DNA of 64,000 bases. Source: an uncultured Clostridia bacterium. Lineage in GTDB: Bacteria > Bacillota > Clostridia > Oscillospirales > Acutalibacteraceae. How positions within the stretch are numbered: the first letter of the stretch is position 1; each line of letters starts with the position of its first letter. Of this stretch, positions 1-64,000 are shown piece after piece. The stretch is from NCBI GenBank assembly GCA_947627135.1, contig CANQUV010000002.1:62001-126000 (forward strand), written 5' to 3'. The notes under the pieces were generated by a model that did no database searches, had not been told where the DNA came from, and saw only the letters and a list, made by a program, of their open reading frames with translations. The translations under genes and the position numbers were made by a program.

Positions 1-327
1 AATTTTATCTATGCAAAAAAAATAATTGAGTATATAGGTAAAAACTATTTAGATGATATTTCACTTAAAGAAATGGCAGATATAGTCGGCCTTAGTCCTG
101 CTTACTTTTCAAAATATTTTAAAAGCATTACTGAAACAAGTCCTATACAATATTTAAATCTTGTTAGACTTGAACACGCACTTTCGGATATGCTTAATTA
201 CAATGAAAGCGTAACACAGGCATCAATGAATAATGGCTTTGCAAGTACAAAAGCATTTATTGAAATATGTAAAAAAGTTTACGGCTGTACTCCGGTGCAA
301 TATAAAAAAAGATTTATTAATAAATAA
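1..327 (+). CDS. AraC-family transcriptional regulator, C-terminal HTH region (5' truncated by window edge)
   Basis: Frame is open from base 1 (NFIYAKKIIEYIGKNYLDDISLKEMADIVGLSPAYFSKYFKSITETSPIQYLN...), with a typical AraC double-HTH pattern ending at 327. Confidence 0.9.
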   Translation, partial: NFIYAKKIIEYIGKNYLDDISLKEMADIVGLSPAYFSKYFKSITETSPIQYLNLVRLEHALSDMLNYNESVTQASMNNGFASTKAFIEICKKVYGCTPVQYKKRFINK

Positions 328-356
328 AACAATTACTTTTATTTTTAAAGAAACCT

Positions 357-397
357 AAAAAGGCCGTTCATTCTTATTTTGAATGAACGGCCTTTTT
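357..397. terminator. Bidirectional intrinsic terminator
   Basis: Perfect inverted repeat aaaaaggccgttcattc...gaatgaacggccttttt between convergent genes. Confidence 0.85.
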
Positions 398-409
398 ATT
401 GTTTTTAAA

Positions 410-1501
410 TTATACCTGCGCAATTTTATTAGTTATAATTTCAAAAAGCTTATCATATCTTGTCCACTTTTTAATAAGTTCCAGTAAAACGGATATGCCG
501 TAACAAACAACTGTCAATACAACAAATATAATAATAGAATACTTAAAACTATAAATAAATGTTTTAAAATACATATCGTAAATAAAAACATGGAACATAT
601 ATATATTTCCGCTGTGTTTTCCTAAATTCTCTAATACATTATTTAATACAGGAATATTTGAAATTACCAGGAAGGAAAGTAGGATTACAGGTAAAATAAA
701 CATCCCATCTAATTCTACTGATACTTTAAAAATTGTAACTTTATAATAAAATGTAATTAAAATTAATAAAAGCAAAACTGGAATACAAATTCTGTATAAT
801 TGTATTCTCTTTGGTATTCTTTCGAATACATCAAATTTAGAAAAATACATTCCAATAACAAAAGGAAACAAATACTCTTTTACACAAGCTACATCCGGTA
901 ATATGTATAAAGGAACAAAAATTATAAACAATGTAAAAACAATTGATATTTCAGGAAATTTTTCAAAAATTTTAAAAATAAGAGGAAAAAACATATTTAG
1001 AAAAATAATAAGAGTCATAAACCACCATGAGGAGTTCATTGTCTGAATTATCCCTCCTCCTCCGTTCCAACCGGACATTCCGAAAAAGTCCCGTAAAAAA
1101 TACCAGAAATTGTTTTCGTAAATTGTTGTGGGAGGATAATTAAAAATAAATCCTAACGGAACAAATATTATGTATATAAACCAAAAATTTGATAATAGAT
1201 GCAATACGTGATTTACGGCATATTTAACTTTTTCCTTTATTCCGGTATTACCCCCCCCCATTGAATTTTTATTCAAATAGGAAGTATAGCTTTTATATAA
1301 CCCAAATCCGCTCAAAAAAACAAATATGGCTACACATATTTTGAAAAATACTGAAATGACAGTTTCCGCAGGAACATCATGATACTTAAAAACAGGCGTA
1401 AAGCTATTCATAACCTCAAGTGTCTCAAAAAATAAATGATGCCACAACAACATTAAAACAGCAATTCCCTTTGCAATATTTGTTTGTCTTTTATCAAACA
1501 T
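410..1501 (-). CDS. Acyltransferase family 3 membrane protein (copy 1)
   Basis: 363 aa, MFDKRQTNIAKGIAVLMLLWHHLF..., multi-TM; acyltransferase-3/OafA-like N-terminal motif; contains a G9 tract. Confidence 0.85.
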   Translation of the reverse strand: MFDKRQTNIAKGIAVLMLLWHHLFFETLEVMNSFTPVFKYHDVPAETVISVFFKICVAIFVFLSGFGLYKSYTSYLNKNSMGGGNTGIKEKVKYAVNHVLHLLSNFWFIYIIFVPLGFIFNYPPTTIYENNFWYFLRDFFGMSGWNGGGGIIQTMNSSWWFMTLIIFLNMFFPLIFKIFEKFPEISIVFTLFIIFVPLYILPDVACVKEYLFPFVIGMYFSKFDVFERIPKRIQLYRICIPVLLLLILITFYYKVTIFKVSVELDGMFILPVILLSFLVISNIPVLNNVLENLGKHSGNIYMFHVFIYDMYFKTFIYSFKYSIIIFVVLTVVCYGISVLLELIKKWTRYDKLFEIITNKIAQV

Positions 1502-1534
1502 ATTTCCTTCCCCTAAACCTAAACATCATATATT

Positions 1535-1560
1535 TTATTCATAAATTGAATTTACTTCAA
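1535..1560 (-). pseudogene. Remnant of the asnB 3' end (EVNSIYE-stop versus DVNSIDE-stop)
   Basis: Upstream of copy 1, the minus strand reads GAA GTA AAT TCA ATT TAT GAA TAA. The asnB tail reads GAT GTA AAT TCT ATT GAT GAA TAA in the same position relative to copy 2. Confidence 0.65.
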
Positions 1561-1664
1561 TTAAAATTCAATAAACAAGTTTCTTTACACAATTCTATTT
1601 CAAAAATAAAACAAAAAACTGTTTGTTCTTAATTTGAATGAACGGCCTTTTTATTGTTTTTAAA

Positions 1665-2732
1665 TTATGCCTGCGCAATTTTATTAGTTATAATTTCAAA
1701 AAGCTTATCATATCTTGTCCACTTTTTAATAAGTTCCAGTAAAACGGATATACCGTAACAAACAACTGTCAATACAACAAATATAATAATAGAATACTTA
1801 AAACTATAAATAAACGTTTTAAAATACATATCGTAAATAAAAACATGGAACATATATATATTTCCGCTGTGTTTTCCTAAATTCTCTAACACATTATTTA
1901 ATACAGGAATCTTTGAAATTACCAGGAAGGAAAGAAGGATTACAGGTAAAGCAAAAAATTCATCTAAATTTTTATCATAAGTAAATAATAAGATTTTAAT
2001 AAAAAATCCAATTACAATTGATGATATTAACACCGGAACACATATTTTATATAATTGAAATCGTTTGGGTATTCTCTCAAATACACTAAATTTAGAAAAA
2101 TACATTCCAAGAACAAAAGGAAAAAAATAAACATTTACATCTGCAATACTCGGTAATATTGGTATAAGAAATATTATAATATGAGGATATTTATTAAAGA
2201 ATTTATAAATTAGGGGGAAAAAAATATTTAATATAAGTATCAGAGTCATAAACCACCATGAGGAGTTCATTGTCTGAATTATTCCTCCTGCTCTGTCCCA
2301 ACCGGACATTCCGAAAAAGTCCCGTAAAAAATACCAGAAATTGTTTTCGTAAATTGTTGTGGGAGGATAATTAAAAATAAATCCTAACGGAACAAATATT
2401 ATGTATATAAACCAAAAATTTGATAATAGATGCAATACGTGATTTACGGCATATTTAACTTTTTCCTTTATTCCGGTATTACCCCCCCCCATTGAATTTT
2501 TATTCAAATAGGAAGTATAGCTTTTATATAACCCAAATCCGCTCAAAAAAACAAATATGGCTACACATATTTTGAAAAATACTGAAATGACAGTTTCCGC
2601 AGGAACATCATGATACTTAAAAACAGGCGTAAAGCTATTCATAACCTCAAGTGTCTCAAAAAATAAATGATGCCACAACAACATTAAAACAGCAATTCCC
2701 TTTGCAATATTTGTTTGTCTTTTATCAAACAT
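1665..2732 (-). CDS. Acyltransferase family 3 membrane protein (copy 2)
   Basis: 355 aa. First ~145 aa and last ~75 aa almost identical to copy 1, centre divergent; contains a G9 tract. Confidence 0.85.
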   Translation of the reverse strand: MFDKRQTNIAKGIAVLMLLWHHLFFETLEVMNSFTPVFKYHDVPAETVISVFFKICVAIFVFLSGFGLYKSYTSYLNKNSMGGGNTGIKEKVKYAVNHVLHLLSNFWFIYIIFVPLGFIFNYPPTTIYENNFWYFLRDFFGMSGWDRAGGIIQTMNSSWWFMTLILILNIFFPLIYKFFNKYPHIIIFLIPILPSIADVNVYFFPFVLGMYFSKFSVFERIPKRFQLYKICVPVLISSIVIGFFIKILLFTYDKNLDEFFALPVILLSFLVISKIPVLNNVLENLGKHSGNIYMFHVFIYDMYFKTFIYSFKYSIIIFVVLTVVCYGISVLLELIKKWTRYDKLFEIITNKIAQA

Positions 2733-2765
2733 ATTTCCTTCCCCTAAACCTAAACATAATATATT

Positions 2766-5030
2766 TTATTCATCAATAGAATTTACATCATTAATAATTT
2801 TATCAATTTCGTCGTCTGTTGCAATCGGCTTTTGTGCTTCAATTTTTAAATCTTCCGGCTTTTTAGCATTTTTAAGTGCCTGTGATGATGAAAAAATATC
2901 TTCGTAAACTTTTTGGGCCTGTGAAGTATCTTCGTTTATTTCTTCAATTATATTATCAGTTGAATCTTCATTAATATCTTCAATTTTTTCTTTCATTTCT
3001 TCTTCATTGTTATTACTTGTATCTTCTTGGGATATTGGCAAATTTATTTTTTCAATGCCCTCGTTTAAAATTCTCTCTGTTTCCTCAAAAGCCTCAGCTT
3101 CTGCCTTTTCTGCTTCTTCCTGTGCTTTTCTGCGTCTTTCTTCTGCCTGTTTTTTAAGTTCTGCAAGGTGATTTTCAGGCTTTGTTACCTTTTTTTCACC
3201 CTCTTTAAAGTAAATATCATACCAAACAAGAAAAACATAAATTGTCCAAACCTTGCGGCTGTTATCCTCTTTGTTATTGTAATGCTCATCAAGCCAGTCA
3301 AGTAAAATATCGCAGTTAAAAAATTTCTGGGCAGTTTTGCTTAAAAATTTTTCTCTTACTACCATATAGTAATGCTCATCTCTTAACCATACCCTTGTTG
3401 GAACGGGAAAGCCCAGTTTTTCTTTTTCTGCTGTTTCTATTGGAAGATGTCTTGCTGCTGCTTTACGCATGGCATATTTTGTGTTTTGCTTGTTGCATCT
3501 TAATTTTGTTGGAAGCTTGGACGCAACCTTGAATACCTCTTTATCAAGGAACGGTACTCTTAATTCAAGAGAATTTGCCATACTCATTCTGTCTGCCTTA
3601 AGAAGAATATCACCAACCATCCACATATTTATATCCAAATACTGCATTTTTGTAACATCGTCATATTTTCTGGCTTTGATGTAATGTTTTTTAGTAAGCT
3701 CCTGGGGACGGGTAGCAATAGACGGATCTTTCAAAAGCGCCTGCTTTTCCTCTTTATCATACATAAAGGCGTTACCTATAAAACGCTCTTCAAGAGGATG
3801 GGTCGCTCTTATGAGATAATCTCTGCCTTTAATATCAGGGAGCTTTTTGCAAAGCTTGCAAATTGCTTTTCTGATGCAATAAGGCACGATTGTCTGATAT
3901 ATTTTAAAAACTCTGGGATCGTTATAACAGGTGTATCCGCCAAACAGCTCGTCCGCACCTTCTCCTGAAAGCACAACCTTTACATATTCACTTGCAAGGC
4001 GTGATACAAAGTAAAGAGCAATACAGGAAGGGTCTGCCAAAGGCTGGTCCATATAGTACTGGACTGTTGGAACTGCATCCCAGAATTCTTCACTTGAAAT
4101 CAGGTGAGTATGATGTTCAACACCGATTTTTTTACTTAAATTTTCCGCCCAGCTGATCTCGTTATATTTTTTGCCGAAATCAAAACCGACCGTAAATGTT
4201 TTTTGGTCTGCAAAGTATGTTGAAACATAGCTTGAGTCAACACCGCTTGACAGAAAACAGCCAACCTCTACATCAGCTATTTTATGTGCATTTACTGAAT
4301 TTTCAAAAACCTTTTCAATTTTATCTACCGCTTCTTCTTCTGTAAGAGTTTCGTCAGGCTCAAATTTAGGGTCAAAATAACGGGTCGTTTCAATTTTTCC
4401 GTCTTTATACCAAAGGTAATGTCCCGGAAGAAGGCAGTAAACACCCTCAAAGAATGTTTCAGGCGGTACGCAGTACTGATATGAAAGATAAGTATCCAGG
4501 GCGTTATAGTTAAATTCCTTTTCAAATTCAGGATATTCAAGAATACTTTTTATTTCACTTGCGTAAATAAAGTTACCGTTTACCATAGTGTAGTGCATGG
4601 GCTTGATTCCAAAAAAGTCACGAGCTATGAATACAGACTTATCCACCGTATTGTAAATGGCAAAACCAAACATTCCTCTTAATTTATCAAGGAGTCCCTC
4701 CTGCCATTCTTCAAAGCCGTGAATTAAAACTTCCGAGTCGGTATCCGTGTAGAATTTATGACCCTTTTCAATGAGGATCTTTCTCAAATCCTGATAATTG
4801 TAAATTTCACCGTTAAAAGTAAGAACAAGGGTTTTGTCTTCGTTATAAATAGGCTGACTTCCTGTTAAACCGATATCAATAATACTTAAACGACGAAATC
4901 CCATTGAAATATAATCATCGGTGAAAACACCGTCTGAGTCAGGACCTCTGTGAGTTATTACCTCTGTCATATTTTTTATTGTCTGATCACGGTCAACGAC
5001 CTGACCTGTAAATCCGCAAATACCGCACAT
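2766..5030 (-). CDS. asnB: Asparagine synthase (glutamine-hydrolysing) with long charged C-terminal extension
   Basis: MCGICGFTGQ... class II amidotransferase N-terminus (Cys2 nucleophile) and SGEGADELFGGY synthetase motif. Start moved from 5090 to the MCGICG methionine at 5030. Confidence 0.93.
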   Translation of the reverse strand: MCGICGFTGQVVDRDQTIKNMTEVITHRGPDSDGVFTDDYISMGFRRLSIIDIGLTGSQPIYNEDKTLVLTFNGEIYNYQDLRKILIEKGHKFYTDTDSEVLIHGFEEWQEGLLDKLRGMFGFAIYNTVDKSVFIARDFFGIKPMHYTMVNGNFIYASEIKSILEYPEFEKEFNYNALDTYLSYQYCVPPETFFEGVYCLLPGHYLWYKDGKIETTRYFDPKFEPDETLTEEEAVDKIEKVFENSVNAHKIADVEVGCFLSSGVDSSYVSTYFADQKTFTVGFDFGKKYNEISWAENLSKKIGVEHHTHLISSEEFWDAVPTVQYYMDQPLADPSCIALYFVSRLASEYVKVVLSGEGADELFGGYTCYNDPRVFKIYQTIVPYCIRKAICKLCKKLPDIKGRDYLIRATHPLEERFIGNAFMYDKEEKQALLKDPSIATRPQELTKKHYIKARKYDDVTKMQYLDINMWMVGDILLKADRMSMANSLELRVPFLDKEVFKVASKLPTKLRCNKQNTKYAMRKAAARHLPIETAEKEKLGFPVPTRVWLRDEHYYMVVREKFLSKTAQKFFNCDILLDWLDEHYNNKEDNSRKVWTIYVFLVWYDIYFKEGEKKVTKPENHLAELKKQAEERRRKAQEEAEKAEAEAFEETERILNEGIEKINLPISQEDTSNNNEEEMKEKIEDINEDSTDNIIEEINEDTSQAQKVYEDIFSSSQALKNAKKPEDLKIEAQKPIATDDEIDKIINDVNSIDE

Positions 5031-5140
5031 AATGCAGTCTCCTTTCAAAAGGCAGCCGATGGCTGCACCTATCCGAGCAGATAGCACCATATAATAGCAC
5101 CCTTTTATGCCCGACTGTTTCCAAGCAGTTTTCTAAAAAA
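5031..5140 (-). promoter_or_regulatory. Structured 5' leader of asnB (possible cis-regulatory RNA, class unknown)
   Basis: Minus strand contains consecutive hairpins CTATC-TGCTCG-GATAG, GCAGCC-ATC-GGCTGC and CCTTT-TGA-AAGG just before GGAGACTGCATT-ATG. Confidence 0.4.
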
Positions 5141-5261
5141 GTAAAAATAATATGTATAAAATATTTTATCATATTTTTATTTCTTTAGCAACTGAATATA
5201 ACTAAAAACTATAATTTTATCCCATACCTTGATGTTTTTTCCTTTTTCGTAAGATTTTGTA

Positions 5262-5290
5262 TTGCTAAAAATCACAAGCTGTTATATAAT
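5262..5290 (+). promoter_or_regulatory. SigA-type promoter for the DUF554 gene
   Basis: TTGCTA (5262-5267), 17-bp spacer, TATAAT (5285-5290). Confidence 0.65.
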
Positions 5291-5318
5291 TTTTATATAT
5301 GTTTATGTGAGGTTAAAA

Positions 5319-6041
5319 ATGGTTATTATTGGCTTATTAGGTACAATTGTTAATACTTTAACGGTATTGTTAGGTTCTTCTTTAGGACTTTTAATGAAAA
5401 AAGGCATTTCCGAAAGGTTTTCAGATATAATTTTCAAAGGACTTGCATTGGTAACGATTTTTATAGGTATTTCAGGTTCTCTTGTTGGTGAAAACACACT
5501 TTTGGCAGTTATTGCTATGGTATTGGGGGCATTTTTAGGAGAGCTTATAAATATTGACAAACATATTAACACACTGAGTAAAAGGCTTGAAAGCAAATTT
5601 GATAAAGGAAACACAAATTCAACTTTTTCTCAGGGTTTTACATCAGCGTGTCTGCTATTCTGTGTTGGCGCTATGACCATTGTAGGCTGTTTACAAGCAG
5701 GTTTAAAAGGTGACAATACCGTACTTTATACAAAATCAACAATGGATTTTGTCTCCTCGTTTATTTTTGCAAGCACTATGGGACTTGGAGTTGTTTTTTC
5801 AAGCGTATTTGTGCTTGTTTATCAGGGACTGTTAACTTTGCTTGCAGGAGTTTTATCTCCGATTTTAACAACTTCGGTAATAAATGAGATGTCCTGTGTA
5901 GGTTACATAATCATTATAGGTCTGGGGCTTAATATGCTGAACTTAACAAAACTTAAAATTATGAACTTTGTGCCTGCAATTTTTCTGCCTATACTGTTAT
6001 GTCCCGTTTATGAATGGATATTAAAATTATTTCCCGTATAA
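5319..6041 (+). CDS. DUF554 family membrane protein (YdfK-like)
   Basis: MVIIGLLGTIVNTLTVLLGSSLGLLMKKGI... The ORF-track start at 5262 falls in the promoter -35 box, so the ATG at 5319 preceded by gtgagg is preferred. Confidence 0.85.
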   Translation: MVIIGLLGTIVNTLTVLLGSSLGLLMKKGISERFSDIIFKGLALVTIFIGISGSLVGENTLLAVIAMVLGAFLGELINIDKHINTLSKRLESKFDKGNTNSTFSQGFTSACLLFCVGAMTIVGCLQAGLKGDNTVLYTKSTMDFVSSFIFASTMGLGVVFSSVFVLVYQGLLTLLAGVLSPILTTSVINEMSCVGYIIIIGLGLNMLNLTKLKIMNFVPAIFLPILLCPVYEWILKLFPV

Positions 6042-6082
6042 TTTTTCCATGTAACATGTAATTTAAAATAAATAATTCTCTT

Positions 6083-6115
6083 AAAAGCTGTTTTAAATTT
6101 AAGACAGCTTTTTTT
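6083..6115 (+). terminator. Intrinsic terminator
   Basis: aaaagctgttttaaatttaagacagctttttttt hairpin plus T-run. Confidence 0.75.
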
Positions 6116-6251
6116 GCATAATTAATTACAATATAAAAATGTCAATAATTCTTTTAGTTTTGATATGTATAATTCTAATTGAAAACTAAAACCAATATTT
6201 AATATGTTAGAATTTAAGTTAATAATTGATTTTTTCAGGAGGCATGTTGGT

Positions 6252-9200
6252 ATGTCACAAGTATTGAGACTTTTTGCGGAAAAGCGAGAGGGTTTTGATG
6301 TTCTTGCAAAGCAGACTTTGTGGGACTTACGCCACAATTTAGGAATAAAATCTATAAAAGACTTAAGATATGTAAACAGATATGATATATCAGGACTTTC
6401 TAAGGAAGATTTTGATAAAGCAAAGGGAATTATTTTATCCGAACCCAACGCTGATATAATTTACGAGGAAACTTTACCTGTTGAAGAAGGATGGCAAGTA
6501 TTCGCTATGGAATATTTACCGGGCCAATACGACCAGAGGGGCGACTCTGCGGAGCAGTGTGTTCAGCTTTTAACACAGGGCGAGCGCTGTAAGGTATTAA
6601 CTGCAAGAGTTATTGTACTAAAGGGCGATATTACCGAGGACGAGCTTAACAAGGTGAAGGAATACCTTGTAAACCCTGTTGAAAGCCGAATTGCCTCACT
6701 TGATAAGCCGGATACTCTTGACATTCCGGCAGAAGTTCCCGAAAAGGTAAAAACCGTTGACGGATTTATAAGCTGGAATAAAGAGGAAATGACAAACTAC
6801 TACAACTCAATGGGATTTGCCATGACGTTATCCGACCTTGAATTTTGCCGTGACTATTTTAGAGATACTGAGCATCGTGATCCGTTTGTTACGGAGCTGC
6901 GGGTAATTGACACATACTGGTCAGACCATTGTAGACACACAACATTTTTAACAAGACTTGATAAAATTGAAATAGAGAAAAAAGCTTTAGGAGAAGTTAT
7001 AGAAAACGCCCTTAAAGCCTACTTTGATGCAAGAGACGAAGTTTACGGAAAAGACACAAACAGAGATGTATCTTTAATGGATATGGCTCTTGTGGGGATG
7101 AAGCTTCTTAAAAAGAGAGGACTTATACCCGACCTTGACGAAAGCGATGAAATTAATGCCTGCTCAATTGAAGTACCCGTTACAATAGACGGAAAAACAG
7201 AACAGTGGCTAGTTCAGTTTAAAAACGAAACTCACAATCACCCAACGGAAATTGAACCATTCGGCGGAGCGGCAACTTGTCTTGGCGGAGCAATAAGAGA
7301 TCCGCTTTCAGGCAGAAGCTATGTATATCAGGCAATGCGAGTTACAGGTTCAGGCGACCCTACCATTCCTTTTAAAGATACAATGAAAGGAAAGCTTCCC
7401 ACAAGAAAGATCACAACAGGCGCCGCACAGGGATACAGCTCTTACGGCAACCAGATAGGTCTTGCAACCGGTCAGGTTACAGAGCTTTACGATAAAGGAT
7501 ATGTTGCAAAGAGAATGGAGATCGGTGCGGTGATCGGTGCTTCACCAAAAGAAAATGTTATCCGTGAGGTACCTGCTCCCGACGATGTTATCGTTCTTTT
7601 AGGCGGAAGAACAGGCCGTGACGGCTGCGGCGGTGCAACAGGCTCATCAAAGGCACATACATTAAGCTCCATTGAGACCTGCGGTGCAGAGGTTCAAAAG
7701 GGTAATCCGCCGACAGAAAGAAAAATTCAGCGACTGTTTAGAAACGGCAAGGTAGCAAAAATGATAAAACGCTGTAACGATTTCGGCGCAGGCGGAGTTT
7801 GCGTTGCAATCGGAGAACTTGCAGACGGACTTGCAGTTGACCTTGATAAAGTAACTAAAAAATACGAAGGTCTTGACGGTACAGAACTTGCAATTTCAGA
7901 AAGTCAGGAAAGAATGGCGGTCGTACTGGACAAGAACGATGTTGATAAATTTATACAGAAAGCAGAAAAAGAAAATCTTGAAGCAACAGCAGTTGCAGTT
8001 GTAACAGAAAACCCACGTCTTACAATGAAATGGAGAGGCGATACAATTGTAGATTTAAGCAGGGAATTTCTTAATACAAACGGAGTAACACAAATTGCGA
8101 ATGCATATATTAATGTTCCCGATGCAGAGGATTGTTACAGAAACAACTGTCCTAATGTATTAAAGGATTTAAGTCTTGAAGAAGCTTTTGTTAAAAACCT
8201 TGAAAGACTTGAGGTATGCTCACAAATCGGTTTAAGCGAACGCTTCGACGCCTCTATTGGCGCTGCAACAGTTATAATGCCATTCGGGGGTAAAACGCAG
8301 CTTACCCCGCAGGAGGCTATGGCGGCTAAAATTCCCCTTGAAAAAGGAGATACAGACGACGCTACCGCTATGAGTTTCGGATACATTCCCGGCGTATCAC
8401 GCTGGAGTCCGTTCCACGGTTCCGCCTATGCAGTTGTAGAATCACTTTCCAAGCTTCTTGCAATCGGCGCTTATCCTCTTAAAGCAAGACTTACCTTCCA
8501 GGAATATTTTGAACGTCTTATGACTGACCCTAAACGCTGGGGCAAACCTGCCGCCGCACTTTTAGGCGCTATGGAGGCTCAGCTTCAGCTTGAAATCCCG
8601 TCAATCGGCGGTAAAGACAGTATGTCAGGAACATTTGAAGATATTGATGTTCCTCCTACTCTGGTAAGCTTTGCAGTTGCTATGACAAAAGCTTCAAAAA
8701 CAATTTCATCTGAATTTAAAAAGGCAAATTCAAAGGTTATATATGTTCCGGTTCCCGAAAATAAGGAAACCCTAATGCCTGATTGGGCTAAGCTTAAAGA
8801 AATGTATAACGCCGTTTATGATCTTGTGGAACAGGGTAAAGTATTGTCTGCTTCCGTTACAAAAGAGGGCGGTGCCGCTGCAAGCGTTTGTAAGGCAAGC
8901 TTCGGTAACAAAATCGGTTTTAATTTTGCAAATGAACTTAATTTTGACGAACTTTTTGCTCCGTTCTCCGGCTCGCTTATTCTTGAACTTGCAGATGGTG
9001 CAGAACTTGATAAAAATGTACTTTATTATGATTTAGGTGTGACAGTCAGTGAAGAAAAAATTTCAATCGGCGGTAAAAAATTTGAAATCGATACGCTCAT
9101 TGATAAGTGGAGCGAACCGCTTGAAAAGATATTCCCGACGAAAGCAGAATGTCCTGAAATTGAAACAGACGGAAGATTATATACAGAAAGAAATACAAAA

Positions 9201-10019
9201 TCGCCTGCAATAAAAACTGCAAAGCCAAAGGTATTTATTCCTGTATTCCCCGGTACTAACTGTGAGGTTGATACAGCCCGTGCTTTTGAAAAGGCAGGTG
9301 CAGAACCTGAACTTCTTATTGTTAAAAACCTGACCCCTGCCCATATTGAAGAAACTATTGATAAAATGGAAGAGCTTATCAATAAGTCACAAATGATTAT
9401 GATTCCGGGAGGTTTTTCAGGCGGTGACGAACCTGAAGGTTCGGGAAAATTTATTGCTACAACATTTAGAAATCCCAGAATTTCAAATGCGGTTAACGAA
9501 CTTCTTAAAAATAGAGACGGTTTAATATTGGGTATATGCAACGGATTCCAGGCACTTATCAAGTTAGGACTTGTTCCCTTCGGAGAAATTGTAGATATTG
9601 CGCCTGATTTCCCAACACTTACATTTAACTCAATAGGCAGACATATTTCTCATATTGCTTATACAAGAGTTACCTCTGTTAAATCTCCTTGGTTTGCAAA
9701 GGTAAATGCAGGAGATGTATTTGCCGTTCCCGTATCACACGGCGAGGGCAGATTTATGGCAAACAGTGAAACTGTTAAAAAGCTGTTTGAAAACGGACAG
9801 ATCGCCACACAGTATGTTGATTTGAATGGAAATCCCAGCTCTGATATTGCTTATAATCTTAACGGTTCCGTATGTGCTATTGAGGGTATAACCTCACCTG
9901 ACGGAAGAGTTTTAGGCAAAATGGGACACAGTGAAAGAAAAGGAGAAAACCTTTATAAAAATGTTCCGTTTGAAAAGGACCAGCAAATTTTTGAAAGCGG
10001 CGTATCATATTTTAAATAA
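6252..10019 (+). CDS. purL: Phosphoribosylformylglycinamidine synthase (fused large form)
   Basis: About 1255 aa; HNHPTEIEPFGGAATCLGGAIRDPLSGR and the C-terminal glutaminase PVFPGTNCEVD...GICNGFQ. Start at 6252 after the aggagg SD rather than 6204. Confidence 0.95.
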   Translation: MSQVLRLFAEKREGFDVLAKQTLWDLRHNLGIKSIKDLRYVNRYDISGLSKEDFDKAKGIILSEPNADIIYEETLPVEEGWQVFAMEYLPGQYDQRGDSAEQCVQLLTQGERCKVLTARVIVLKGDITEDELNKVKEYLVNPVESRIASLDKPDTLDIPAEVPEKVKTVDGFISWNKEEMTNYYNSMGFAMTLSDLEFCRDYFRDTEHRDPFVTELRVIDTYWSDHCRHTTFLTRLDKIEIEKKALGEVIENALKAYFDARDEVYGKDTNRDVSLMDMALVGMKLLKKRGLIPDLDESDEINACSIEVPVTIDGKTEQWLVQFKNETHNHPTEIEPFGGAATCLGGAIRDPLSGRSYVYQAMRVTGSGDPTIPFKDTMKGKLPTRKITTGAAQGYSSYGNQIGLATGQVTELYDKGYVAKRMEIGAVIGASPKENVIREVPAPDDVIVLLGGRTGRDGCGGATGSSKAHTLSSIETCGAEVQKGNPPTERKIQRLFRNGKVAKMIKRCNDFGAGGVCVAIGELADGLAVDLDKVTKKYEGLDGTELAISESQERMAVVLDKNDVDKFIQKAEKENLEATAVAVVTENPRLTMKWRGDTIVDLSREFLNTNGVTQIANAYINVPDAEDCYRNNCPNVLKDLSLEEAFVKNLERLEVCSQIGLSERFDASIGAATVIMPFGGKTQLTPQEAMAAKIPLEKGDTDDATAMSFGYIPGVSRWSPFHGSAYAVVESLSKLLAIGAYPLKARLTFQEYFERLMTDPKRWGKPAAALLGAMEAQLQLEIPSIGGKDSMSGTFEDIDVPPTLVSFAVAMTKASKTISSEFKKANSKVIYVPVPENKETLMPDWAKLKEMYNAVYDLVEQGKVLSASVTKEGGAAASVCKASFGNKIGFNFANELNFDELFAPFSGSLILELADGAELDKNVLYYDLGVTVSEEKISIGGKKFEIDTLIDKWSEPLEKIFPTKAECPEIETDGRLYTERNTKSPAIKTAKPKVFIPVFPGTNCEVDTARAFEKAGAEPELLIVKNLTPAHIEETIDKMEELINKSQMIMIPGGFSGGDEPEGSGKFIATTFRNPRISNAVNELLKNRDGLILGICNGFQALIKLGLVPFGEIVDIAPDFPTLTFNSIGRHISHIAYTRVTSVKSPWFAKVNAGDVFAVPVSHGEGRFMANSETVKKLFENGQIATQYVDLNGNPSSDIAYNLNGSVCAIEGITSPDGRVLGKMGHSERKGENLYKNVPFEKDQQIFESGVSYFK

Positions 10020-10261
10020 AATATTACTAAATATACTGATTTCATACAATAAAAGTATAAAAGATATATTATTTAGCTTCAGTTTTATGACAATAAATTA
10101 TTTTATTTAGTTTTTACAAACAAAACGGGATAACGCCGTTGCAATATTAAAATAAATTTCAATAAAAAGTAAAATTGTTGCATTTTTTATTATTTATCAT
10201 TATGCTGCTTATTATCATTTGTGTATAATAAAATTATTAAATCAATTAATATGATAAACAA

Positions 10262-10292
10262 CAGGCAGAAGCATTTTGCTTCTGCCTGATTT
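10262..10292 (+). terminator. Intrinsic terminator
   Basis: caggcagaagcattttgcttctgcctgattt hairpin. Confidence 0.6.
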
Positions 10293-10437
10293 ACTGTAAA
10301 AATAAAAGTTTATTGTTGAAAGATAAAATATGATATACCCGTTTAAAAATTCTCATAAATACATTGTAAACTTTTTAAAAAATTCTGAAAATTTTTAATT
10401 TTTTGATAAAGGCTTTTAAATTTTTAACTGACTTAAA

Positions 10438-10470
10438 AAAGCGGTACACAAACAATTTTGTGTACCGCTT
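10438..10470 (-). terminator. Intrinsic terminator of the subtilase gene
   Basis: aagcggtacacaaacaattttgtgtaccgctt inverted repeat. Confidence 0.75.
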
Positions 10471-10483
10471 CAATCATTTGATA

Positions 10484-13400
10484 CTATGATATTTTTGTTA
10501 TTGTACCGTTTTGATAGGTGTATGTACCTGTTTCAAAATAGTAGTTTTGTCCGTATTTGCTATCCCAGTTACCGTTACCATCGTTAAAGCACACATTTGC
10601 ATAAGTTGCGTTTTTTAAGTTTATAGTAAACATGTGGGTATAGCCTGCTTGTTCATCAGTAGGAGTCATTTTAAATCCGGGAACATCTGTCCAATTTCCG
10701 TTACCTATTTGATAATGGATATATGGAGTATTGTATCCTCTATAATAAATTCTTACGAGATTATCAGTGCTTTCTGCTACAATTACTGTTCTTGACGCTG
10801 TTATAGATTCAGTAGTGTAAGGATCTTGTCTTACTCTTACTGTAACAGTATATACGCCTGCCTTTGTAAACTGCCATGCACATCCCACAAGACCCGGTGC
10901 ATACGGATGAGTAACTTGTACATTACCGTTTGAATCAGTTATTTCATACTGACATTCTGTTAATGCTGTGTTATTGTTAAGACTTACCTTCATCCAAATA
11001 TCTTCTCCTGCATTAATTACGCCGTCTGCAGGGGTAATATTAAAAGACTTGATTTTTACTGAATCATCAACAGGTGTAATTACTCCATTCTGGTATGTAT
11101 ATGTACCTGCTTCAAAATAGTAGTTTTGTCCGTTATTGCTGTCCCAGTTACCGTTACCGTCATTAAAGCATACATAAGCGTATGTTGAACTGCCTAAATT
11201 AATAACAGACTTATGAGTATAGCCTTCCATCTCATTTGTAGAATTCATTGCAGTACCGGGAACTTCTGTCCAATTTCCGTTGCCGATCTGATAATGAATA
11301 AACGGATTATTATAACCTTTATAATATATGGTTAATATATTATCAGCATTTGCTTTTACTACATACTGCATCGTTTTTTCAGCATACTGACTTGCATAAT
11401 CCCTTACAACAAGTTTAATATCATAGGTACCGGCTTCTGTCGGAGTCCATGTACCTCCGTGTGTTGAATATACTGTATCTACTAATTCTCCGTTATTATA
11501 TATATAATATATTCCGCCGGATATGCCCAAATATGTAATTTCATTTACTGTTGTATATTTAAAAGTAACTTTTGTTCCTACTACTTGAGGTGATGCGGGA
11601 GTTGCTGTAAAACTGGTAATTCTTAAACCGTCTACTGTAATGGGATTAATTTCTTTATATGCTATTTTTCCCGTTGCATCTTTAACATTTACATAAGGAG
11701 TAAGCACATCACCGTCATGATAATTACTTTGATCAAAAGCGTAACTTGCATTTGTTGAATAATCACTTTCAACCTTGGAACCATCTTGCTTTCTAATACC
11801 AAACTGATATTCATAAGGTTCTGTACCGTTTACGGCAGATGCTCTGAGATAAAGCATTTTTGAACCTAATAACGTATTTCCATCTACATCAGAAATTAAG
11901 CTTGAAACTCTAAATGAATTTACATTAATAGGCGTTATTGTACCGTTATAATAACCATAAGTACCTGCTTCAAAAAAGTAGTTTTGTCCGTTTCTGCTGT
12001 CCCAGTTACCGTTACCGTCATTAAAACATACATATGCATATTTTGAAGTGCCTAAGTTAATTGTATATTTATGTGTATAACCTGTAAATTCATCTGTCGG
12101 CTCCATCGCATAACCCGGAACATTTGTCCAATTTCCGCTGCCTACCTGATAGTGAATATAAGGTGTTGAATAACCCCTGTAATAAATTGTTAATTCATTG
12201 GTTGGATCATCATAATCTGCAACTGACTTTAATGCCTTATAAACATTTAATTTTCCGCCGGTTAAAACTTTACCGTTCAAACTATCTAATGCGTCTGCAT
12301 TATCTAATATTTCTTCTTTTATTTGCTGATTATTCAAATTAGGTTTAAGTGAGGCAACCAAGGCTACTCCACCTGTAACAAAAGGAGTTGCCATTGAAGT
12401 ACCGCTTAAATTTTCATAAGTGTTATTAAGGTAGGTTGATTTTATATTAGAACCGGGAGCTGCTATATCAACAGTAGTTGCTCCGTAATTTGAAAAATTA
12501 GAAAGCTCATTAGCTGATGTAATAGATGCTACTGAAATTATGTTATCTAAGTCATAGTCTGATGGATAGCTCGGAGTAACATCACCATCATAATTATCAT
12601 TTCCGGCAGCACAAATTAATAAACCTTTATAATTTTGGATCGCATAATATACTGAATTTTGATAGTAATAACCTCCGCCGCTGTAATTTATAATATTTAT
12701 ATTATTTTCATTAGCATAAGTAAGCGCTTTAATCTGAGCATCGTATGGAAATCTATTATCTGTATTTGCAATTTGAAGAGGTACGATCTTAACATTTGGT
12801 GCAACTCCGCAAACTCCATTATTTAATGTAGCCGCTACAATTCCTGCAACATGGGTACCATGACCGGCTGTATCGTCATTTGTAATATTATTATCGTTGA
12901 AAAAATCGTATCCTTCTAAAAGATTCGAATTTAATGCAGTATGATTTGCTACACCGGTATCCATAATACCTACTTTTAAATCAGGTGAACCGTATGTATA
13001 ATTTTGCCACGCCAATGGGGCGCTCACTGATTCGATTCCCCATTCGTAACTTTCACTTAAATCTTCATTATTTTCAGTTATTGCTTCGGGCTCATCATAA
13101 TAATTTGGTTCAGCTGAAAGAACTCCCGGTAGGCTTTCAACTTCTTTAATTACATCAAGAACTTCTGTTTTTGATGAAGTATTTAAATCGAGTTTAAGAA
13201 TTTGATGAAAATCTACCGAATTTAAATATTCCTCAATTTCGTTACTGTCACCATGCATTTGTGTTAAGTCTTCAATATCTGACACTTGAGGAATACTGTA
13301 AAAATTTGTTTCAGGCAGATCTGAGGCAAGACTGTCCTGTCTGGTCATAACGACTAAAATTTCATTAGTCGAAAAGTCTGAATCAACATTAATTTCAGAG

Positions 13401-13594
13401 AATATTTCTTTCTCTTCTGTTGTTTTAGCTTTTTCATCATTGTAATAATTAAGTTCGTCACTTGCAATAACCTGTGCACTGTCATCTGGTGTTTGGGTTA
13501 CATCAAAGGCGTACGATTGAAAACATGTCAGAGACGTTGCCATTAAAATCATCGCAAGTGCAGAGGCGCAAGTTTTTTTAATTGTTCTTAACAT
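10484..13594 (-). CDS. Secreted S8 subtilisin-like peptidase with three CBM25-like carbohydrate-binding modules
   Basis: Signal peptide; catalytic motifs IMDTGVANH, GHGTHVAGIVA, GTSMATPFVTGG; three ~90 aa modules [TR]IYY[RK]GY..P[YF]IHYQ.G.GNWT.VPG...GYTH...CFNDGNGNWDS..GQNY[FY]FE.GTY. Confidence 0.88.
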   Translation of the reverse strand: MLRTIKKTCASALAMILMATSLTCFQSYAFDVTQTPDDSAQVIASDELNYYNDEKAKTTEEKEIFSEINVDSDFSTNEILVVMTRQDSLASDLPETNFYSIPQVSDIEDLTQMHGDSNEIEEYLNSVDFHQILKLDLNTSSKTEVLDVIKEVESLPGVLSAEPNYYDEPEAITENNEDLSESYEWGIESVSAPLAWQNYTYGSPDLKVGIMDTGVANHTALNSNLLEGYDFFNDNNITNDDTAGHGTHVAGIVAATLNNGVCGVAPNVKIVPLQIANTDNRFPYDAQIKALTYANENNINIINYSGGGYYYQNSVYYAIQNYKGLLICAAGNDNYDGDVTPSYPSDYDLDNIISVASITSANELSNFSNYGATTVDIAAPGSNIKSTYLNNTYENLSGTSMATPFVTGGVALVASLKPNLNNQQIKEEILDNADALDSLNGKVLTGGKLNVYKALKSVADYDDPTNELTIYYRGYSTPYIHYQVGSGNWTNVPGYAMEPTDEFTGYTHKYTINLGTSKYAYVCFNDGNGNWDSRNGQNYFFEAGTYGYYNGTITPINVNSFRVSSLISDVDGNTLLGSKMLYLRASAVNGTEPYEYQFGIRKQDGSKVESDYSTNASYAFDQSNYHDGDVLTPYVNVKDATGKIAYKEINPITVDGLRITSFTATPASPQVVGTKVTFKYTTVNEITYLGISGGIYYIYNNGELVDTVYSTHGGTWTPTEAGTYDIKLVVRDYASQYAEKTMQYVVKANADNILTIYYKGYNNPFIHYQIGNGNWTEVPGTAMNSTNEMEGYTHKSVINLGSSTYAYVCFNDGNGNWDSNNGQNYYFEAGTYTYQNGVITPVDDSVKIKSFNITPADGVINAGEDIWMKVSLNNNTALTECQYEITDSNGNVQVTHPYAPGLVGCAWQFTKAGVYTVTVRVRQDPYTTESITASRTVIVAESTDNLVRIYYRGYNTPYIHYQIGNGNWTDVPGFKMTPTDEQAGYTHMFTINLKNATYANVCFNDGNGNWDSKYGQNYYFETGTYTYQNGTITKIS

Positions 13595-14040
13595 AAATTT
13601 ACACTCCTTTTTTTAGTTTATTGTTTTAATTCAACAATTATATTATATATCTGTGAATAAATTTTACAAGTTCCTTTTTTTTGATAATTTTATTAAGTTT
13701 TACAAATCATTTTGTAATAAGTTACAATAATTTTTATTATTTTTATATAAATCAAACAAAAATATTATGTTTGAAAAGTATCTTCAAATAAATAATTTGT
13801 CGCATTTTAACAAATTTTACTTATTTTTAATATTTTAGAAATTTTTCGGGAAATTTGTCGAATAAAATCATTAAATAAAAATTTCTCTCTTTGTTTGTGT
13901 TAAAGTTACACCCTTTTTATGATTTTTAACAATGTAATAAGCATTATCATTTGCTCAATTGCTGTAAAAGTTTGATTTCTATTTTCACATTTCTTAAATT
14001 CGTATTATTTTTTCATTTTAAATTATCTAAATAAAAAACT

Positions 14041-14072
14041 AATCGGTACGCAAATAATTTGCGTACCGATTT
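14041..14072 (-). terminator. Intrinsic terminator
   Basis: aatcggtacgcaaataatttgcgtaccgattt. Confidence 0.75.
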
Positions 14073-14085
14073 ATAATTAATATTT

Positions 14086-15381
14086 TTATTTCTTTTTTTT
14101 GCTGTTTTTGCTTATTGTTTTTTCAAGCTCTTCTCTTGCTACTGCAAGCATAAGCTTAATTCTGTTTTCCTGATTTACTTTTGGAGCGCCGGGGTCATAA
14201 TCTATTGTAACGATATTTGCCTTTGGGTTAATACTCTTGATTTTTCTTACTGCTCCTTTGCCGTTTATGTGATTAGGCAAACAGCCGAAGGGCTGTGTGC
14301 AAACAATATTTTCAAAGCCCGTTTCTGCAAGTTCCAGCATTTCTGCCGTTAATAGCCATCCTTCTCCCATTTTGCTTCCGTAACCTATTACTCCTTTTAC
14401 GAGTTCCTTTGTATGATTATAGGATGACGGAGGTAAAAATCCGTACTTTTTAGTGCAGTCAATAATCATTTTCTCCATCTTTTTAAGAAAATTCATAAGC
14501 ATATTGACAACAGAATATTTTAATTTATTACCGCCGTACAGTTTAATATCCTCAAGACGGTTATCAACCTTAAACATCACAAAACCCATAAGTCCGGGCA
14601 GGCAAACCTCACAATCCTGCTCTGAAAGAAATCGCTCAAGGTCATTATTGCCTAATCGTGCATATTTAACATAAATCTCGCCTACTACACCTACCTTGAC
14701 CTTCGGCACTCTTTTAACCTTTATTTGGGAAAATTCCTTACAGATTTCATAAAGACTTTCTTCAATTTCCTTAGTTTTATATCCGTAGCCGTTTGCAAAT
14801 TCCTCTGAAATTTTCTGCGTCCACTTTTCTACAAGGGCGTTGGTTTGTCCCTTTGTAATTTCATAAGGCCTTGTCTGATTTGCGGCAAGCATAATAACAT
14901 CACCGTAAACAAGTCCCGCTGCCAGCTCTCTTATCATTGGTAATGTGAGAGAAAAACCGGGATTTTTTTCAAGACCCGACAGATTAAGAGAAATAATCGG
15001 TACAAAATCAAGTCCTGCCTTATGAAGTGCTTTCCTTAAAAGATGAATATAGTTAGACGCTCTGCAACCTCCCCCTGTCTGGGTAATCATAAGGGCAGTT
15101 TTATGAATGTCATACTTTCCGCTTTCCAATGCGTGAATAAGCTGTCCTATTACAAGAAGCGCAGGATAACAAGTATCGTTATGAACATACTTTAAGCCTG
15201 TCTGGGCAATTTCCGGACCATCTGTATCTAAAAGTTCCATTTTGTATCCGTTATGAATTAAAACGCTTTTCATTATATTAAAATGAGTAGGCATCATCAT
15301 AGGAATTAAAATGGTATATTCTTCTTTCATCTCTTTTGTAAAAAGAAGTCTGCCGGTTTCATCATATACTAATTCTGCCAT
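14086..15381 (-). CDS. Acyl-CoA dehydratase activase-related protein (2-hydroxyacyl-CoA dehydratase-like part)
   Basis: MAELVYDETGRLLFTKEMKEEYTILIPMMMPTHF...NDTCYPALLVIGQ...TQTGGGCRASNYI; resembles the C-terminal third of the large activase proteins. Confidence 0.75.
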   Translation of the reverse strand: MAELVYDETGRLLFTKEMKEEYTILIPMMMPTHFNIMKSVLIHNGYKMELLDTDGPEIAQTGLKYVHNDTCYPALLVIGQLIHALESGKYDIHKTALMITQTGGGCRASNYIHLLRKALHKAGLDFVPIISLNLSGLEKNPGFSLTLPMIRELAAGLVYGDVIMLAANQTRPYEITKGQTNALVEKWTQKISEEFANGYGYKTKEIEESLYEICKEFSQIKVKRVPKVKVGVVGEIYVKYARLGNNDLERFLSEQDCEVCLPGLMGFVMFKVDNRLEDIKLYGGNKLKYSVVNMLMNFLKKMEKMIIDCTKKYGFLPPSSYNHTKELVKGVIGYGSKMGEGWLLTAEMLELAETGFENIVCTQPFGCLPNHINGKGAVRKIKSINPKANIVTIDYDPGAPKVNQENRIKLMLAVAREELEKTISKNSKKKK

Positions 15382-15419
15382 AAATTCACCTTTTCTGCGG
15401 TAATTTTACCTGATAAACA

Positions 15420-18332
15420 TTATTCCCGGCCGATAGCCGCAAGCAAGCTGCGAATACGGATCTTTACCGCACCTAAGTTTGTAATTTCATCAATTTTTAT
15501 CTGGGTATATATTTTTCCCTTTTTTTCAAGAATATCTCTTACCTCGTCGGTAGTAATAGCGTCTACTCCGCATCCGAAAGATACAAGCTGAATTAGATCC
15601 ATATCTTTTCTTTCGGTTATATATTTTGCCGCCGCATAAAGTCTTGAATGGTAAGTCCACTGATTTAAAACGCCGGTTTTAAATTTTTCTACTCTGGGAG
15701 AAATGATATCTTCAGAAACAATGGAAACCCCAAAGCTTGAAATCAGCTTATCTATACCATGGTTAATTTCCGGGTCAACATGATACGGTCTGCCTGAAAG
15801 AACCATAATATGTCTGCCTTCTTTTTCTGCGTTTGAAATAATCTCGTTGCCCTTTTGTCTGATTTTTTCCATATATTTATCATACTCGGCATAAGCAGAA
15901 TCCGCCGCTTTTTTAACCTGATTTTGTGTAACATCGGGAAAATAATGAGATAACTTTTCAAATGCTTTTTTAGGAAAATCTTTTTTTCTGTGTATTCCAA
16001 AGTATTCTTTTATAAAAATAATTTTTTGAATATCCTTCATATTGTTGTTAATAACCTCAGGATAATATGCAACAACAGGACAATTATAATGATTATCGCC
16101 CAATCCTTCATCAAAGTTATAGGAAAGGCATGGATAAAAAATAGTATCTACCCCTTGGTCAATAAGAGTCTGAACATGTCCGTGCATAAGTTTTGCAGGA
16201 AAGCATACCGTATCCGACGGAATTGTCTGCTGACCTCTTTGATAAAGCTTTCTGCTTGAAAGGGGCGAACATATAACTTCAAAGCCCAAAGATGTAAAGA
16301 AGCTGTGCCAGAAAGGCAAAAGCTCATACATATTAAGACCCATAGGAATACCTATCTTGCCTCTTTTGCCCTTAACAGGCTTATAGCTCTGCAAAAGTTT
16401 AAGCTTATAATCATAAATATTATTATCTTCGCCTGAAGATTTTTTCTTTGTAATAGGTCTTTCACAACGGTTGCCTGCAATAAATTTTTTACCGCTTCCA
16501 AAGGAATTTACTGTTAAACGGCAGTTATTCTGGCACATACCGCAGTTTACGACCTTAATTTCGTGAACAAAGTTTTCTAATCCCTGTTTATCTATAATTG
16601 AGCTCTTGGGATTTTCTCTATTTTCAACTTTAGACATTGAGTATAGTGCAGCTCCATAAGCTCCCATAAGACCTGCAATATTTGGTCTGACAACATTAAC
16701 TCCCATTTCCATTTCAAATGCACGAAGAACGGCGTCGTTTAAGAAAGTACCCCCCTGAACGACCACCTTTTTCCCCAGTTCATCAGGACTTGATGCTCTT
16801 ATAACTTTATAAAGTGCATTTTTAACAACTGAAAGTGAAAGTCCTGCAGAAATATCTTCAATGGTAGCACCGTCTTTTTGAGCCTGCTTTACTGACGAAT
16901 TCATAAATACGGTACAGCGTGAACCTAAATCAACAGGATGCTTTGCGAAAAGTCCCATTTTTGCAAAATCTTCTATGGAATAGTCAAGGGCGTTTGCAAA
17001 AGTCTGCAAAAAGCTGCCGCAGCCTGAAGAACAGGCCTCATTTAAAAAAATGTTATCTATTGCACCGTTGTGTATCTTAAAGCATTTAATATCTTGTCCG
17101 CCTATATCAATAACAAATTCGACATCAGGCATAAAATATTTTGCAGCCGTAAAATGGGCAACAGTCTCCACAATTCCGAAATCAACATCAAATGCATTTT
17201 TAATGATTTCTTCACCGTAACCTGTTACAGCAGACGACGCTATATCTATTTCGGGACAAATTTCATAAACTTTATTCAAAAATCCTTTAATAAGGTCAAC
17301 CGGATTGCCCTTTGAAGGCATATATTCTGAATATAGAAGTTCTCCGTTTTCGTTTAAAACTACGGCTTTTACCGTGGTTGAACCTGCGTCCATACCAATA
17401 TAAGCTTTACCCGTATAACCTTTTAGCTCCTTTTGTGTTACGGTAGCTTTATCGTGGCGTGTTTTAAATTGATTGTAATCTTCCTGATTTTCAAAAAGCG
17501 GTTTATTAAATGCAAAGTTTCCGCTTCCGTGATAATTTTTAACTTTTTCTATCACTTCATCAAAATCGATAGTTTTTTCAGCACAAAGAGCCGCACCGCA
17601 GGCAACATAATAAAGAGAGTTTTCTGGACAGATACCCTGTGTATTTAATGTATCGTCAAAACATTTTCTTAGTTCAGACATAAAGGTTAAAGGTCCGCCC
17701 AAATAAACGATTTTTCCTGTTATTTCTCTGCCCTGTGCAAGTCCTGCCACAGTCTGGCTCACAACGGCCTGAAAAATACTTTCCGCAATATCGCTTTTTC
17801 TGGCACCCTGATTTAAAAGAGGCTGAATATCCGTTTTTGCAAATACTCCGCACCTTGATGCGATCGTATAGGTTTTTTCATATTTCTTTGCAAGGTCGTC
17901 AAGCTCCTCCAGAGGAACATTTAAAAGTGTTGCCATCTGGTCAATAAAGGCGCCTGTGCCTCCCGCACAGGTTCCGTTCATTCTTACTTCAAGTCCATTT
18001 GTAAGAAAAAGAATTTTAGCGTCTTCTCCACCTAACTCAATTACAACATCTGTTCCGGGAATAAAAGTATTAGCTGCAACCCTTGTAGCGTAAACCTCTT
18101 GAACAAAATCTATTCCACAGCTTTCTGCAACTCCCATTCCTGCACTGCCGCTCATTGAAACTTTAGCATTTACGGCTTCGGGCAGAGTTTCCCTTACTCT
18201 TGCAAGAATTTCGCCGATTTTTTCTGTAATCTGTGAAAAGTGACGCTCGTATGTATTGTATATTAATTTATTTTTATCGTCTAAAACTACACATTTTATA
18301 GTTGTTGAGCCTATATCTAATCCCAGTTTCAA
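15420..18332 (-). CDS. Acyl-CoA dehydratase activase, tandem BcrAD/BadFG ATPase domains plus DUF2229-like region
   Basis: Two ASKHA ATPase starts (LGLDIGSTTIKCVVLDDK and IGMDAGSTTVKAVVLNEN), ACSSGCGSFLQTFA, and a Cys motif NCGMCQNNCRL. Confidence 0.85.
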   Translation of the reverse strand: MKLGLDIGSTTIKCVVLDDKNKLIYNTYERHFSQITEKIGEILARVRETLPEAVNAKVSMSGSAGMGVAESCGIDFVQEVYATRVAANTFIPGTDVVIELGGEDAKILFLTNGLEVRMNGTCAGGTGAFIDQMATLLNVPLEELDDLAKKYEKTYTIASRCGVFAKTDIQPLLNQGARKSDIAESIFQAVVSQTVAGLAQGREITGKIVYLGGPLTFMSELRKCFDDTLNTQGICPENSLYYVACGAALCAEKTIDFDEVIEKVKNYHGSGNFAFNKPLFENQEDYNQFKTRHDKATVTQKELKGYTGKAYIGMDAGSTTVKAVVLNENGELLYSEYMPSKGNPVDLIKGFLNKVYEICPEIDIASSAVTGYGEEIIKNAFDVDFGIVETVAHFTAAKYFMPDVEFVIDIGGQDIKCFKIHNGAIDNIFLNEACSSGCGSFLQTFANALDYSIEDFAKMGLFAKHPVDLGSRCTVFMNSSVKQAQKDGATIEDISAGLSLSVVKNALYKVIRASSPDELGKKVVVQGGTFLNDAVLRAFEMEMGVNVVRPNIAGLMGAYGAALYSMSKVENRENPKSSIIDKQGLENFVHEIKVVNCGMCQNNCRLTVNSFGSGKKFIAGNRCERPITKKKSSGEDNNIYDYKLKLLQSYKPVKGKRGKIGIPMGLNMYELLPFWHSFFTSLGFEVICSPLSSRKLYQRGQQTIPSDTVCFPAKLMHGHVQTLIDQGVDTIFYPCLSYNFDEGLGDNHYNCPVVAYYPEVINNNMKDIQKIIFIKEYFGIHRKKDFPKKAFEKLSHYFPDVTQNQVKKAADSAYAEYDKYMEKIRQKGNEIISNAEKEGRHIMVLSGRPYHVDPEINHGIDKLISSFGVSIVSEDIISPRVEKFKTGVLNQWTYHSRLYAAAKYITERKDMDLIQLVSFGCGVDAITTDEVRDILEKKGKIYTQIKIDEITNLGAVKIRIRSLLAAIGRE

Positions 18333-18542
18333 GTTAGTTGACCTCCAAAAGCTCAGTCAAATTTACAATTTTGAACTTATCACTTTATTATAAAATAAAA
18401 TCTGTTTAGTTTAATTCCGATTAAGAAATATAATCTACTAGTTTTTATTTTAATTATTGGAAATTTGAATTTTTTAATTATTATTTAAACAGTTTGTAAA
18501 AAATCTGCAAACACTGCCCTGAAAAAATATTAAACACAAAAA

Positions 18543-18563
18543 GGGAACAGCATTTGCTGTTCC
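18543..18563 (-). terminator. Intrinsic terminator
   Basis: gggaacagcatttgctgttcc hairpin. Confidence 0.6.
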
Positions 18564-18593
18564 TCTCTTAATAATTAAAATCAATTTTAAAAT

Positions 18594-19250
18594 TTAGAAC
18601 GAAAAGTTTTCATCCGTTTCACTGCTTACGGTTTCTGATATGGTTTCTTTAGTTTCATTTACTGCATTTTTTACGGTATCTTTCACCTTTTGAGCTGTAT
18701 CTGAAACCGTATCCTTAACATCAGATACTGCATCTGCAACAGCATCTTTTACATTTTTTACCGTATCCTTTGCTTTTTCATCAGTGTCTTTAGCCGCAAC
18801 CGTAATATCATCCTGTGCAGCCTGCGTTTTTTCGTCTTTTACCGGAAACGGAGATTGTTCATATTCGTCTTCGTTTGAGCAGGCTACCGTTATATCTTCA
18901 ATAGCGTCTTTATCGTAATTATCATAAATTTCTACTGTTTGGTTTTCAAGAATCAAACTGTATCTTTCTCTTGCTTTTTTTATTCTGCTTTTTGAAGTTT
19001 CAATTACCTTAAAAAGTTCGCTTTCATTTTTAGCAGGCAAAAAATTTTCGCCCTTGCCGGAATTTTCATAATAATGCTTTCCCAACGCAATATACGCCCT
19101 GTTGATCATTTCGCTTTCATTTTTCATAACAAGTCGCAACCGGTTAAGCTGGGCATTGGTTCTGTTTTTCTCAATAATAGTATGAGTAACTGCTGAGATC
19201 GTATCAACCGCTGTGTTTAACGAGTTCTTAACTGTATCTAAAAAATTCAT
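18594..19250 (-). CDS. Hypothetical protein with C-terminal LEA/YtxH-like amphipathic repeats
   Basis: MNFLDTVKNSLNTAVDTISAV... with repeats of the form KDTVKNVKDAVADAVSDVKDTVSDTAQKVKDTVKNA. Start moved to 19250, downstream of a GGAGAT-like SD. Confidence 0.65.
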   Translation of the reverse strand: MNFLDTVKNSLNTAVDTISAVTHTIIEKNRTNAQLNRLRLVMKNESEMINRAYIALGKHYYENSGKGENFLPAKNESELFKVIETSKSRIKKARERYSLILENQTVEIYDNYDKDAIEDITVACSNEDEYEQSPFPVKDEKTQAAQDDITVAAKDTDEKAKDTVKNVKDAVADAVSDVKDTVSDTAQKVKDTVKNAVNETKETISETVSSETDENFSF

Positions 19251-19439
19251 AAAAATATCTCCTTTATAAGACATATCTGTATTTAACTTACACATTATTA
19301 TTATGACAGATAATTTAACTAAAATCAATAATTTTTTAAAAATAACTTGTTAAAAATATCCTGAATTGATATAATATTTAAAAGATTATTTAATTTTAAT
19401 TTATAATATTTTAATAAACCCTTAAAAGGAGAAGATAAA

Positions 19440-20360
19440 ATGTCCGGAAAGGTTACAAAAAATATAGCTTGCCCGAAATGTAATGAAACCACTCAAGCAG
19501 AAATATATACAAGCATTAACGCATTTAATGACCCTGAATTGAGAGAAAAAGCACTTGACGAAAGTTTATTCAAGTGGAGATGCGAAGCTTGTGGACATGA
19601 AGCAAGACTTACATATCCTGTATTATATAATGACATGAAAAACCGTTTTATGGTTTATCTTATACCCAGAATAGAACGCTTTCAGCTTGCAGACCGAGAG
19701 CTTGAGGAAGAATTTAGTAATTTGCTAAATATAAATAAACGGCTTGTTCCTGATTTTAATACATTTAAGGAAAAAGTATTTATTTTCGAATCGGGTCTTG
19801 ACGATATGGCTGTTGAAGTTACAAAGCTTGCAATCAGCGAAACTGTTGCAAAAAAGCAAAACTTAAGTGAGGTAACAGAAGGATATCTCTCTATGTATGA
19901 CAGAGAAACAAACACTATGGGATTTACATTCTTTTTAGGGGAAAACAAGGAGCCCTATGTTCAAAGCGCAAGGCTTGAAATTTACGGAAAATCAATTAGT
20001 ATAGTAAAAGAATTTGCACTTAAGGACAAGAAATTAAAAGGATTTATTAAAATAGACCGTGAATGGGCAGAAAATGTACTTTACAGATATAAACGTTCAA
20101 AGCACCATCTACAAAATTATGAAAACGAAAATAAACCGACCATAAGGAAAAAAGAGTTTGAAAAGAAAAGACTTAATATTAACATTATAAATCCTGCAAA
20201 TAAGGATGAGAAAAAAACCGAAAGCCAAAGTCCTAAAAATAAAAAGCTCAACATATCTGTTGATAAAGAGGCAGTCAACGAAAGAATGTACGAAGAACTT
20301 AAAGAAGAAATAATGGAAAATCGCTCTATGGCAGATATTGAAGAAGAAAACGAAGAATAA
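19440..20360 (+). CDS. CpXC domain protein
   Basis: IACPKCNETTQAEIYTSINAFNDPELREKALDESLFKWRCEACGHEARLTYPVLYNDM, paired CPxC/CxxC motifs. Confidence 0.75.
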   Translation: MSGKVTKNIACPKCNETTQAEIYTSINAFNDPELREKALDESLFKWRCEACGHEARLTYPVLYNDMKNRFMVYLIPRIERFQLADRELEEEFSNLLNINKRLVPDFNTFKEKVFIFESGLDDMAVEVTKLAISETVAKKQNLSEVTEGYLSMYDRETNTMGFTFFLGENKEPYVQSARLEIYGKSISIVKEFALKDKKLKGFIKIDREWAENVLYRYKRSKHHLQNYENENKPTIRKKEFEKKRLNINIINPANKDEKKTESQSPKNKKLNISVDKEAVNERMYEELKEEIMENRSMADIEEENEE

Positions 20361-20364
20361 AAAC

Positions 20365-20390
20365 TACCGCCGTAAATTTTTGCGGCGGTA
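20365..20390 (+). terminator. Intrinsic terminator
   Basis: taccgccgtaaatttttgcggcggta. Confidence 0.7.
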
Positions 20391-20462
20391 AAATTTTATG
20401 AATATCAGATATTTTCCATAATCGTTATTAATATCTTATGCCTATTATAAAGTTTACAATAA

Positions 20463-21113
20463 TTATATGTTTTTTATAACGGATATTGCCTCGTCTAAAT
20501 CATTACACAAAGCAAAAATCATTGGCTTTATTTCTTCTGTGGGCTGTAACAGATCCGGTATCATAACAGGCTTCATATTTGCATTATATGCTGATTTTAT
20601 TCCGTTAATGCTGTCTTCAAAAGCAAGACATTCTTCAGGCTTTAAAGAAAGCTCTTTTGCCGCTGTTAAAAATGTTTCCGGATTAGGTTTTCCTTTTTTA
20701 ACCATATTCCCGCATACAAATTTATCAAAATATTTTGTTACACCCGCTCTGTTAAGCAGGTCAAGTGCTGTTTTACTGCTTGAAGAGGTTGCAAGTGATA
20801 TTTTTATTCCTCTTTCTTTTAAGTATTTTAAAAGATTTAAAAGTCCTTTTTTTACTGGAACTCCCTCTTTCTCCAAATATTCATAAAAATAAATATTTGC
20901 CTTTGTTCTTATATTCTGATAATCAAATCCTTCACCGTACAGCTCTTTATACAAATCCCTTACTTCTGCTGTTCTTTTTCCTACGGTTTTTTTATAAATA
21001 TCAAAGCTGTATTCATATCCGTTTTCTTCCATTGTTCTCTGCCATATCTGATACACAAGTCTTTCCGTATCAAACATAAGACCGTCCATATCAAAAACTG
21101 CGCCCTTTATCAT
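20463..21113 (-). CDS. HAD-superfamily hydrolase (beta-phosphoglucomutase-like)
   Basis: MIKGAVFDMDGLMFDTERL...ATSSSSKTALDLL...GKPNPETFL...LAFEDSINGI. Confidence 0.9.
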   Translation of the reverse strand: MIKGAVFDMDGLMFDTERLVYQIWQRTMEENGYEYSFDIYKKTVGKRTAEVRDLYKELYGEGFDYQNIRTKANIYFYEYLEKEGVPVKKGLLNLLKYLKERGIKISLATSSSSKTALDLLNRAGVTKYFDKFVCGNMVKKGKPNPETFLTAAKELSLKPEECLAFEDSINGIKSAYNANMKPVMIPDLLQPTEEIKPMIFALCNDLDEAISVIKNI

Positions 21114-21114
21114 A

Positions 21115-21705
21115 TCAGTAATTCCTCACAAGTGTAATAACCTTGCCCAGCAATATAACCTCGTCTACAATAATCGGTTCAAAATCGTCATTTTCAGGCT
21201 GAAGGCGGAAGTGGCCTTTTTCTTTATAAAAACGCTTGACCGTTGCACTGTCTTCAACTAATGCAACAACAATATCCCCGTTATCTGCAACAGGTGTTCT
21301 GTGAACCACTACTATATCGCCGTTTAAAATTCCTGCATTTATCATACTTTCACCCTGAACCCTTAGGGCAAAAAGTTCTCTGCCGCGCCGTACGCTTTCA
21401 GGCACCGGCACGTAATCTTCAATATCCTCAACTGCAAGAATAGGCATACCTGCTGCAACTTTGCCCAAAACAGGTACATTTGTACTTTTTTCGCCCTTGC
21501 CTATAACCTTAATGCAGCGGTTTACTCCATGTTCACGCTCAATTAAGCCTTTTTCCTCCAAGGTTTTTAAATGCAGATGAATTGTAGATGTGGATTTTAA
21601 TCCTGTCGCATCGCAAATTTCTCTTACAGACGGCACTCTGCCGTCTTGTGAACATTCTACCAAATAGTCATAAACTTTTTGCTGACTTTTGCTTAAAGGT
21701 TTCAT
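21115..21705 (-). CDS. lexA: LexA repressor
   Basis: N-terminal wHTH KSQQKVYDYLVECSQDGRVPSVREICDATGLKSTSTIHLHLKTLEEKGLI; VAAGMPILA cleavage site; LRVQGESMINAGI catalytic Ser. Confidence 0.96.
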   Translation of the reverse strand: MKPLSKSQQKVYDYLVECSQDGRVPSVREICDATGLKSTSTIHLHLKTLEEKGLIEREHGVNRCIKVIGKGEKSTNVPVLGKVAAGMPILAVEDIEDYVPVPESVRRGRELFALRVQGESMINAGILNGDIVVVHRTPVADNGDIVVALVEDSATVKRFYKEKGHFRLQPENDDFEPIIVDEVILLGKVITLVRNY

Positions 21706-21771
21706 AAATATCTCCCCAACAAAAACATAGAATTCTTCTAATACATTTTAACATACTTAACCAATAAAAGT

Positions 21772-21785
21772 CAAACATTTGTTTG
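21772..21785. promoter_or_regulatory. Putative LexA operator upstream of lexA
   Basis: Palindrome CAAACATTTGTTTG, close to the Gram-positive CGAACNNNNGTTCG consensus, about 65 bp upstream of the lexA start. Confidence 0.55.
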
Positions 21786-21924
21786 GTAAAATATTTTTAC
21801 AATTATTACAAATTTGTCAATTATTCTATAAAAAGGTCCATTTTTCTTTAAAAAATTTACTTTTTTCTCAAAACATCTTATTTTGTTCACATAACTGTCA
21901 CATTTATGTTGTTTAATACTATTA

Positions 21925-22067
21925 TACTCCAGGGCGGAACCGCAACTGCCCGAGTATATTGTTCTACCCTCCTCAATGTAAATCGAATTAGAGATTTACG
22001 ATTGTACCCCTCATTTTTTTAAGAACAAAGGAAACACCAAACCTTCCGCAAGGGTTTGGTGTTTTTC
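21925..22067 (+). ncRNA. Candidate independent small RNA (unknown family)
   Basis: No ORF; -10-like TATTAT; stem TATACTC-CA-GGGC...GCCC-GAGTATA; hairpin GTAAATC...GATTTAC flanked by CCCTCCTC and CCCCTC; strong terminator ACACCAAACC...GGTTTGGTGTTTTT. Confidence 0.5.
22030..22067 (+). terminator. Intrinsic terminator
   Basis: ggaaacaccaaaccttccgcaagggtttggtgtttttcc. Confidence 0.8.
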
Positions 22068-22187
22068 CTTTTTACGGTTATTTATATTCTTTACAGGTAA
22101 CTTATAAAAAATAATAAAATTACAGTATAAAATACGGTTTTATTTGTGAGATAAAAATTTTCCACAAACAAAACCGCTTTTATTTTA

Positions 22188-23729
22188 TTATTTTATTATA
22201 TCTGTTTTTTCTGCATTTACATATTCAAGTTCAAACCAGAATGTACTTCCCTTATTAAGCTGACTGTTTACCCCATAATGAGAATGATGCAAATCCAAAA
22301 TATTTTTAACGATCGAAAGTCCTAAACCTGTACCTATTACCGCTCGCTTATGCTCCTTATCTACCTTATAATATCTGTCCCAAATATATTCCAGCTTATC
22401 ATCAGGAATACCGTCACCGTGGTCTGTAACCTCTATTCTTACGATATTTTCTTTAACAATCTGGCTTACAATAATTGTTTTATCCTCTCCCGCATAGTTT
22501 ACAGCGTTATTCATAAGGTTATAAATTACCTGTGAAATTTTAAGCTCGTCTCCTTTAACAATTACATTTGCATCACTTTCAAATACTATATTATATCCCT
22601 CTTGTTCTTTGAGCTTTGCATACCTTTTAAATATATTCCTTATACTGTCTGTCAGGCTGAATTCTTCTATATCTAAAGACATCGTTCCTGATTGAAGCTT
22701 TGACAAATCAAGCAGATCTGTTACTAGATTGCTTAACCGGCTCGCCTCGTCAATAATAATTTGAACATTTTCGGGAGTATTTTCTCCCGGCAAATCTCTC
22801 ATAACTTCACCGTAGCCTTTTATCATTGTAAGAGGCGTGCGCAAATCATGAGAAATGTTTGCTATAAGCTCCTGTCTTAATTCATCTACCTTTGAAAGCT
22901 CCTTGCGGGTATAGTTAAGAGTATCGTTGAGCTCCTTAACTTCAAGATAACCGCTGCCTTTAAATTCTACATTATAATTTTGCTTTGCAAGTTCTTTTGC
23001 CGTTTTGCTCATATCAGACAAAGGCTTGGAAATTCTCCTTGATGCGTAAAACGAAAGTCCGATAGCCATTATAAACACAAACGCAGATACTATCATAAGC
23101 TGTATTCTTAATGTATCTACAACTGAACTTACCGGAGTGATCATTGAATTTATCAGCATAAAGCATTGGGTATCTTTATTGATCTGTATTATTTCTCCGT
23201 AAACTAAATTTTCATATTTAGAATACTCATTCTCTGAATTACCGTTATCTTGATAATCCTCCTGTGAGTCAGATGAATATTTGTAAAGGTTTCTCTGAAG
23301 TTCCTCAATGCTCATAATATCTGATTGAAGCGTTACTGTTCCCAAATATGTTCCCCCGGAATTAGATGCTTCTCGATAATACTTGTATGCCTGATGTTCC
23401 TGATAATCAGTTCTCCACACTGCGTTGTTATAATCGCAGGAATACATTTTTTTAAAAATCGGGGTAGATGTATCATATATGTAAACAGACAGGCTGTTTT
23501 TGCGTGAAACTGTGTCAATTACTTCAGAAATATTGCTGTTATTTCTTACGCTTACAGATATTTGCTTTGCTCCCTGTTCTACCTGAGTTGTTTTTATTGA
23601 CTTGTAAAAACTTTCCAGAAAAACTATCTGAAAAAACCACAATAAAACTATTGTTGCAAATACTATTGCCAGAAAATATTTTGCAAGCTTATACTTAAGC
23701 GGATGTAAATTTAATTTATATTGTTTCAA
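22188..23729 (-). CDS. Sensor histidine kinase (HAMP-HisKA-HATPase)
   Basis: Two TM helices, HAMP, ANISHDLRTPLTMIKGYGEVM H-box, VTDHGDGIPDDKLEYIWDRYYK, GTGLGLSIVK. Confidence 0.93.
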   Translation of the reverse strand: MKQYKLNLHPLKYKLAKYFLAIVFATIVLLWFFQIVFLESFYKSIKTTQVEQGAKQISVSVRNNSNISEVIDTVSRKNSLSVYIYDTSTPIFKKMYSCDYNNAVWRTDYQEHQAYKYYREASNSGGTYLGTVTLQSDIMSIEELQRNLYKYSSDSQEDYQDNGNSENEYSKYENLVYGEIIQINKDTQCFMLINSMITPVSSVVDTLRIQLMIVSAFVFIMAIGLSFYASRRISKPLSDMSKTAKELAKQNYNVEFKGSGYLEVKELNDTLNYTRKELSKVDELRQELIANISHDLRTPLTMIKGYGEVMRDLPGENTPENVQIIIDEASRLSNLVTDLLDLSKLQSGTMSLDIEEFSLTDSIRNIFKRYAKLKEQEGYNIVFESDANVIVKGDELKISQVIYNLMNNAVNYAGEDKTIIVSQIVKENIVRIEVTDHGDGIPDDKLEYIWDRYYKVDKEHKRAVIGTGLGLSIVKNILDLHHSHYGVNSQLNKGSTFWFELEYVNAEKTDIIK

Positions 23730-24390
23730 AACGATATCCTACTCCCCGTAATGTTACAATACATTTGCTGTACTCACCAAGACTTTTTCTTAACAGCTTT
23801 ATATGGGTATCGAGCGTTCTTTCGTCTCCGAAGAAATCATATCCCCATACCTCGCTTATAAGCTTTTCTCTCGTTAAGGCTATACCCTTGTTTTTTACCA
23901 TATAGAAAAACAATTCGTATTCCTTTGGAGTCATATCAATTCTTTGACCGTCTATGGTTACAATTCTTGCGCTGAAATCTACGGTCAATCCCTCATAATT
24001 ATACACATCGTTTACTATGTTTGAATCTGAATTGCTTCTTTTTATTACTGCATTTACTCTCATCATAAGCTCTTTTGGTGAAAACGGCTTTACTACATAA
24101 TCATCCGTTCCAAGCTCAAATCCGTGGATCTTATCGTATTCTTCTCCTCTTGCAGACAACATTATTATTGGTGTATTGCTGAATTTTCTTATCTCTCTGC
24201 AAGCAGAAAATCCGTCAAGTTCGGGCATCATAACATCCATTATTATTAAATCAAAACTGTTTTGTTTGCATATCCCGATTGCTTGCATACCGTCTACTGC
24301 TTCTGCAACAGTATGCCCTTCAAATTCTGCGTATTTTTTTATAATTTCTCTTATTCTTGCCTCGTCGTCAACAACTAATATTTTACTCAT
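23716..24390 (-). CDS. OmpR-family response regulator
   Basis: KILVVDDEARIREII...LIIMDVMMPELDGF...VVKPFSPKEL and winged helix ERTLDTHIKLLRKSLG...GVGYRFE; overlaps the kinase start. Confidence 0.95.
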   Translation of the reverse strand: MSKILVVDDEARIREIIKKYAEFEGHTVAEAVDGMQAIGICKQNSFDLIIMDVMMPELDGFSACREIRKFSNTPIIMLSARGEEYDKIHGFELGTDDYVVKPFSPKELMMRVNAVIKRSNSDSNIVNDVYNYEGLTVDFSARIVTIDGQRIDMTPKEYELFFYMVKNKGIALTREKLISEVWGYDFFGDERTLDTHIKLLRKSLGEYSKCIVTLRGVGYRFETI

Positions 24391-24602
24391 TTAAACCTCC
24401 GCTGCATTATTTTATATTTTTGCATTTTTATTATTTGTATTTTTAAAATAATATTTGTATGTGATAAAATTATGTTCATTTTCTTAAATTTCTTAAAATT
24501 ATATTCTTTATTTCGATAATAACATATTTTTTAAATTATTGAAATAGATTAAGAAATAATTTATAATAAAAAACAGATAATTTTTATTTTCGGAGGTTTA
24601 TA

Positions 24603-25454
24603 ATGGAAATAAGAAAAATTAAAGCTGATAATGTTGTATGCACTGTTAAAAAACTTTTTATGGACTGCAACTACTTTATCGGCGATGACATAATGAATGC
24701 TCTTATAAATGCAGAGCAAACGGAAACCTCTCCTGTGGGGAAAAACGTGTTAAATCAAATCATACAAAATGATAAAATTGCAAAGGCTGAACAAATTCCT
24801 CTTTGTCAGGATACAGGTATGGCAATTTTGTTTGTTGAATACGGTGACAAGGTAGTCATTGAGGACGGTTCCTTTGAAGAAGCGGTAAATCAAGGTGTGA
24901 GAGAAGCATACAAAGAGGGATATTTAAGAAAAAGTATTGTTAGTGACCCTGTCTTTGACAGAATAAACACAAAAGATAATACTCCCGCAGTTATACATAC
25001 CAGAATTGTAAGCGGAAATCAGATCAAGATTCTTGCAGGAGGAAAAGGCTTTGGAAGCGAGAATATGTCTGCAATTAAAATGATCACTCCCTCTTACGGC
25101 GTTGAGGGAGTTAAACAGTTTGTACTTGATACAGTTAGAAATGCAGGACCTAACCCTTGTCCTCCCATTGTAGTGGGAGTTGGCATCGGAGGTGATTTTG
25201 AAGTATGTGCAAAACTTGCAAAACAGGCAACATTCCGTCCTATTGATACACAAAACAGCGACGAAAGATATGCTAGCCTTGAAAAAGAACTTCTGGAAAA
25301 AATCAATAAAATGGGATTTGGGCCTGCGGGTTTAGGAGGAAACACTACTGCAATAGGTGTAAACATAGAAACTGCACCAACTCATATTGCAGGTATGCCT
25401 GTGGCGGTTAATATCTGCTGTCACGCTGCACGCCATAAAAGTGCGGTAATTTAA
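24603..25454 (+). CDS. Fumarate hydratase (class I), alpha subunit
   Basis: PLCQDTGMAILFVEYG, GSENMSAIKMITPSYG, GPAGLGGNTTAIGV, CCHAARH. Confidence 0.93.
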   Translation: MEIRKIKADNVVCTVKKLFMDCNYFIGDDIMNALINAEQTETSPVGKNVLNQIIQNDKIAKAEQIPLCQDTGMAILFVEYGDKVVIEDGSFEEAVNQGVREAYKEGYLRKSIVSDPVFDRINTKDNTPAVIHTRIVSGNQIKILAGGKGFGSENMSAIKMITPSYGVEGVKQFVLDTVRNAGPNPCPPIVVGVGIGGDFEVCAKLAKQATFRPIDTQNSDERYASLEKELLEKINKMGFGPAGLGGNTTAIGVNIETAPTHIAGMPVAVNICCHAARHKSAVI

Positions 25455-25548
25455 AAAACAGAGACTTAATACTGCAATAATACTTTCCATTAAAGTGAGG
25501 CAGTTTAAAAAGTATCGTAAGTTAAAAGTTGTAATTCAGGAGGAAATT

Positions 25549-26097
25549 ATGAAAAAAATAACACTTCCGTTAAAAGATGAAGATATTAAAAATTTAAAGG
25601 CAGGCGACAGCGTACTTTTAACAGGCTCAATGATAACAGGCAGAGACGCAGCACACAAGCGTTTGTTTGAACTTATTCAAAAAGGTGAAAATTTGCCGGT
25701 GGATATAAAGGGAGAAACTATATATTATGTTGGTCCAGCTCCTGCAAAACCGCCATATACGGTAGGACCGGCAGGTCCCACATCAAGTTACAGAATGGAT
25801 AAATACGCACCTTCTCTTTTAAATAACGGACTAAAGGGAATGATCGGCAAAGGAGCAAGAAATAAAGATGTTATAGATGCCATTATAAAAAATGGAGGAA
25901 TTTATTTTGCCGCAATCGGCGGTGCGGCGGCTCTTATTGCAAAGAGCATAAAAAGCGAGAAGCTTTTGTGCTATGAAGATTTAGGCACTGAAGCAATAAG
26001 AAAATATGAGGTTGAGGATTTTCCATGTATAGTTGTAATTGATAGTCGGGGCAATAACATTTATGAAACAGAGCCCCCAAAGTATAATCGGGAATAA
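25549..26097 (+). CDS. Fumarate hydratase (class I), beta subunit
   Basis: LTGSMITGRDAAHKRL, VGPAGPTSSYRMD, GKGARNKDVIDAI, AAIGGAAALIAKSI. Start at 25549 after caggagg rather than 25495. Confidence 0.93.
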   Translation: MKKITLPLKDEDIKNLKAGDSVLLTGSMITGRDAAHKRLFELIQKGENLPVDIKGETIYYVGPAPAKPPYTVGPAGPTSSYRMDKYAPSLLNNGLKGMIGKGARNKDVIDAIIKNGGIYFAAIGGAAALIAKSIKSEKLLCYEDLGTEAIRKYEVEDFPCIVVIDSRGNNIYETEPPKYNRE

Positions 26098-26124
26098 ACA
26101 AATAAATAAAAGCTTAAAAATAAT

Positions 26125-26156
26125 AAAAGCGGTACAGAATTAACTGTACCGCTTTT
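26125..26156 (+). terminator. Intrinsic terminator
   Basis: aaaagcggtacagaattaactgtaccgctttt. Confidence 0.8.
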
Positions 26157-26220
26157 AAGTATAAACTATTATTATAAACCTATTAAATAAACCTATTAAA
26201 AATCAACTTGAACTAATATT

Positions 26221-26805
26221 TTAATTTTCAAGATAGATTTCGTTTTTGAGAGCTTTCGGCGTAATTATATAGAACAATATGACCACTGCCGCATTTGCTA
26301 AAACATCAAATACTTTAACTACACCTGTTGCAAAAAAGCATGAAACAGGTCCCGGTATGCCTGCGTCGGCTGCAATAGTATAAAAATAATTTTCCCAATA
26401 GTTATTAAGAGGTATTCCGCCGTTTCTTATAATTGTCAGTCCTGCAGAAAGTATAGTTGTTACAACAAATACCAATAGTAATGAAATGCCTATTTTTTTA
26501 AATTTTACTTTTCCCTCTTTATCTCTCATACAAATACCGCAAATTACTGCAACTGCTGCACTTGAAGCAAAATAAATAATTGTACTCATATCATTATGTA
26601 AAATAGATAGATAAAAGTTATTTATAAAGCCGACTATAATTCCTGCAACCGGCTCTAACGCTATTGCTGCAAATGCTGTTCCGCAGGTATCCAACCATAC
26701 AGGAAGGTTAAACGATGATGCGACTGTGTAAAAAATCTGATTCATTAAAATGCCTGCCAGTAATATAACGATATATTTCACCGCAGTATTATGAGTTCTT
26801 TTCAT
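26221..26805 (-). CDS. Small multi-TM membrane protein, ECF-transporter S-component-like
   Basis: 194 aa, ~6 TM, LDTCGTAFAAIALEPVAGIIVGFINN, similar in style to ECF S components; 2-bp spacing from the upstream channel gene. Confidence 0.5.
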   Translation of the reverse strand: MKRTHNTAVKYIVILLAGILMNQIFYTVASSFNLPVWLDTCGTAFAAIALEPVAGIIVGFINNFYLSILHNDMSTIIYFASSAAVAVICGICMRDKEGKVKFKKIGISLLLVFVVTTILSAGLTIIRNGGIPLNNYWENYFYTIAADAGIPGPVSCFFATGVVKVFDVLANAAVVILFYIITPKALKNEIYLEN

Positions 26806-26807
26806 AA

Positions 26808-27617
26808 TTAACCCTCCTTACCGCTATTGTCGGATCGTGTATTTTCATCTGTTTCAGAGGTTTCCTTAAAAATTACTCTTATAACAGTTTTTTTCAGTCT
26901 GTCATAAAGACTCGCTCTTTCACCTTTTTCTTCATTTCCTTTACTGATTTCCTCTACAAAACTTGTTGTTATAATACCGGCAGGAAGTGCAATTACAGCA
27001 ATTCCAAACAGTGAAGATATCATACTTATAAGTCTTCCCAAATCAGATGCAGGTGCAATATCTCCGTAGCCGACCGTTGTTAGTGCAGTAGTCGCCCAAT
27101 AAAGTGCAGAGAAAAATGTATTAAAAGTATCCGGCTCATAAGCAAACATTACAAGTGCTGAAACAAATATATACACAATTGCAATTAACAAAACCGTTCC
27201 TAAAGTTCTTTCCTCTTTTTTTAAGGCTTTTAAAATCTTTGTAAAGCTGCTTGAATATCTTAAAAGCTTGAATAGTCTTAAAATTCTTAATACTCTGAAT
27301 CCTTCTCCTAAAAGACCTAAAGATGGTAGCAAAGAAACAAGATCCATTATTGCAAGAGGCGTTACAGGGTAAAGTATAAATGACCACGGTCTTTTTAATC
27401 GGGAAAGTTTATCATTTACTGTCCACCTTAATATATAATCAAAAAATAAAATATATACGGTTATGTGGTCTAAAAGATTTAGCCATTGACTTTCTCTTTT
27501 AAACATAAGCGGCACTAAACTTAACAGCGCAACAATCATAATAAAGGTATTGTATATACGATTTGATTTACTGTCTTCGTTTTGACCACTAAGCAATTCT
27601 GCTATTATTTCTCTCAA
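26808..27617 (-). CDS. Voltage-gated potassium channel (6TM, TVGYGD filter)
   Basis: S4-like RVLRILRLFKLLRYSSSFTKILKALKK; filter TTALTTVGYGDIAP. TTG start at 27617 preferred over 27677 because an SD (AAGGAAGTGG) precedes it and the longer ORF runs through a hairpin. Confidence 0.88.
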   Translation of the reverse strand: MREIIAELLSGQNEDSKSNRIYNTFIMIVALLSLVPLMFKRESQWLNLLDHITVYILFFDYILRWTVNDKLSRLKRPWSFILYPVTPLAIMDLVSLLPSLGLLGEGFRVLRILRLFKLLRYSSSFTKILKALKKEERTLGTVLLIAIVYIFVSALVMFAYEPDTFNTFFSALYWATTALTTVGYGDIAPASDLGRLISMISSLFGIAVIALPAGIITTSFVEEISKGNEEKGERASLYDRLKKTVIRVIFKETSETDENTRSDNSGKEG

Positions 27618-27645
27618 AAAAACCACTTCCTTATAAATACAACAA

Positions 27646-27674
27646 CAGGGAAATGCCTGTTGGGCATTTCCCTG
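27646..27674 (-). terminator. Intercistronic hairpin / possible attenuator
   Basis: Perfect 12-bp inverted repeat cagggaaatgcc-tgttg-ggcatttccctg between the pLGIC-like and K+ channel genes. Confidence 0.6.
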
Positions 27675-27696
27675 CAAAATTTAACTTAAGTAATCA

Positions 27697-28773
27697 TTAA
27701 AACATATAAGCAGCTACCGGCAACAGTATATGTCCCACTAAAGCTATTAACAAGACGGTATAAAACATTAAATTACCTAATTGACTTGCATAAGTATTAT
27801 CCTGATATTTTGTTCTTATTCTGTTTACATTTATAATGCTTATTGCGCCTGCCAATATTGTCATAATACCCAAAACATTTACATATTCGAGAAGACCCAG
27901 TTCAAGTGCGTCCGGAAGGAGGTTTGCTCCGACCATAATGTTTGATACAGCGCCGAACAATGCCGCCGGAATCATAGATAACGGATCAACCCTGTGCTTT
28001 GTATTGATAAACATTACAATAAGCACCCATAAAGATGTACCAAACAAAGCAATTATACATTTTGCGTATAAGCCTAAACCGTCACGATTAATTTCAACGG
28101 CTGTTACAACTTCTGAATAAAGAGCATTGTTTGGAATATCCGGATTACCATACTTTGAATTGTTTCTAATTGCATAAACTCCAGTTTCTGCTCTTAAAAG
28201 CTCATAACCGCTTATGCTTAAAGACGGATTTACTCCGCTGTCTTCTTTATCAGCTTCAAAGACAACCTTATCGGCAGTATATCCGCTTTGGAGATATATT
28301 CTTAATTGATGCGATTCAAGAGGAAATCTTTTTGTCCAGTAATTTTTTGAAACAGTAACAGTATATCTTACCTGTTGATAATTTTCTTCCCCTTCATGTT
28401 TATCAATAAGCATTGTTGTGCTTGTTATTTTTCCTTTATAGGGATGCACATTATGAGCCATGTCTAATTCTGCATCGCCGTGCCAATTAAACCATGCAAT
28501 CATAGTCATAGTAAAAGTTGAGCCTTTAATATCAAGAGAATCAAGATTCTCTACATAAGTACCTGCTTTTACAACAACTGCATTTTTTCCTATTCTTTCT
28601 ATATCTTTTTGTGTTTGTTCATCTGTGGTTAAGTTATCATGCCAGTATGTATCTTCTGATGTTTTATCCTGATACAGAGATAATGTACAAAAGGAGATGA
28701 AAACTACTCCAATAATAAAATAACTGATAAAAAGAAACACAAGTCTTTTTTTAGGAATATTAAATTTTTTCAT
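27697..28773 (-). CDS. Pentameric ligand-gated ion channel (Cys-loop superfamily)-like protein
   Basis: ECD patterns VKAGTYVENLDSLDIKGSTFTMTMIAWFNW and KRFPLESHQLRIYL (compare the prokaryotic/eukaryotic YPFDxQ segment), then four C-terminal TM helices with RVDPLSMIPAALFGAVSNIMVGANLLPDALELGLLEYVNVL resembling M2-M3. Confidence 0.62.
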   Translation of the reverse strand: MKKFNIPKKRLVFLFISYFIIGVVFISFCTLSLYQDKTSEDTYWHDNLTTDEQTQKDIERIGKNAVVVKAGTYVENLDSLDIKGSTFTMTMIAWFNWHGDAELDMAHNVHPYKGKITSTTMLIDKHEGEENYQQVRYTVTVSKNYWTKRFPLESHQLRIYLQSGYTADKVVFEADKEDSGVNPSLSISGYELLRAETGVYAIRNNSKYGNPDIPNNALYSEVVTAVEINRDGLGLYAKCIIALFGTSLWVLIVMFINTKHRVDPLSMIPAALFGAVSNIMVGANLLPDALELGLLEYVNVLGIMTILAGAISIINVNRIRTKYQDNTYASQLGNLMFYTVLLIALVGHILLPVAAYMF

Positions 28774-28794
28774 TTCCTGTCTAATCCTTTTTAA

Positions 28795-29493
28795 TTATTC
28801 TCCTTCTGAATTTTTTGTTCTGCCGGCAAGCAGCATATAAACAACTGCAGCTAAAACACCGCCAACCAACGGAGCAACAATAAATACCCAAACATTAGCT
28901 AAAGACTCGCCGCCTGCAAAAAGAGCTGGTCCGAATGAACGAGCAGGGTTTACTGATGTTCCTGTTAATCCGATACCAAGAATATGAACAAGAGTAAGAG
29001 TTAAACCTATAACTATACCTGCAACAGCACCGTTTTCAACTTTAGAAGTAACGCCTAAGATAGCGATTACAAAAACAAATGTAAGGATAACCTCAATTAT
29101 AATGGTAGCAACAATATTGCCTCCTGCAAGACCGTTTGAACCCAGTGCACCTGTTTGATCTTTAAGACCTGCAAGATTAAATATGCCCATTAAAACGCCG
29201 GCACCTGCAATTGCACCTAAAAACTGTGCAATAATATAGCAGATAAAATCTTTAACGTTCATTCTTCCGCTTACAAGCATACCGATTGAAACAGCCGGGT
29301 TAATATGACAGCCTGAAACATTACCGATTGAGTAAGCCATTGCTACAATTACAAGACCGAAAGCAAGAGCAGTTAAAATATAACCGCCTCCGTTTGCTGC
29401 ATCGCAGCCAACAGTCATTGCCGTTCCGCAGCCGAAAATTACAAGTACTGCTGTACCGATAAATTCAGCTAACATTTTTTTGATTGTGATCAT
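28795..29493 (-). CDS. Aquaporin / MIP family channel
   Basis: Two NPA motifs (GCHINPAVSIG, TSVNPARSFGPAL). Start at 29493 after GGAGGAATTTTAC. Confidence 0.92.
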   Translation of the reverse strand: MITIKKMLAEFIGTAVLVIFGCGTAMTVGCDAANGGGYILTALAFGLVIVAMAYSIGNVSGCHINPAVSIGMLVSGRMNVKDFICYIIAQFLGAIAGAGVLMGIFNLAGLKDQTGALGSNGLAGGNIVATIIIEVILTFVFVIAILGVTSKVENGAVAGIVIGLTLTLVHILGIGLTGTSVNPARSFGPALFAGGESLANVWVFIVAPLVGGVLAAVVYMLLAGRTKNSEGE

Positions 29494-29733
29494 GTAAAAT
29501 TCCTCCACCTCTAATTAAATATTTGTCAAAAGCATATAAAATAATTTATTCTGACAGGATAATTTTAGCAAATTTTTGAAATATTTTCAACATAAATCTA
29601 TCACATTTATTTTTTTCTGCAATTTTATACAATAATTTACTTTTTATTTGTATAAAAAAACAAAAGTCTTTTAAAAATAAATTTATTTTTTAATAAATAC
29701 TTAACATTTCAATTCTAACATATAGATAAAAAT

Positions 29734-30198
29734 TTATTTTTCCGCCATAATTTCTTCCATAAATTTTTCAACTGAATCCGCCGCAAATTTTACAAGTTCC
29801 GGACAGGGCCGTTTTTTATAATATTCCGATGTTCTTTTTTCCGGAACCGGCGTTATGCCGCCTTTTTCCGACAGTCCCAAAAGCTCTCTGCAAATTATTG
29901 AACCATTATCTTTTTTAAATTCTTCTGCAAGCTTTTGTATGTTCTTATAAAGTTCTTTTTTTGCTTCAAAATTCCTTGGATCATCATATCCGTATTTTAA
30001 TCCCAATACCATAAACATTCCGCTTACTGCTCCGCAAACTTCTCTCATTCTTCCCATTCCGCCGCCAAAACCGGAAGATATCATAACCGCCGTTTTTTTA
30101 TCTATTCCCAGATCCTCTGCAAATGCAAGCAAAACTGCCTGTGAACAGTTATATCCCTCTAAAAAATACCGTTTTGCTGTATCTCCCTTTTTACTCAT
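29734..30198 (-). CDS. C_GCAxxG_C_C family redox-active protein
   Basis: GYNCSQAVLLAFAED...SSGFGGGMGRMREVCGAVSGMFMVLG. Confidence 0.88.
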   Translation of the reverse strand: MSKKGDTAKRYFLEGYNCSQAVLLAFAEDLGIDKKTAVMISSGFGGGMGRMREVCGAVSGMFMVLGLKYGYDDPRNFEAKKELYKNIQKLAEEFKKDNGSIICRELLGLSEKGGITPVPEKRTSEYYKKRPCPELVKFAADSVEKFMEEIMAEK

Positions 30199-30286
30199 AA
30201 TAAGTCCTCCCTTTTTTATTAAATATTTATATAAATAAGTATAACATTGTATAAATTGTTTTCAAGATTTCTGCATAACATTTATA

Positions 30287-30316
30287 TTGCTTAAACTGTC
30301 ATTTTTATGTTATACT
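30287..30316 (+). promoter_or_regulatory. SigA-type promoter of lepA
   Basis: TTGCTT, 18-bp spacer, TATACT. Confidence 0.5.
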
Positions 30317-30367
30317 GTATGATAATAAAATAATATATTTTTAAATATAACATATAACAGGTAACAG

Positions 30368-32188
30368 GTGATAAAATTGTCTTTTGCACAGGATAAAATA
30401 AGAAACTTCAGTATTATTGCTCATATTGACCACGGTAAATCCACCTTGGCAGACAGAATTTTAGAACATACCCAATCTGTTTCAAGCAGAGATATGGAAG
30501 CTCAAATTCTCGACGATATGGAGCTTGAGCGAGAAAGAGGAATTACAATCAAAGCAAGAGCAGTTTCCGTTATATACAAAGCAGATAACGGAAACGACTA
30601 TCTATTTAATCTTATAGACACTCCCGGACATGTTGACTTTAACTACGAGGTATCCCGTTCACTTGCGGCCTGTGAGGGGGCAGTGCTTGTAGTTGACGCA
30701 TCACAGGGAATTGAAGCTCAAACCCTTGCAAACACCTACCTTGCCGTTGACAACGGACTGGAAATAGTTCCTGTTGTAAACAAGATAGACCTGCCAAGCG
30801 CTGACCCAGACAGAGTAATCAATGAAATAGAAGATGTTATAGGGATCCCGGCACAGGACGCACCGAAAATTTCAGCAAAGGCAGGAATTAACATACACGC
30901 AGTTTTGGAAAAGATAGTATCGGACATTCCTGCACCAAAAGGAGATATAAACGCACCCTTAAGGGCCTTGATTTTTGACAGCTATTACGACAGCTACAAA
31001 GGCGTAATAATATATGTAAGATTAAACGAGGGGCAAATACATCCCGGCGATGAATTCAAACTTATGTCAACGGGTTCGGTATTTAATGTAGTTGAATGCG
31101 GACTTATGCACGCAACCTCAATGGAATCCACCGGCGGATTGTATGCAGGCGAGGTTGGATATATAGCCGGCTCGATAAAATCCTTAAGCGACGCACAGGT
31201 AGGCGATACCGTAACTCTCACAAAAAATCCGGCAAAAGAGCCGTTGCCGGGATATCGTGCGGCACAATCAATGGTATTCTGCGGAATTTATCCTGTTGAC
31301 GGTGCAAAATACGGAGATTTAAAGGACGCTCTTGAAAAGCTTCAGCTAAACGACGCCGCATTAAGCTTTGAGCCTGAAACATCGGTCGCTTTAGGCTTTG
31401 GTTTCAGATGCGGATTTTTAGGTCTTTTGCACATGGAAATAATTCAGGAAAGACTGGAGAGAGAGTATGCGCTTGACCTTATAACAACTGCACCCAGCGT
31501 AATTTACAGAATTACGATGACAGACGGAGAAGTTCAGATGATAGATAATCCTACAAATTACCCCGACCCATCCCTTATAGCAAAGGCGGAAGAACCTATG
31601 ACAGACGCTCATATTTACGCACCGTCGGAATATGTAGGGAACATAATGGAGCTATGTCAGGACAGAAGAGGAAACTTTGTAGGGATGACATATATAGACT
31701 CAGACCGTGTGGATATTCACTATGAACTGCCCCTTGCAGAAATCATATACGATTTCTTTGACACCTTAAAATCACGAACAAGGGGATATGCCTCCTTTGA
31801 CTATGAACTTAAAGAATATAAAGAAAGCAAACTTGTAAAGCTTGATATTATGTTAAACGGTGAAGTTGTAGACGCTTTATCGTTTATAATTCACGCAGAT
31901 AAAGCCTACGGCAGAGCAAGAAAAATGGCAGAAAAGCTAAAGGAGAAAATTCCAAGACAGCTTTTTGAAGTTCCCATTCAAGCCTGCATAGGCGGAAAAA
32001 TTATTGCAAGAGAAACAGTTAAGGCTATGCGAAAGGATGTACTTGCAAAATGCTACGGCGGAGATATCTCCCGTAAGAAAAAACTTCTTGAAAAGCAAAA
32101 GGAAGGCAAAAAACGTATGCGTCAGTTAGGAACCGTTGAAGTTCCGCAGGAAGCATTTATGGCTGTTTTGAAATTAGATACAGACTAA
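30368..32188 (+). CDS. lepA: Elongation factor 4 (LepA)
   Basis: [66 protein letters not shown] start. Confidence 0.97.
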
Positions 32189-32233
32189 AGCGCTTTGAAT
32201 ATTTTTAAGATATGCCAGAAAGGCAGATGACTT

Positions 32234-32620
32234 ATGCAGATTTTAAAGGATTGTTTATTTGTTGGTATAGGTGGTTTTACGGGTGCAATATTAAGATACT
32301 TAATAACCTTGATCCCATTAAAAACCCAATTCCCTTTATCTACTTTTTTTGTAAATATAACAGGAGCATTAATAATAGGCTTTGTAGTTGGTGCAACAGA
32401 AACTTTGCCCAATATGAATCCACATATTATTCTGTTTCTCAAAACGGGTTTATGCGGAGGTTATACTACATTGTCTGCTATGTCGCTTGAAGCTGTAAAT
32501 CTTTTTAAAAGCAACAATAGTCTGATGTCTGTTGTATATATTATCACAACTGTTGTTTTCTGTATTTTTGGCGTTCTTTTGGGAGAATTTATTGCCTCTT
32601 TGGTTTTTAAAAATACATAA
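32234..32620 (+). CDS. crcB: CrcB / Fluc fluoride ion channel
   Basis: 128 aa, VGIGGFTGAILRYL, GTFFVN-like LSTFFVNITGALIIG, GLCGGYTTLSAMSLE. Confidence 0.93.
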   Translation: MQILKDCLFVGIGGFTGAILRYLITLIPLKTQFPLSTFFVNITGALIIGFVVGATETLPNMNPHIILFLKTGLCGGYTTLSAMSLEAVNLFKSNNSLMSVVYIITTVVFCIFGVLLGEFIASLVFKNT

Positions 32621-32625
32621 TGAAG

Positions 32626-32657
32626 AAACTGCCTTACTTTTTTGTAAGGCAGTTTTT
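32626..32657. terminator. Intrinsic terminator between convergent genes
   Basis: aaactgccttacttttttgtaaggcagttttt. Confidence 0.8.
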
Positions 32658-32673
32658 GCTTTTATAAAAATAT

Positions 32674-33027
32674 TTACTTACTCTTGGGTTTTGACACGAG
32701 AGCCGCTATCAATGAAAATACGATTGCCGCCGAAATACCTGCAGCAGCGGCGGTAAGCCCGCCTGTTAAAATTCCCAATGCTCCGTCTTTTACTATTGCC
32801 TCCTGAACACCCTTTACCATTAAAAAACCAAATCCTGAAAGAGGAACACTTGCACCTGCTCCGGCAAATTCAACGAGAGGTTCATAAAGACCTATTGCAC
32901 CTAATATTACGCCTGCAACCACATAACCTGTTAAAATTCTTGCAGGGGTAAGCTTGGTTTTATCAATTAAAATCTGTCCTACTACACAAATCAGACCGCC
33001 TACTACAAAAGCGTTTAAAAATTCCAT
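32674..33027 (-). CDS. spoVAE: Stage V sporulation protein AE (SpoVAEb-like)
   Basis: 117 aa, FVVGGLICVVGQILIDKTKLTPARILTGYVVAGVILGAIGLYEPLVEFAGAGASVPLSGFG. Confidence 0.9.
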   Translation of the reverse strand: MEFLNAFVVGGLICVVGQILIDKTKLTPARILTGYVVAGVILGAIGLYEPLVEFAGAGASVPLSGFGFLMVKGVQEAIVKDGALGILTGGLTAAAAGISAAIVFSLIAALVSKPKSK

Positions 33028-33263
33028 AATATCAACCTCTTTAATTTTTAATTATTATTAGATTTTTTTGGATTATTATGCAAAAAAGCCCTTGGTTTTG
33101 TGATGAAATTATGAAAATTTGTGTATTTATTTTGATTTTTTAAAAATAATGTTTCCTCTTTGCTTAATTTTATAGTATAATAAACCTGTTACTTTGTTGA
33201 TAAATATCATGAATTTCAACTAAAAAGAAACGTATTTACTTATTTAGAAGGAGTGAAAACTCA

Positions 33264-34226
33264 ATGGTTGAGGTTAAAAACCTTACTAAACGCTACGGAG
33301 GAATTAAAGCGGTAAACGATATATCCTTCACGGTAGAAACAGGAGAGATTCTGGGTTTTCTCGGACCTAACGGTGCAGGAAAATCTACTACTATGAATAT
33401 GATCACCGGCTACATATCTTCTACAAGCGGAACTGTTAATATTGACGGATGTGATATTTTGGAAAATCCAAAGGAAGCAAAGTCAAAAATCGGATATCTT
33501 CCTGAAATTCCGCCATTATACCTTGATATGACTGTAAGAAAATATCTTGAATTTATGTTTGATTTAAAAAGGGTATCCTTACCTAAAAGAGAGCATATTT
33601 CAGAGATTATGAAGCTCATTAAAATTACAGATGTACAAGATCGTATAATAAAAAATCTTTCAAAAGGTTATAAACAGCGAGTTGGTTTTGCGCAGGCATT
33701 ACTCGGCAATCCGCCTGTTTTAATTCTGGACGAGCCCACCGTTGGTCTTGACCCCAAACAGATAATTGAAATAAGAACTTTAATCAAAAGTTTAGGCAAA
33801 AAACATACCGTTATTTTTTCATCTCATGTGTTATCGGAAATTTCCGCAACCTGTGACAGAATCATTGTTATTTCAAACGGAGTCATTGTTGCAGACGCAA
33901 AAACATCCGAACTTTCATCGTCAATTTCAGGCGAACAAAAGCTTGCGCTTGAAATCGAGGGAAGCCAAAGCACAATTCTTAACAGTCTTAAAAATATTTC
34001 GGGCGTAATAAGGGTTAAAAAGATGAGAGATACAAGCGAATTGTCAAGTAAGTATGTTGTTGAATATCAAAAAAATTACGACATAAGACGAGAGGTATTC
34101 AATGCTATGTCAAGAAACAACTGTCCGATACTTAATATGCAAAACGGAAACGAAACTCTTGAAGAGTCATTCTTAAAGCTTGTTTCTCAAGACCAAAATC
34201 AAAAAGAAAAGGGAGGAAAAATTTGA
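33264..34226 (+). CDS. ABC transporter ATP-binding protein (GldA-like)
   Basis: GFLGPNGAGKSTTMNMITGY, NLSKGYKQRVGFAQALLGNPPVLILDEPTVGLDP. Confidence 0.93.
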   Translation: MVEVKNLTKRYGGIKAVNDISFTVETGEILGFLGPNGAGKSTTMNMITGYISSTSGTVNIDGCDILENPKEAKSKIGYLPEIPPLYLDMTVRKYLEFMFDLKRVSLPKREHISEIMKLIKITDVQDRIIKNLSKGYKQRVGFAQALLGNPPVLILDEPTVGLDPKQIIEIRTLIKSLGKKHTVIFSSHVLSEISATCDRIIVISNGVIVADAKTSELSSSISGEQKLALEIEGSQSTILNSLKNISGVIRVKKMRDTSELSSKYVVEYQKNYDIRREVFNAMSRNNCPILNMQNGNETLEESFLKLVSQDQNQKEKGGKI

Positions 34227-34930
34227 TGAGTGCAATATTAAAGCGTGAGCTTGGGTCATTTTTTAATTCAGCAACAGCTTATGTTGTAATGGCAGTATTT
34301 TTCTTTTTCTCCGGCTTTTTCTTTTATGCCTCCTGCCTTGCGAGTGATTCGGCAAATTTATCTTATGTTTACAGCAATATGTTCTTTATTATTTTGTTTA
34401 TAGTTCCTATTATTACAATGAAAAGCTTCAGTGAAGAAAAGCGTCAGAAAACAGACCAGGCTCTTTTAACTTCTCCTGCAAGTCTTTTTCAGATAGTAAT
34501 AGGCAAATTTTTAGGTGCGTTTGTTCTTTATGCGATCTGCTGTGTAATTTTTATTGTGTATGCTGTTGTAATTGCTTTCTTTGTCTCTCCTGACTGGTCG
34601 GTAATTTTATGCACAACCATCGGCATTCTGCTTTTAGGCGGAGCTTTGATTGCTATTGATATTTTCATTTCTTCACTTACTGAAAGTCAGGTGATCTCCG
34701 CTGTTGCAGGCTTTGCGATCGGAATTGTTATTTATCTTATGAGCACACTTATTTCTGCAATTCCCTTTGATTGGATCTCTTCAATTCTTGAAACTGTAAA
34801 CTTTGTAAACTATTACACCAACTTTACTTACGGTGTTTTAAGATTATCAGATGTTGTATTTTTCTTAAGCATTATTGGATTGTTTTTATTCTTTACCATC
34901 CGTGTTTTTGAAAAGAAACGCTGGAGCTAA
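34223..34930 (+). CDS. ABC transporter permease (GldF-like)
   Basis: 6 TM, MMSAILKRELGSFFNSATAYVVMAVFFFFSGFFFY; overlaps the ATPase stop. Confidence 0.85.
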   Translation: MMSAILKRELGSFFNSATAYVVMAVFFFFSGFFFYASCLASDSANLSYVYSNMFFIILFIVPIITMKSFSEEKRQKTDQALLTSPASLFQIVIGKFLGAFVLYAICCVIFIVYAVVIAFFVSPDWSVILCTTIGILLLGGALIAIDIFISSLTESQVISAVAGFAIGIVIYLMSTLISAIPFDWISSILETVNFVNYYTNFTYGVLRLSDVVFFLSIIGLFLFFTIRVFEKKRWS

Positions 34931-34945
34931 AGGAGGTAAAACAAA

Positions 34946-36649
34946 ATGAGTATTGATAACAAAAATAAAGAAATAAATGAAAATGTTCAAACTTCCGCTG
35001 AAACATCGGCTGAAGAAGTAAATGCCGTAACAGAAGCTGAACAAACTTCTGAAGAAACAAAGACTGAAACAGAAGATAAACAAACTTCTGAAGAAACAAA
35101 GACTGAAACAGAAGACAAACAAACTTCTGAAGAAGCAAAACCTGATACAAAAACCGTCAAAAAGAAAAAAGCACAAAAGAAAAAAGGCGGTTTAAAAAAG
35201 TTTTTTAAATCAAGGAAAGCTAAACACGGTACAATTGCGGTTGCAATAGTTGCTGTTGTAATTGCACTTACTATACTTTTAAATGTGATATGCAATCTGC
35301 TTGTTGAGCGTTTTCCTGCCCTTTCCTTTGATTTAACATCTAACCAGGTTTTTGCCCTTCAAGACGACACATCGGACTATGTATCCCACCTTGATAAGGA
35401 TGTTACAATTTATGTCCTTGCAGACGAAGACAGCTTTGTTGCAAACGGAAAATACTTTGTTCAGGCAGAAAAATTCCTTAACTCTATGGAAGATCTTTCA
35501 GAGCATATAAAGATTAAATATGTTGATGTATCAAAAAATCCAACATTCACAAGTAATTACAATAATATTGACTGGTCAATATCAACTCATGTATTTCTTG
35601 TTGAATGCGGTGAAGAATACAGGGTACTTGATATAAAAGACTGTTTTGAATACGATGAAGAATCTTACTACTATTACGGTACAATGGATATCACCTCATC
35701 AACTGTTGAGCAGGCTATTGTTACAGCTATGCTTAATGTAACAACAGATAACAAAATAGTTGTTGATATAATTTCAGGCAATTCAGAACAAGACAGCACT
35801 TCAATAAAGGAGTTGCTTGAAAACAATGCATATCAAACAAATGAAGTAAATCTTACAACTTCCGACCTTGATGAAGACGCAAAAGTTGCTTTCTTATTTG
35901 CCCCTTCAGTTGACCTTGACGCTCCGGCCATAGAAAAACTTGAAAAGTGGCTTAATAACAGCGGAGATTACGGAAAATCCTTAATTTACGTTGCAAATTA
36001 TGATGTTGAAAGTACTCCGAACCTCGATATTTTCCTTGAAAAATGGGGAATAAAAATGAGCGACGGAATAATTTTTGAAACAGACCCCAACTATCTTGTA
36101 TCAAACACATATTTAGTATCATTAACAAATTATAACGAAATATTTACAGAGGACCTTAAAAACAATTCAATTCCAGTAATATCATCTTATGCAAGAGGCG
36201 TTGAAGTTACAGACACAGAACTTGCGACCCCCGTTTTAACGACCTCTAATTCTGCGGGTATTTTACCTTATTCGGAAAAATCAAATACCGAATGGGATTA
36301 TAGAAGTGCTATTACAGGAGATCCTTTAAATGTTGCGGCTATGGGCACGCAGGCAAATACAGACAGCGTAGAATCAAATGTTGTAGTATTCGGTTCCTTT
36401 GAAATGTTCTCAAACTCTATTATGTCATATAACAGTTATAACAACTCGGCATTCCTTGTAAATGCCGTAAATACGCTTGCTGACCGTGACAATATAGGTA
36501 TTACAATAGAAAGCAAATCTATGGACACAGCTAATTTAGGTATTGACCTTGCCGGTCAGAACGCATTAATGATCCTGTTTGTAATCATTGTTCCTATTGC
36601 CGTTCTTGTTGCAGGTCTGGTAATATGGATTCGCAGGAGGAATAAATAA
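34946..36649 (+). CDS. GldG-like ABC-associated protein with repetitive N-terminus
   Basis: Acidic/Thr repeats, TM, Gld/uncharacterised ABC domain (DLTSNQVFALQDDT...), C-terminal TM IVPIAVLVAGLVIWIRRRNK. Confidence 0.8.
   Translation: MSIDNKNKEINENVQTSAETSAEEVNAVTEAEQTSEETKTETEDKQTSEETKTETEDKQTSEEAKPDTKTVKKKKAQKKKGGLKKFFKSRKAKHGTIAVAIVAVVIALTILLNVICNLLVERFPALSFDLTSNQVFALQDDTSDYVSHLDKDVTIYVLADEDSFVANGKYFVQAEKFLNSMEDLSEHIKIKYVDVSKNPTFTSNYNNIDWSISTHVFLVECGEEYRVLDIKDCFEYDEESYYYYGTMDITSSTVEQAIVTAMLNVTTDNKIVVDIISGNSEQDSTSIKELLENNAYQTNEVNLTTSDLDEDAKVAFLFAPSVDLDAPAIEKLEKWLNNSGDYGKSLIYVANYDVESTPNLDIFLEKWGIKMSDGIIFETDPNYLVSNTYLVSLTNYNEIFTEDLKNNSIPVISSYARGVEVTDTELATPVLTTSNSAGILPYSEKSNTEWDYRSAITGDPLNVAAMGTQANTDSVESNVVVFGSFEMFSNSIMSYNSYNNSAFLVNAVNTLADRDNIGITIESKSMDTANLGIDLAGQNALMILFVIIVPIAVLVAGLVIWIRRRNK
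35040..35155 (+). repeat. 39-bp coding tandem repeat (13-aa unit QTSEETKTETEDK, ~2.5 copies)
   Basis: Direct repeat of caaacttctgaagaaacaaagactgaaacagaagayaaa. Confidence 0.85.
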
Positions 36650-38205
36650 TGAAGAAAAATAAAAAGCTCCTTATTATTGTTATTGCTTGTGCCGTAGTAC
36701 TTGTAGGCGTTTTGCTTGCACTATTGTTCTGGCCTAAAGGAACCGGTAATTTAAGCGATTCCCTTGATGACGGTACTCCTATTTCAACATCTGTTGATGA
36801 TAAGGGAGTTCATCAGGCACAGCTTAAATTAAACGAAAAAGGCGAGCTTGATAACAACAGTTACGGAACTTTGATTGATTATGTTCCGGCGCAGATATCA
36901 ACAATTAAGGTTGAAAATACATCCGGAAGCTATGAAATAAAATCAACTACGCCCACAACAACCGATGAAAAAGGCAATACTATAAGCGATACTACCGTTT
37001 ATACACTTGTAGGCTTTGAAGATTTTGATCTTCAGTCCGGTCAGGCAGATAGTATTGCAAATAATGTTGCGGCTCTTGATTTTACAAGCGTTGCAAGTAT
37101 TGACGGTGCAAACGAAAAGGACTTCGGTTTTGAAAACCCCAGAGCCACAGCTACCGTAACTTATACAGATGATACAAGTGCTGTCATAATTGTAGGCAAT
37201 CAGGCACCTATGGAAGCCGGTTCATATATAAAATTCGGCTCGGGTTCTACAATTTATCTTGTAGCAGACGATTCAATTTCGGCCTTGCTTTACAGTGTAA
37301 ACGATTTAATTTCATTAACAATTAACAATTCGGCAGAATCCAATGATGACGCAACTCCTACAAAGGTTACATTAAGCGGAACAAATTACCCGAAAGAAGT
37401 AGAATTTGTACAGAATACAGATAAATCAAATTCCGCACAATATGTAATTCAGAAACCGGAAACTCTTTTTGCCGACGATAACAAAACCAGTTTGGTTACA
37501 GGTGCGATCAGAGGTCTTTATGCAGACAGCGTTGCCTATGCAAACCCGTCAGATAAACAAATCAGCGACTGCGGCCTTAATGATCCCTATGCACATGTAG
37601 TTGGCGAATATCCGGATGAAACCTTTGATTTAATTGCTTCAAAACCGGATTCCGAAGGTAATGTTTTCATAATGAAAAACGGAGGAAATGTAGTTTATAA
37701 AATGGCAAGTGCAAATCTTCCATGGACTACATTAAAATATGAGGATTTAATTTCAACTTATGTTTTAAATCCGAGTTTTACCGCACTTACTTCCATGACT
37801 GTAAACGACGGCAGTACGGATTATAAGTTTGACCTTTCAACAGAAACTTCTACTTCAACAGATAACGAAGGTTCAGAAACAACGACCCAGACTACTACGG
37901 TTAAGTACGGAGCGCTTTTAATTACCCTTGAAAACTTTAATATTTTCTTCCAAAATGTTGCATACACAGAAAGAATAGATAAAACAGCATCCAACCCATC
38001 GGGTTCACCTGTTTTAACTGTCAAATATACTTACTCCACAAAGGACGATACCGATACAATAAGTTTTTATAAGTATGATTCAGGAAAATATATTGCAACA
38101 TTAAACGGCAGAACTGTCGGAACTGTATATGAAAACAGAATTAAAAATATAATTGAACAGGTTTCAAAAGTTGCAAAGGATGAAACAGTAGATACTTTAA
38201 GCTAA
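36649..38205 (+). CDS. DUF4340 domain-containing protein
   Basis: N-terminal TM plus repeating beta-rich DUF4340-like region; directly follows the GldG-like gene (start overlaps its stop). Confidence 0.75.
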   Translation: MKKNKKLLIIVIACAVVLVGVLLALLFWPKGTGNLSDSLDDGTPISTSVDDKGVHQAQLKLNEKGELDNNSYGTLIDYVPAQISTIKVENTSGSYEIKSTTPTTTDEKGNTISDTTVYTLVGFEDFDLQSGQADSIANNVAALDFTSVASIDGANEKDFGFENPRATATVTYTDDTSAVIIVGNQAPMEAGSYIKFGSGSTIYLVADDSISALLYSVNDLISLTINNSAESNDDATPTKVTLSGTNYPKEVEFVQNTDKSNSAQYVIQKPETLFADDNKTSLVTGAIRGLYADSVAYANPSDKQISDCGLNDPYAHVVGEYPDETFDLIASKPDSEGNVFIMKNGGNVVYKMASANLPWTTLKYEDLISTYVLNPSFTALTSMTVNDGSTDYKFDLSTETSTSTDNEGSETTTQTTTVKYGALLITLENFNIFFQNVAYTERIDKTASNPSGSPVLTVKYTYSTKDDTDTISFYKYDSGKYIATLNGRTVGTVYENRIKNIIEQVSKVAKDETVDTLS

Positions 38206-38225
38206 ATTTGTTAAAATTAATAAAG

Positions 38226-38277
38226 CAGCACCTGCCGAAGAGTTTATCTTCTTTAGGCAGGTGCTGTTGTTTTTTTA
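38226..38277 (+). terminator. Intrinsic terminator of the Gld-like operon
   Basis: cagcacctgccgaaga...ggcaggtgctgttgttttttt. Confidence 0.8.
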
Positions 38278-38375
38278 ATATTAATAATTTATACATTTTA
38301 AAAATATTATTATTTATACAAATATTTTTACTGTATCTTTTTTAAAAATCTCTGCAAAATTTTGCAATTATTAAA

Positions 38376-38512
38376 GGGTTTCACCGTTACCGACGGCGAC
38401 AAAGGCTTAAAAAACCAGATGCATTTTCTTTTGTGAGCAAGGTTTCGCCGTCACCGACGGCGACAAAGGGCTCCTCGCCCTTTGATCCCCCGCGAGCTTT
38501 TGAAAAAGCTCG
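38376..38512. repeat. Structured intergenic repeat element (REP/MITE-like)
   Basis: Two direct copies of ggtttcrccgtyaccgacggcgacaaagg; hairpins GCCGTC-ACC-GACGGC, AAGGGC-tcctc-GCCCTT, CGAGCTTTTgaAAAAGCTCG. Confidence 0.7.
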
Positions 38513-38521
38513 ACCAAAACT

Positions 38522-38631
38522 TTTGCTTATTTTATCTATAACCTTTGCTTATTTTATCTATAACCTTTGCTTTCTTTATCTATAACTTTTGCTTACCTTA
38601 ACTATAACTTTTGCTTGTTTTATACAAGTTT
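38522..38631. repeat. 22-bp tandem repeat array, 5 copies
   Basis: tttgcttattttatctataacc units start at 38522, 38544, 38566, 38588, 38610 (exact 22-bp period). Confidence 0.9.
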
Positions 38632-38632
38632 T

Positions 38633-39892
38633 TTAAGACAGTTTTGTTCCGCATTCAGGGCAGAATTTTGTTCCTTCTTTAACTTCTGCTCCGCAGTTTG
38701 TGCAGAATTTTTTGGTTGGTGCTTCAGGTTTTTTTTCACCGCATTGTGAACAGAATTTTCCTGTATTTACTGCACCGCAGATACAAGTCCATTCGTTTTC
38801 ACCTACTGATGTTGCAGGAGATTGTGGCTCCGAAACCGGCTGCTCCGGCTGGGAAGGAGCCTGTGGCTGTACGGGAGGCTGTGGAGGCTGTTTAGGCTGT
38901 AAATTATTTCCGTAACCGCCTAATATATTTCCTCCCATATTCATTCCCATTCCAACGCCCATAAAACCTGCCATAGAGCCGTTGCCGTTTGATCCTGCAT
39001 CCTTTAATCCCTCTGCAAGATTTGCGGCTACATAGCCCTTTTGAACTGCGTCATCGGAAAGCATAGCGCCTTTGTTACGCATATTGATAAGCTTTTGTGA
39101 TTCTTCATCATAAGAAAGGCTGGCAATACCAACTGACTGTATTTCCATACCTCTGTTGCCGTTCCAATCTTCATCGAGAGTTTCAGCCATATATTTGCCA
39201 AGTTCACGGCCTTTTGAAACTACAAATGAAATTCTGATACCGTCTGCGGACATCTGATTGATAGCGCTTGTAAAAGCTTCTAAATACTCATCTAAATATT
39301 GACGGTTTACATCGTTAATGTCAACAGATGTTCCGTCAGTTACTGCGCCTTTTGGAATTACCTCTGCATAAAATTTAAGAGGGTCTGTAATCTTAATTGA
39401 ATAGGTACCGTGTGCTCTTAAGAAAAGTTCGCTGTTATAAAAAGTATCAAAATAGTTTACCGGATTGACTGTTCCGAATTTAATGCCCTTGATCTCCTGC
39501 AAATTAATAAAGAATACTTTTTGTGATTGAGGAGTAATTCCACCGTATTTAATACGGTTGAAAGTCTCTTTCAATGAATCGCCGAATTGTCCGTTAAAAA
39601 GAGAAGGCATTGAGCTGTTATCCACCTTGTAATAACCCGGTTCTGCAGTATAATCAACAACCTTGCCTCCGTCAATAAGCATCATAAACTGATTATCCAT
39701 AACATGAATAACAGAACCGTTTGATACTATACTGTTTGAACCTTTTTTATTTTGTGATTTTCCGTTTTGAGTAATAAGTCTGCCCGGCGCAAAGCAGGTA
39801 GTATCGCTCATAGGCTCAGGCTCTATAACTTCAAGCCAACTTTCTGCAAGACCGCCTCCGATTGCATTTAACGCCGCTTTAATAATACCCAT
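38633..39892 (-). CDS. SPFH-domain (virion core protein-like) protein with C-terminal zinc ribbons
   Basis: MGIIKAALNAIGGGLAESWLEVIEPEPMSDTTC...; CTCGAV..GKFCSQCG and KFCTNCGAEVKEGTKFCPECGTKL. Confidence 0.85.
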   Translation of the reverse strand: MGIIKAALNAIGGGLAESWLEVIEPEPMSDTTCFAPGRLITQNGKSQNKKGSNSIVSNGSVIHVMDNQFMMLIDGGKVVDYTAEPGYYKVDNSSMPSLFNGQFGDSLKETFNRIKYGGITPQSQKVFFINLQEIKGIKFGTVNPVNYFDTFYNSELFLRAHGTYSIKITDPLKFYAEVIPKGAVTDGTSVDINDVNRQYLDEYLEAFTSAINQMSADGIRISFVVSKGRELGKYMAETLDEDWNGNRGMEIQSVGIASLSYDEESQKLINMRNKGAMLSDDAVQKGYVAANLAEGLKDAGSNGNGSMAGFMGVGMGMNMGGNILGGYGNNLQPKQPPQPPVQPQAPSQPEQPVSEPQSPATSVGENEWTCICGAVNTGKFCSQCGEKKPEAPTKKFCTNCGAEVKEGTKFCPECGTKLS

Positions 39893-39904
39893 AGTAATCT
39901 CTCC

Positions 39905-40687
39905 TTAAAAATGTTTTGTATTTTTTGTTTTTTCATCTATCCTGTTAAACTTCCAGGAGTAAATGTTTATTTCCTTTATGCCGGTTCCGCAGTATTCGCA
40001 GAACTTTGTACCTATGTTTGTAATTGGCGCACCGCAGTTGGGACAGTTTAAACCCACTGAACCTTCGCCATGGTTATGTTCTTTGATTTTGCTTATATCC
40101 TGAATATATACAAGGCAGATATCATAAACAGTTTGAGTTTTAAGATCTTTATTTCCGGATAAAAGCTCACCGTTTTCATTTGATAAATAACCTATGTACT
40201 CAACTGCCGACTGAAATGTTATCTCAACAGTTGCCCCTGTTTTTTTATACATGGAAATCTGCGTATCGTGAATTACTATTTGAGAAAAGTATGAAGCTGC
40301 ACCCTGCCTGTTCAAATCATCTATTATGTTATTAACCTGTAATGTTAAATCTTCAGAACAATCGGTATTTGCAAGCTCTGTTTTTTCACTGATTGCATTT
40401 AGATAATCCTTTAAAACGACCTCTGCCTTTTGAGAGTATTGCTCAAAATTAAATTCAGGAAAATCCCGTTTTATTTGAGGAAGATAAATTGTTGTCATAG
40501 ATGCAACCGAGCGTGGAGTTTCAGACATAATTTCTTTTTGTTTTTGAATACCTTCATTCAGAGTAGATGTACCGAAAACATCTCTTGAAAATTGTCTGAC
40601 CTTATATCTGATAAAAAGAACAAGCACTAAAACTGCCGCAAGCAAAATAATTGTTATTGAGACAAAAACAATCAAACCTGTATTCAT
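39905..40687 (-). CDS. Membrane-anchored zinc-ribbon protein
   Basis: N-terminal TM; C-terminal LNCPNCGAPITNIGTKFCEYCGTG. Confidence 0.7.
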   Translation of the reverse strand: MNTGLIVFVSITIILLAAVLVLVLFIRYKVRQFSRDVFGTSTLNEGIQKQKEIMSETPRSVASMTTIYLPQIKRDFPEFNFEQYSQKAEVVLKDYLNAISEKTELANTDCSEDLTLQVNNIIDDLNRQGAASYFSQIVIHDTQISMYKKTGATVEITFQSAVEYIGYLSNENGELLSGNKDLKTQTVYDICLVYIQDISKIKEHNHGEGSVGLNCPNCGAPITNIGTKFCEYCGTGIKEINIYSWKFNRIDEKTKNTKHF

Positions 40688-40747
40688 ATTTCTCTTATCC
40701 TGATTTGTTATTATTTATATTTTCTTTTTGTATATTTATTCAAAAAA

Positions 40748-42529
40748 TCATTTATTATTTTCTGTAACTGCAATTCCCAAAACTTCAAGGCTTTCAGCGT
40801 CAACAGTTGAAGGACAAGCCGACATTAGTTCGCTTGCATTTTGTACCTTCGGAAATGCAGTAACATCTCTTAAGCTGTCTGCATTACATAAAATCATGGC
40901 AACTCTGTCAAGACCTATACCCATTCCTCCGTGAGGAGGAGCTCCGTATTTATATGCTTCTACCAAAAAGCCGAATTTTGCATCGATCTCTTCGTCTGTC
41001 ATTTTTAATGCTCTGAACATCTTTTGCTGAAGTTCAGGGTCAGTGATTCTCATTGAACCGCTGGAAAGTTCTGTGCCGTTTAAGGTAAGATCATACGCTT
41101 TTGCAACAACCTTTGAAGGGTCGGTATCAAGATATTGCAGACACTCTTCTTTAGGCATTGTAAAAGGATGGTGCATAGCTACCCATTCTCCGGATTCGTC
41201 ATCATATTCAAAGAACGGAAAATCTACGATCCATAAAAATTTGAATGTATTGGGAATTAGATCAAGTTTCTTTGCAGCTTTAAGCCTTAAAGCTCCTAAT
41301 GTTGAAAGTACAACAGATTTTTTATCGGCAACAATAAATACAACATCGCCTTTTTCTGCACCAAGTGTATTTAAAATTTTTTCAAGCTCGCCCTCTGCCA
41401 TAAACTTTTTAAAAGAGCAGGCAGGTTCATCATCTACCCATCTTATATATGCAAGACCTTTTGCACCTATGCCTTTAACATATTCTGTAAGTTTGTCAAT
41501 TTCTTTTCTTGTATAAGTATTTGCACTGTTTTTTGCTACAATTGCTCGAACTGTTCCGCCTTCTTTAACTGCATTTGCAAATACCCCGAACCCGCTGTCC
41601 TTTACAAGCTCTGAAATATTCTGAATTTTCATATCAAAACGAATATCAGGCTTGTCTGAACCGTAGTTTTCCATGGCCTCATTATAGCTCATTCTCTCAA
41701 AAGGAGTTTCCAGCTCCTGATTCATAATTTCCTTGAAAAGTCTTTTAAAAAGACCTTCGTTAATTTCAAGAATATCATCTACATCAACAAATGAAAGCTC
41801 CATATCTATCTGTGTAAATTCAGGCTGACGGTCTGCTCTTAGATCTTCATCTCTGAAACACCTTGCAAGCTGAATGTATCTGTCAAAGCCTGACAGCATT
41901 AAAAGCTGTTTATACATCTGGGGCGACTGGGGAAGCGCATAGAACTTTCCCTTATGAATTCTTGAGGGAACCAGATAATCTCTTGCTCCCTCGGGAGTTG
42001 ACTTGATCATCATAGGTGTTTCTATTTCTACAAATCCGTTTTCATAAAAGTAGTCTCTTGAAACCTTTGCAATTTTACTTCTCATTATAATATTTTTCTG
42101 CAAGGGCGCTCTTCTTAAATCAAGATAACGGTGTTTGAGTCTTAATTCTTCATTTGTATCTGTATTATCAAGAATTTCAAATGGAGGTGTTTGCGCCTTT
42201 GAAAGAACTCTTAAATCCGTTACTTCAATTTCAATATCTCCTGTTGAAATTTCGTTGTTTTTTGAGCTTCTTTCTCTTACAATTCCTTTTGCAGCAAGTA
42301 CAAACTCACTTCTGCAGGCAAATGCCTTTTCAAAAGTTTCTTTATCTGTAATGTCTGTAAAAGCAAGCTGAACAATACCTGTACGGTCTCTTAAATCTAT
42401 AAATATCAGCTGGCCTAAATCACGCTGTCGCTGTACCCAGCCGCAGACTGTAACTTCCTTTCCGCAGTCTTCTATTCTTAAGTCGCCGCAATAGTTGGTT
42501 CTTTTTAATCCTGTCATAAATTCTGCCAT
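40748..42529 (-). CDS. aspS: Aspartyl-tRNA synthetase
   Basis: Class II motifs RHRYLDLRR, FRDEDLRADRQPEFTQID, GMGIGLDRVAMI. Confidence 0.96.
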   Translation of the reverse strand: MAEFMTGLKRTNYCGDLRIEDCGKEVTVCGWVQRQRDLGQLIFIDLRDRTGIVQLAFTDITDKETFEKAFACRSEFVLAAKGIVRERSSKNNEISTGDIEIEVTDLRVLSKAQTPPFEILDNTDTNEELRLKHRYLDLRRAPLQKNIIMRSKIAKVSRDYFYENGFVEIETPMMIKSTPEGARDYLVPSRIHKGKFYALPQSPQMYKQLLMLSGFDRYIQLARCFRDEDLRADRQPEFTQIDMELSFVDVDDILEINEGLFKRLFKEIMNQELETPFERMSYNEAMENYGSDKPDIRFDMKIQNISELVKDSGFGVFANAVKEGGTVRAIVAKNSANTYTRKEIDKLTEYVKGIGAKGLAYIRWVDDEPACSFKKFMAEGELEKILNTLGAEKGDVVFIVADKKSVVLSTLGALRLKAAKKLDLIPNTFKFLWIVDFPFFEYDDESGEWVAMHHPFTMPKEECLQYLDTDPSKVVAKAYDLTLNGTELSSGSMRITDPELQQKMFRALKMTDEEIDAKFGFLVEAYKYGAPPHGGMGIGLDRVAMILCNADSLRDVTAFPKVQNASELMSACPSTVDAESLEVLGIAVTENNK

Positions 42530-42541
42530 AATATCCTCCGG

Positions 42542-43843
42542 TTAAACGCCTGCTATAAGACGGTTTCTGTTTTGTGTATATACTTGAAAAAATTCCTGTG
42601 CAAAGCTTTCTGTCAAGCTGATTTCAACCTGTTCGCCTGTTTCCATATTTTTTATTTTCGCTTTGCTTTCTTCGATTTCATTATCCCCTAAAACCATACT
42701 GAACTTTGCACCGATTTTATCTGCATATTTCATTTGTGCTCTTAAACCTCTGCCTACAACATCGGTTTCTCCTTTAAGCCCACTCTCTCTGATTTGTTTA
42801 ATAAGCTCAAAAGCTTTTAATTTTGCTTTATCTCCCAGCCCTGCAATATACAAATCGCAGGTATCGGATTTTGGAATTTCAATACCCTGATTATCCATAA
42901 GCATCAATAATCTCTCAATTCCCATAGCAAAGCCTAACGATGGTACATGCTGACCGCCTAACTCTTCAATTAAACCGTCATATCTTCCTCCGCCGCAAAC
43001 CGTTCCCTGAGAGCCGATATAATCGGTTACAAATTCAAAAACGGTTTTTGTGTAATAGTCAAGACCTCTTACAATTGAGGGGTTTACTATATATTTAACG
43101 CCTGCACCGTCAAGATAAGTTTTTACCTTTTCAAAATGCTCGTTACAATCTTCACATAAATAATCTATGACCTTTGGTGCATTTTCTGCGATCTTTTTAT
43201 CCTCGGGACTTTTACAGTCCAGTATTCTCATAGGATTTTTCTCAAGTCTTGAAAGGCAGGTATCACAAAGTTTATCCTTGTATTTTTCAAAGTATTCTCT
43301 TAACGCCTTGTGGTATTCTGCCCTGCATTTTGGACATCCGATCGAATTGATTTCCAAATGAAGTTCTTTGATTTGAAGTCTGTCAAAAATTGATTGTGCC
43401 GCACAAATAAGTTCTGCGTCGGCAACCGGGTCTGCTGTACCGTATTCTTCCAAACCGAATTGGTGAAATTCTCTAAGTCTGCCTGCTTGAGGCTTTTCAT
43501 ATCTGTAACAGGAAACAAAGTATGACACTTTTACGGGAAGCCCGTCGTTTAAAACAGCGTGCTCCAGCACTGCCCTTGCGGCTCCTGCAGTACCCTCCGG
43601 ACGAAGTGTTACGGATTCTCCGCCTTTTGTATCAAAAGTGTACATTTCCTTTTGAACAACATCTGTTGTCTGACCTACACCTCTTGCAAAAAGCTCTGTG
43701 TGCTCAAAAACGGGCGTGCGGATTTCTTTAAAGCCGTAATTTTCAGCTTCGTTTCTCATTATTTTTTCTACAAACTGCCATTTGAAACTTTCTTTTGGAA
43801 GTACATCTTCCGTTCCTTTTATTTTTTTGGTAATAAGGCTCAT
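42542..43843 (-). CDS. hisS: Histidyl-tRNA synthetase
   Basis: KIKGTEDVLPKE, EGTAGAARAVLEH, RGLDYYTKTVFEF, GFAMGIERLL. Start at 43843 after aggagg rather than 43870. Confidence 0.96.
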   Translation of the reverse strand: MSLITKKIKGTEDVLPKESFKWQFVEKIMRNEAENYGFKEIRTPVFEHTELFARGVGQTTDVVQKEMYTFDTKGGESVTLRPEGTAGAARAVLEHAVLNDGLPVKVSYFVSCYRYEKPQAGRLREFHQFGLEEYGTADPVADAELICAAQSIFDRLQIKELHLEINSIGCPKCRAEYHKALREYFEKYKDKLCDTCLSRLEKNPMRILDCKSPEDKKIAENAPKVIDYLCEDCNEHFEKVKTYLDGAGVKYIVNPSIVRGLDYYTKTVFEFVTDYIGSQGTVCGGGRYDGLIEELGGQHVPSLGFAMGIERLLMLMDNQGIEIPKSDTCDLYIAGLGDKAKLKAFELIKQIRESGLKGETDVVGRGLRAQMKYADKIGAKFSMVLGDNEIEESKAKIKNMETGEQVEISLTESFAQEFFQVYTQNRNRLIAGV

Positions 43844-43942
43844 CGGCCTGCCTCCTAATTTATAATACAATTATTGGGCAGCAAACGCCGCCCAATAGTA
43901 ATTTTAGAAATTGATATTTTTAATTTATATATTACTTTAATA

Positions 43943-44338
43943 TTACTTTAAAATATTTCTCCAGTCAAGGTCGCCTCTTTCAAGACCGTGGATCAAAACT
44001 TCAGCAGTTGCAATATTTGTTGCAACGGGAATATTATGCATATCGCAAAGTCTTAAAAGATTCATATCGTTAGGTTCATTAGGTTTTGGGTTTAAAGGAT
44101 CTCTGAAAAAAAGCAGCATATCGACCTCATTACAGGCGATTCTTGCGGAAATCTGCTGACCGCCTCCTTGTGAACCTGCAAGAAATTTTTGTATTGTAAG
44201 ACCTGTTGCCTCTGAAATTATTTTACCTGTTGTACCCGTTGCACAAAGAGTATTCCTGCTTAAAATACCGCAATAAGCAATACAAAACTGTACCATTAAT
44301 TCTTTTTTCTCGTCATGTGCAATCAACGCAATATTCAT
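43943..44338 (-). CDS. mgsA: Methylglyoxal synthase
   Basis: [12 protein letters not shown]..., [35 protein letters not shown]. Confidence 0.94.
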
Positions 44339-44379
44339 AACAATACCTCCGTTAAAATAAAACTTCCATATAAAATAAG

Positions 44380-45129
44380 CTATATTTTTTGACCCTTATA
44401 TGCTAAAGGAACGTCTGCACCCATAATTCTCAAAGCAAGACAATCAAAAACATTTGAGCAGGCACTCCAGCAAACGCCCGCTTCACCTCTTTGCATTACA
44501 GAGGAAAGATGCAGATCATCAGGAACTAAAGCAATAAGCTGTGTTTGAGATACATCTATAACCTGATCTAAATCCTTATAAAAGCCAAGTTCCTCAAATT
44601 TTTTTCTGTTAAATCTGTTTACAATCAACCTGATATTTTTTTTATTAAACTCTTCCAGTTTTTTTCTGATTTTAACAACTCCCCTTAAACTTGTAGGTTC
44701 GGCATTGGCAACTAATAATGCCATATCGGCAGGATATGCGGCAGTTACAAAGCCGGAACCTATTCCCGCCGGAGAATCAATAATAATATAGTCGTAATCG
44801 TTTTTGAGGCTGTCAACAAGCTGTGAAAATACAGACGGACTCACCTCATTTTCGGTATCAAAAGGAGCTGCCAGCATATAGAGATTATTTATATGAGGAC
44901 TTTTATAAACGGCATCGGAATAATTGCAGTTTCCCGAAACAGCATCTGAAGTATCAAACAAAACGCTCTCTTCAACGTCAAGCATAATATCCAGCCCTCT
45001 CATGCCGCAGTCACAATCTATTAACAAAACTTTTTTCTGTTGTTTAACAAGGGCGACCGCAAGACATACACACACCGTAGATTTGCCGGTTCCGCCTTTG
45101 CCGGACGCCACAACTATTACTTTATTCAT
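44380..45129 (-). CDS. MinD-like septum-site/ParA-family ATPase
   Basis: [22 protein letters not shown] deviant Walker [31 protein letters not shown]. Start MNKVIVV at 45129. Confidence 0.85.
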
Positions 45130-45560
45130 AATGATATTATACCTCGTTACTATTTTAACATAAAGATAATAAAAGAGCAAATAAATTTGTTTTGTTTCCG
45201 TGCCAAAAATTTTTGTATTATTTTAGTAATTATCAATAAATATCGACTTGAAAAAGGGGATTTTTCCAATAATGTGTAATGTTTTTGTGAAATTTGCACA
45301 TCATAGTAACATATATTAATATTTTAAAATATTTATAAACATTTACAATTAATCAAATATAAATATTTTTTCTTTAATTATTGTTTTTTGATATGCTTTT
45401 TATTGGTATTTTAATTATTTTTTTACTAACTTACATAAAAGTTTTAAAAGCCTTTCAGCGTATTTTACATAAGCTGCGAAAGATATCAAAATAAGTCTAT
45501 TGACCCCAATAATATTGAAAAAGTGCAGCAGAAAACACACCGAAAAAAATAAAAGTTTTA

Positions 45561-47636
45561 TTATTGTTTTTTATTAAAATAAGCGTCAAGCATTTCCTTG
45601 GCTACATTCATGGAATAACTGCCCCTTACACCGTGTTCCAGTACTACTGCAACTGCAACCTGCGGATTTTCATAAGGCGCATAACAAATAAAGGTTGTGT
45701 GGTCTGAACCTGAATTCTCTGCCGTTCCTGTTTTTGCCGCAATAGGAATATGATAATTTCCAAAAACAGAGTACGCCGTACCGCCGGCGCTTTCAGCAAC
45801 ATTACGCATAGCGCTTTGCACAAGTTCAAGATTTTCTTTTGAAACACTTACTGTATCTATTGTTTCCGGTTTATCCGGGTCGTTATATTCTATAATTTTT
45901 TCACGCTTATAGTCTGTTATCTTGCTTACAAGATGTGTTTTCAGCCTTGTTCCATTGTTTGCAATAGTTGCAGTATAAGTTGCCAGCTGTACGGGGGTAA
46001 ATGCATTATCACTTTGTCCTATTGCCGCCTGTACCGTGTTGCCTGCGGTCCATGTTTTTGAATCTCTGCCTGCAAGAAATCCTTTGCTTTCTCCTATTTC
46101 TACTCCTGTGTTTTCCCCTAAACCAAACTTTTCAGCATAAAGATACATTGTGTTAATTCCCAGCCGTCTGCCTGTTTCTGCAAAAAAATAGTTGCAGGAT
46201 TGCGTTATTGCTCCCATAAGGTCAAGGTTGCCGTGATAATGCATACATGCAACAGGGTCTGATTCATAATAATCATAGTACCTGGTGCAGTCAATAAGTG
46301 TATTTTTATTTATAACTCCCTCTTCTAAAGCGGCACTTGCTACGCAGGGCTTAAATATTGATCCGGGTGCAAAGCTTCCGTTAAATACTCTGTCATATAA
46401 CGGAGCGTTTTTTTCATCTGTTTCAAGACTTACATAATAATCGCCGTATTCGCTGTATTTTTCCAAATCATAAGAGGGATAGCTTGCCGCTGCAAGAACT
46501 GAAAAATCTTTTACCGAAAGCATAACCGCCGCCCCTGCACGGCAATCTTCTCCGTAACCTGAATCTCCGTTTTGATAGGCTAGGCTTTCTCCGTTTTTTC
46601 TGGCGGCTGTAACATTTTCTGCAAGCGCTTTATTGGCTGCATCTTGAATTTTGCTGTCTATTGTTAAATAAACGGTATTTCCCGGTTGTGCATCTGTTTT
46701 TCCTATTTCATTTACTACTGTTCCGTCTGAATTTTTTTCGACGATTTTTGTTCCCGACTCTCCTTTGAGTATATCCTCAAAAGCTTCTTCAATACCGAAT
46801 TTTCCGATTTTATCATTAAATGTATATTCTTTGCCCTGTTTTGTTTTTTCATTATATTCTTCTTCGCTTATAGAACCTAATGCTCCTAAAAGGTGAGGTG
46901 CTATATAAGGGTCGGGATTATATCTTACAAAATATGTTTCTACCTGTACTCCGCTTACATTTTGGAAATTTTCGCTGATGATCGATACCATCTGCTCACT
47001 GATATTAAGGGCAAAATCGTAGGGAGTTGTATTGGAAAATCCTTGCACCTCCATATTATATCTTACTGACAAAACATCTCTCAAGACTTTTTTATCCGTT
47101 ATGTTTTCTGCATCATATCTTGCTGAAAGCTCTTTAATACACTTTGATGCGTCGGCTTTATCGTCAAGATTTAAAAACTCCGCCGACTTTAATACATTTA
47201 CCTGATCGTTACTTTCCGGCTTAAATGAATAAATATCTCCGTTTGCTATTTCTATGGGCAATACATCCTGCCACTTTTCGCTTCTTGCGTCCATATATGC
47301 AATAAGCTCAGATATAATATCATTGATTTTTTCCATATCAACATAAAGCCTGTTAAGAGTAATTTTATAACAGGTTTTGTTTACGGTCAGACCGTTTCCG
47401 TCTTTATCAAGAATTTCTCCCCTGGCGGCGTCGGTTTTTTCTGTGTATGTTGTACTGCTTAATGCAATTTTTTTATAATTTTCACCCTCTGCAATCTGCC
47501 ACACGAACAGTCTTGCAATAAATCCGCAGAATATTACAGCGACAATTATTATACATATAAAGATTCTGCGTGAGGGCTCATATTCTTTATTTTCTTTTTT
47601 ACCCTTCTTTTTTCTTTTAAACATAATCGTCGTCAC
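45561..47636 (-). CDS. Penicillin-binding protein 2 (class B)
   Basis: FAPGSIFKPCVASAAL (SxxK), SCNYFF (SxN), AKTGTAENS (KTG); adjacent to mreD. Confidence 0.93.
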   Translation of the reverse strand: MTTIMFKRKKKGKKENKEYEPSRRIFICIIIVAVIFCGFIARLFVWQIAEGENYKKIALSSTTYTEKTDAARGEILDKDGNGLTVNKTCYKITLNRLYVDMEKINDIISELIAYMDARSEKWQDVLPIEIANGDIYSFKPESNDQVNVLKSAEFLNLDDKADASKCIKELSARYDAENITDKKVLRDVLSVRYNMEVQGFSNTTPYDFALNISEQMVSIISENFQNVSGVQVETYFVRYNPDPYIAPHLLGALGSISEEEYNEKTKQGKEYTFNDKIGKFGIEEAFEDILKGESGTKIVEKNSDGTVVNEIGKTDAQPGNTVYLTIDSKIQDAANKALAENVTAARKNGESLAYQNGDSGYGEDCRAGAAVMLSVKDFSVLAAASYPSYDLEKYSEYGDYYVSLETDEKNAPLYDRVFNGSFAPGSIFKPCVASAALEEGVINKNTLIDCTRYYDYYESDPVACMHYHGNLDLMGAITQSCNYFFAETGRRLGINTMYLYAEKFGLGENTGVEIGESKGFLAGRDSKTWTAGNTVQAAIGQSDNAFTPVQLATYTATIANNGTRLKTHLVSKITDYKREKIIEYNDPDKPETIDTVSVSKENLELVQSAMRNVAESAGGTAYSVFGNYHIPIAAKTGTAENSGSDHTTFICYAPYENPQVAVAVVLEHGVRGSYSMNVAKEMLDAYFNKKQ

Positions 47637-47666
47637 CGCCTATAATAAATCTTTTATTGACTACGT

Positions 47667-48179
47667 TTATTCTTTTTCTCTGACCTGTGTAAAAATAAGC
47701 ATATTTAAAAAGTAAATGGGAATTATGCATATAAAAGTATAAATAATTCTTGAAATATAATGGTTTACAAAATAATAGACTATGTTACCGTAACCTTTGA
47801 AAATATAAAAAAATACAAAATACAAGCCGATTGCAACCACACAGGAACAAAATGTATAAAGCATAGTGTTTAAAAAGCTTTTTACCATAATTGAGTTAAA
47901 AATAATTGATTCTAAACAGCACAGCGCCGTTATAACTATTGTAAAATATCCGATTGTGTTTGATATTGCAAGGTCGCATAAAACTCCGCAGGTAAGTCCG
48001 AAAAACAACGCCGGAACTTCTTTTTCAAAGGCAGCTACGGTCAATGCTGTACAAATTAAAAGTACGGGCTTGCCGCCGCAGATCTCCGGAATAAGGTTTG
48101 GAGTTCCCTGCAAGATATAAAATATTAAAATTTCTATGCCATATACAAAGTAACGTAAAACAATTAATTTTTTTTGCAT
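47667..48179 (-). CDS. mreD: Rod shape-determining protein MreD
   Basis: 5-6 TM small protein between mreC and PBP2. Confidence 0.85.
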   Translation of the reverse strand: MQKKLIVLRYFVYGIEILIFYILQGTPNLIPEICGGKPVLLICTALTVAAFEKEVPALFFGLTCGVLCDLAISNTIGYFTIVITALCCLESIIFNSIMVKSFLNTMLYTFCSCVVAIGLYFVFFYIFKGYGNIVYYFVNHYISRIIYTFICIIPIYFLNMLIFTQVREKE

Positions 48180-48191
48180 TTTTACCCCTTA

Positions 48192-49103
48192 TTATTCTGG
48201 TTTTTCGGCAGTTGTTTTTTCTGTTGCTGTTGTTTCTTTTGCAGATTTTGATGTATTAGACGAATTATCCGACTTTTCCAACGAAATCTGACCCTTTGTG
48301 TTAAAATCAGTAATCACAAGCACACTTGAAACCTTGCGGATATCTTCATAAGGCTCTATTACGGTAAATTTTGAAACATCGTAATCATCATAAGAAAACT
48401 CTTTTACTTCACCTATAATAATATCAGCAGGGAAAAGTCCGCCGACTCCTGATGTTTTAATAATATCCCCCTGTGAAATTTTGTTTTCGGAAGAAATTTT
48501 TGTAAGCATAGTAAGGTTATCGTCGCAATAACGGGAACTTCCAGATATTACTCCGCTGTCTTTGGTTTTTGAATCCGCAGCACCGATTTTTATTTCAGGA
48601 GATAAAATTGTTTTTACCTTACTTGATGATGTATCACATTCTGAAACTATGCCAACAAGTCCGTTCTCCGTAATAACGGGGTCGTTTACGCTGATACCCA
48701 AAGAAGTTCCTGCGTCTATTGTAAATGAATAAAAATCAGCGTTTGAATCTCGTCTTATAACAGTTGAGGGTACATAAGTATAGGTTGGATTTTCTTTTTT
48801 TATGTTATAAAATTTCCAAAGACGGTCGTTTTCTTCCTTTAAGTCATAGTAATCTGCTGCCTGTTCACGCAATTTTGCATTTTCTTCGGAAAGCTTTTTA
48901 TTTTCCTCCAAAAGCTCATTATATGAGGATTTATTAAGATTTTCGGAAACCTCTGCGGTAACCTGTGATAACCCGTTTGTAATCATATTTATTCCGCTTG
49001 ACAAAAAGGGATAACAAAAATAACTGACAGACGCAATAACAATTACCGCACAAATTGTTACTGCAAAAATTTTTACGCTTTTTCTGCGAAATAACTTTTT
49101 CAT
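48192..49103 (-). CDS. mreC: Rod shape-determining protein MreC
   Basis: TM, coiled coil, and beta domain VITENGLVGIVSECDTSSSKVKTIL. Confidence 0.92.
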   Translation of the reverse strand: MKKLFRRKSVKIFAVTICAVIVIASVSYFCYPFLSSGINMITNGLSQVTAEVSENLNKSSYNELLEENKKLSEENAKLREQAADYYDLKEENDRLWKFYNIKKENPTYTYVPSTVIRRDSNADFYSFTIDAGTSLGISVNDPVITENGLVGIVSECDTSSSKVKTILSPEIKIGAADSKTKDSGVISGSSRYCDDNLTMLTKISSENKISQGDIIKTSGVGGLFPADIIIGEVKEFSYDDYDVSKFTVIEPYEDIRKVSSVLVITDFNTKGQISLEKSDNSSNTSKSAKETTATEKTTAEKPE

Positions 49104-49184
49104 CTCATACCTCCTTATATAAATTAAGGGAACAAAGTCCTTTTAACAAACTCTGCTCCCTGCAATAATACTATAATATAATAG

Positions 49185-50195
49185 TTATTTTTTTCTTGAG
49201 GAAACCCTGTCGTCAATACTGAAGCCAAGTCTTTTGCCTGCACCTACCGCAACACACTCAAGCGGTTTTGCCGCTATATGAACAGGCATTCCAGTTTGCT
49301 GCATAACAAGCATATCTATTCCTCTTAACAGCGCTCCCCCTCCTGTAAGCATTATACCTGAATCTATAATGTCGGCAGCAAGCTCCGGAGGCGTGTTTTC
49401 CAGAGTAGATTTAATTGCTTCTACAATAGTCATTAAAGGCTCTGCCAAAGCATCTCTTACCTCATCTGCAGAAATTGTAACATCCTTTGGAAGACCGTCT
49501 ACCATATTTCTGCCCTTTACTAGCATACTCTTTTCGTCCTCATAAGGAAATGCAGAGCCGATCGAAACTTTAATTGTTTCTGCCGTTCTTTCGCCTATTA
49601 TTAAATTGTATTCTTTTTTTACAAAGTTAATTATTGCTTCATCAAATTTATCACCTGCGACCCTTACGGAACAGGATGTTACTATATCCCCAAGAGAAAT
49701 TACCGCAACTTCTGATGTTCCTCCGCCTATATCTACTACCAGACTTCCCACCGGTTCATCTACCGGAAGTCCTGCTCCTATTGCAGCCGCCATAGGCTCC
49801 TCTATTAATTGAACCTGTTTTCCTCCTGCCTGAATTGCCGCATCTTCTACGGCGTTTCTCTCAACCTCCGTTACCCCTGAAGGCATACAGATAATAATTC
49901 TCGGTTTTGAAAAAAGTCCGGGTTTTACGGCTCTGCGTATAAAATGCTTTAACATGGCGGCAGTAACGTCAAAATCTGCAATTACACCGTCCTTTAAAGG
50001 TCTTACGGCATTTATAGAATCGGGAGTTCTTCCTATCATATCTTTAGCTTCTTTGCCTACTGCAATTACAGATTCCGACTGTGAATCCAGCGCAACTACC
50101 GAAGGTTCTCTCATTACAATACCTTTTCCCTTCACGCAGACAAGTGTATTTGCAGTTCCTAAATCTATTGCTACATCTTTTGAAAATGAAAACAT
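49185..50195 (-). CDS. mreB: Rod shape-determining protein MreB
   Basis: [57 protein letters not shown]. Confidence 0.97.
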
Positions 50196-50335
50196 TTAAT
50201 TCTACTCCTTTTAGAGTTAGAGCATATAAGAAAAGCGTCAATATGTTTAAAAAGGTCCTGTCAGTTACTTTTAAAATACACTCTATATAATTGTACCCTA
50301 ATTATATATTATTTAATATTTTATTTCAATAATTA

Positions 50336-50782
50336 TTATACTTTTCCCGTTGAACCGAAACCGCCTGCTCCACGCAGGGTCTCATCAAGACTTTCACAAA
50401 CCTCCATTTGAGGCATAAAAACAGGTGCAATAACCATTTGGGCAATTCTTTCAAAAGGTTCGATAGTATAATCATCCTTTGATACATTACAAAGACCTAC
50501 ACAGATCTCACCTCTGTAATCGCTGTCTATAACGCCTACGCCGTTTGATAGACAAATACCGTGCTTGACCCCCAGACCCGATCTTGCATAAAGAAATGCC
50601 GCAGAATTTTTATCTTCCAATGCAATAGCAATACCTGTGGGAACAATTTTAAGTTCTCCGTGTTTTAAGGTCAAAGGTTCACTGATACAGGCATATAAAT
50701 CCATACCTGCCGACCCTTCTGTTGCTCTTGTAGGTAATTTTGCATTATCCTTTACCTTCATAATTTTAAGAACAGATTTCAT
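50336..50782 (-). CDS. dut: dUTP diphosphatase
   Basis: GSAGMDLYA, YARSGLGVKHGI, GVIDSDYRGE, RIAQMVI, RGAGGFGSTG motifs. Confidence 0.96.
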   Translation of the reverse strand: MKSVLKIMKVKDNAKLPTRATEGSAGMDLYACISEPLTLKHGELKIVPTGIAIALEDKNSAAFLYARSGLGVKHGICLSNGVGVIDSDYRGEICVGLCNVSKDDYTIEPFERIAQMVIAPVFMPQMEVCESLDETLRGAGGFGSTGKV

Positions 50783-50955
50783 TTAAACCCCATTTCTTGC
50801 AAGTTTTACAACTAAATACTGCAAAATAATTTTATATTTCTTGTGAAAAATTATTATAAAGAAAGTAAAAATAAATTTTATTTTCTTATGAGAATTTTAT
50901 AATATATGTTAATTTCTTTAAAATAATTCCCATAAAGACTTTAAACAATTTTTGC

Positions 50956-53028
50956 TTATTTTACACCTCTAAAATACAATCCCCGTGTAAAATTTTCAGA
51001 AAACAGTAAATTACTGTTAAAATCAAGCTGTTTTTCCACAGTTTCCACATAGTTTTCAACAGTGAAATTAAATGTTTGAAAAGTTAAATTTTTGAATACA
51101 TTTTCTTTGTCAAATACTTTTAGAGGAACGCTGTTTAAAATCTCGGTTGTATAACCATCGCATTTTAAAATGAATTTTTTACCCAGCCTATCCTGCAAAA
51201 CTGATTTGCCCTTACATTCCTTACAGCTTATATTTCTGCTCTTTGCCGGACAGTTTCTGGTTATCATTAAGGGCAGGTATCCGTAACTTACAATTCCTGT
51301 TTTAATTTTACCGCCTAATTTTGAGATTTGGTCTAATGTAAGCTCAATACTAAGCTCTGTGTCTTCAAAACCGAATTCTTCTGCCCATAATAAATCCGGA
51401 GTATTTGTAAAATTTAACCTGAATCCTCCGTGGAGTTTCATTTTCGCCTGCTTTGCAAGGTACGCCATACCTATATTTGAACAGTAAACGTCCTTTATGC
51501 CTGCTTTTTTAAGTTCAGCTAATCTATTTATTATTTTACCGTCACCTGAAAAAACAACAGGCGGAAGCTCTGCTCCGATTTTAAATCCTTTTGACAAAAG
51601 TCCTTTTATTTCATCATTATCAGAATCAAAGGGTATAAAAACCATATCAAATTCTTTAAAAGCGGTTCCCAGCTTTGCAGATTTTGTTTTTGCATATTTT
51701 CTGCTTAAAAATCTCTCTGTTTTTTCAAAATTAAAATTTGCCTCATCTTCAAAAATTTTGTAATCTTTTCTTTTTTTTCGAACAACAGACAGCTCTTCAA
51801 TGCATTCTCTTCTTAACTTATTAATTGCAGACAACGGCATGGTTACTTCTTCTTCAAGATTACAGCTTATGTGTTTTACAACGTATGGAGTTGAGCCTGT
51901 TTTTTCAAGCTGAATTATACACCTTTCCTTTGACAACGGTTTATTTATTGCTTTTTCACAAACAGTTTCTCCCTTTATTGTAACCTTATTTTTGCCGTCT
52001 GATACTGTTAAAATCGGATTTTTATTTATTTCTGCCGTAAATTCAAAGGAAATTTCGATTTTTGGTACTTCATCTTTATATATATTTCTTATTTTTGCCA
52101 ATAGTTTTTCACTTGCTGATATAACATCGCTCTTTTGGCGGGTCCCGAACATTTCATATCCTCTGCGGTTTTTATAGTATCCGTCGGTAAAGCCTGTTCT
52201 TGAAAATACAGAACTTAAATATTCTCTTGTTTCATCAGTTACAAATCCTGTATCTCTGCTTTCTTTACAGGCTCTTACTGCCGCTGCAACATATTCCGGA
52301 CGCTTCATTCTGCCTTCAATTTTTGCAGAAGCAACTCCTATTTCTTCAAGGTCTTTTATATAGTCTACAAGACTGTTATCCTTTAAGCTTAATGCGTGAT
52401 CCTCTTTGGAATTATCCACAGAAAACGGAAGTCTGCATGGTTGCGCACAGGCCCCTCGGCTGCCGCTTCTTGAGCCGATAATTGAGGAAAAATAACATTG
52501 TCCCGACATACACATACACAATGCACCGTGAACAAAAACCTCCAGTTCAATAGGACAGTTATCAGCAATCTCTTTAATTTCTTCTCTTGTCATCTCTCTT
52601 GCAAGAACAACTCTTTTAAATCCCGCTTCATAAAGTGCCTTTGCTCCGCTTAAATTATGAACGCTCATTTGTGTTGAAGCGTGAAGCGGCAATTCGGGCG
52701 CAATTTTTTTAATCATTTGTGCAATTCCGATACTTTGCACGATTATTGCGTCTATATGCGCTTTACAGGCGTTTATTATTAAATTTTTTACACGGGGAAG
52801 TTCTTCATCAAAAATAACGGTATTTACCGTTAAATAAACAAGAACATCTCTTTCATGACAGTATTCAGCAGCCTTTAAAAGCTCATCGTTATCAAAATTT
52901 TTTGCCGATGCCCTTGCAGAAAATTCTTTTGCTCCCAGATATACGGCGTCTGCCCCGCACCTTACCGCTGCTACAACACTTTCAAACCCACCGCATGGAG
53001 CTAAAATCTCTATTTTATTTGTTTTCAT
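50956..53028 (-). CDS. U32 family peptidase / collagenase-like (with C-terminal DUF3656-like region)
   Basis: EILAPCGGFESVVAAVRCGADAVYLGAKEFSARASAKNF; ELEVFVHGALCMCMSGQCYFSSIIGSRSGSRGACAQPCRLPF. Confidence 0.93.
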   Translation of the reverse strand: MKTNKIEILAPCGGFESVVAAVRCGADAVYLGAKEFSARASAKNFDNDELLKAAEYCHERDVLVYLTVNTVIFDEELPRVKNLIINACKAHIDAIIVQSIGIAQMIKKIAPELPLHASTQMSVHNLSGAKALYEAGFKRVVLAREMTREEIKEIADNCPIELEVFVHGALCMCMSGQCYFSSIIGSRSGSRGACAQPCRLPFSVDNSKEDHALSLKDNSLVDYIKDLEEIGVASAKIEGRMKRPEYVAAAVRACKESRDTGFVTDETREYLSSVFSRTGFTDGYYKNRRGYEMFGTRQKSDVISASEKLLAKIRNIYKDEVPKIEISFEFTAEINKNPILTVSDGKNKVTIKGETVCEKAINKPLSKERCIIQLEKTGSTPYVVKHISCNLEEEVTMPLSAINKLRRECIEELSVVRKKRKDYKIFEDEANFNFEKTERFLSRKYAKTKSAKLGTAFKEFDMVFIPFDSDNDEIKGLLSKGFKIGAELPPVVFSGDGKIINRLAELKKAGIKDVYCSNIGMAYLAKQAKMKLHGGFRLNFTNTPDLLWAEEFGFEDTELSIELTLDQISKLGGKIKTGIVSYGYLPLMITRNCPAKSRNISCKECKGKSVLQDRLGKKFILKCDGYTTEILNSVPLKVFDKENVFKNLTFQTFNFTVENYVETVEKQLDFNSNLLFSENFTRGLYFRGVK

Positions 53029-53127
53029 TTTTATTAATTTAATTTTTAATTCAGACTATTTAATTTTTTTATTAACATTCTTTGCTTTTTATTTTTTGTT
53101 CTTTATCTTTCCCTTTATTTTTTTCCA

Positions 53128-53922
53128 TTATTTATTATCTTCGTCAAAAAGTGAATACTGTCTTAGGGGAATATAACCTTTTTTCATTACATCTGCCGCC
53201 GTTTCCGGCTTGATTATATCTTCGTTCACTTTTTTATTGAAATTGTTTGAGCTGTTTTTTCCGAAAACATATTGACTTTTATTTTGTGACTTGTTTTGAG
53301 GATTTTTTTTATTACCGTTTTCTTTATTTCCATAGGCGACAGGCTTTTTATTGTTTTTATTATCTTCATTTTTTTCTGAAGTTTTTTCTGCGGTTTTTTC
53401 TGCGGTTTTTTCTGTATTATTGCTGTTTCCCTGCGATTTTCCGGAAACCTCCTCATTTAAATCGTCAAATTCTTTCTCAGAATCTTTTTTATTCTTTGCA
53501 GAAATGTTTATCTGCTTATCAAGAAATTTTTTAAGCTCATTATACTGGGCAGTCAGATTTGAATTTTTCTTCCTTAAATCTTCAAATTTTTCCAAAAGTT
53601 CATCGTATTTTTTATCAAGCTCACTGTTTTGTTTCTTTAGCTCGATAATCTGCTTGCTTTGCTTATCTGCCTGCCTTAATACCTTGTTTGCCTGGTCTAC
53701 AAGTTCCGCCTTTTTGCCAAGCGCTTTTTTTTCGTCGTCTGCATAATCAAGCGCTGTCATTATTGCACAGCCTCTTGCGTCAAGCTGAGGGTACGCTTTT
53801 GCTACCGCATCTATTCTTTCGTTTACTTTTTGGGCAATATTTTTAATGTATTTTTCGTCATCAGAAGATACAAGCATAAGTCTTCTTCCTCCAACATAAA
53901 CCGTTACTTTATTTTTACTCAT
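53128..53922 (-). CDS. zapA: Cell division protein ZapA with long low-complexity C-terminal tail
   Basis: MSKNKVTVYVGGRRLMLVSSDDEKYIKNIAQKVNERIDAV..., then coiled coil and Lys/Asn/Glu-rich tail. Confidence 0.85.
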   Translation of the reverse strand: MSKNKVTVYVGGRRLMLVSSDDEKYIKNIAQKVNERIDAVAKAYPQLDARGCAIMTALDYADDEKKALGKKAELVDQANKVLRQADKQSKQIIELKKQNSELDKKYDELLEKFEDLRKKNSNLTAQYNELKKFLDKQINISAKNKKDSEKEFDDLNEEVSGKSQGNSNNTEKTAEKTAEKTSEKNEDNKNNKKPVAYGNKENGNKKNPQNKSQNKSQYVFGKNSSNNFNKKVNEDIIKPETAADVMKKGYIPLRQYSLFDEDNK

Positions 53923-54064
53923 AACAATTCCTCCGTCTATACCTTTTCACACTAATTATACAACAAAAACATAGAATAAAAAAGAGTATTTTAAAATTTG
54001 TAAGATTGTATTTTTTAATCCCAGATAATAACAGCAAAATATAAGAAAAAATCGGTTATTTTAG

Positions 54065-54093
54065 TTGAAAATAAGATTTTTGTGTGATAGAAT
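54065..54093 (+). promoter_or_regulatory. SigA-type promoter upstream of the GH13 gene
   Basis: TTGAAA, 17-bp spacer, TAGAAT with upstream TGTG; implies a ~120-nt leader. Confidence 0.5.
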
Positions 54094-54220
54094 AGGGTTA
54101 TATGTGACTTTTAAAGTAACTTTGAAACTGCAAGGTTTAAAATTACTTCATTTAAGACATATTAGAATAGGTATTAAAAAAGTTTTTAACTAAAAATTTT
54201 TATTTTCAGGATGTGTATTT

Positions 54221-56083
54221 ATGCCAATTCCATTTGACTCAAGAAAAGATTATTACCGTTATCCGTTCGGTGCAGTAGAACAGGGAACGAGTATTCATCT
54301 AAGAGTATTGATTCCTCATAATTTAAGCACTTCAAGCGTTGAGATGTGCGTAAAATATGACGATGATTATAATTGGAACTTTTATAATATGTTCTGGCAC
54401 GGTTACTTTGATGACCAGACTGAAATTTGGGAATGTGATTTTACTGCCGACAGAATAGGACTGTACTGGTACGGCTTTAAGCTAAATACAAACGAAGGAG
54501 TAAGATATATTGTACCGTCTGACCCGTATCAAATAAGTTCCATTGAGCGTTCGCCGGGAAGAAGCTGGCAGATCACCTGTTATAAAAAAGGTTTTGAAAC
54601 TCCGTCTTGGCCGATAGGCGGAGTAATGTATCAAATTTTTCCTGACCGATTCAACTTCAGCGGTGAAAAAAAGGACTTCGGCCGTACAGATTTATCCATA
54701 AATCATGATTGGTACGCTCTGCCTCAATGGTGGCCCAATGAGCATGGAGAAATTACTAACACCGACTTTTTTATGGGAGATTTAAAAGGAATTGAACAAA
54801 AGCTTAATTATTTAGAGAGTTTAGGAGTAACCTGCATTTATTTAAACCCCATTTCAAAAGCCTATTCAAATCATCGATATGACACAGGCGATTACAGCCA
54901 GGTAGACCCTATCTTAGGAACAGAAGGGGATTTTGTAAGCCTTTGTGCTGAAGCAAAAAAACATGGTATTCATGTTATAAACGATGGTGTTTTCTCTCAT
55001 ACAGGAAGCGACAGCAAATATTTTAACAGAAGCGGAAGATACGGCAGCGGAGGAGCATACAGAGACCAGAACAGTCCCTATTCAAGCTGGTACAAATTTA
55101 ACCAATGGCCTGATAATTATAATTCATGGTGGGGATTTTACACCCTGCCGGAAGTAAACGAAAACGATCCGTCGTTTAACGAATATATAAACGGTGAAAA
55201 CGGAATTGTAAGAAAGTGGATGAAGTGCGGCAATTCCGGCTGGAGACTTGATGTTGCAGACGAACTGCCCAACGAATTTCTAGAAAATTTAAGAAAGGCC
55301 GTTAAGGCGGAAAACCCACAAGGAATAATTATAGGCGAAGTCTGGGAAGACGCCTCAAATAAAGAAAGTTACGGAGCAAGAAGAAAGTTTTTGCTGGGAG
55401 AAGAGCTTGACAGCGTAATGAATTATGTATTCCGCAACGCAATTTTAGACTTTGTAAAAGGCGGAGATGCAAAATATGTTATGAATACGATAATGTCTGT
55501 TGTAGAAAACTATCCCAGACCTGTACTGCGGGTTTTAATGAATCTGCTTTCAACTCACGATACAGAGCGAGCATTAACGGTAATAGCAGGAGAACCGCTA
55601 AACGGAAGAGACCGCCACTGGCAGGCACATACAAGGCTGTCTGACGAACAGAGACATTACGGATTAAAAATGATGAAGATAGCTGTTGCCATGCAATATA
55701 CACTACCGGGCTTTCCGTGTGTTTATTACGGAGATGAAGCCGGAATGGAAGGATATCGTGATCCGTTCAACCGATGTTGTTATCCTTGGGGCAGAGAGGA
55801 TAAAGAGCTTATTGAGTGGCATACAAAACTTGGCAATCTGCGCAAATCATGCAGTGCATTGTGGGACGGAGATATCATCGAAGTTCAGTGTTACGGCAGA
55901 CTGCTTTCATATATGAGAATTGACGGCAACAGCTCCTTATTCTGTGCATTTAACGCAGGCGATACACAAATGGTAATTAATATACCTCCGGGATACTCAA
56001 ACAGTAAGCCTTTATTTGGAACAAGCGTTGAAAACAGCGGTTTGATTATTCCCGCACACGGCTGCGCATTTTTGCTTAAATAA
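54221..56083 (+). CDS. GH13 alpha-amylase-family glycosidase (neopullulanase/cyclomaltodextrinase-like, probably intracellular)
   Basis: GVMYQIFPDRF, YLNPISKAYSNHRYDTGDY, GWRLDVADELP, GIIIGEVWEDA, LLSTHDTERAL; no signal peptide. Confidence 0.9.
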   Translation: MPIPFDSRKDYYRYPFGAVEQGTSIHLRVLIPHNLSTSSVEMCVKYDDDYNWNFYNMFWHGYFDDQTEIWECDFTADRIGLYWYGFKLNTNEGVRYIVPSDPYQISSIERSPGRSWQITCYKKGFETPSWPIGGVMYQIFPDRFNFSGEKKDFGRTDLSINHDWYALPQWWPNEHGEITNTDFFMGDLKGIEQKLNYLESLGVTCIYLNPISKAYSNHRYDTGDYSQVDPILGTEGDFVSLCAEAKKHGIHVINDGVFSHTGSDSKYFNRSGRYGSGGAYRDQNSPYSSWYKFNQWPDNYNSWWGFYTLPEVNENDPSFNEYINGENGIVRKWMKCGNSGWRLDVADELPNEFLENLRKAVKAENPQGIIIGEVWEDASNKESYGARRKFLLGEELDSVMNYVFRNAILDFVKGGDAKYVMNTIMSVVENYPRPVLRVLMNLLSTHDTERALTVIAGEPLNGRDRHWQAHTRLSDEQRHYGLKMMKIAVAMQYTLPGFPCVYYGDEAGMEGYRDPFNRCCYPWGREDKELIEWHTKLGNLRKSCSALWDGDIIEVQCYGRLLSYMRIDGNSSLFCAFNAGDTQMVINIPPGYSNSKPLFGTSVENSGLIIPAHGCAFLLK

Positions 56084-56365
56084 ATTACTTTAAAAATAAA
56101 TATTTTTTAAAATCAGTTTCCTTGTTTAAGTAAGGGAGCTGATTGTTTTTTAGTATTGCAGTAATAGATACCGCTTGTACGATCCAATATTTATGTTTGA
56201 TAAAAAATAGATTTCTTTTTGTATGTTTACATTTTTGAAAAATTAAAAAACCTTCCTACGAATGAAGCCTTCTTCTGCAAAATTTTAACTTATAATTTCT
56301 TATTTGTCTTTTATTTTACTTATACTGTGGTATAATTTAATTATTAAATAAATTCAGGCGGTTTT

Positions 56366-58099
56366 ATGATTAAATTGTTTAAAGCATATTTAAAGGATTA
56401 TAAATTTCATATAATTGTGGGGCCTTTGTGCAAACTGTTTGAAGCTGTCTTGGAGCTTATTGTTCCCCTTGTAATGGCAAATATCATTGATGTCGGCGTT
56501 GCTAACAGGGATACGGGTTACATTCTTATAATGGGCGGAGTAATGGTTCTTTTAGGTTTCATAGGACTTTGCAGTGCCCTTGTATGTCAATACTATGCAT
56601 CAGTTGCGTCCCAGGGCTGCGGAACCAAAATGAGAAATGATCTGTTTAAACATATTAATTCTCTTTCCCATAAAGAACTGGACCTCATTGGCACCCCCTC
56701 TCTTATTACAAGAATAACCAACGATGTTAATCAAATACAAAATGCAGTTGCCATGCTTATCAGACTTGCCCTTAGAGCGCCGTTTCTTGTTATCGGCGCA
56801 ATGGTTATGGCTATTATTATAGATATAAAGTTGTCCGTTATATTTTTTGTTTCAGCAGTTTTAATTGGATTGGTGTTATATTTTGTTATGTCAAAAAGCG
56901 TTCCCTTTTATAAAGCAATTCAAAAAAAACTTGATAAGGTTTCTCTTGTATCAAGAGAAAATTTATCAGGCAACAGAGTCATAAGAGCTTTTTCCAAACA
57001 AAATCAGGAACAAAAACGATTTAATGAGATTTCAGACGATTTATCATATACTTCAATCAGAGTAGGCAAGCTTTCTGCTTTGCTTTCTCCTGCAACATTT
57101 GCAATAACAAACCTTGCCATTGTTTTTATCGTTTGGTTTGGTTCAAAAGGAGCAAATATTGGAGAAATTATGTCAGGCGATATTATTGCACTTGTAAACT
57201 ACATGACCCAAATTTTACTTGCAATGGTAGTTGTAGCAAATCTCGTTGTACTTTTTACAAAGGCTTCTGCCTCTGCACAAAGAATTAATCAAGTATTTGA
57301 AACGGAAAGTTCTGTTATTGAAAACACAAACACTAAAATCAACCCTAATAACAATGCTCCTAAAATTGAATTTGATAATGTTTGCTTTTCATATTCAGAG
57401 GGTGAAAACGAGCTTTCTAATATCAGCTTTAAAATAAATAAAGGAGATACCGTTGGAATTATAGGAGGAACCGGAAGCGGAAAATCCACTTTGATAAACT
57501 TAATTCCAAGATTTTATGATGTAAACAGCGGAAAAATTTTGTTTGACGGAGTAAATGTTAAGGATTATCCTTTTCAAACCTTACGCAAACAAATCGGAAT
57601 CGTTCCACAGCAATCAGTTTTATTCAGCGGAACAGTAAGAGAAAATATGAAATGGCAAAACCCAAATTCTACTGATGAAGAAATCTTAAAGGCATTGGAA
57701 ATAGCGCAGGCAAAAGATTTTGTTCTTGAAAAATCCGAAGGACTTGATACCATGGTAGTTCAGGGAGGTAAAAACTTTTCAGGAGGACAAAGGCAAAGAT
57801 TATGCATAGCAAGGGCAATAGTATCGATGCCAAAGGTTTTAATACTCGACGACAGTTTTTCCGCTCTTGACTTTGCAACAGACGCCGCTTTAAGAAAAGC
57901 TTTAAAAGAGCAGACGGAAAATATGACTGTAATAATAGTATCTCAAAGATGTTCAACAATAAAAAATTCAGATTTAATACTGGTTCTTGACAATGGCGGT
58001 CTTGCAGGCAAGGGCAATCATAAAGAACTTCTTGAAAGCTGTCCCCTGTATAAAGAGATCTGCTTGTCACAGCTTGAAAAAGAGGAGGTTTATAAATAA
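56366..58099 (+). CDS. ABC transporter, fused permease/ATP-binding protein (half 1)
   Basis: ABC exporter TMD; GGTGSGKSTLINLIPRFYD, NFSGGQRQRLCIARAI. Confidence 0.94.
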   Translation: MIKLFKAYLKDYKFHIIVGPLCKLFEAVLELIVPLVMANIIDVGVANRDTGYILIMGGVMVLLGFIGLCSALVCQYYASVASQGCGTKMRNDLFKHINSLSHKELDLIGTPSLITRITNDVNQIQNAVAMLIRLALRAPFLVIGAMVMAIIIDIKLSVIFFVSAVLIGLVLYFVMSKSVPFYKAIQKKLDKVSLVSRENLSGNRVIRAFSKQNQEQKRFNEISDDLSYTSIRVGKLSALLSPATFAITNLAIVFIVWFGSKGANIGEIMSGDIIALVNYMTQILLAMVVVANLVVLFTKASASAQRINQVFETESSVIENTNTKINPNNNAPKIEFDNVCFSYSEGENELSNISFKINKGDTVGIIGGTGSGKSTLINLIPRFYDVNSGKILFDGVNVKDYPFQTLRKQIGIVPQQSVLFSGTVRENMKWQNPNSTDEEILKALEIAQAKDFVLEKSEGLDTMVVQGGKNFSGGQRQRLCIARAIVSMPKVLILDDSFSALDFATDAALRKALKEQTENMTVIIVSQRCSTIKNSDLILVLDNGGLAGKGNHKELLESCPLYKEICLSQLEKEEVYK

Positions 58100-59862
58100 T
58101 GAAGAAAACCTCCGCAGTAAAAAATGTTTTGAAATATTCAAAAACCTATTTGCCATATTTTATTTTTGCTCTCGTTTTTGCCATAATCAGCGTTTCTTTA
58201 ACGCTTTATATTCCAGTTTTGGTAGGTGAAGCAATAGATAATATTATTGCACAGGGACAGGTAAACTTTAAAAATATTTTTAGAATTTTAATGTATATAT
58301 TAGTTTCAATAGCAGGAGTTGTTATATTTCAATGGGCGATGAATTTCTGTACAAATTCAATAAGCTATAAAACGGTAAGAGACTTGCGCAGAGATATTTT
58401 CAAAAAATTTAACACTACTCCGTTATCTTATATTGACTCACACCCTCATGGGGATCTGATCAGCCGAATGGTAAATGATGTTGACGCAATCGGCGATGGT
58501 TTAATTCAGATGATCACTCAGCTTTTTTCAGGGATAGTTACAATTGCAGGCACAATTATTTTTATGATATCAATAGATATAAAAATAGCCCTTATAGTAG
58601 TAATTGTTACTCCTCTTTCTTTGTTTGTTGCGGCTTTTATAGGAAAGCTCTCAAGCAAAAGATTTAGAAAACAACAGGAATTGCAGGGAACAATCAGCGG
58701 TTATGTTGAAGAACTTATAGGCAATCAACAAATAGTTAAATCCTTTTCTTATGAAGAAAGGTCCTTTGAAGGCTTTAAAAAATATAACGCAGAGCTTTAT
58801 ACAGTTGGCTTAAAAGCACAGATTGCAGGTGCTTTGGCAAATCCAAGCACAAGATTTGTAAATGCACTTGTATATGCGTCAGTGGGTATTTTCGGCGCAA
58901 TAACAGCAGTTACCGGAGGAATCACAGTTGGCGGACTTTCCTGCTTTTTAACTTATGCCAACCAATACACAAAACCTTTTAACGAAATCACAGGTGTTTT
59001 AACACAGCTGCAAACTGCAATTGCGGCGGCAAATAGGGTATTTAAAGTATTAGAGGAGGAATCTGAAACTCCGGATAACCCTGAAAATACCTGTTACGCA
59101 AAATCTCAGACTGATACCAAATCAACGCAAAAGGGAACGGTTGAATTCAAAAATGTTTTCTTTTCTTATACAAAGGAAAAAAGTTTAATAGAAAACTTTT
59201 CATTAAAGGTAGAAAAAGGACAGCATATAGCAATTGTAGGACCTACCGGCTGCGGAAAAACCACAATGATTAATCTTCTTATGCGGTTTTATGATGTTAC
59301 TAAAGGAGAAATTCTTGTTGACGGAGTAAATGTTAAGGATATACACAGAAATGTTTTAAGAAGTAAATTCGGAATGGTATTGCAGGACAGCTGGCTATTT
59401 CACGGTACAATCAGAGAAAATCTTATGTACGGCAACGAAAACGCCACAGAGGAGCAAATGATATATTGTGCAAAGCAGGCTTATGCCCACAGCTTTATAA
59501 AGAGAATGCCAAAAGGCTATGATACGGTAATTACTGAGGAAGGTTCAAACCTTTCCCAAGGGCAAAGACAGCTTTTATGTATAGCAAGAGCTATGCTTTC
59601 AAATCCTTCAATGCTGATTCTAGACGAAGCAACAAGCTCCATAGATATTTTAACGGAACAGCGAGTTCAAAAAGCTTTTGCAAAAATTATGGAGGGACGA
59701 ACCAGCTTTATCGTTGCACACAGACTTTCAACTATCAAAGAAAGTGATTTGATACTTGTAATGAATAACGGAAATATCGTAGAGCAAGGAAATCACGAAA
59801 CCCTCTTAAATAAAAACGGATTTTACGCAAAGCTTTATAACAGCCAGTTTGAAAGGCAGTAG
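58099..59862 (+). CDS. ABC transporter, fused permease/ATP-binding protein (half 2)
   Basis: GPTGCGKTTMINLLMRFYD, NLSQGQRQLLCIARAMLSNPSMLILDEATSSID; start overlaps half 1 stop (heterodimer). Confidence 0.94.
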   Translation: MKKTSAVKNVLKYSKTYLPYFIFALVFAIISVSLTLYIPVLVGEAIDNIIAQGQVNFKNIFRILMYILVSIAGVVIFQWAMNFCTNSISYKTVRDLRRDIFKKFNTTPLSYIDSHPHGDLISRMVNDVDAIGDGLIQMITQLFSGIVTIAGTIIFMISIDIKIALIVVIVTPLSLFVAAFIGKLSSKRFRKQQELQGTISGYVEELIGNQQIVKSFSYEERSFEGFKKYNAELYTVGLKAQIAGALANPSTRFVNALVYASVGIFGAITAVTGGITVGGLSCFLTYANQYTKPFNEITGVLTQLQTAIAAANRVFKVLEEESETPDNPENTCYAKSQTDTKSTQKGTVEFKNVFFSYTKEKSLIENFSLKVEKGQHIAIVGPTGCGKTTMINLLMRFYDVTKGEILVDGVNVKDIHRNVLRSKFGMVLQDSWLFHGTIRENLMYGNENATEEQMIYCAKQAYAHSFIKRMPKGYDTVITEEGSNLSQGQRQLLCIARAMLSNPSMLILDEATSSIDILTEQRVQKAFAKIMEGRTSFIVAHRLSTIKESDLILVMNNGNIVEQGNHETLLNKNGFYAKLYNSQFERQ

Positions 59863-59929
59863 TTTAAGAACAAACTCTTATTTCTGTTAAATTTCTATAA
59901 ATTTTCTCATAATTTTTCTTATAAAATCA

Positions 59930-59963
59930 AAACTGCCTTGCTTTTAAAAGTAAGGCAGTTTTT
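59930..59963 (+). terminator. Intrinsic terminator
   Basis: aaactgccttgcttttaaaagtaaggcagttttta. Confidence 0.75.
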
Positions 59964-60048
59964 ATATATAATTTTAGAAAGTTTAAAGCATATCGAAGAA
60001 CAGAGTTATACCAAAAATCAGTTATACGAAAATTGAGCTATACGGAAA

Positions 60049-62103
60049 TCAATTGAGCGTTATAAAATCCATTCCGTTTTCTTCTGCGTAGGTTTCGGCG
60101 GCAGTTCCTTTGTAGCCATAAATCTTATATCCGTCTACCTTATTGAATTTAGGAAAATTATAATATCCGAAACAATATTCGCCTATTTCTGTAACACTTG
60201 CAGGAATGGTTATGCTTGTAAGGCTTGTGCAATCGCAAAACGCATACTCGCCTATTTCTGTAACATTTTCCGAAATCGTTACACTTGTAAGACTTGAGCA
60301 AAATAAAAAAGCTTCACCACCTATGTATGTAACACTATTGGGAATTACCACACTTTCAAGACTATTGCAATTTGCAAATGCCGCTCCTTCAATAATTTTT
60401 ACTCCTTTGCCGATAGTTATGCTTTTAAGGTTTTTGCAAATATAAAATGCATTATAGCCAATGCTTGTAACAGTATCAGGTATTATTACACTGTTTATAT
60501 CATCATTATAAAGGAATGACTCATGACCGATTTCGCTGACTGTACGGCCGTTTATAGTGCTTGGTATATTAATATCTTTCTCTGTTCCTTTATAGCCTGT
60601 AATCATTACTGTACCGTCATCTTTATTCTCAACTTCAAAATCATCGGAATTAACAGGGTCTGTTACAGTCGGATCTGTTGCAGGAGGGTCTGTTACAGGA
60701 GGATCTGTTGCAGGAGGATCTGTTACAGAAGGATTTGTTACAGAAGGGTCTGTTACAGAAGGATTTGTTACAGGCTCATCCTTATATTTTCCTGTTTGAT
60801 TGCCTTCTGCCTGTAAGTTTGCGCAGAAAAGTTGAATATATGTTACGTCCTTCACTTTTGTATTACCGTCATTATCTACATCGCAAACTGTTAGATCAAT
60901 CATATTTTCTCCTAACAGCTTTGCTAAATAAAGCTGAATGTAGGTTGCGTCTTTTACTGTAACTTTGCCGTCATTATCTGCATCGCCCAGAATTTTTGAA
61001 GAAGGATTTGTGGGATTTGTTATAGGCGGGTCTGTTTCAGTTGGCTTTACAGTTGTGGGTTCTGTTGACGGCATTGGTGTTGTCGGGTCTGTTACAGGGT
61101 TATCTAAGCTAATAAATTTAATCCCGTTTTGATTTGCGTATTTTTCAGCGGCTGTTCCGCTGTAACCGGTAATGGTAAGATTTGGACAGCCGGAAAATGC
61201 AGAAGCATTAATACTTGTAACACTTTTGGGAATTGTTATACTTTTAAGACCTGTACAATTTTGAAATGCTCCATTATCAATAGTTTTAACATTTGGAGGA
61301 ATTGTTATACTTACAAGACTTTTGCACCCGGAAAATGCATACCATGGAATATATGTAACACCATTGGGAATTACCACACTATTAAGACTTGTACAACCGT
61401 AAAATACAGAATCTCCCATGCTTGTAACACTGCCGGGTATAGTTACACTTTTAAGACCTGAGCAACCATAAAATACATAATTATCAAGTTTTGTAATACT
61501 ATTGGGAATTACTACACTCCTAAGTCTTGTATTATTCTCAAATGCACTTTCACCAATACTTTTAACTATACCATTGTTAAGCGAGGCAGCTGTTCTGGGT
61601 ATTTCAACATTCGATGAAGTGCCTTTATATTCAGCTAAAACTATATTTCCTATTGAATCATATTTAAAGACAAAGTCACCATCAGAATTATGTTCAGAAT
61701 CTTCTACAATGATATGGAATGATACTGTGGCTGAATACGGGAAATATTGGTCGCCGTAATAATATTTATATTTTAATGTTACTCCATTACTGGAAGTAGT
61801 AGGCTTAACTGCTTTAATTTCGCAGTAATCACTAATTGAATTTATTATATCTACATACTCTTCTCTCGTATCATCTGAGGACCAAATCGGTGAAAATCCG
61901 TTGTGAAGACTTCTAATATTGTTGGCATCAATCGCCATTGATTCACCTACTTTTAGTGTATAAGTTTTTGAACCAAACGGAAAATCAGTAGTTATTGCTC
62001 CCGCAGGAAAAATCACAAGACTTGTCATCAGCAATAAAACCGCTAATAATACAGAAATCGGTTTGCTTATGATTTTTAAGTTTGATTTATTTTTAGTATT
62101 CAT
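60049..62103 (-). CDS. Secreted BspA-type leucine-rich-repeat protein with internal type I dockerin
   Basis: Signal peptide; LRRs (IGESAFENNTRLRSVVIPNSITKL...); dockerin ILGDADNDGKVTVKDATYIQLYLAKL...DVDNDGNTKVKDVTYIQLFCANL; VTDP linker; second LRR block. Confidence 0.88.
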   Translation of the reverse strand: MNTKNKSNLKIISKPISVLLAVLLLMTSLVIFPAGAITTDFPFGSKTYTLKVGESMAIDANNIRSLHNGFSPIWSSDDTREEYVDIINSISDYCEIKAVKPTTSSNGVTLKYKYYYGDQYFPYSATVSFHIIVEDSEHNSDGDFVFKYDSIGNIVLAEYKGTSSNVEIPRTAASLNNGIVKSIGESAFENNTRLRSVVIPNSITKLDNYVFYGCSGLKSVTIPGSVTSMGDSVFYGCTSLNSVVIPNGVTYIPWYAFSGCKSLVSITIPPNVKTIDNGAFQNCTGLKSITIPKSVTSINASAFSGCPNLTITGYSGTAAEKYANQNGIKFISLDNPVTDPTTPMPSTEPTTVKPTETDPPITNPTNPSSKILGDADNDGKVTVKDATYIQLYLAKLLGENMIDLTVCDVDNDGNTKVKDVTYIQLFCANLQAEGNQTGKYKDEPVTNPSVTDPSVTNPSVTDPPATDPPVTDPPATDPTVTDPVNSDDFEVENKDDGTVMITGYKGTEKDINIPSTINGRTVSEIGHESFLYNDDINSVIIPDTVTSIGYNAFYICKNLKSITIGKGVKIIEGAAFANCNSLESVVIPNSVTYIGGEAFLFCSSLTSVTISENVTEIGEYAFCDCTSLTSITIPASVTEIGEYCFGYYNFPKFNKVDGYKIYGYKGTAAETYAEENGMDFITLN
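60659..60778 (-). repeat. 15-bp coding tandem repeat, 8 units (V/A-T-D/N-P-x linker)
   Basis: tctgttacaggagga-type units encoding VTDPP/VTNPS. Confidence 0.9.
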
Positions 62104-62225
62104 TAATTTGCCTCCTTAACCTTTATTTATACAAATTTACACTAAAATAATATCATAATGCACAAGATAAAATCAATAAAAATTTTGTATATTTTTTGTT
62201 GTATTTATTTACTTTTTATAAAATC

Positions 62226-62260
62226 AAAACTGCATTACTTATAAAAGTAAGGCAGTTTTA
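62226..62260 (-). terminator. Intrinsic terminator-like hairpin
   Basis: aaaactgcattacttataaaagtaaggcagtttta. Confidence 0.6.
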
Positions 62261-62328
62261 TATATGATTTTAAAAAGTTTGCAGCATAACTAAAACTGAG
62301 TTATGCTTTAAACCCGATTATGAAAAAA

Positions 62329-64000
62329 TCAAGTAAGCGGTATAAACTCAATTCCGTTTTCTTCTGCGTAGGTTTCGGCGGCTGTTTTGCTGTAACCGTA
62401 AATTTTAAAGCCGTCTACTTTAAGGACTTCCCATATATTATAATCAAAATAATATCCAAAAACTTCTTCGCCTATTTCTTCAACATTTGCAGGGATTGTT
62501 ACACTTGTAAGGCCTGTGTTAAAAAATGCACAGTCACCAATACTCGTAACTCCTTTGCCGATAGTTATATTTTTAAGATTTTCACAATTATAAAATACAC
62601 CATCTCCAATGCTCATAACTCCTTTGCCGATAGTTATATTTTTAAGATTTTTACAATTATAAAATACACCCTCTCCAATACTTGTAACGCTATCGGGTAT
62701 TGTTATTCTTTTAAGGCTTGTGCAATCGGAAAATGCTCTGTACCCAATGCTTGTAACGCTATCGGGTATTGTTACACTTTTAAGACTTGAACAACGGAAA
62801 AATGTAAAACTGCTAATGCTTGTAACACTATTTGGTATTACCACATTTTCAAGGCTTGTGCAATCGGAAAATACATCATTGGCAATTTTTGTAACGCTAT
62901 CGGGTATTGTTATACTTTCAAGGCTTGAACAGTAGTGAAATGCAAATTCACCAATGCTTATAACACTATCAGGTATTATTACACTGTTAATATTTTCATT
63001 ATCAATAAATGCATAATCTCCTATTTCGCTGACTGTACATCCGTTTATAATACCGGGTATAGCAATATTTTGTGCTGTTCCTGTATAGTTTGTAATTACT
63101 ACTGTACCGTCATCTTTATTCTCAACTTCAAAATCATCGGAATTAACAGGGTCTGTTGCAAGCTCATCCTTATATTTCCCTGTTTGATTGCCTTCTGCCT
63201 GTAAGTTTGCGCAGAAAAGTTGAATATATGTTACGTCCTTCACTTTTGTATTACCGTCATTATCTACATCGCAAACTGTTAAATCAATCATATTTTCTCC
63301 TAACAGCTTTGCTAAATAAAGTTGAATGTAGGTTGCGTCTTTTACTGTAACTTTGCCGTCACCATCTGCATCGCCCAGAATTTTTGCAGAAGGATTTGTG
63401 GGATTTGTTATAGGCGGGTCTGTTTCAGTTGGCTTTGCAGTAGTCGGTTGAGTTGTGGGCGGTTGAGTCGTAGGCGGTTCGGTTACGGGAGGATTTGTTG
63501 GAACTGAACCTAATGATATAAACTCAAAACCGTTTTCCTTTGCATAGATTTCAGCGGCTGTTCCGCTATAACCGGTTATTTTAAATCCGTAAATTTTTGT
63601 GTATTCTTCGGTTGTTTCATCAAATGTATATCCAAATGCGTGGCTGCCGATTTTTTTAATGCTCTTTGGCAGGGTCACCGAATATAATAATACATTATTG
63701 CAAAATGCATCTTCTCCGATACTTGTAACAGAGTTGCCTATAACTGCACTGCTTAATCTGCTGCATCCGTAAAATGCATTGTCTCCAATAGTTTTTACGC
63801 TGTCGGGAATAGTTATTTCAGGCAGGCTGATGCATCCGTAAAATGCCTTGTCTTCAATGGTTTCAACCTTTTGAGGAATAGTTACATTATTAAGCTTTTC
63901 CCAATTATAAAAGGCCCCTTCACCAATGGTTTTTAAGTTTGACGGAAGCTTTATACTTTGTAAAGTTGTATTGCCGTCGTAATTATATAAATTTCCGATA
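62329..64000 (-). CDS. BspA-type LRR protein with internal type I dockerin (N-terminus beyond window)
   Basis: The minus-strand frame stays open past the listed Met at 63678 to the window edge (IGNLYNYDGNTTLQSIKLPSNLKTIGEGAFYNWEKLNNVTIPQKV...), so the true 5' end lies outside. Confidence 0.87.
   Translation of the reverse strand, partial: IGNLYNYDGNTTLQSIKLPSNLKTIGEGAFYNWEKLNNVTIPQKVETIEDKAFYGCISLPEITIPDSVKTIGDNAFYGCSRLSSAVIGNSVTSIGEDAFCNNVLLYSVTLPKSIKKIGSHAFGYTFDETTEEYTKIYGFKITGYSGTAAEIYAKENGFEFISLGSVPTNPPVTEPPTTQPPTTQPTTAKPTETDPPITNPTNPSAKILGDADGDGKVTVKDATYIQLYLAKLLGENMIDLTVCDVDNDGNTKVKDVTYIQLFCANLQAEGNQTGKYKDELATDPVNSDDFEVENKDDGTVVITNYTGTAQNIAIPGIINGCTVSEIGDYAFIDNENINSVIIPDSVISIGEFAFHYCSSLESITIPDSVTKIANDVFSDCTSLENVVIPNSVTSISSFTFFRCSSLKSVTIPDSVTSIGYRAFSDCTSLKRITIPDSVTSIGEGVFYNCKNLKNITIGKGVMSIGDGVFYNCENLKNITIGKGVTSIGDCAFFNTGLTSVTIPANVEEIGEEVFGYYFDYNIWEVLKVDGFKIYGYSKTAAETYAEENGIEFIPLT

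Follow-up and report, generated by a model that had tools for sequence, protein, structure and literature searches.

Near its start, the window (the whole stretch of 64,000 nucleotides analysed here) carries two tandem genes on the minus strand, each with a match to the Acyl_transf_3 (AT3) family, PF01757: copy 1 (positions 410-1501, 363 aa; E = 1.5e-22) and copy 2 (1665-2732, 355 aa; E = 6.7e-17), the matches covering profile positions 5-324 of 326. Copy 1 contains an uninterrupted run of nine G on its coding strand at positions 1251-1259 (codons 81-84; AAT TCA ATG GGG GGG GGT AAT), seen as nine C on the plus strand, and an identical minus-strand G9 tract lies in copy 2 at 2482-2490. Both genes are in frame, i.e., ON. 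Direct reading of the letters and of the open reading frame at 410-1501 thus bears out what a sequence-only reading had claimed for copy 1, namely an uninterrupted G9 in an open frame. Its expectation that gain or loss of one G would truncate the protein near residue 85 also holds: G8 yields a product of 87 aa and G10 one of 84 aa, instead of 363. The identical tract in copy 2 and the genome-wide repertoire described below go beyond that reading.

The window proteins carry both motifs described for AT3 enzymes, R/K-X10-H in the first transmembrane segment and V-X-X-F-X-X-(I/V/L)-S-G-(F/W/Y) (PMC9558356), as K11-X10-H22 and V57AIFVFLSGF66; the second motif is given with F-F in the same source, and the window proteins have V for the second F. 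The 2 genes encode membrane acyltransferases of this family, which probably decorate surface sugars. Searches of genome contigs, viral contigs and phages returned no relatives of the window protein, and no solved homologous structure was found by sequence at E ≤ 1. An AlphaFold model built from 2 near-identical sequences had a pLDDT of 41 and was used for helix spacing alone.

The 2 copies are 87% identical but diverge in the middle. A 460-bp block at the 5′ side, containing the tract, is the same in both; it is followed by a middle of approximately 60% identity and a near-identical 3′ end, a mosaic pattern that suggests gene conversion or recombination between the tandem copies. Equal tract length in both copies is expected if the block was recently copied, and hence provides no independent evidence of slippage. 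A terminator-like hairpin lies 3′ of copy 1 (356-398, minus strand, also reading on the plus strand), and a remnant of it is found between the copies (1619-1645, unstranded). Directly upstream, an asparagine-synthase (glutamine-hydrolysing) gene (2766-5090, minus strand) is separated by a gap of 33 bp, from which we infer that it is a probable operon partner of the acyltransferases; with only a hairpin remnant between the copies, both would likely be co-transcribed from this gene. The same asparagine-synthase gene occurs in the relative G115, followed by just the first codons of an acyltransferase before the contig ends. Elsewhere in the window, positions 10484-13594 encode a subtilase (PF00082) containing three carbohydrate-binding stretches of the CBM25 type.

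Poly-G runs across the genome

The genome (1.78 Mb, ~33% GC) contains 12 G runs of at least 8 (four G8, six G9 and two G10), 8 of which are of at least 9, and two G/C runs of exactly 7. Extrapolation predicts ~1.0 and 0.15 runs of at least 8 and at least 9, respectively, in the whole genome, giving Poisson probabilities of 8e-10 and 6e-12; under a more conservative first-order model, these are 1e-3 and 2e-6. In 157.7 kb of sampled sequence, G/C runs decay geometrically up to length 6 (2 seen), with none of length 7 and ten of 8-10. As the sampled sequence includes tract-bearing regions, the expectation was fitted on runs of 3-6 only. Runs of A/T in the same 157.7 kb reach 8 at most despite the ~67% AT content, none being of 9 or longer. 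Shuffles within the window alone, a weaker test than the genome-wide one, reached the observed count in 1 of 100 cases. The G9 run is beyond chance.

Coding frames hold 10 of the 12 runs, with G on the sense strand in all 10. Nine of these lie in glycan-like genes, and the tenth in a membrane protein within a polysaccharide cluster; the gene types are glycosyltransferases (GTs), three Acyl_transf_3 genes, a hexapeptide transferase and the membrane protein, which has no Pfam match. Besides the window pair, the tracts are located in 2 Core-2/I-branching GT (PF02485) paralogs (C12:40106, G8, OFF; C12:41434, G10, ON), a GT4 (C12:45311, G9, ON), a GT2 (C12:64142, G10, OFF), a FUT8-like gene with a Pfam match just under the curated cut-off (C12:65132, G8, OFF), a third AT3 gene (C12:66143, G9, ON), the membrane protein (C12:69966, G8, ON), and a hexapeptide transferase-like gene with a match just under the cut-off (C1:10954, G9, ON). 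The frame is thus broken at 3 of the 10 coding tracts. Seven tracts fall within the 38.5-kb polysaccharide cluster C12:37018-75553 (binomial, 1.6e-9), which includes Bac_transf, EpsG, GT, flippase, rmlC/rmlD and Polysacc_synt_2 genes.

The 2 runs of exactly 7 are both found at frame breaks, one in a Gly_transf_sug/Caps_synth gene (G000:C13:41885, L170) and the other, with C on the sense strand, in a GT-like gene without a Pfam match (G000:C11:8125, L169). One run of at least 8 is apparently intergenic (C1:88729). Another, a G8 at the Shine-Dalgarno position of dnaG (G000:C7:11550-11557, L030), reads AATAAGGGGGGGGACAACTATG, and a relative with a 96% identical DnaG has AAAGGAGGACAACTATG; this run was rejected as a coding tract and is regarded as an altered Shine-Dalgarno sequence, in which slippage would change the ribosome-binding-site spacing of an essential gene.

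Loss of mismatch repair was considered as a cause of the tracts and rejected as far as MutS is concerned: this genome has a full-length mutS, and of 100 congeners, 90 have one that scores above the cut-off. With mutS intact, switching rates may be moderate.

Tract lengths and frames in relatives

Comparison of PurL places uncultured, Ruminococcus-like Clostridia nearest to this genome, first among them the "Lapin" MAG G115 (95%; rabbit, judging from the isolate name). The third AT3 gene (C12:66143, G9, ON) has an ortholog in G115, which is 76% identical and has G11 and a broken frame. Beyond the broken tract, 317 codons are open in G115, with a dN/dS of 0.19; this downstream sequence is under purifying selection. 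In remoter orthologs (G094/G117, G021 and G108), the run is absent and the site is read straight through, so that, most simply, the run would have been gained in the lineage of this genome and G115 and later changed in length. The 2 Core-2 GT paralogs, which carry G8 (OFF) and G10 (ON) at the same site, have a pairwise dN/dS of 0.36, and four comparable Core-2 homologs of other species have at most three G at the tract site.

For the window gene, six homologs at 37-46% identity are devoid of the G tract, and no orthologs of the window tracts bearing a tract were found; conservation of the tract across the gene family was accordingly rejected. The lack of the tract in the 46%-identical and remoter homologs points to the window tract being a young feature.

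Among congeners, G021 has runs of 9-11 in genes of the AT3, hexapeptide, epimerase and GT2 types, with ON and OFF frames both represented, and a G9 marks the frame break of an asparagine-synthase-like gene in G113. Runs of G9 were present in 17 of the 100 sampled congener genomes; with 83 lacking them, tracts were rejected as a genus-wide feature. Order-wide, 94 of 149 genomes have a G9, and the runs sampled from three such genomes are mixed; this count is not taken as evidence, since some genomes are GC-richer and some runs lie at contig ends. In another family of the order, 2 similar long, repeat-containing, lipoprotein-like genes (G184:C1:175923 and G184:C11:65990; L196, L199) are frame-broken at a G9 located right after a lipobox-like cysteine (..VFASC) and possibly encode phase-variable surface lipoproteins. 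Also in another family of the order, an acyltransferase-like membrane protein contains an in-frame G12 (G196:C42:2129, L214), and a G9 lies at the frame break between epimerase-like and aldo/keto-reductase-like segments (G196:C42:7938, L214). A DNA cytosine methyltransferase-like gene has a G10 at a frame break (G001:C74:26463, L144).

A candidate poly-G phasome and its alternatives

Phase variation by slippage, proposed for copy 1 in the sequence-only reading, emerges as the best explanation and extends to the genome: 10 coding tracts, of which almost every one lies in a glycan gene and each has its G on the sense strand, the mixture of ON and OFF frames, the G9/ON and G11/OFF orthologs, and the tract-less orthologs elsewhere all support it. 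We thus consider it very likely that the genome carries a multi-locus slipped-strand phasome of surface glycan genes, in which the G9 runs of the window would serve as contingency tracts. Among tracts known to switch, a length of nine G is towards the short end.

Three alternatives were weighed. The best surviving of them, which we nevertheless consider quite improbable, is that the G9 is an incidental string of glycine codons (ATG GGG GGG GGT) forming a flexible loop that plays no part in switching. Consistent with this, the low-confidence model places Met-Gly-Gly-Gly in a loop separating predicted helices, a region whose length and sequence differ among homologs, and some of the other tracts sit on naturally Gly-rich motifs, such as the GGAE of GT4. 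However, homologs lack Gly-Gly-Gly at that position, a glycine loop does not account for 10 coding-frame runs concentrated in glycan genes of an AT-rich genome whose sampled sequence has no G/C run of length 7, and several of the runs break the frame, unlike a glycine loop.

Marginally less credible still is a sequencing or assembly artefact, whereby the true tract lengths would differ and the OFF genes would be consensus errors. Poly-G is error-prone on Illumina, and consensus lengths of poly-G in MAGs can be wrong (PMC9187656); in addition, contigs of some relatives end in poly-G. Yet the runs of this genome lie inside contigs of 75-178 kb, and an error in length would neither create runs nor place them on the sense strand of glycan genes, so that such an artefact would weaken the ON/OFF calls only. 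Finally, that the frame-broken genes are decaying pseudogenes rather than reversibly OFF, as rapid turnover of glycan loci and the G117/G094 ortholog, which has no G run and is broken at another site, might suggest, is the least plausible reading of all, because the breaks fall exactly at the runs, the frames are otherwise open on both sides, and dN/dS is 0.19 downstream of the broken G115 tract and 0.36 for the Core-2 pair.

Under poly-G phase variation, replication slippage would add or remove one G in the window tracts. The AT3 acyltransferase would be made whenever the tract length keeps the reading frame, as G9 does, whereas other lengths would lead to a stop at 84-87 aa; falling soon after the conserved V57..SGF66 segment, this stop would sever the N-terminal K11-X10-H22 and V57..SGF66 motifs from the remaining enzyme. 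Given that poly-G slippage is established elsewhere and that some AT3 enzymes are phase-variable, we read the window pair as 2 acyltransferases that would switch independently of one another. Because their central membrane regions differ, four acylation states would be possible (neither, A, B or both). The pair would belong to a phasome in which about a dozen genes, most of them glycan-related, carry poly-G tracts. We infer that slippage occurs in living populations and is reversible, that the window enzymes transfer an acyl group to a surface glycan, and that the selective agent may be phage, host lectin or antibody. More tentatively, and as a possibility rather than an expectation, a commensal of the Clostridia with intact mutS may run a Campylobacter-like phasome in which the window pair acts as a compound switch, with ends matched by gene conversion, middles bearing specificity, and combinatorial acylation as the outcome.

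If the genome does carry such a poly-G phasome, surface glycans in this gut group would vary within strains, with a bearing on phage and host recognition, and MAG gene calls in such lineages would hide switched-off glycan genes as "pseudogenes."

Comparison with known phase-variable systems

Multi-gene poly-G switching is best known from pathogens, e.g., Campylobacter and Neisseria. Slipped-strand mispairing at an intragenic poly-G has been established for cgtB of C. jejuni (8/9 G) (PMC6437147), and a G9 tract of H. canadensis ranges from 8 to 10 in reads (PMC2823697). The repertoire described here resembles the C. jejuni and Helicobacter phasomes in that G runs lie inside genes, glycan-modifying ones among others, at several loci of one genome, and with both ON and OFF frames. 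By contrast, the host here is an uncultured, Ruminococcus-like member of the gut Clostridia, presumably a commensal, with mutS present, and its tracts in the assembly are mostly of 8-10, as compared with about 8-14 for the contingency runs of Campylobacter and Helicobacter (PMC6437147, PMC2823697).

Among acyltransferases, oafA of H. influenzae is switched by tetranucleotide repeats. Enzymes of the AT3 family acylate sugars of the cell surface, and phase variation by other means is known for some of them, the switching of S. Typhi oafB being epigenetic (PMC9558356). The window pair shares with oafA and oafB the PF01757 family, the same motifs and a predicted role in surface-glycan modification (PMC9558356), but differs from both in its poly-G tracts and in consisting of 2 tandem mosaic copies with one run each.

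The sortase-dependent pili of Bifidobacterium breve, where a G-tract slippage switch was shown by maximum depth sequencing (PMC9187656), provide a further parallel: the host is a Gram-positive gut commensal, as is presumably the case here, and the switch is G-tract slippage, predicted in ours. That species belongs to a different phylum, Actinomycetota, and its tracts are in pilin genes, with 2 loci studied, compared with glycan enzymes and about a dozen loci here. In the literature searched, we found no paper on poly-G phase variation in this lineage of Clostridia, although such absence proves little. The mechanism is already known, and what we regard as new is the host lineage and the mosaic tandem pair.

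Follow-up and report, generated by a model that had tools for sequence, protein, structure and literature searches.

Do two adjacent genes that carry the same homopolymeric tract constitute a pair of switches? The window, the whole stretch of 64,000 nucleotides that we analyzed, comes from an uncultured Clostridia bacterium and contains two tandem acyltransferase genes, A and B, each with a run of nine guanines in its coding strand. Our reading, to which we give a probability of about 0.8 on the basis of sequence comparison, is that A and B are phase-variable enzymes of the acyltransferase-3 family, through which slipped-strand events would vary the acylation of a surface glycan.

A mosaic tandem pair with identical G9 tracts

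The elements of the locus are as follows.

1665–2732, minus strand: gene B, Acyl_transf_3 membrane acyltransferase of 355 aa (PF01757, 62 bits, cut-off 31)
410–1501, minus strand: gene A, Acyl_transf_3, 363 aa, tandem paralogue of B (PF01757, 80.5 bits, cut-off 31)
2482–2490, minus strand: G9 tract of gene B, in frame, nucleotides 243–251 of the open reading frame
1251–1259, minus strand: G9 tract of gene A, in frame, nucleotides 243–251 of the open reading frame
2298–2732, minus strand: 5′ part of gene B (its first 435 bp, with the tract), which matches gene A exactly
1067–1501, minus strand: 5′ part of gene A (its first 435 bp, with the tract), which matches gene B exactly
1502–1574, minus strand: leader of gene A and duplication junction, where a decayed copy of the 3′ end of asnB precedes 25 bp shared exactly with the leader of B
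356–398, minus strand: strong terminator hairpin after gene A (−27.2 kcal/mol, z −8.1; terminator scan)
1600–1655, minus strand: decayed terminator after gene B, its right arm lost (−6.9 kcal/mol, z −0.9)
2766–5090, minus strand: asnB (asparagine-synthetase-like), upstream of B, its 3′ end within the duplicated unit (open reading frame and alignment; homologues in named MAGs)

The tract of gene B is exactly nine C on the forward strand, that is G9 in the coding strand, and gene A has a matching C9; homopolymer lengths in a draft assembly may be off by one. Both tracts lie in the codons ATG GGG GGG GGT AAT (Met-Gly-Gly-Gly-Asn), and both are in frame in the assembly. The initial annotation had claimed the same G9 at the same codons, and in frame, in the second acyltransferase, and this is confirmed in coordinates, identity and frame. 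The two alternative phases reach a stop after 83 and 87 codons, compared with full lengths of 355 and 363. Any change of tract length that shifts the phase thus truncates the product, as it does in slipped-strand genes. When A and B are compared with their homologues, the site is seen to be a loop that varies in length and is flanked by hydrophobic stretches, and the glycine run is absent from the homologues.

The match to PF01757 extends along almost the whole domain (profile positions 5–324 of 326) and exceeds the curated cut-off. Four histidine residues, H21, H22, H98 and H296 in the numbering of B, are invariant in 12 homologues, and we take these to be functional residues of the acyltransferase-3 enzymes. 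The most likely function of each protein is acylation, probably acetylation, of an envelope polysaccharide, and membership of the family points to a product at the surface. None of the solved structures matched the acyltransferase family profile, and AlphaFold2 models of both proteins were set aside (mean pLDDT 42, pTM 0.22).

The two proteins are 88% identical, and the differences are distributed very unevenly. There are none in the first 435 bp of the genes, including all 47 fourfold sites counted; the middle (offsets 520–850 of the open reading frame) has diverged by 27% in nucleotide sequence, and the final 242 bp by 1.7% (98% identity). When the 100 substitutions were placed randomly, the longest identical run in 20000 placements was 133 bp, compared with the 435 bp observed. 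The initial annotation had spoken of different central segments, putatively catalytic or transmembrane. The difference is real and the segment spans several hydrophobic stretches, in keeping with a transmembrane character, but the catalytic label fails because the invariant histidines lie outside it.

The simplest reading of the mosaic would be an old duplication followed by recent conversion of the ends, the alternative being an exchange that replaced the middle. The identity over 435 bp suggests gene conversion between A and B, which had been named in advance as a possible refutation of independent switching; independent slippage is still compatible with it. The tracts of A and B go back to a single event that the duplication copied and do not represent two independent events, and that both are ON and equal in length is also expected from conversion or from a simple lack of variation.

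The duplication has left its mark on the flanks. The decayed asnB end in the leader of A is identical to its source at 38 of 48 bp, compared with an average of 19 and a maximum of 31 in 5000 shuffles. Since the hairpin after B has lost its right arm while that after A is strong, asnB, B and A may form one transcription unit. The asnB gene has a long acidic C-terminal extension (approximately residues 640–774) that is matched only in its closest named relatives; most homologues end near residue 640. The nearest named counterparts of asnB come from MAGs labelled uncultured Clostridia or Ruminococcus sp., of which several derive from rabbit, horse and rumen. One related MAG, whose asnB is 91% identical, lacks an acyltransferase at that place. 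Named relatives were reached through asnB only; the acyltransferase used as query on genome contigs gave no match.

Long G tracts and their alleles in this and related genomes

Are these two tracts exceptional within the genome? The assembly that holds the window comprises 1.78 Mb in 27 contigs and is 90% complete. It contains 12 tracts of G8 or longer (G8–G10), compared with about 1.1 expected under a third-order Markov model of the window without its two tracts, scaled to the 1.78-Mb genome; such repeats are longer than composition would provide, as is characteristic of slipped-strand genes. Ten of the 12 lie inside genes, nearly all of them glycosyl-, acyl- or acetyltransferases, and seven fall between positions 40 and 70 kb of a single contig, C12 (P ~1e-10 for a fixed 30-kb stretch). 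From its gene content this region reads as a polysaccharide locus, with sugar transferases and with polymerase-like and flippase-like membrane proteins. Its tract-bearing genes are two tandem Branch-type glycosyltransferases (PF02485), a GT4, a GT2, a third Acyl_transf_3 gene, a 578-aa membrane-type protein with no Pfam match and a gene with a weak FUT8-like match just below cut-off. A hexapeptide-type gene on contig C1 and the window pair bring the total to ten.

Two other tracts lie in different surroundings. A G8 (C7:11550-11557; L030:4551-4558) precedes the ATG of a dnaG-like primase gene by six bases, in the position of a ribosome-binding site, where a change of length could tune translation. 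A G9 (C1:88729-88737; L029:4730-4738) has no long frame around it and is possibly a promoter-type tract.

Six of the 12 tracts are followed directly by TAA or TAG, compared with 9.7% of G4–G5 runs (P ~5e-4, or 2e-3 if the window pair is counted once). This is suggestive of selection for an immediate stop, though the cases are few. The mutS gene is intact, ruling out loss of mismatch repair as the origin of the tracts. In one search of genomes of the same genus 28 of 36 lacked G9; in a larger search 12 of 161 had G9 followed by TA, of which this genome and G021 are the richest with six each. Some long G tracts in relatives were placed outside the pattern. In G025 and G001 the genes concerned have the look of prophage genes, and in other families several such tracts are found at the ends of contigs. 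In G001 a C-5 cytosine DNA methylase fragment in an apparent prophage region is frame-split at a G10 (C74; L090:4330-4723), and could be a phase-variable methyltransferase.

Three genes, all on C12, are split at their tract as assembled here, namely the FUT8-like gene and the first of the Branch genes, both with G8, and the GT2, with G10. Each has 213–281 codons open in another frame past the tract; the two fragments of the Branch gene match one family, and so do those of the GT2. These genes resemble pseudogenes, and are probably switched off instead. The second Branch gene is a tandem paralogue of the first with a G10 tract at the equivalent position, in frame. The Branch-type pair (L026:3849-6071) is thus G8 and OFF in one copy and G10 and ON in the other, a second candidate for combinatorial switching.

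Orthologues in other genomes differ in both length and frame. The third Acyl_transf_3 gene (C12:66004-67107) has 80% DNA identity to a gene of G193, a sister species, with a tract at the same position that is G9 and in frame here and G11 and out of frame in G193. The G193 gene is open to its end past the tract; because it has kept more than 300 codons open at 20% divergence while silenced, it is not a decaying pseudogene. The GT2 gene is G10 and split here, and G11 and intact in G197 (79% identity). G197 also has an orthologue of the C12 acyltransferase (76% identity) that contains no such tract, so that the switch evidently comes and goes.

The window genes have no close orthologue in the genus-wide search. 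The best match, in G058 (46% identity), lacks the G tract and has instead 21 GACA units at its 5′ end. The ATG-started frame through that repeat is out of register with the acyltransferase frame, and from its sequence the gene reads as OFF. Among homologues of the C12 acyltransferase, that of G021 has 10 GACA units, likewise at the 5′ end, and that of G195 is split with no evident repeat; a further homologue, in G126, is split at a G7 run. Two more Acyl_transf_3 genes of G021 contain G10, of which one is split and the other intact, and the genome has further tracts in epimerase, GT2 and hexapeptide-type (acetyltransferase) genes, some of them split. This variety of GACA and G repeats indicates that slippage repeats, of two types and at different positions, have arisen several times in the acyltransferase-3 genes of the genus.

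Further repeats were seen in congeneric and related genomes. In G021 two copies of the same leader (C6:72669 and C6:43368; L109, L040) have (CAGA)n of different length, one preceding an acyltransferase and the other running to the contig end. In G007 a gene whose start resembles that of a secreted protein has (CAGA)20 about 100 bp upstream of it (C181:15154-15233; L098), and in G194, a congeneric species, a second asparagine-synthetase-like gene is split at a G9 (C4:96053-96063; L135).

A model for switching and its alternatives

Phase variability is strongly supported, though indirectly, by the enrichment of tracts in glycan genes, the intact frames of the OFF genes, the length and frame shifts between orthologues and the tetranucleotide repeats of homologues. 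The pair would have arisen by tandem duplication of a unit extending from the 3′ end of asnB to the terminator. The middles then diverged, and the tract and the rest of the 5′ part remained identical, for which gene conversion appears the best explanation. DNA polymerase slipping on G9 would gain or lose one G. The sequence shows that the G9 state gives the full membrane enzyme, and the other phases a stop no more than seven codons past the start of the tract, leaving a stub of 83 or 87 residues. Switching is expected to be reversible, since the gene is otherwise undamaged, and OFF alleles elsewhere do keep their downstream frames open. Mismatch repair, with mutS intact, may slow slippage on G9. 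The ON enzyme would transfer an acyl group, most likely acetyl, to an exopolysaccharide or other envelope glycan; that target is probable from the family and from the same type of switch in the polysaccharide locus.

Each copy would slip alone, for which the tandem Branch pair with its unequal states offers a parallel, and four ON/OFF combinations of A and B are logically possible. Since the tract lies within the identical 5′ ends, its state may also spread by conversion, so that over longer times it could be copied between A and B. Searches that included relatives, genus genomes and viral contigs revealed no second allele of the window pair, and a scan of viral contigs for the tract context gave no match. 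The pair would be part of a simple-repeat phasome of about ten genes.

Could the guanines simply encode an invariable stretch of glycines in a disordered loop, one that was duplicated along with the gene and has no role in switching? The tracts of A and B are identical and in frame, the loop tolerates insertions and mutS is present, all of which would fit. Yet homologues manage without a glycine run at this site, tracts are present at about ten times expectation and concentrated in surface-glycan genes, and there are OFF alleles and orthologues of different tract length, so that we consider fixed glycine codons quite unlikely. Slippage might instead occur during transcription or translation, giving a fixed fraction of protein whatever the length in DNA. 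Homopolymer frameshifts occur in bacteria, and the open downstream frames of the OFF genes are in accord with this. But orthologues differ in tract length and frame at the DNA level, and the GACA found in homologues is a poor site for RNA slippage; use of the tract in RNA is highly improbable.

The mosaic itself invites a different proposal, that recombination between A and B is the main switch and the tract is secondary, with conversion or deletion through the identical ends swapping the middles or leaving a single hybrid. Near-identical ends around a diverged middle, and an identical run far beyond that of the random placements, are what such exchange would leave. No alternative arrangement was seen, however, and other tract genes show signs of slippage without having such a pair; recombination as the main switch is unlikely. 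The same 435-bp exact repeat is longer than short reads, and in a draft of 27 contigs the assembler could have collapsed or copied the ends, making the equal state of the tracts uninformative. Against this, the copies differ in middle, leader and terminator, and two genes must therefore exist, while G tracts recur in independent genomes. An artefact would touch the claim of identity only, the tract in at least one copy standing regardless, and we hold it to be very unlikely. Slipped-strand variation of A and B is the reading that we prefer.

Relation to known phase-variable systems

Phase variation by slippage is well known, and A and B would join an established class; the interest lies in the kind of bacterium and in how large the set is. 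A recent review (2025) noted that genomes with many phase-variable loci are seemingly restricted to pathogens, regarded this as a major open question and suggested database bias (PMC11868660, section 8). In the open-access literature that we searched, no account of a multi-locus repeat phasome from Clostridia came to light. The present genome, from a gut member of the Clostridia and with about ten glycan genes that bear repeats, is a candidate counter-example to that restriction, together with the overlapping sets of congeneric species. The surfaces of such bacteria, and hence their recognition by phage and host, may be mixed within one clone, and a single consensus genome would conceal the mixture. 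A broader proposal, which we put forward tentatively and think doubtful as a whole, is that a branch of uncultured Clostridia of the herbivore gut has a multi-gene polysaccharide phasome built of G tracts and GACA repeats, repeatedly in acyltransferases, and that in the tandem pair exchange of the A and B middle segments by conversion is added to independent ON/OFF slippage, so that both the specificity and the presence of acylation would change.

One close parallel is oafA of Haemophilus influenzae, a phase-variable LOS O-acetyltransferase of the acyltransferase-3 family (PMC9558356, PMC2651432). As in A and B, the length of a simple repeat within the gene sets the frame. The 5′GACA repeats reported in H. 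influenzae genes (PMC2651432) have the same unit as those of the G058 and G021 homologues. By contrast oafA has a tetranucleotide repeat in mid-gene and is a single gene of a Gram-negative pathogen, whereas here there is G9 in a tandem mosaic pair in Clostridia. The poly-G phase-variable glycan genes of Campylobacter, such as cgtB (PMC6437147) and others of the genus phasome (PMC6321876), are similar in having G8–G11 tracts in several glycan-modifying genes per genome, with a single-G change truncating the protein. That phylum is unrelated, and our genomes differ in the acyltransferase-3 pair and in the GACA repeats found alongside in congeneric species.

NeuO is a soluble enzyme of hexapeptide fold whose gene has a heptanucleotide repeat. 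This polysialate O-acetyltransferase of Escherichia coli K1 provides phase-variable O-acetylation of the capsule (PMC3046976), a likeness to what we propose, but it is prophage-encoded and of another protein family. Lastly, the sortase-pilus switch of Bifidobacterium breve has G10–G11 tracts whose slippage was measured in culture and in mice, and G tracts are known to mislead polymerases (PMC9187656). It shares with the present genome G tracts in the genes of a Gram-positive gut commensal. There, however, the genes are those of pili, at two loci, in Actinobacteria, while here they are about ten glycan genes in Clostridia.
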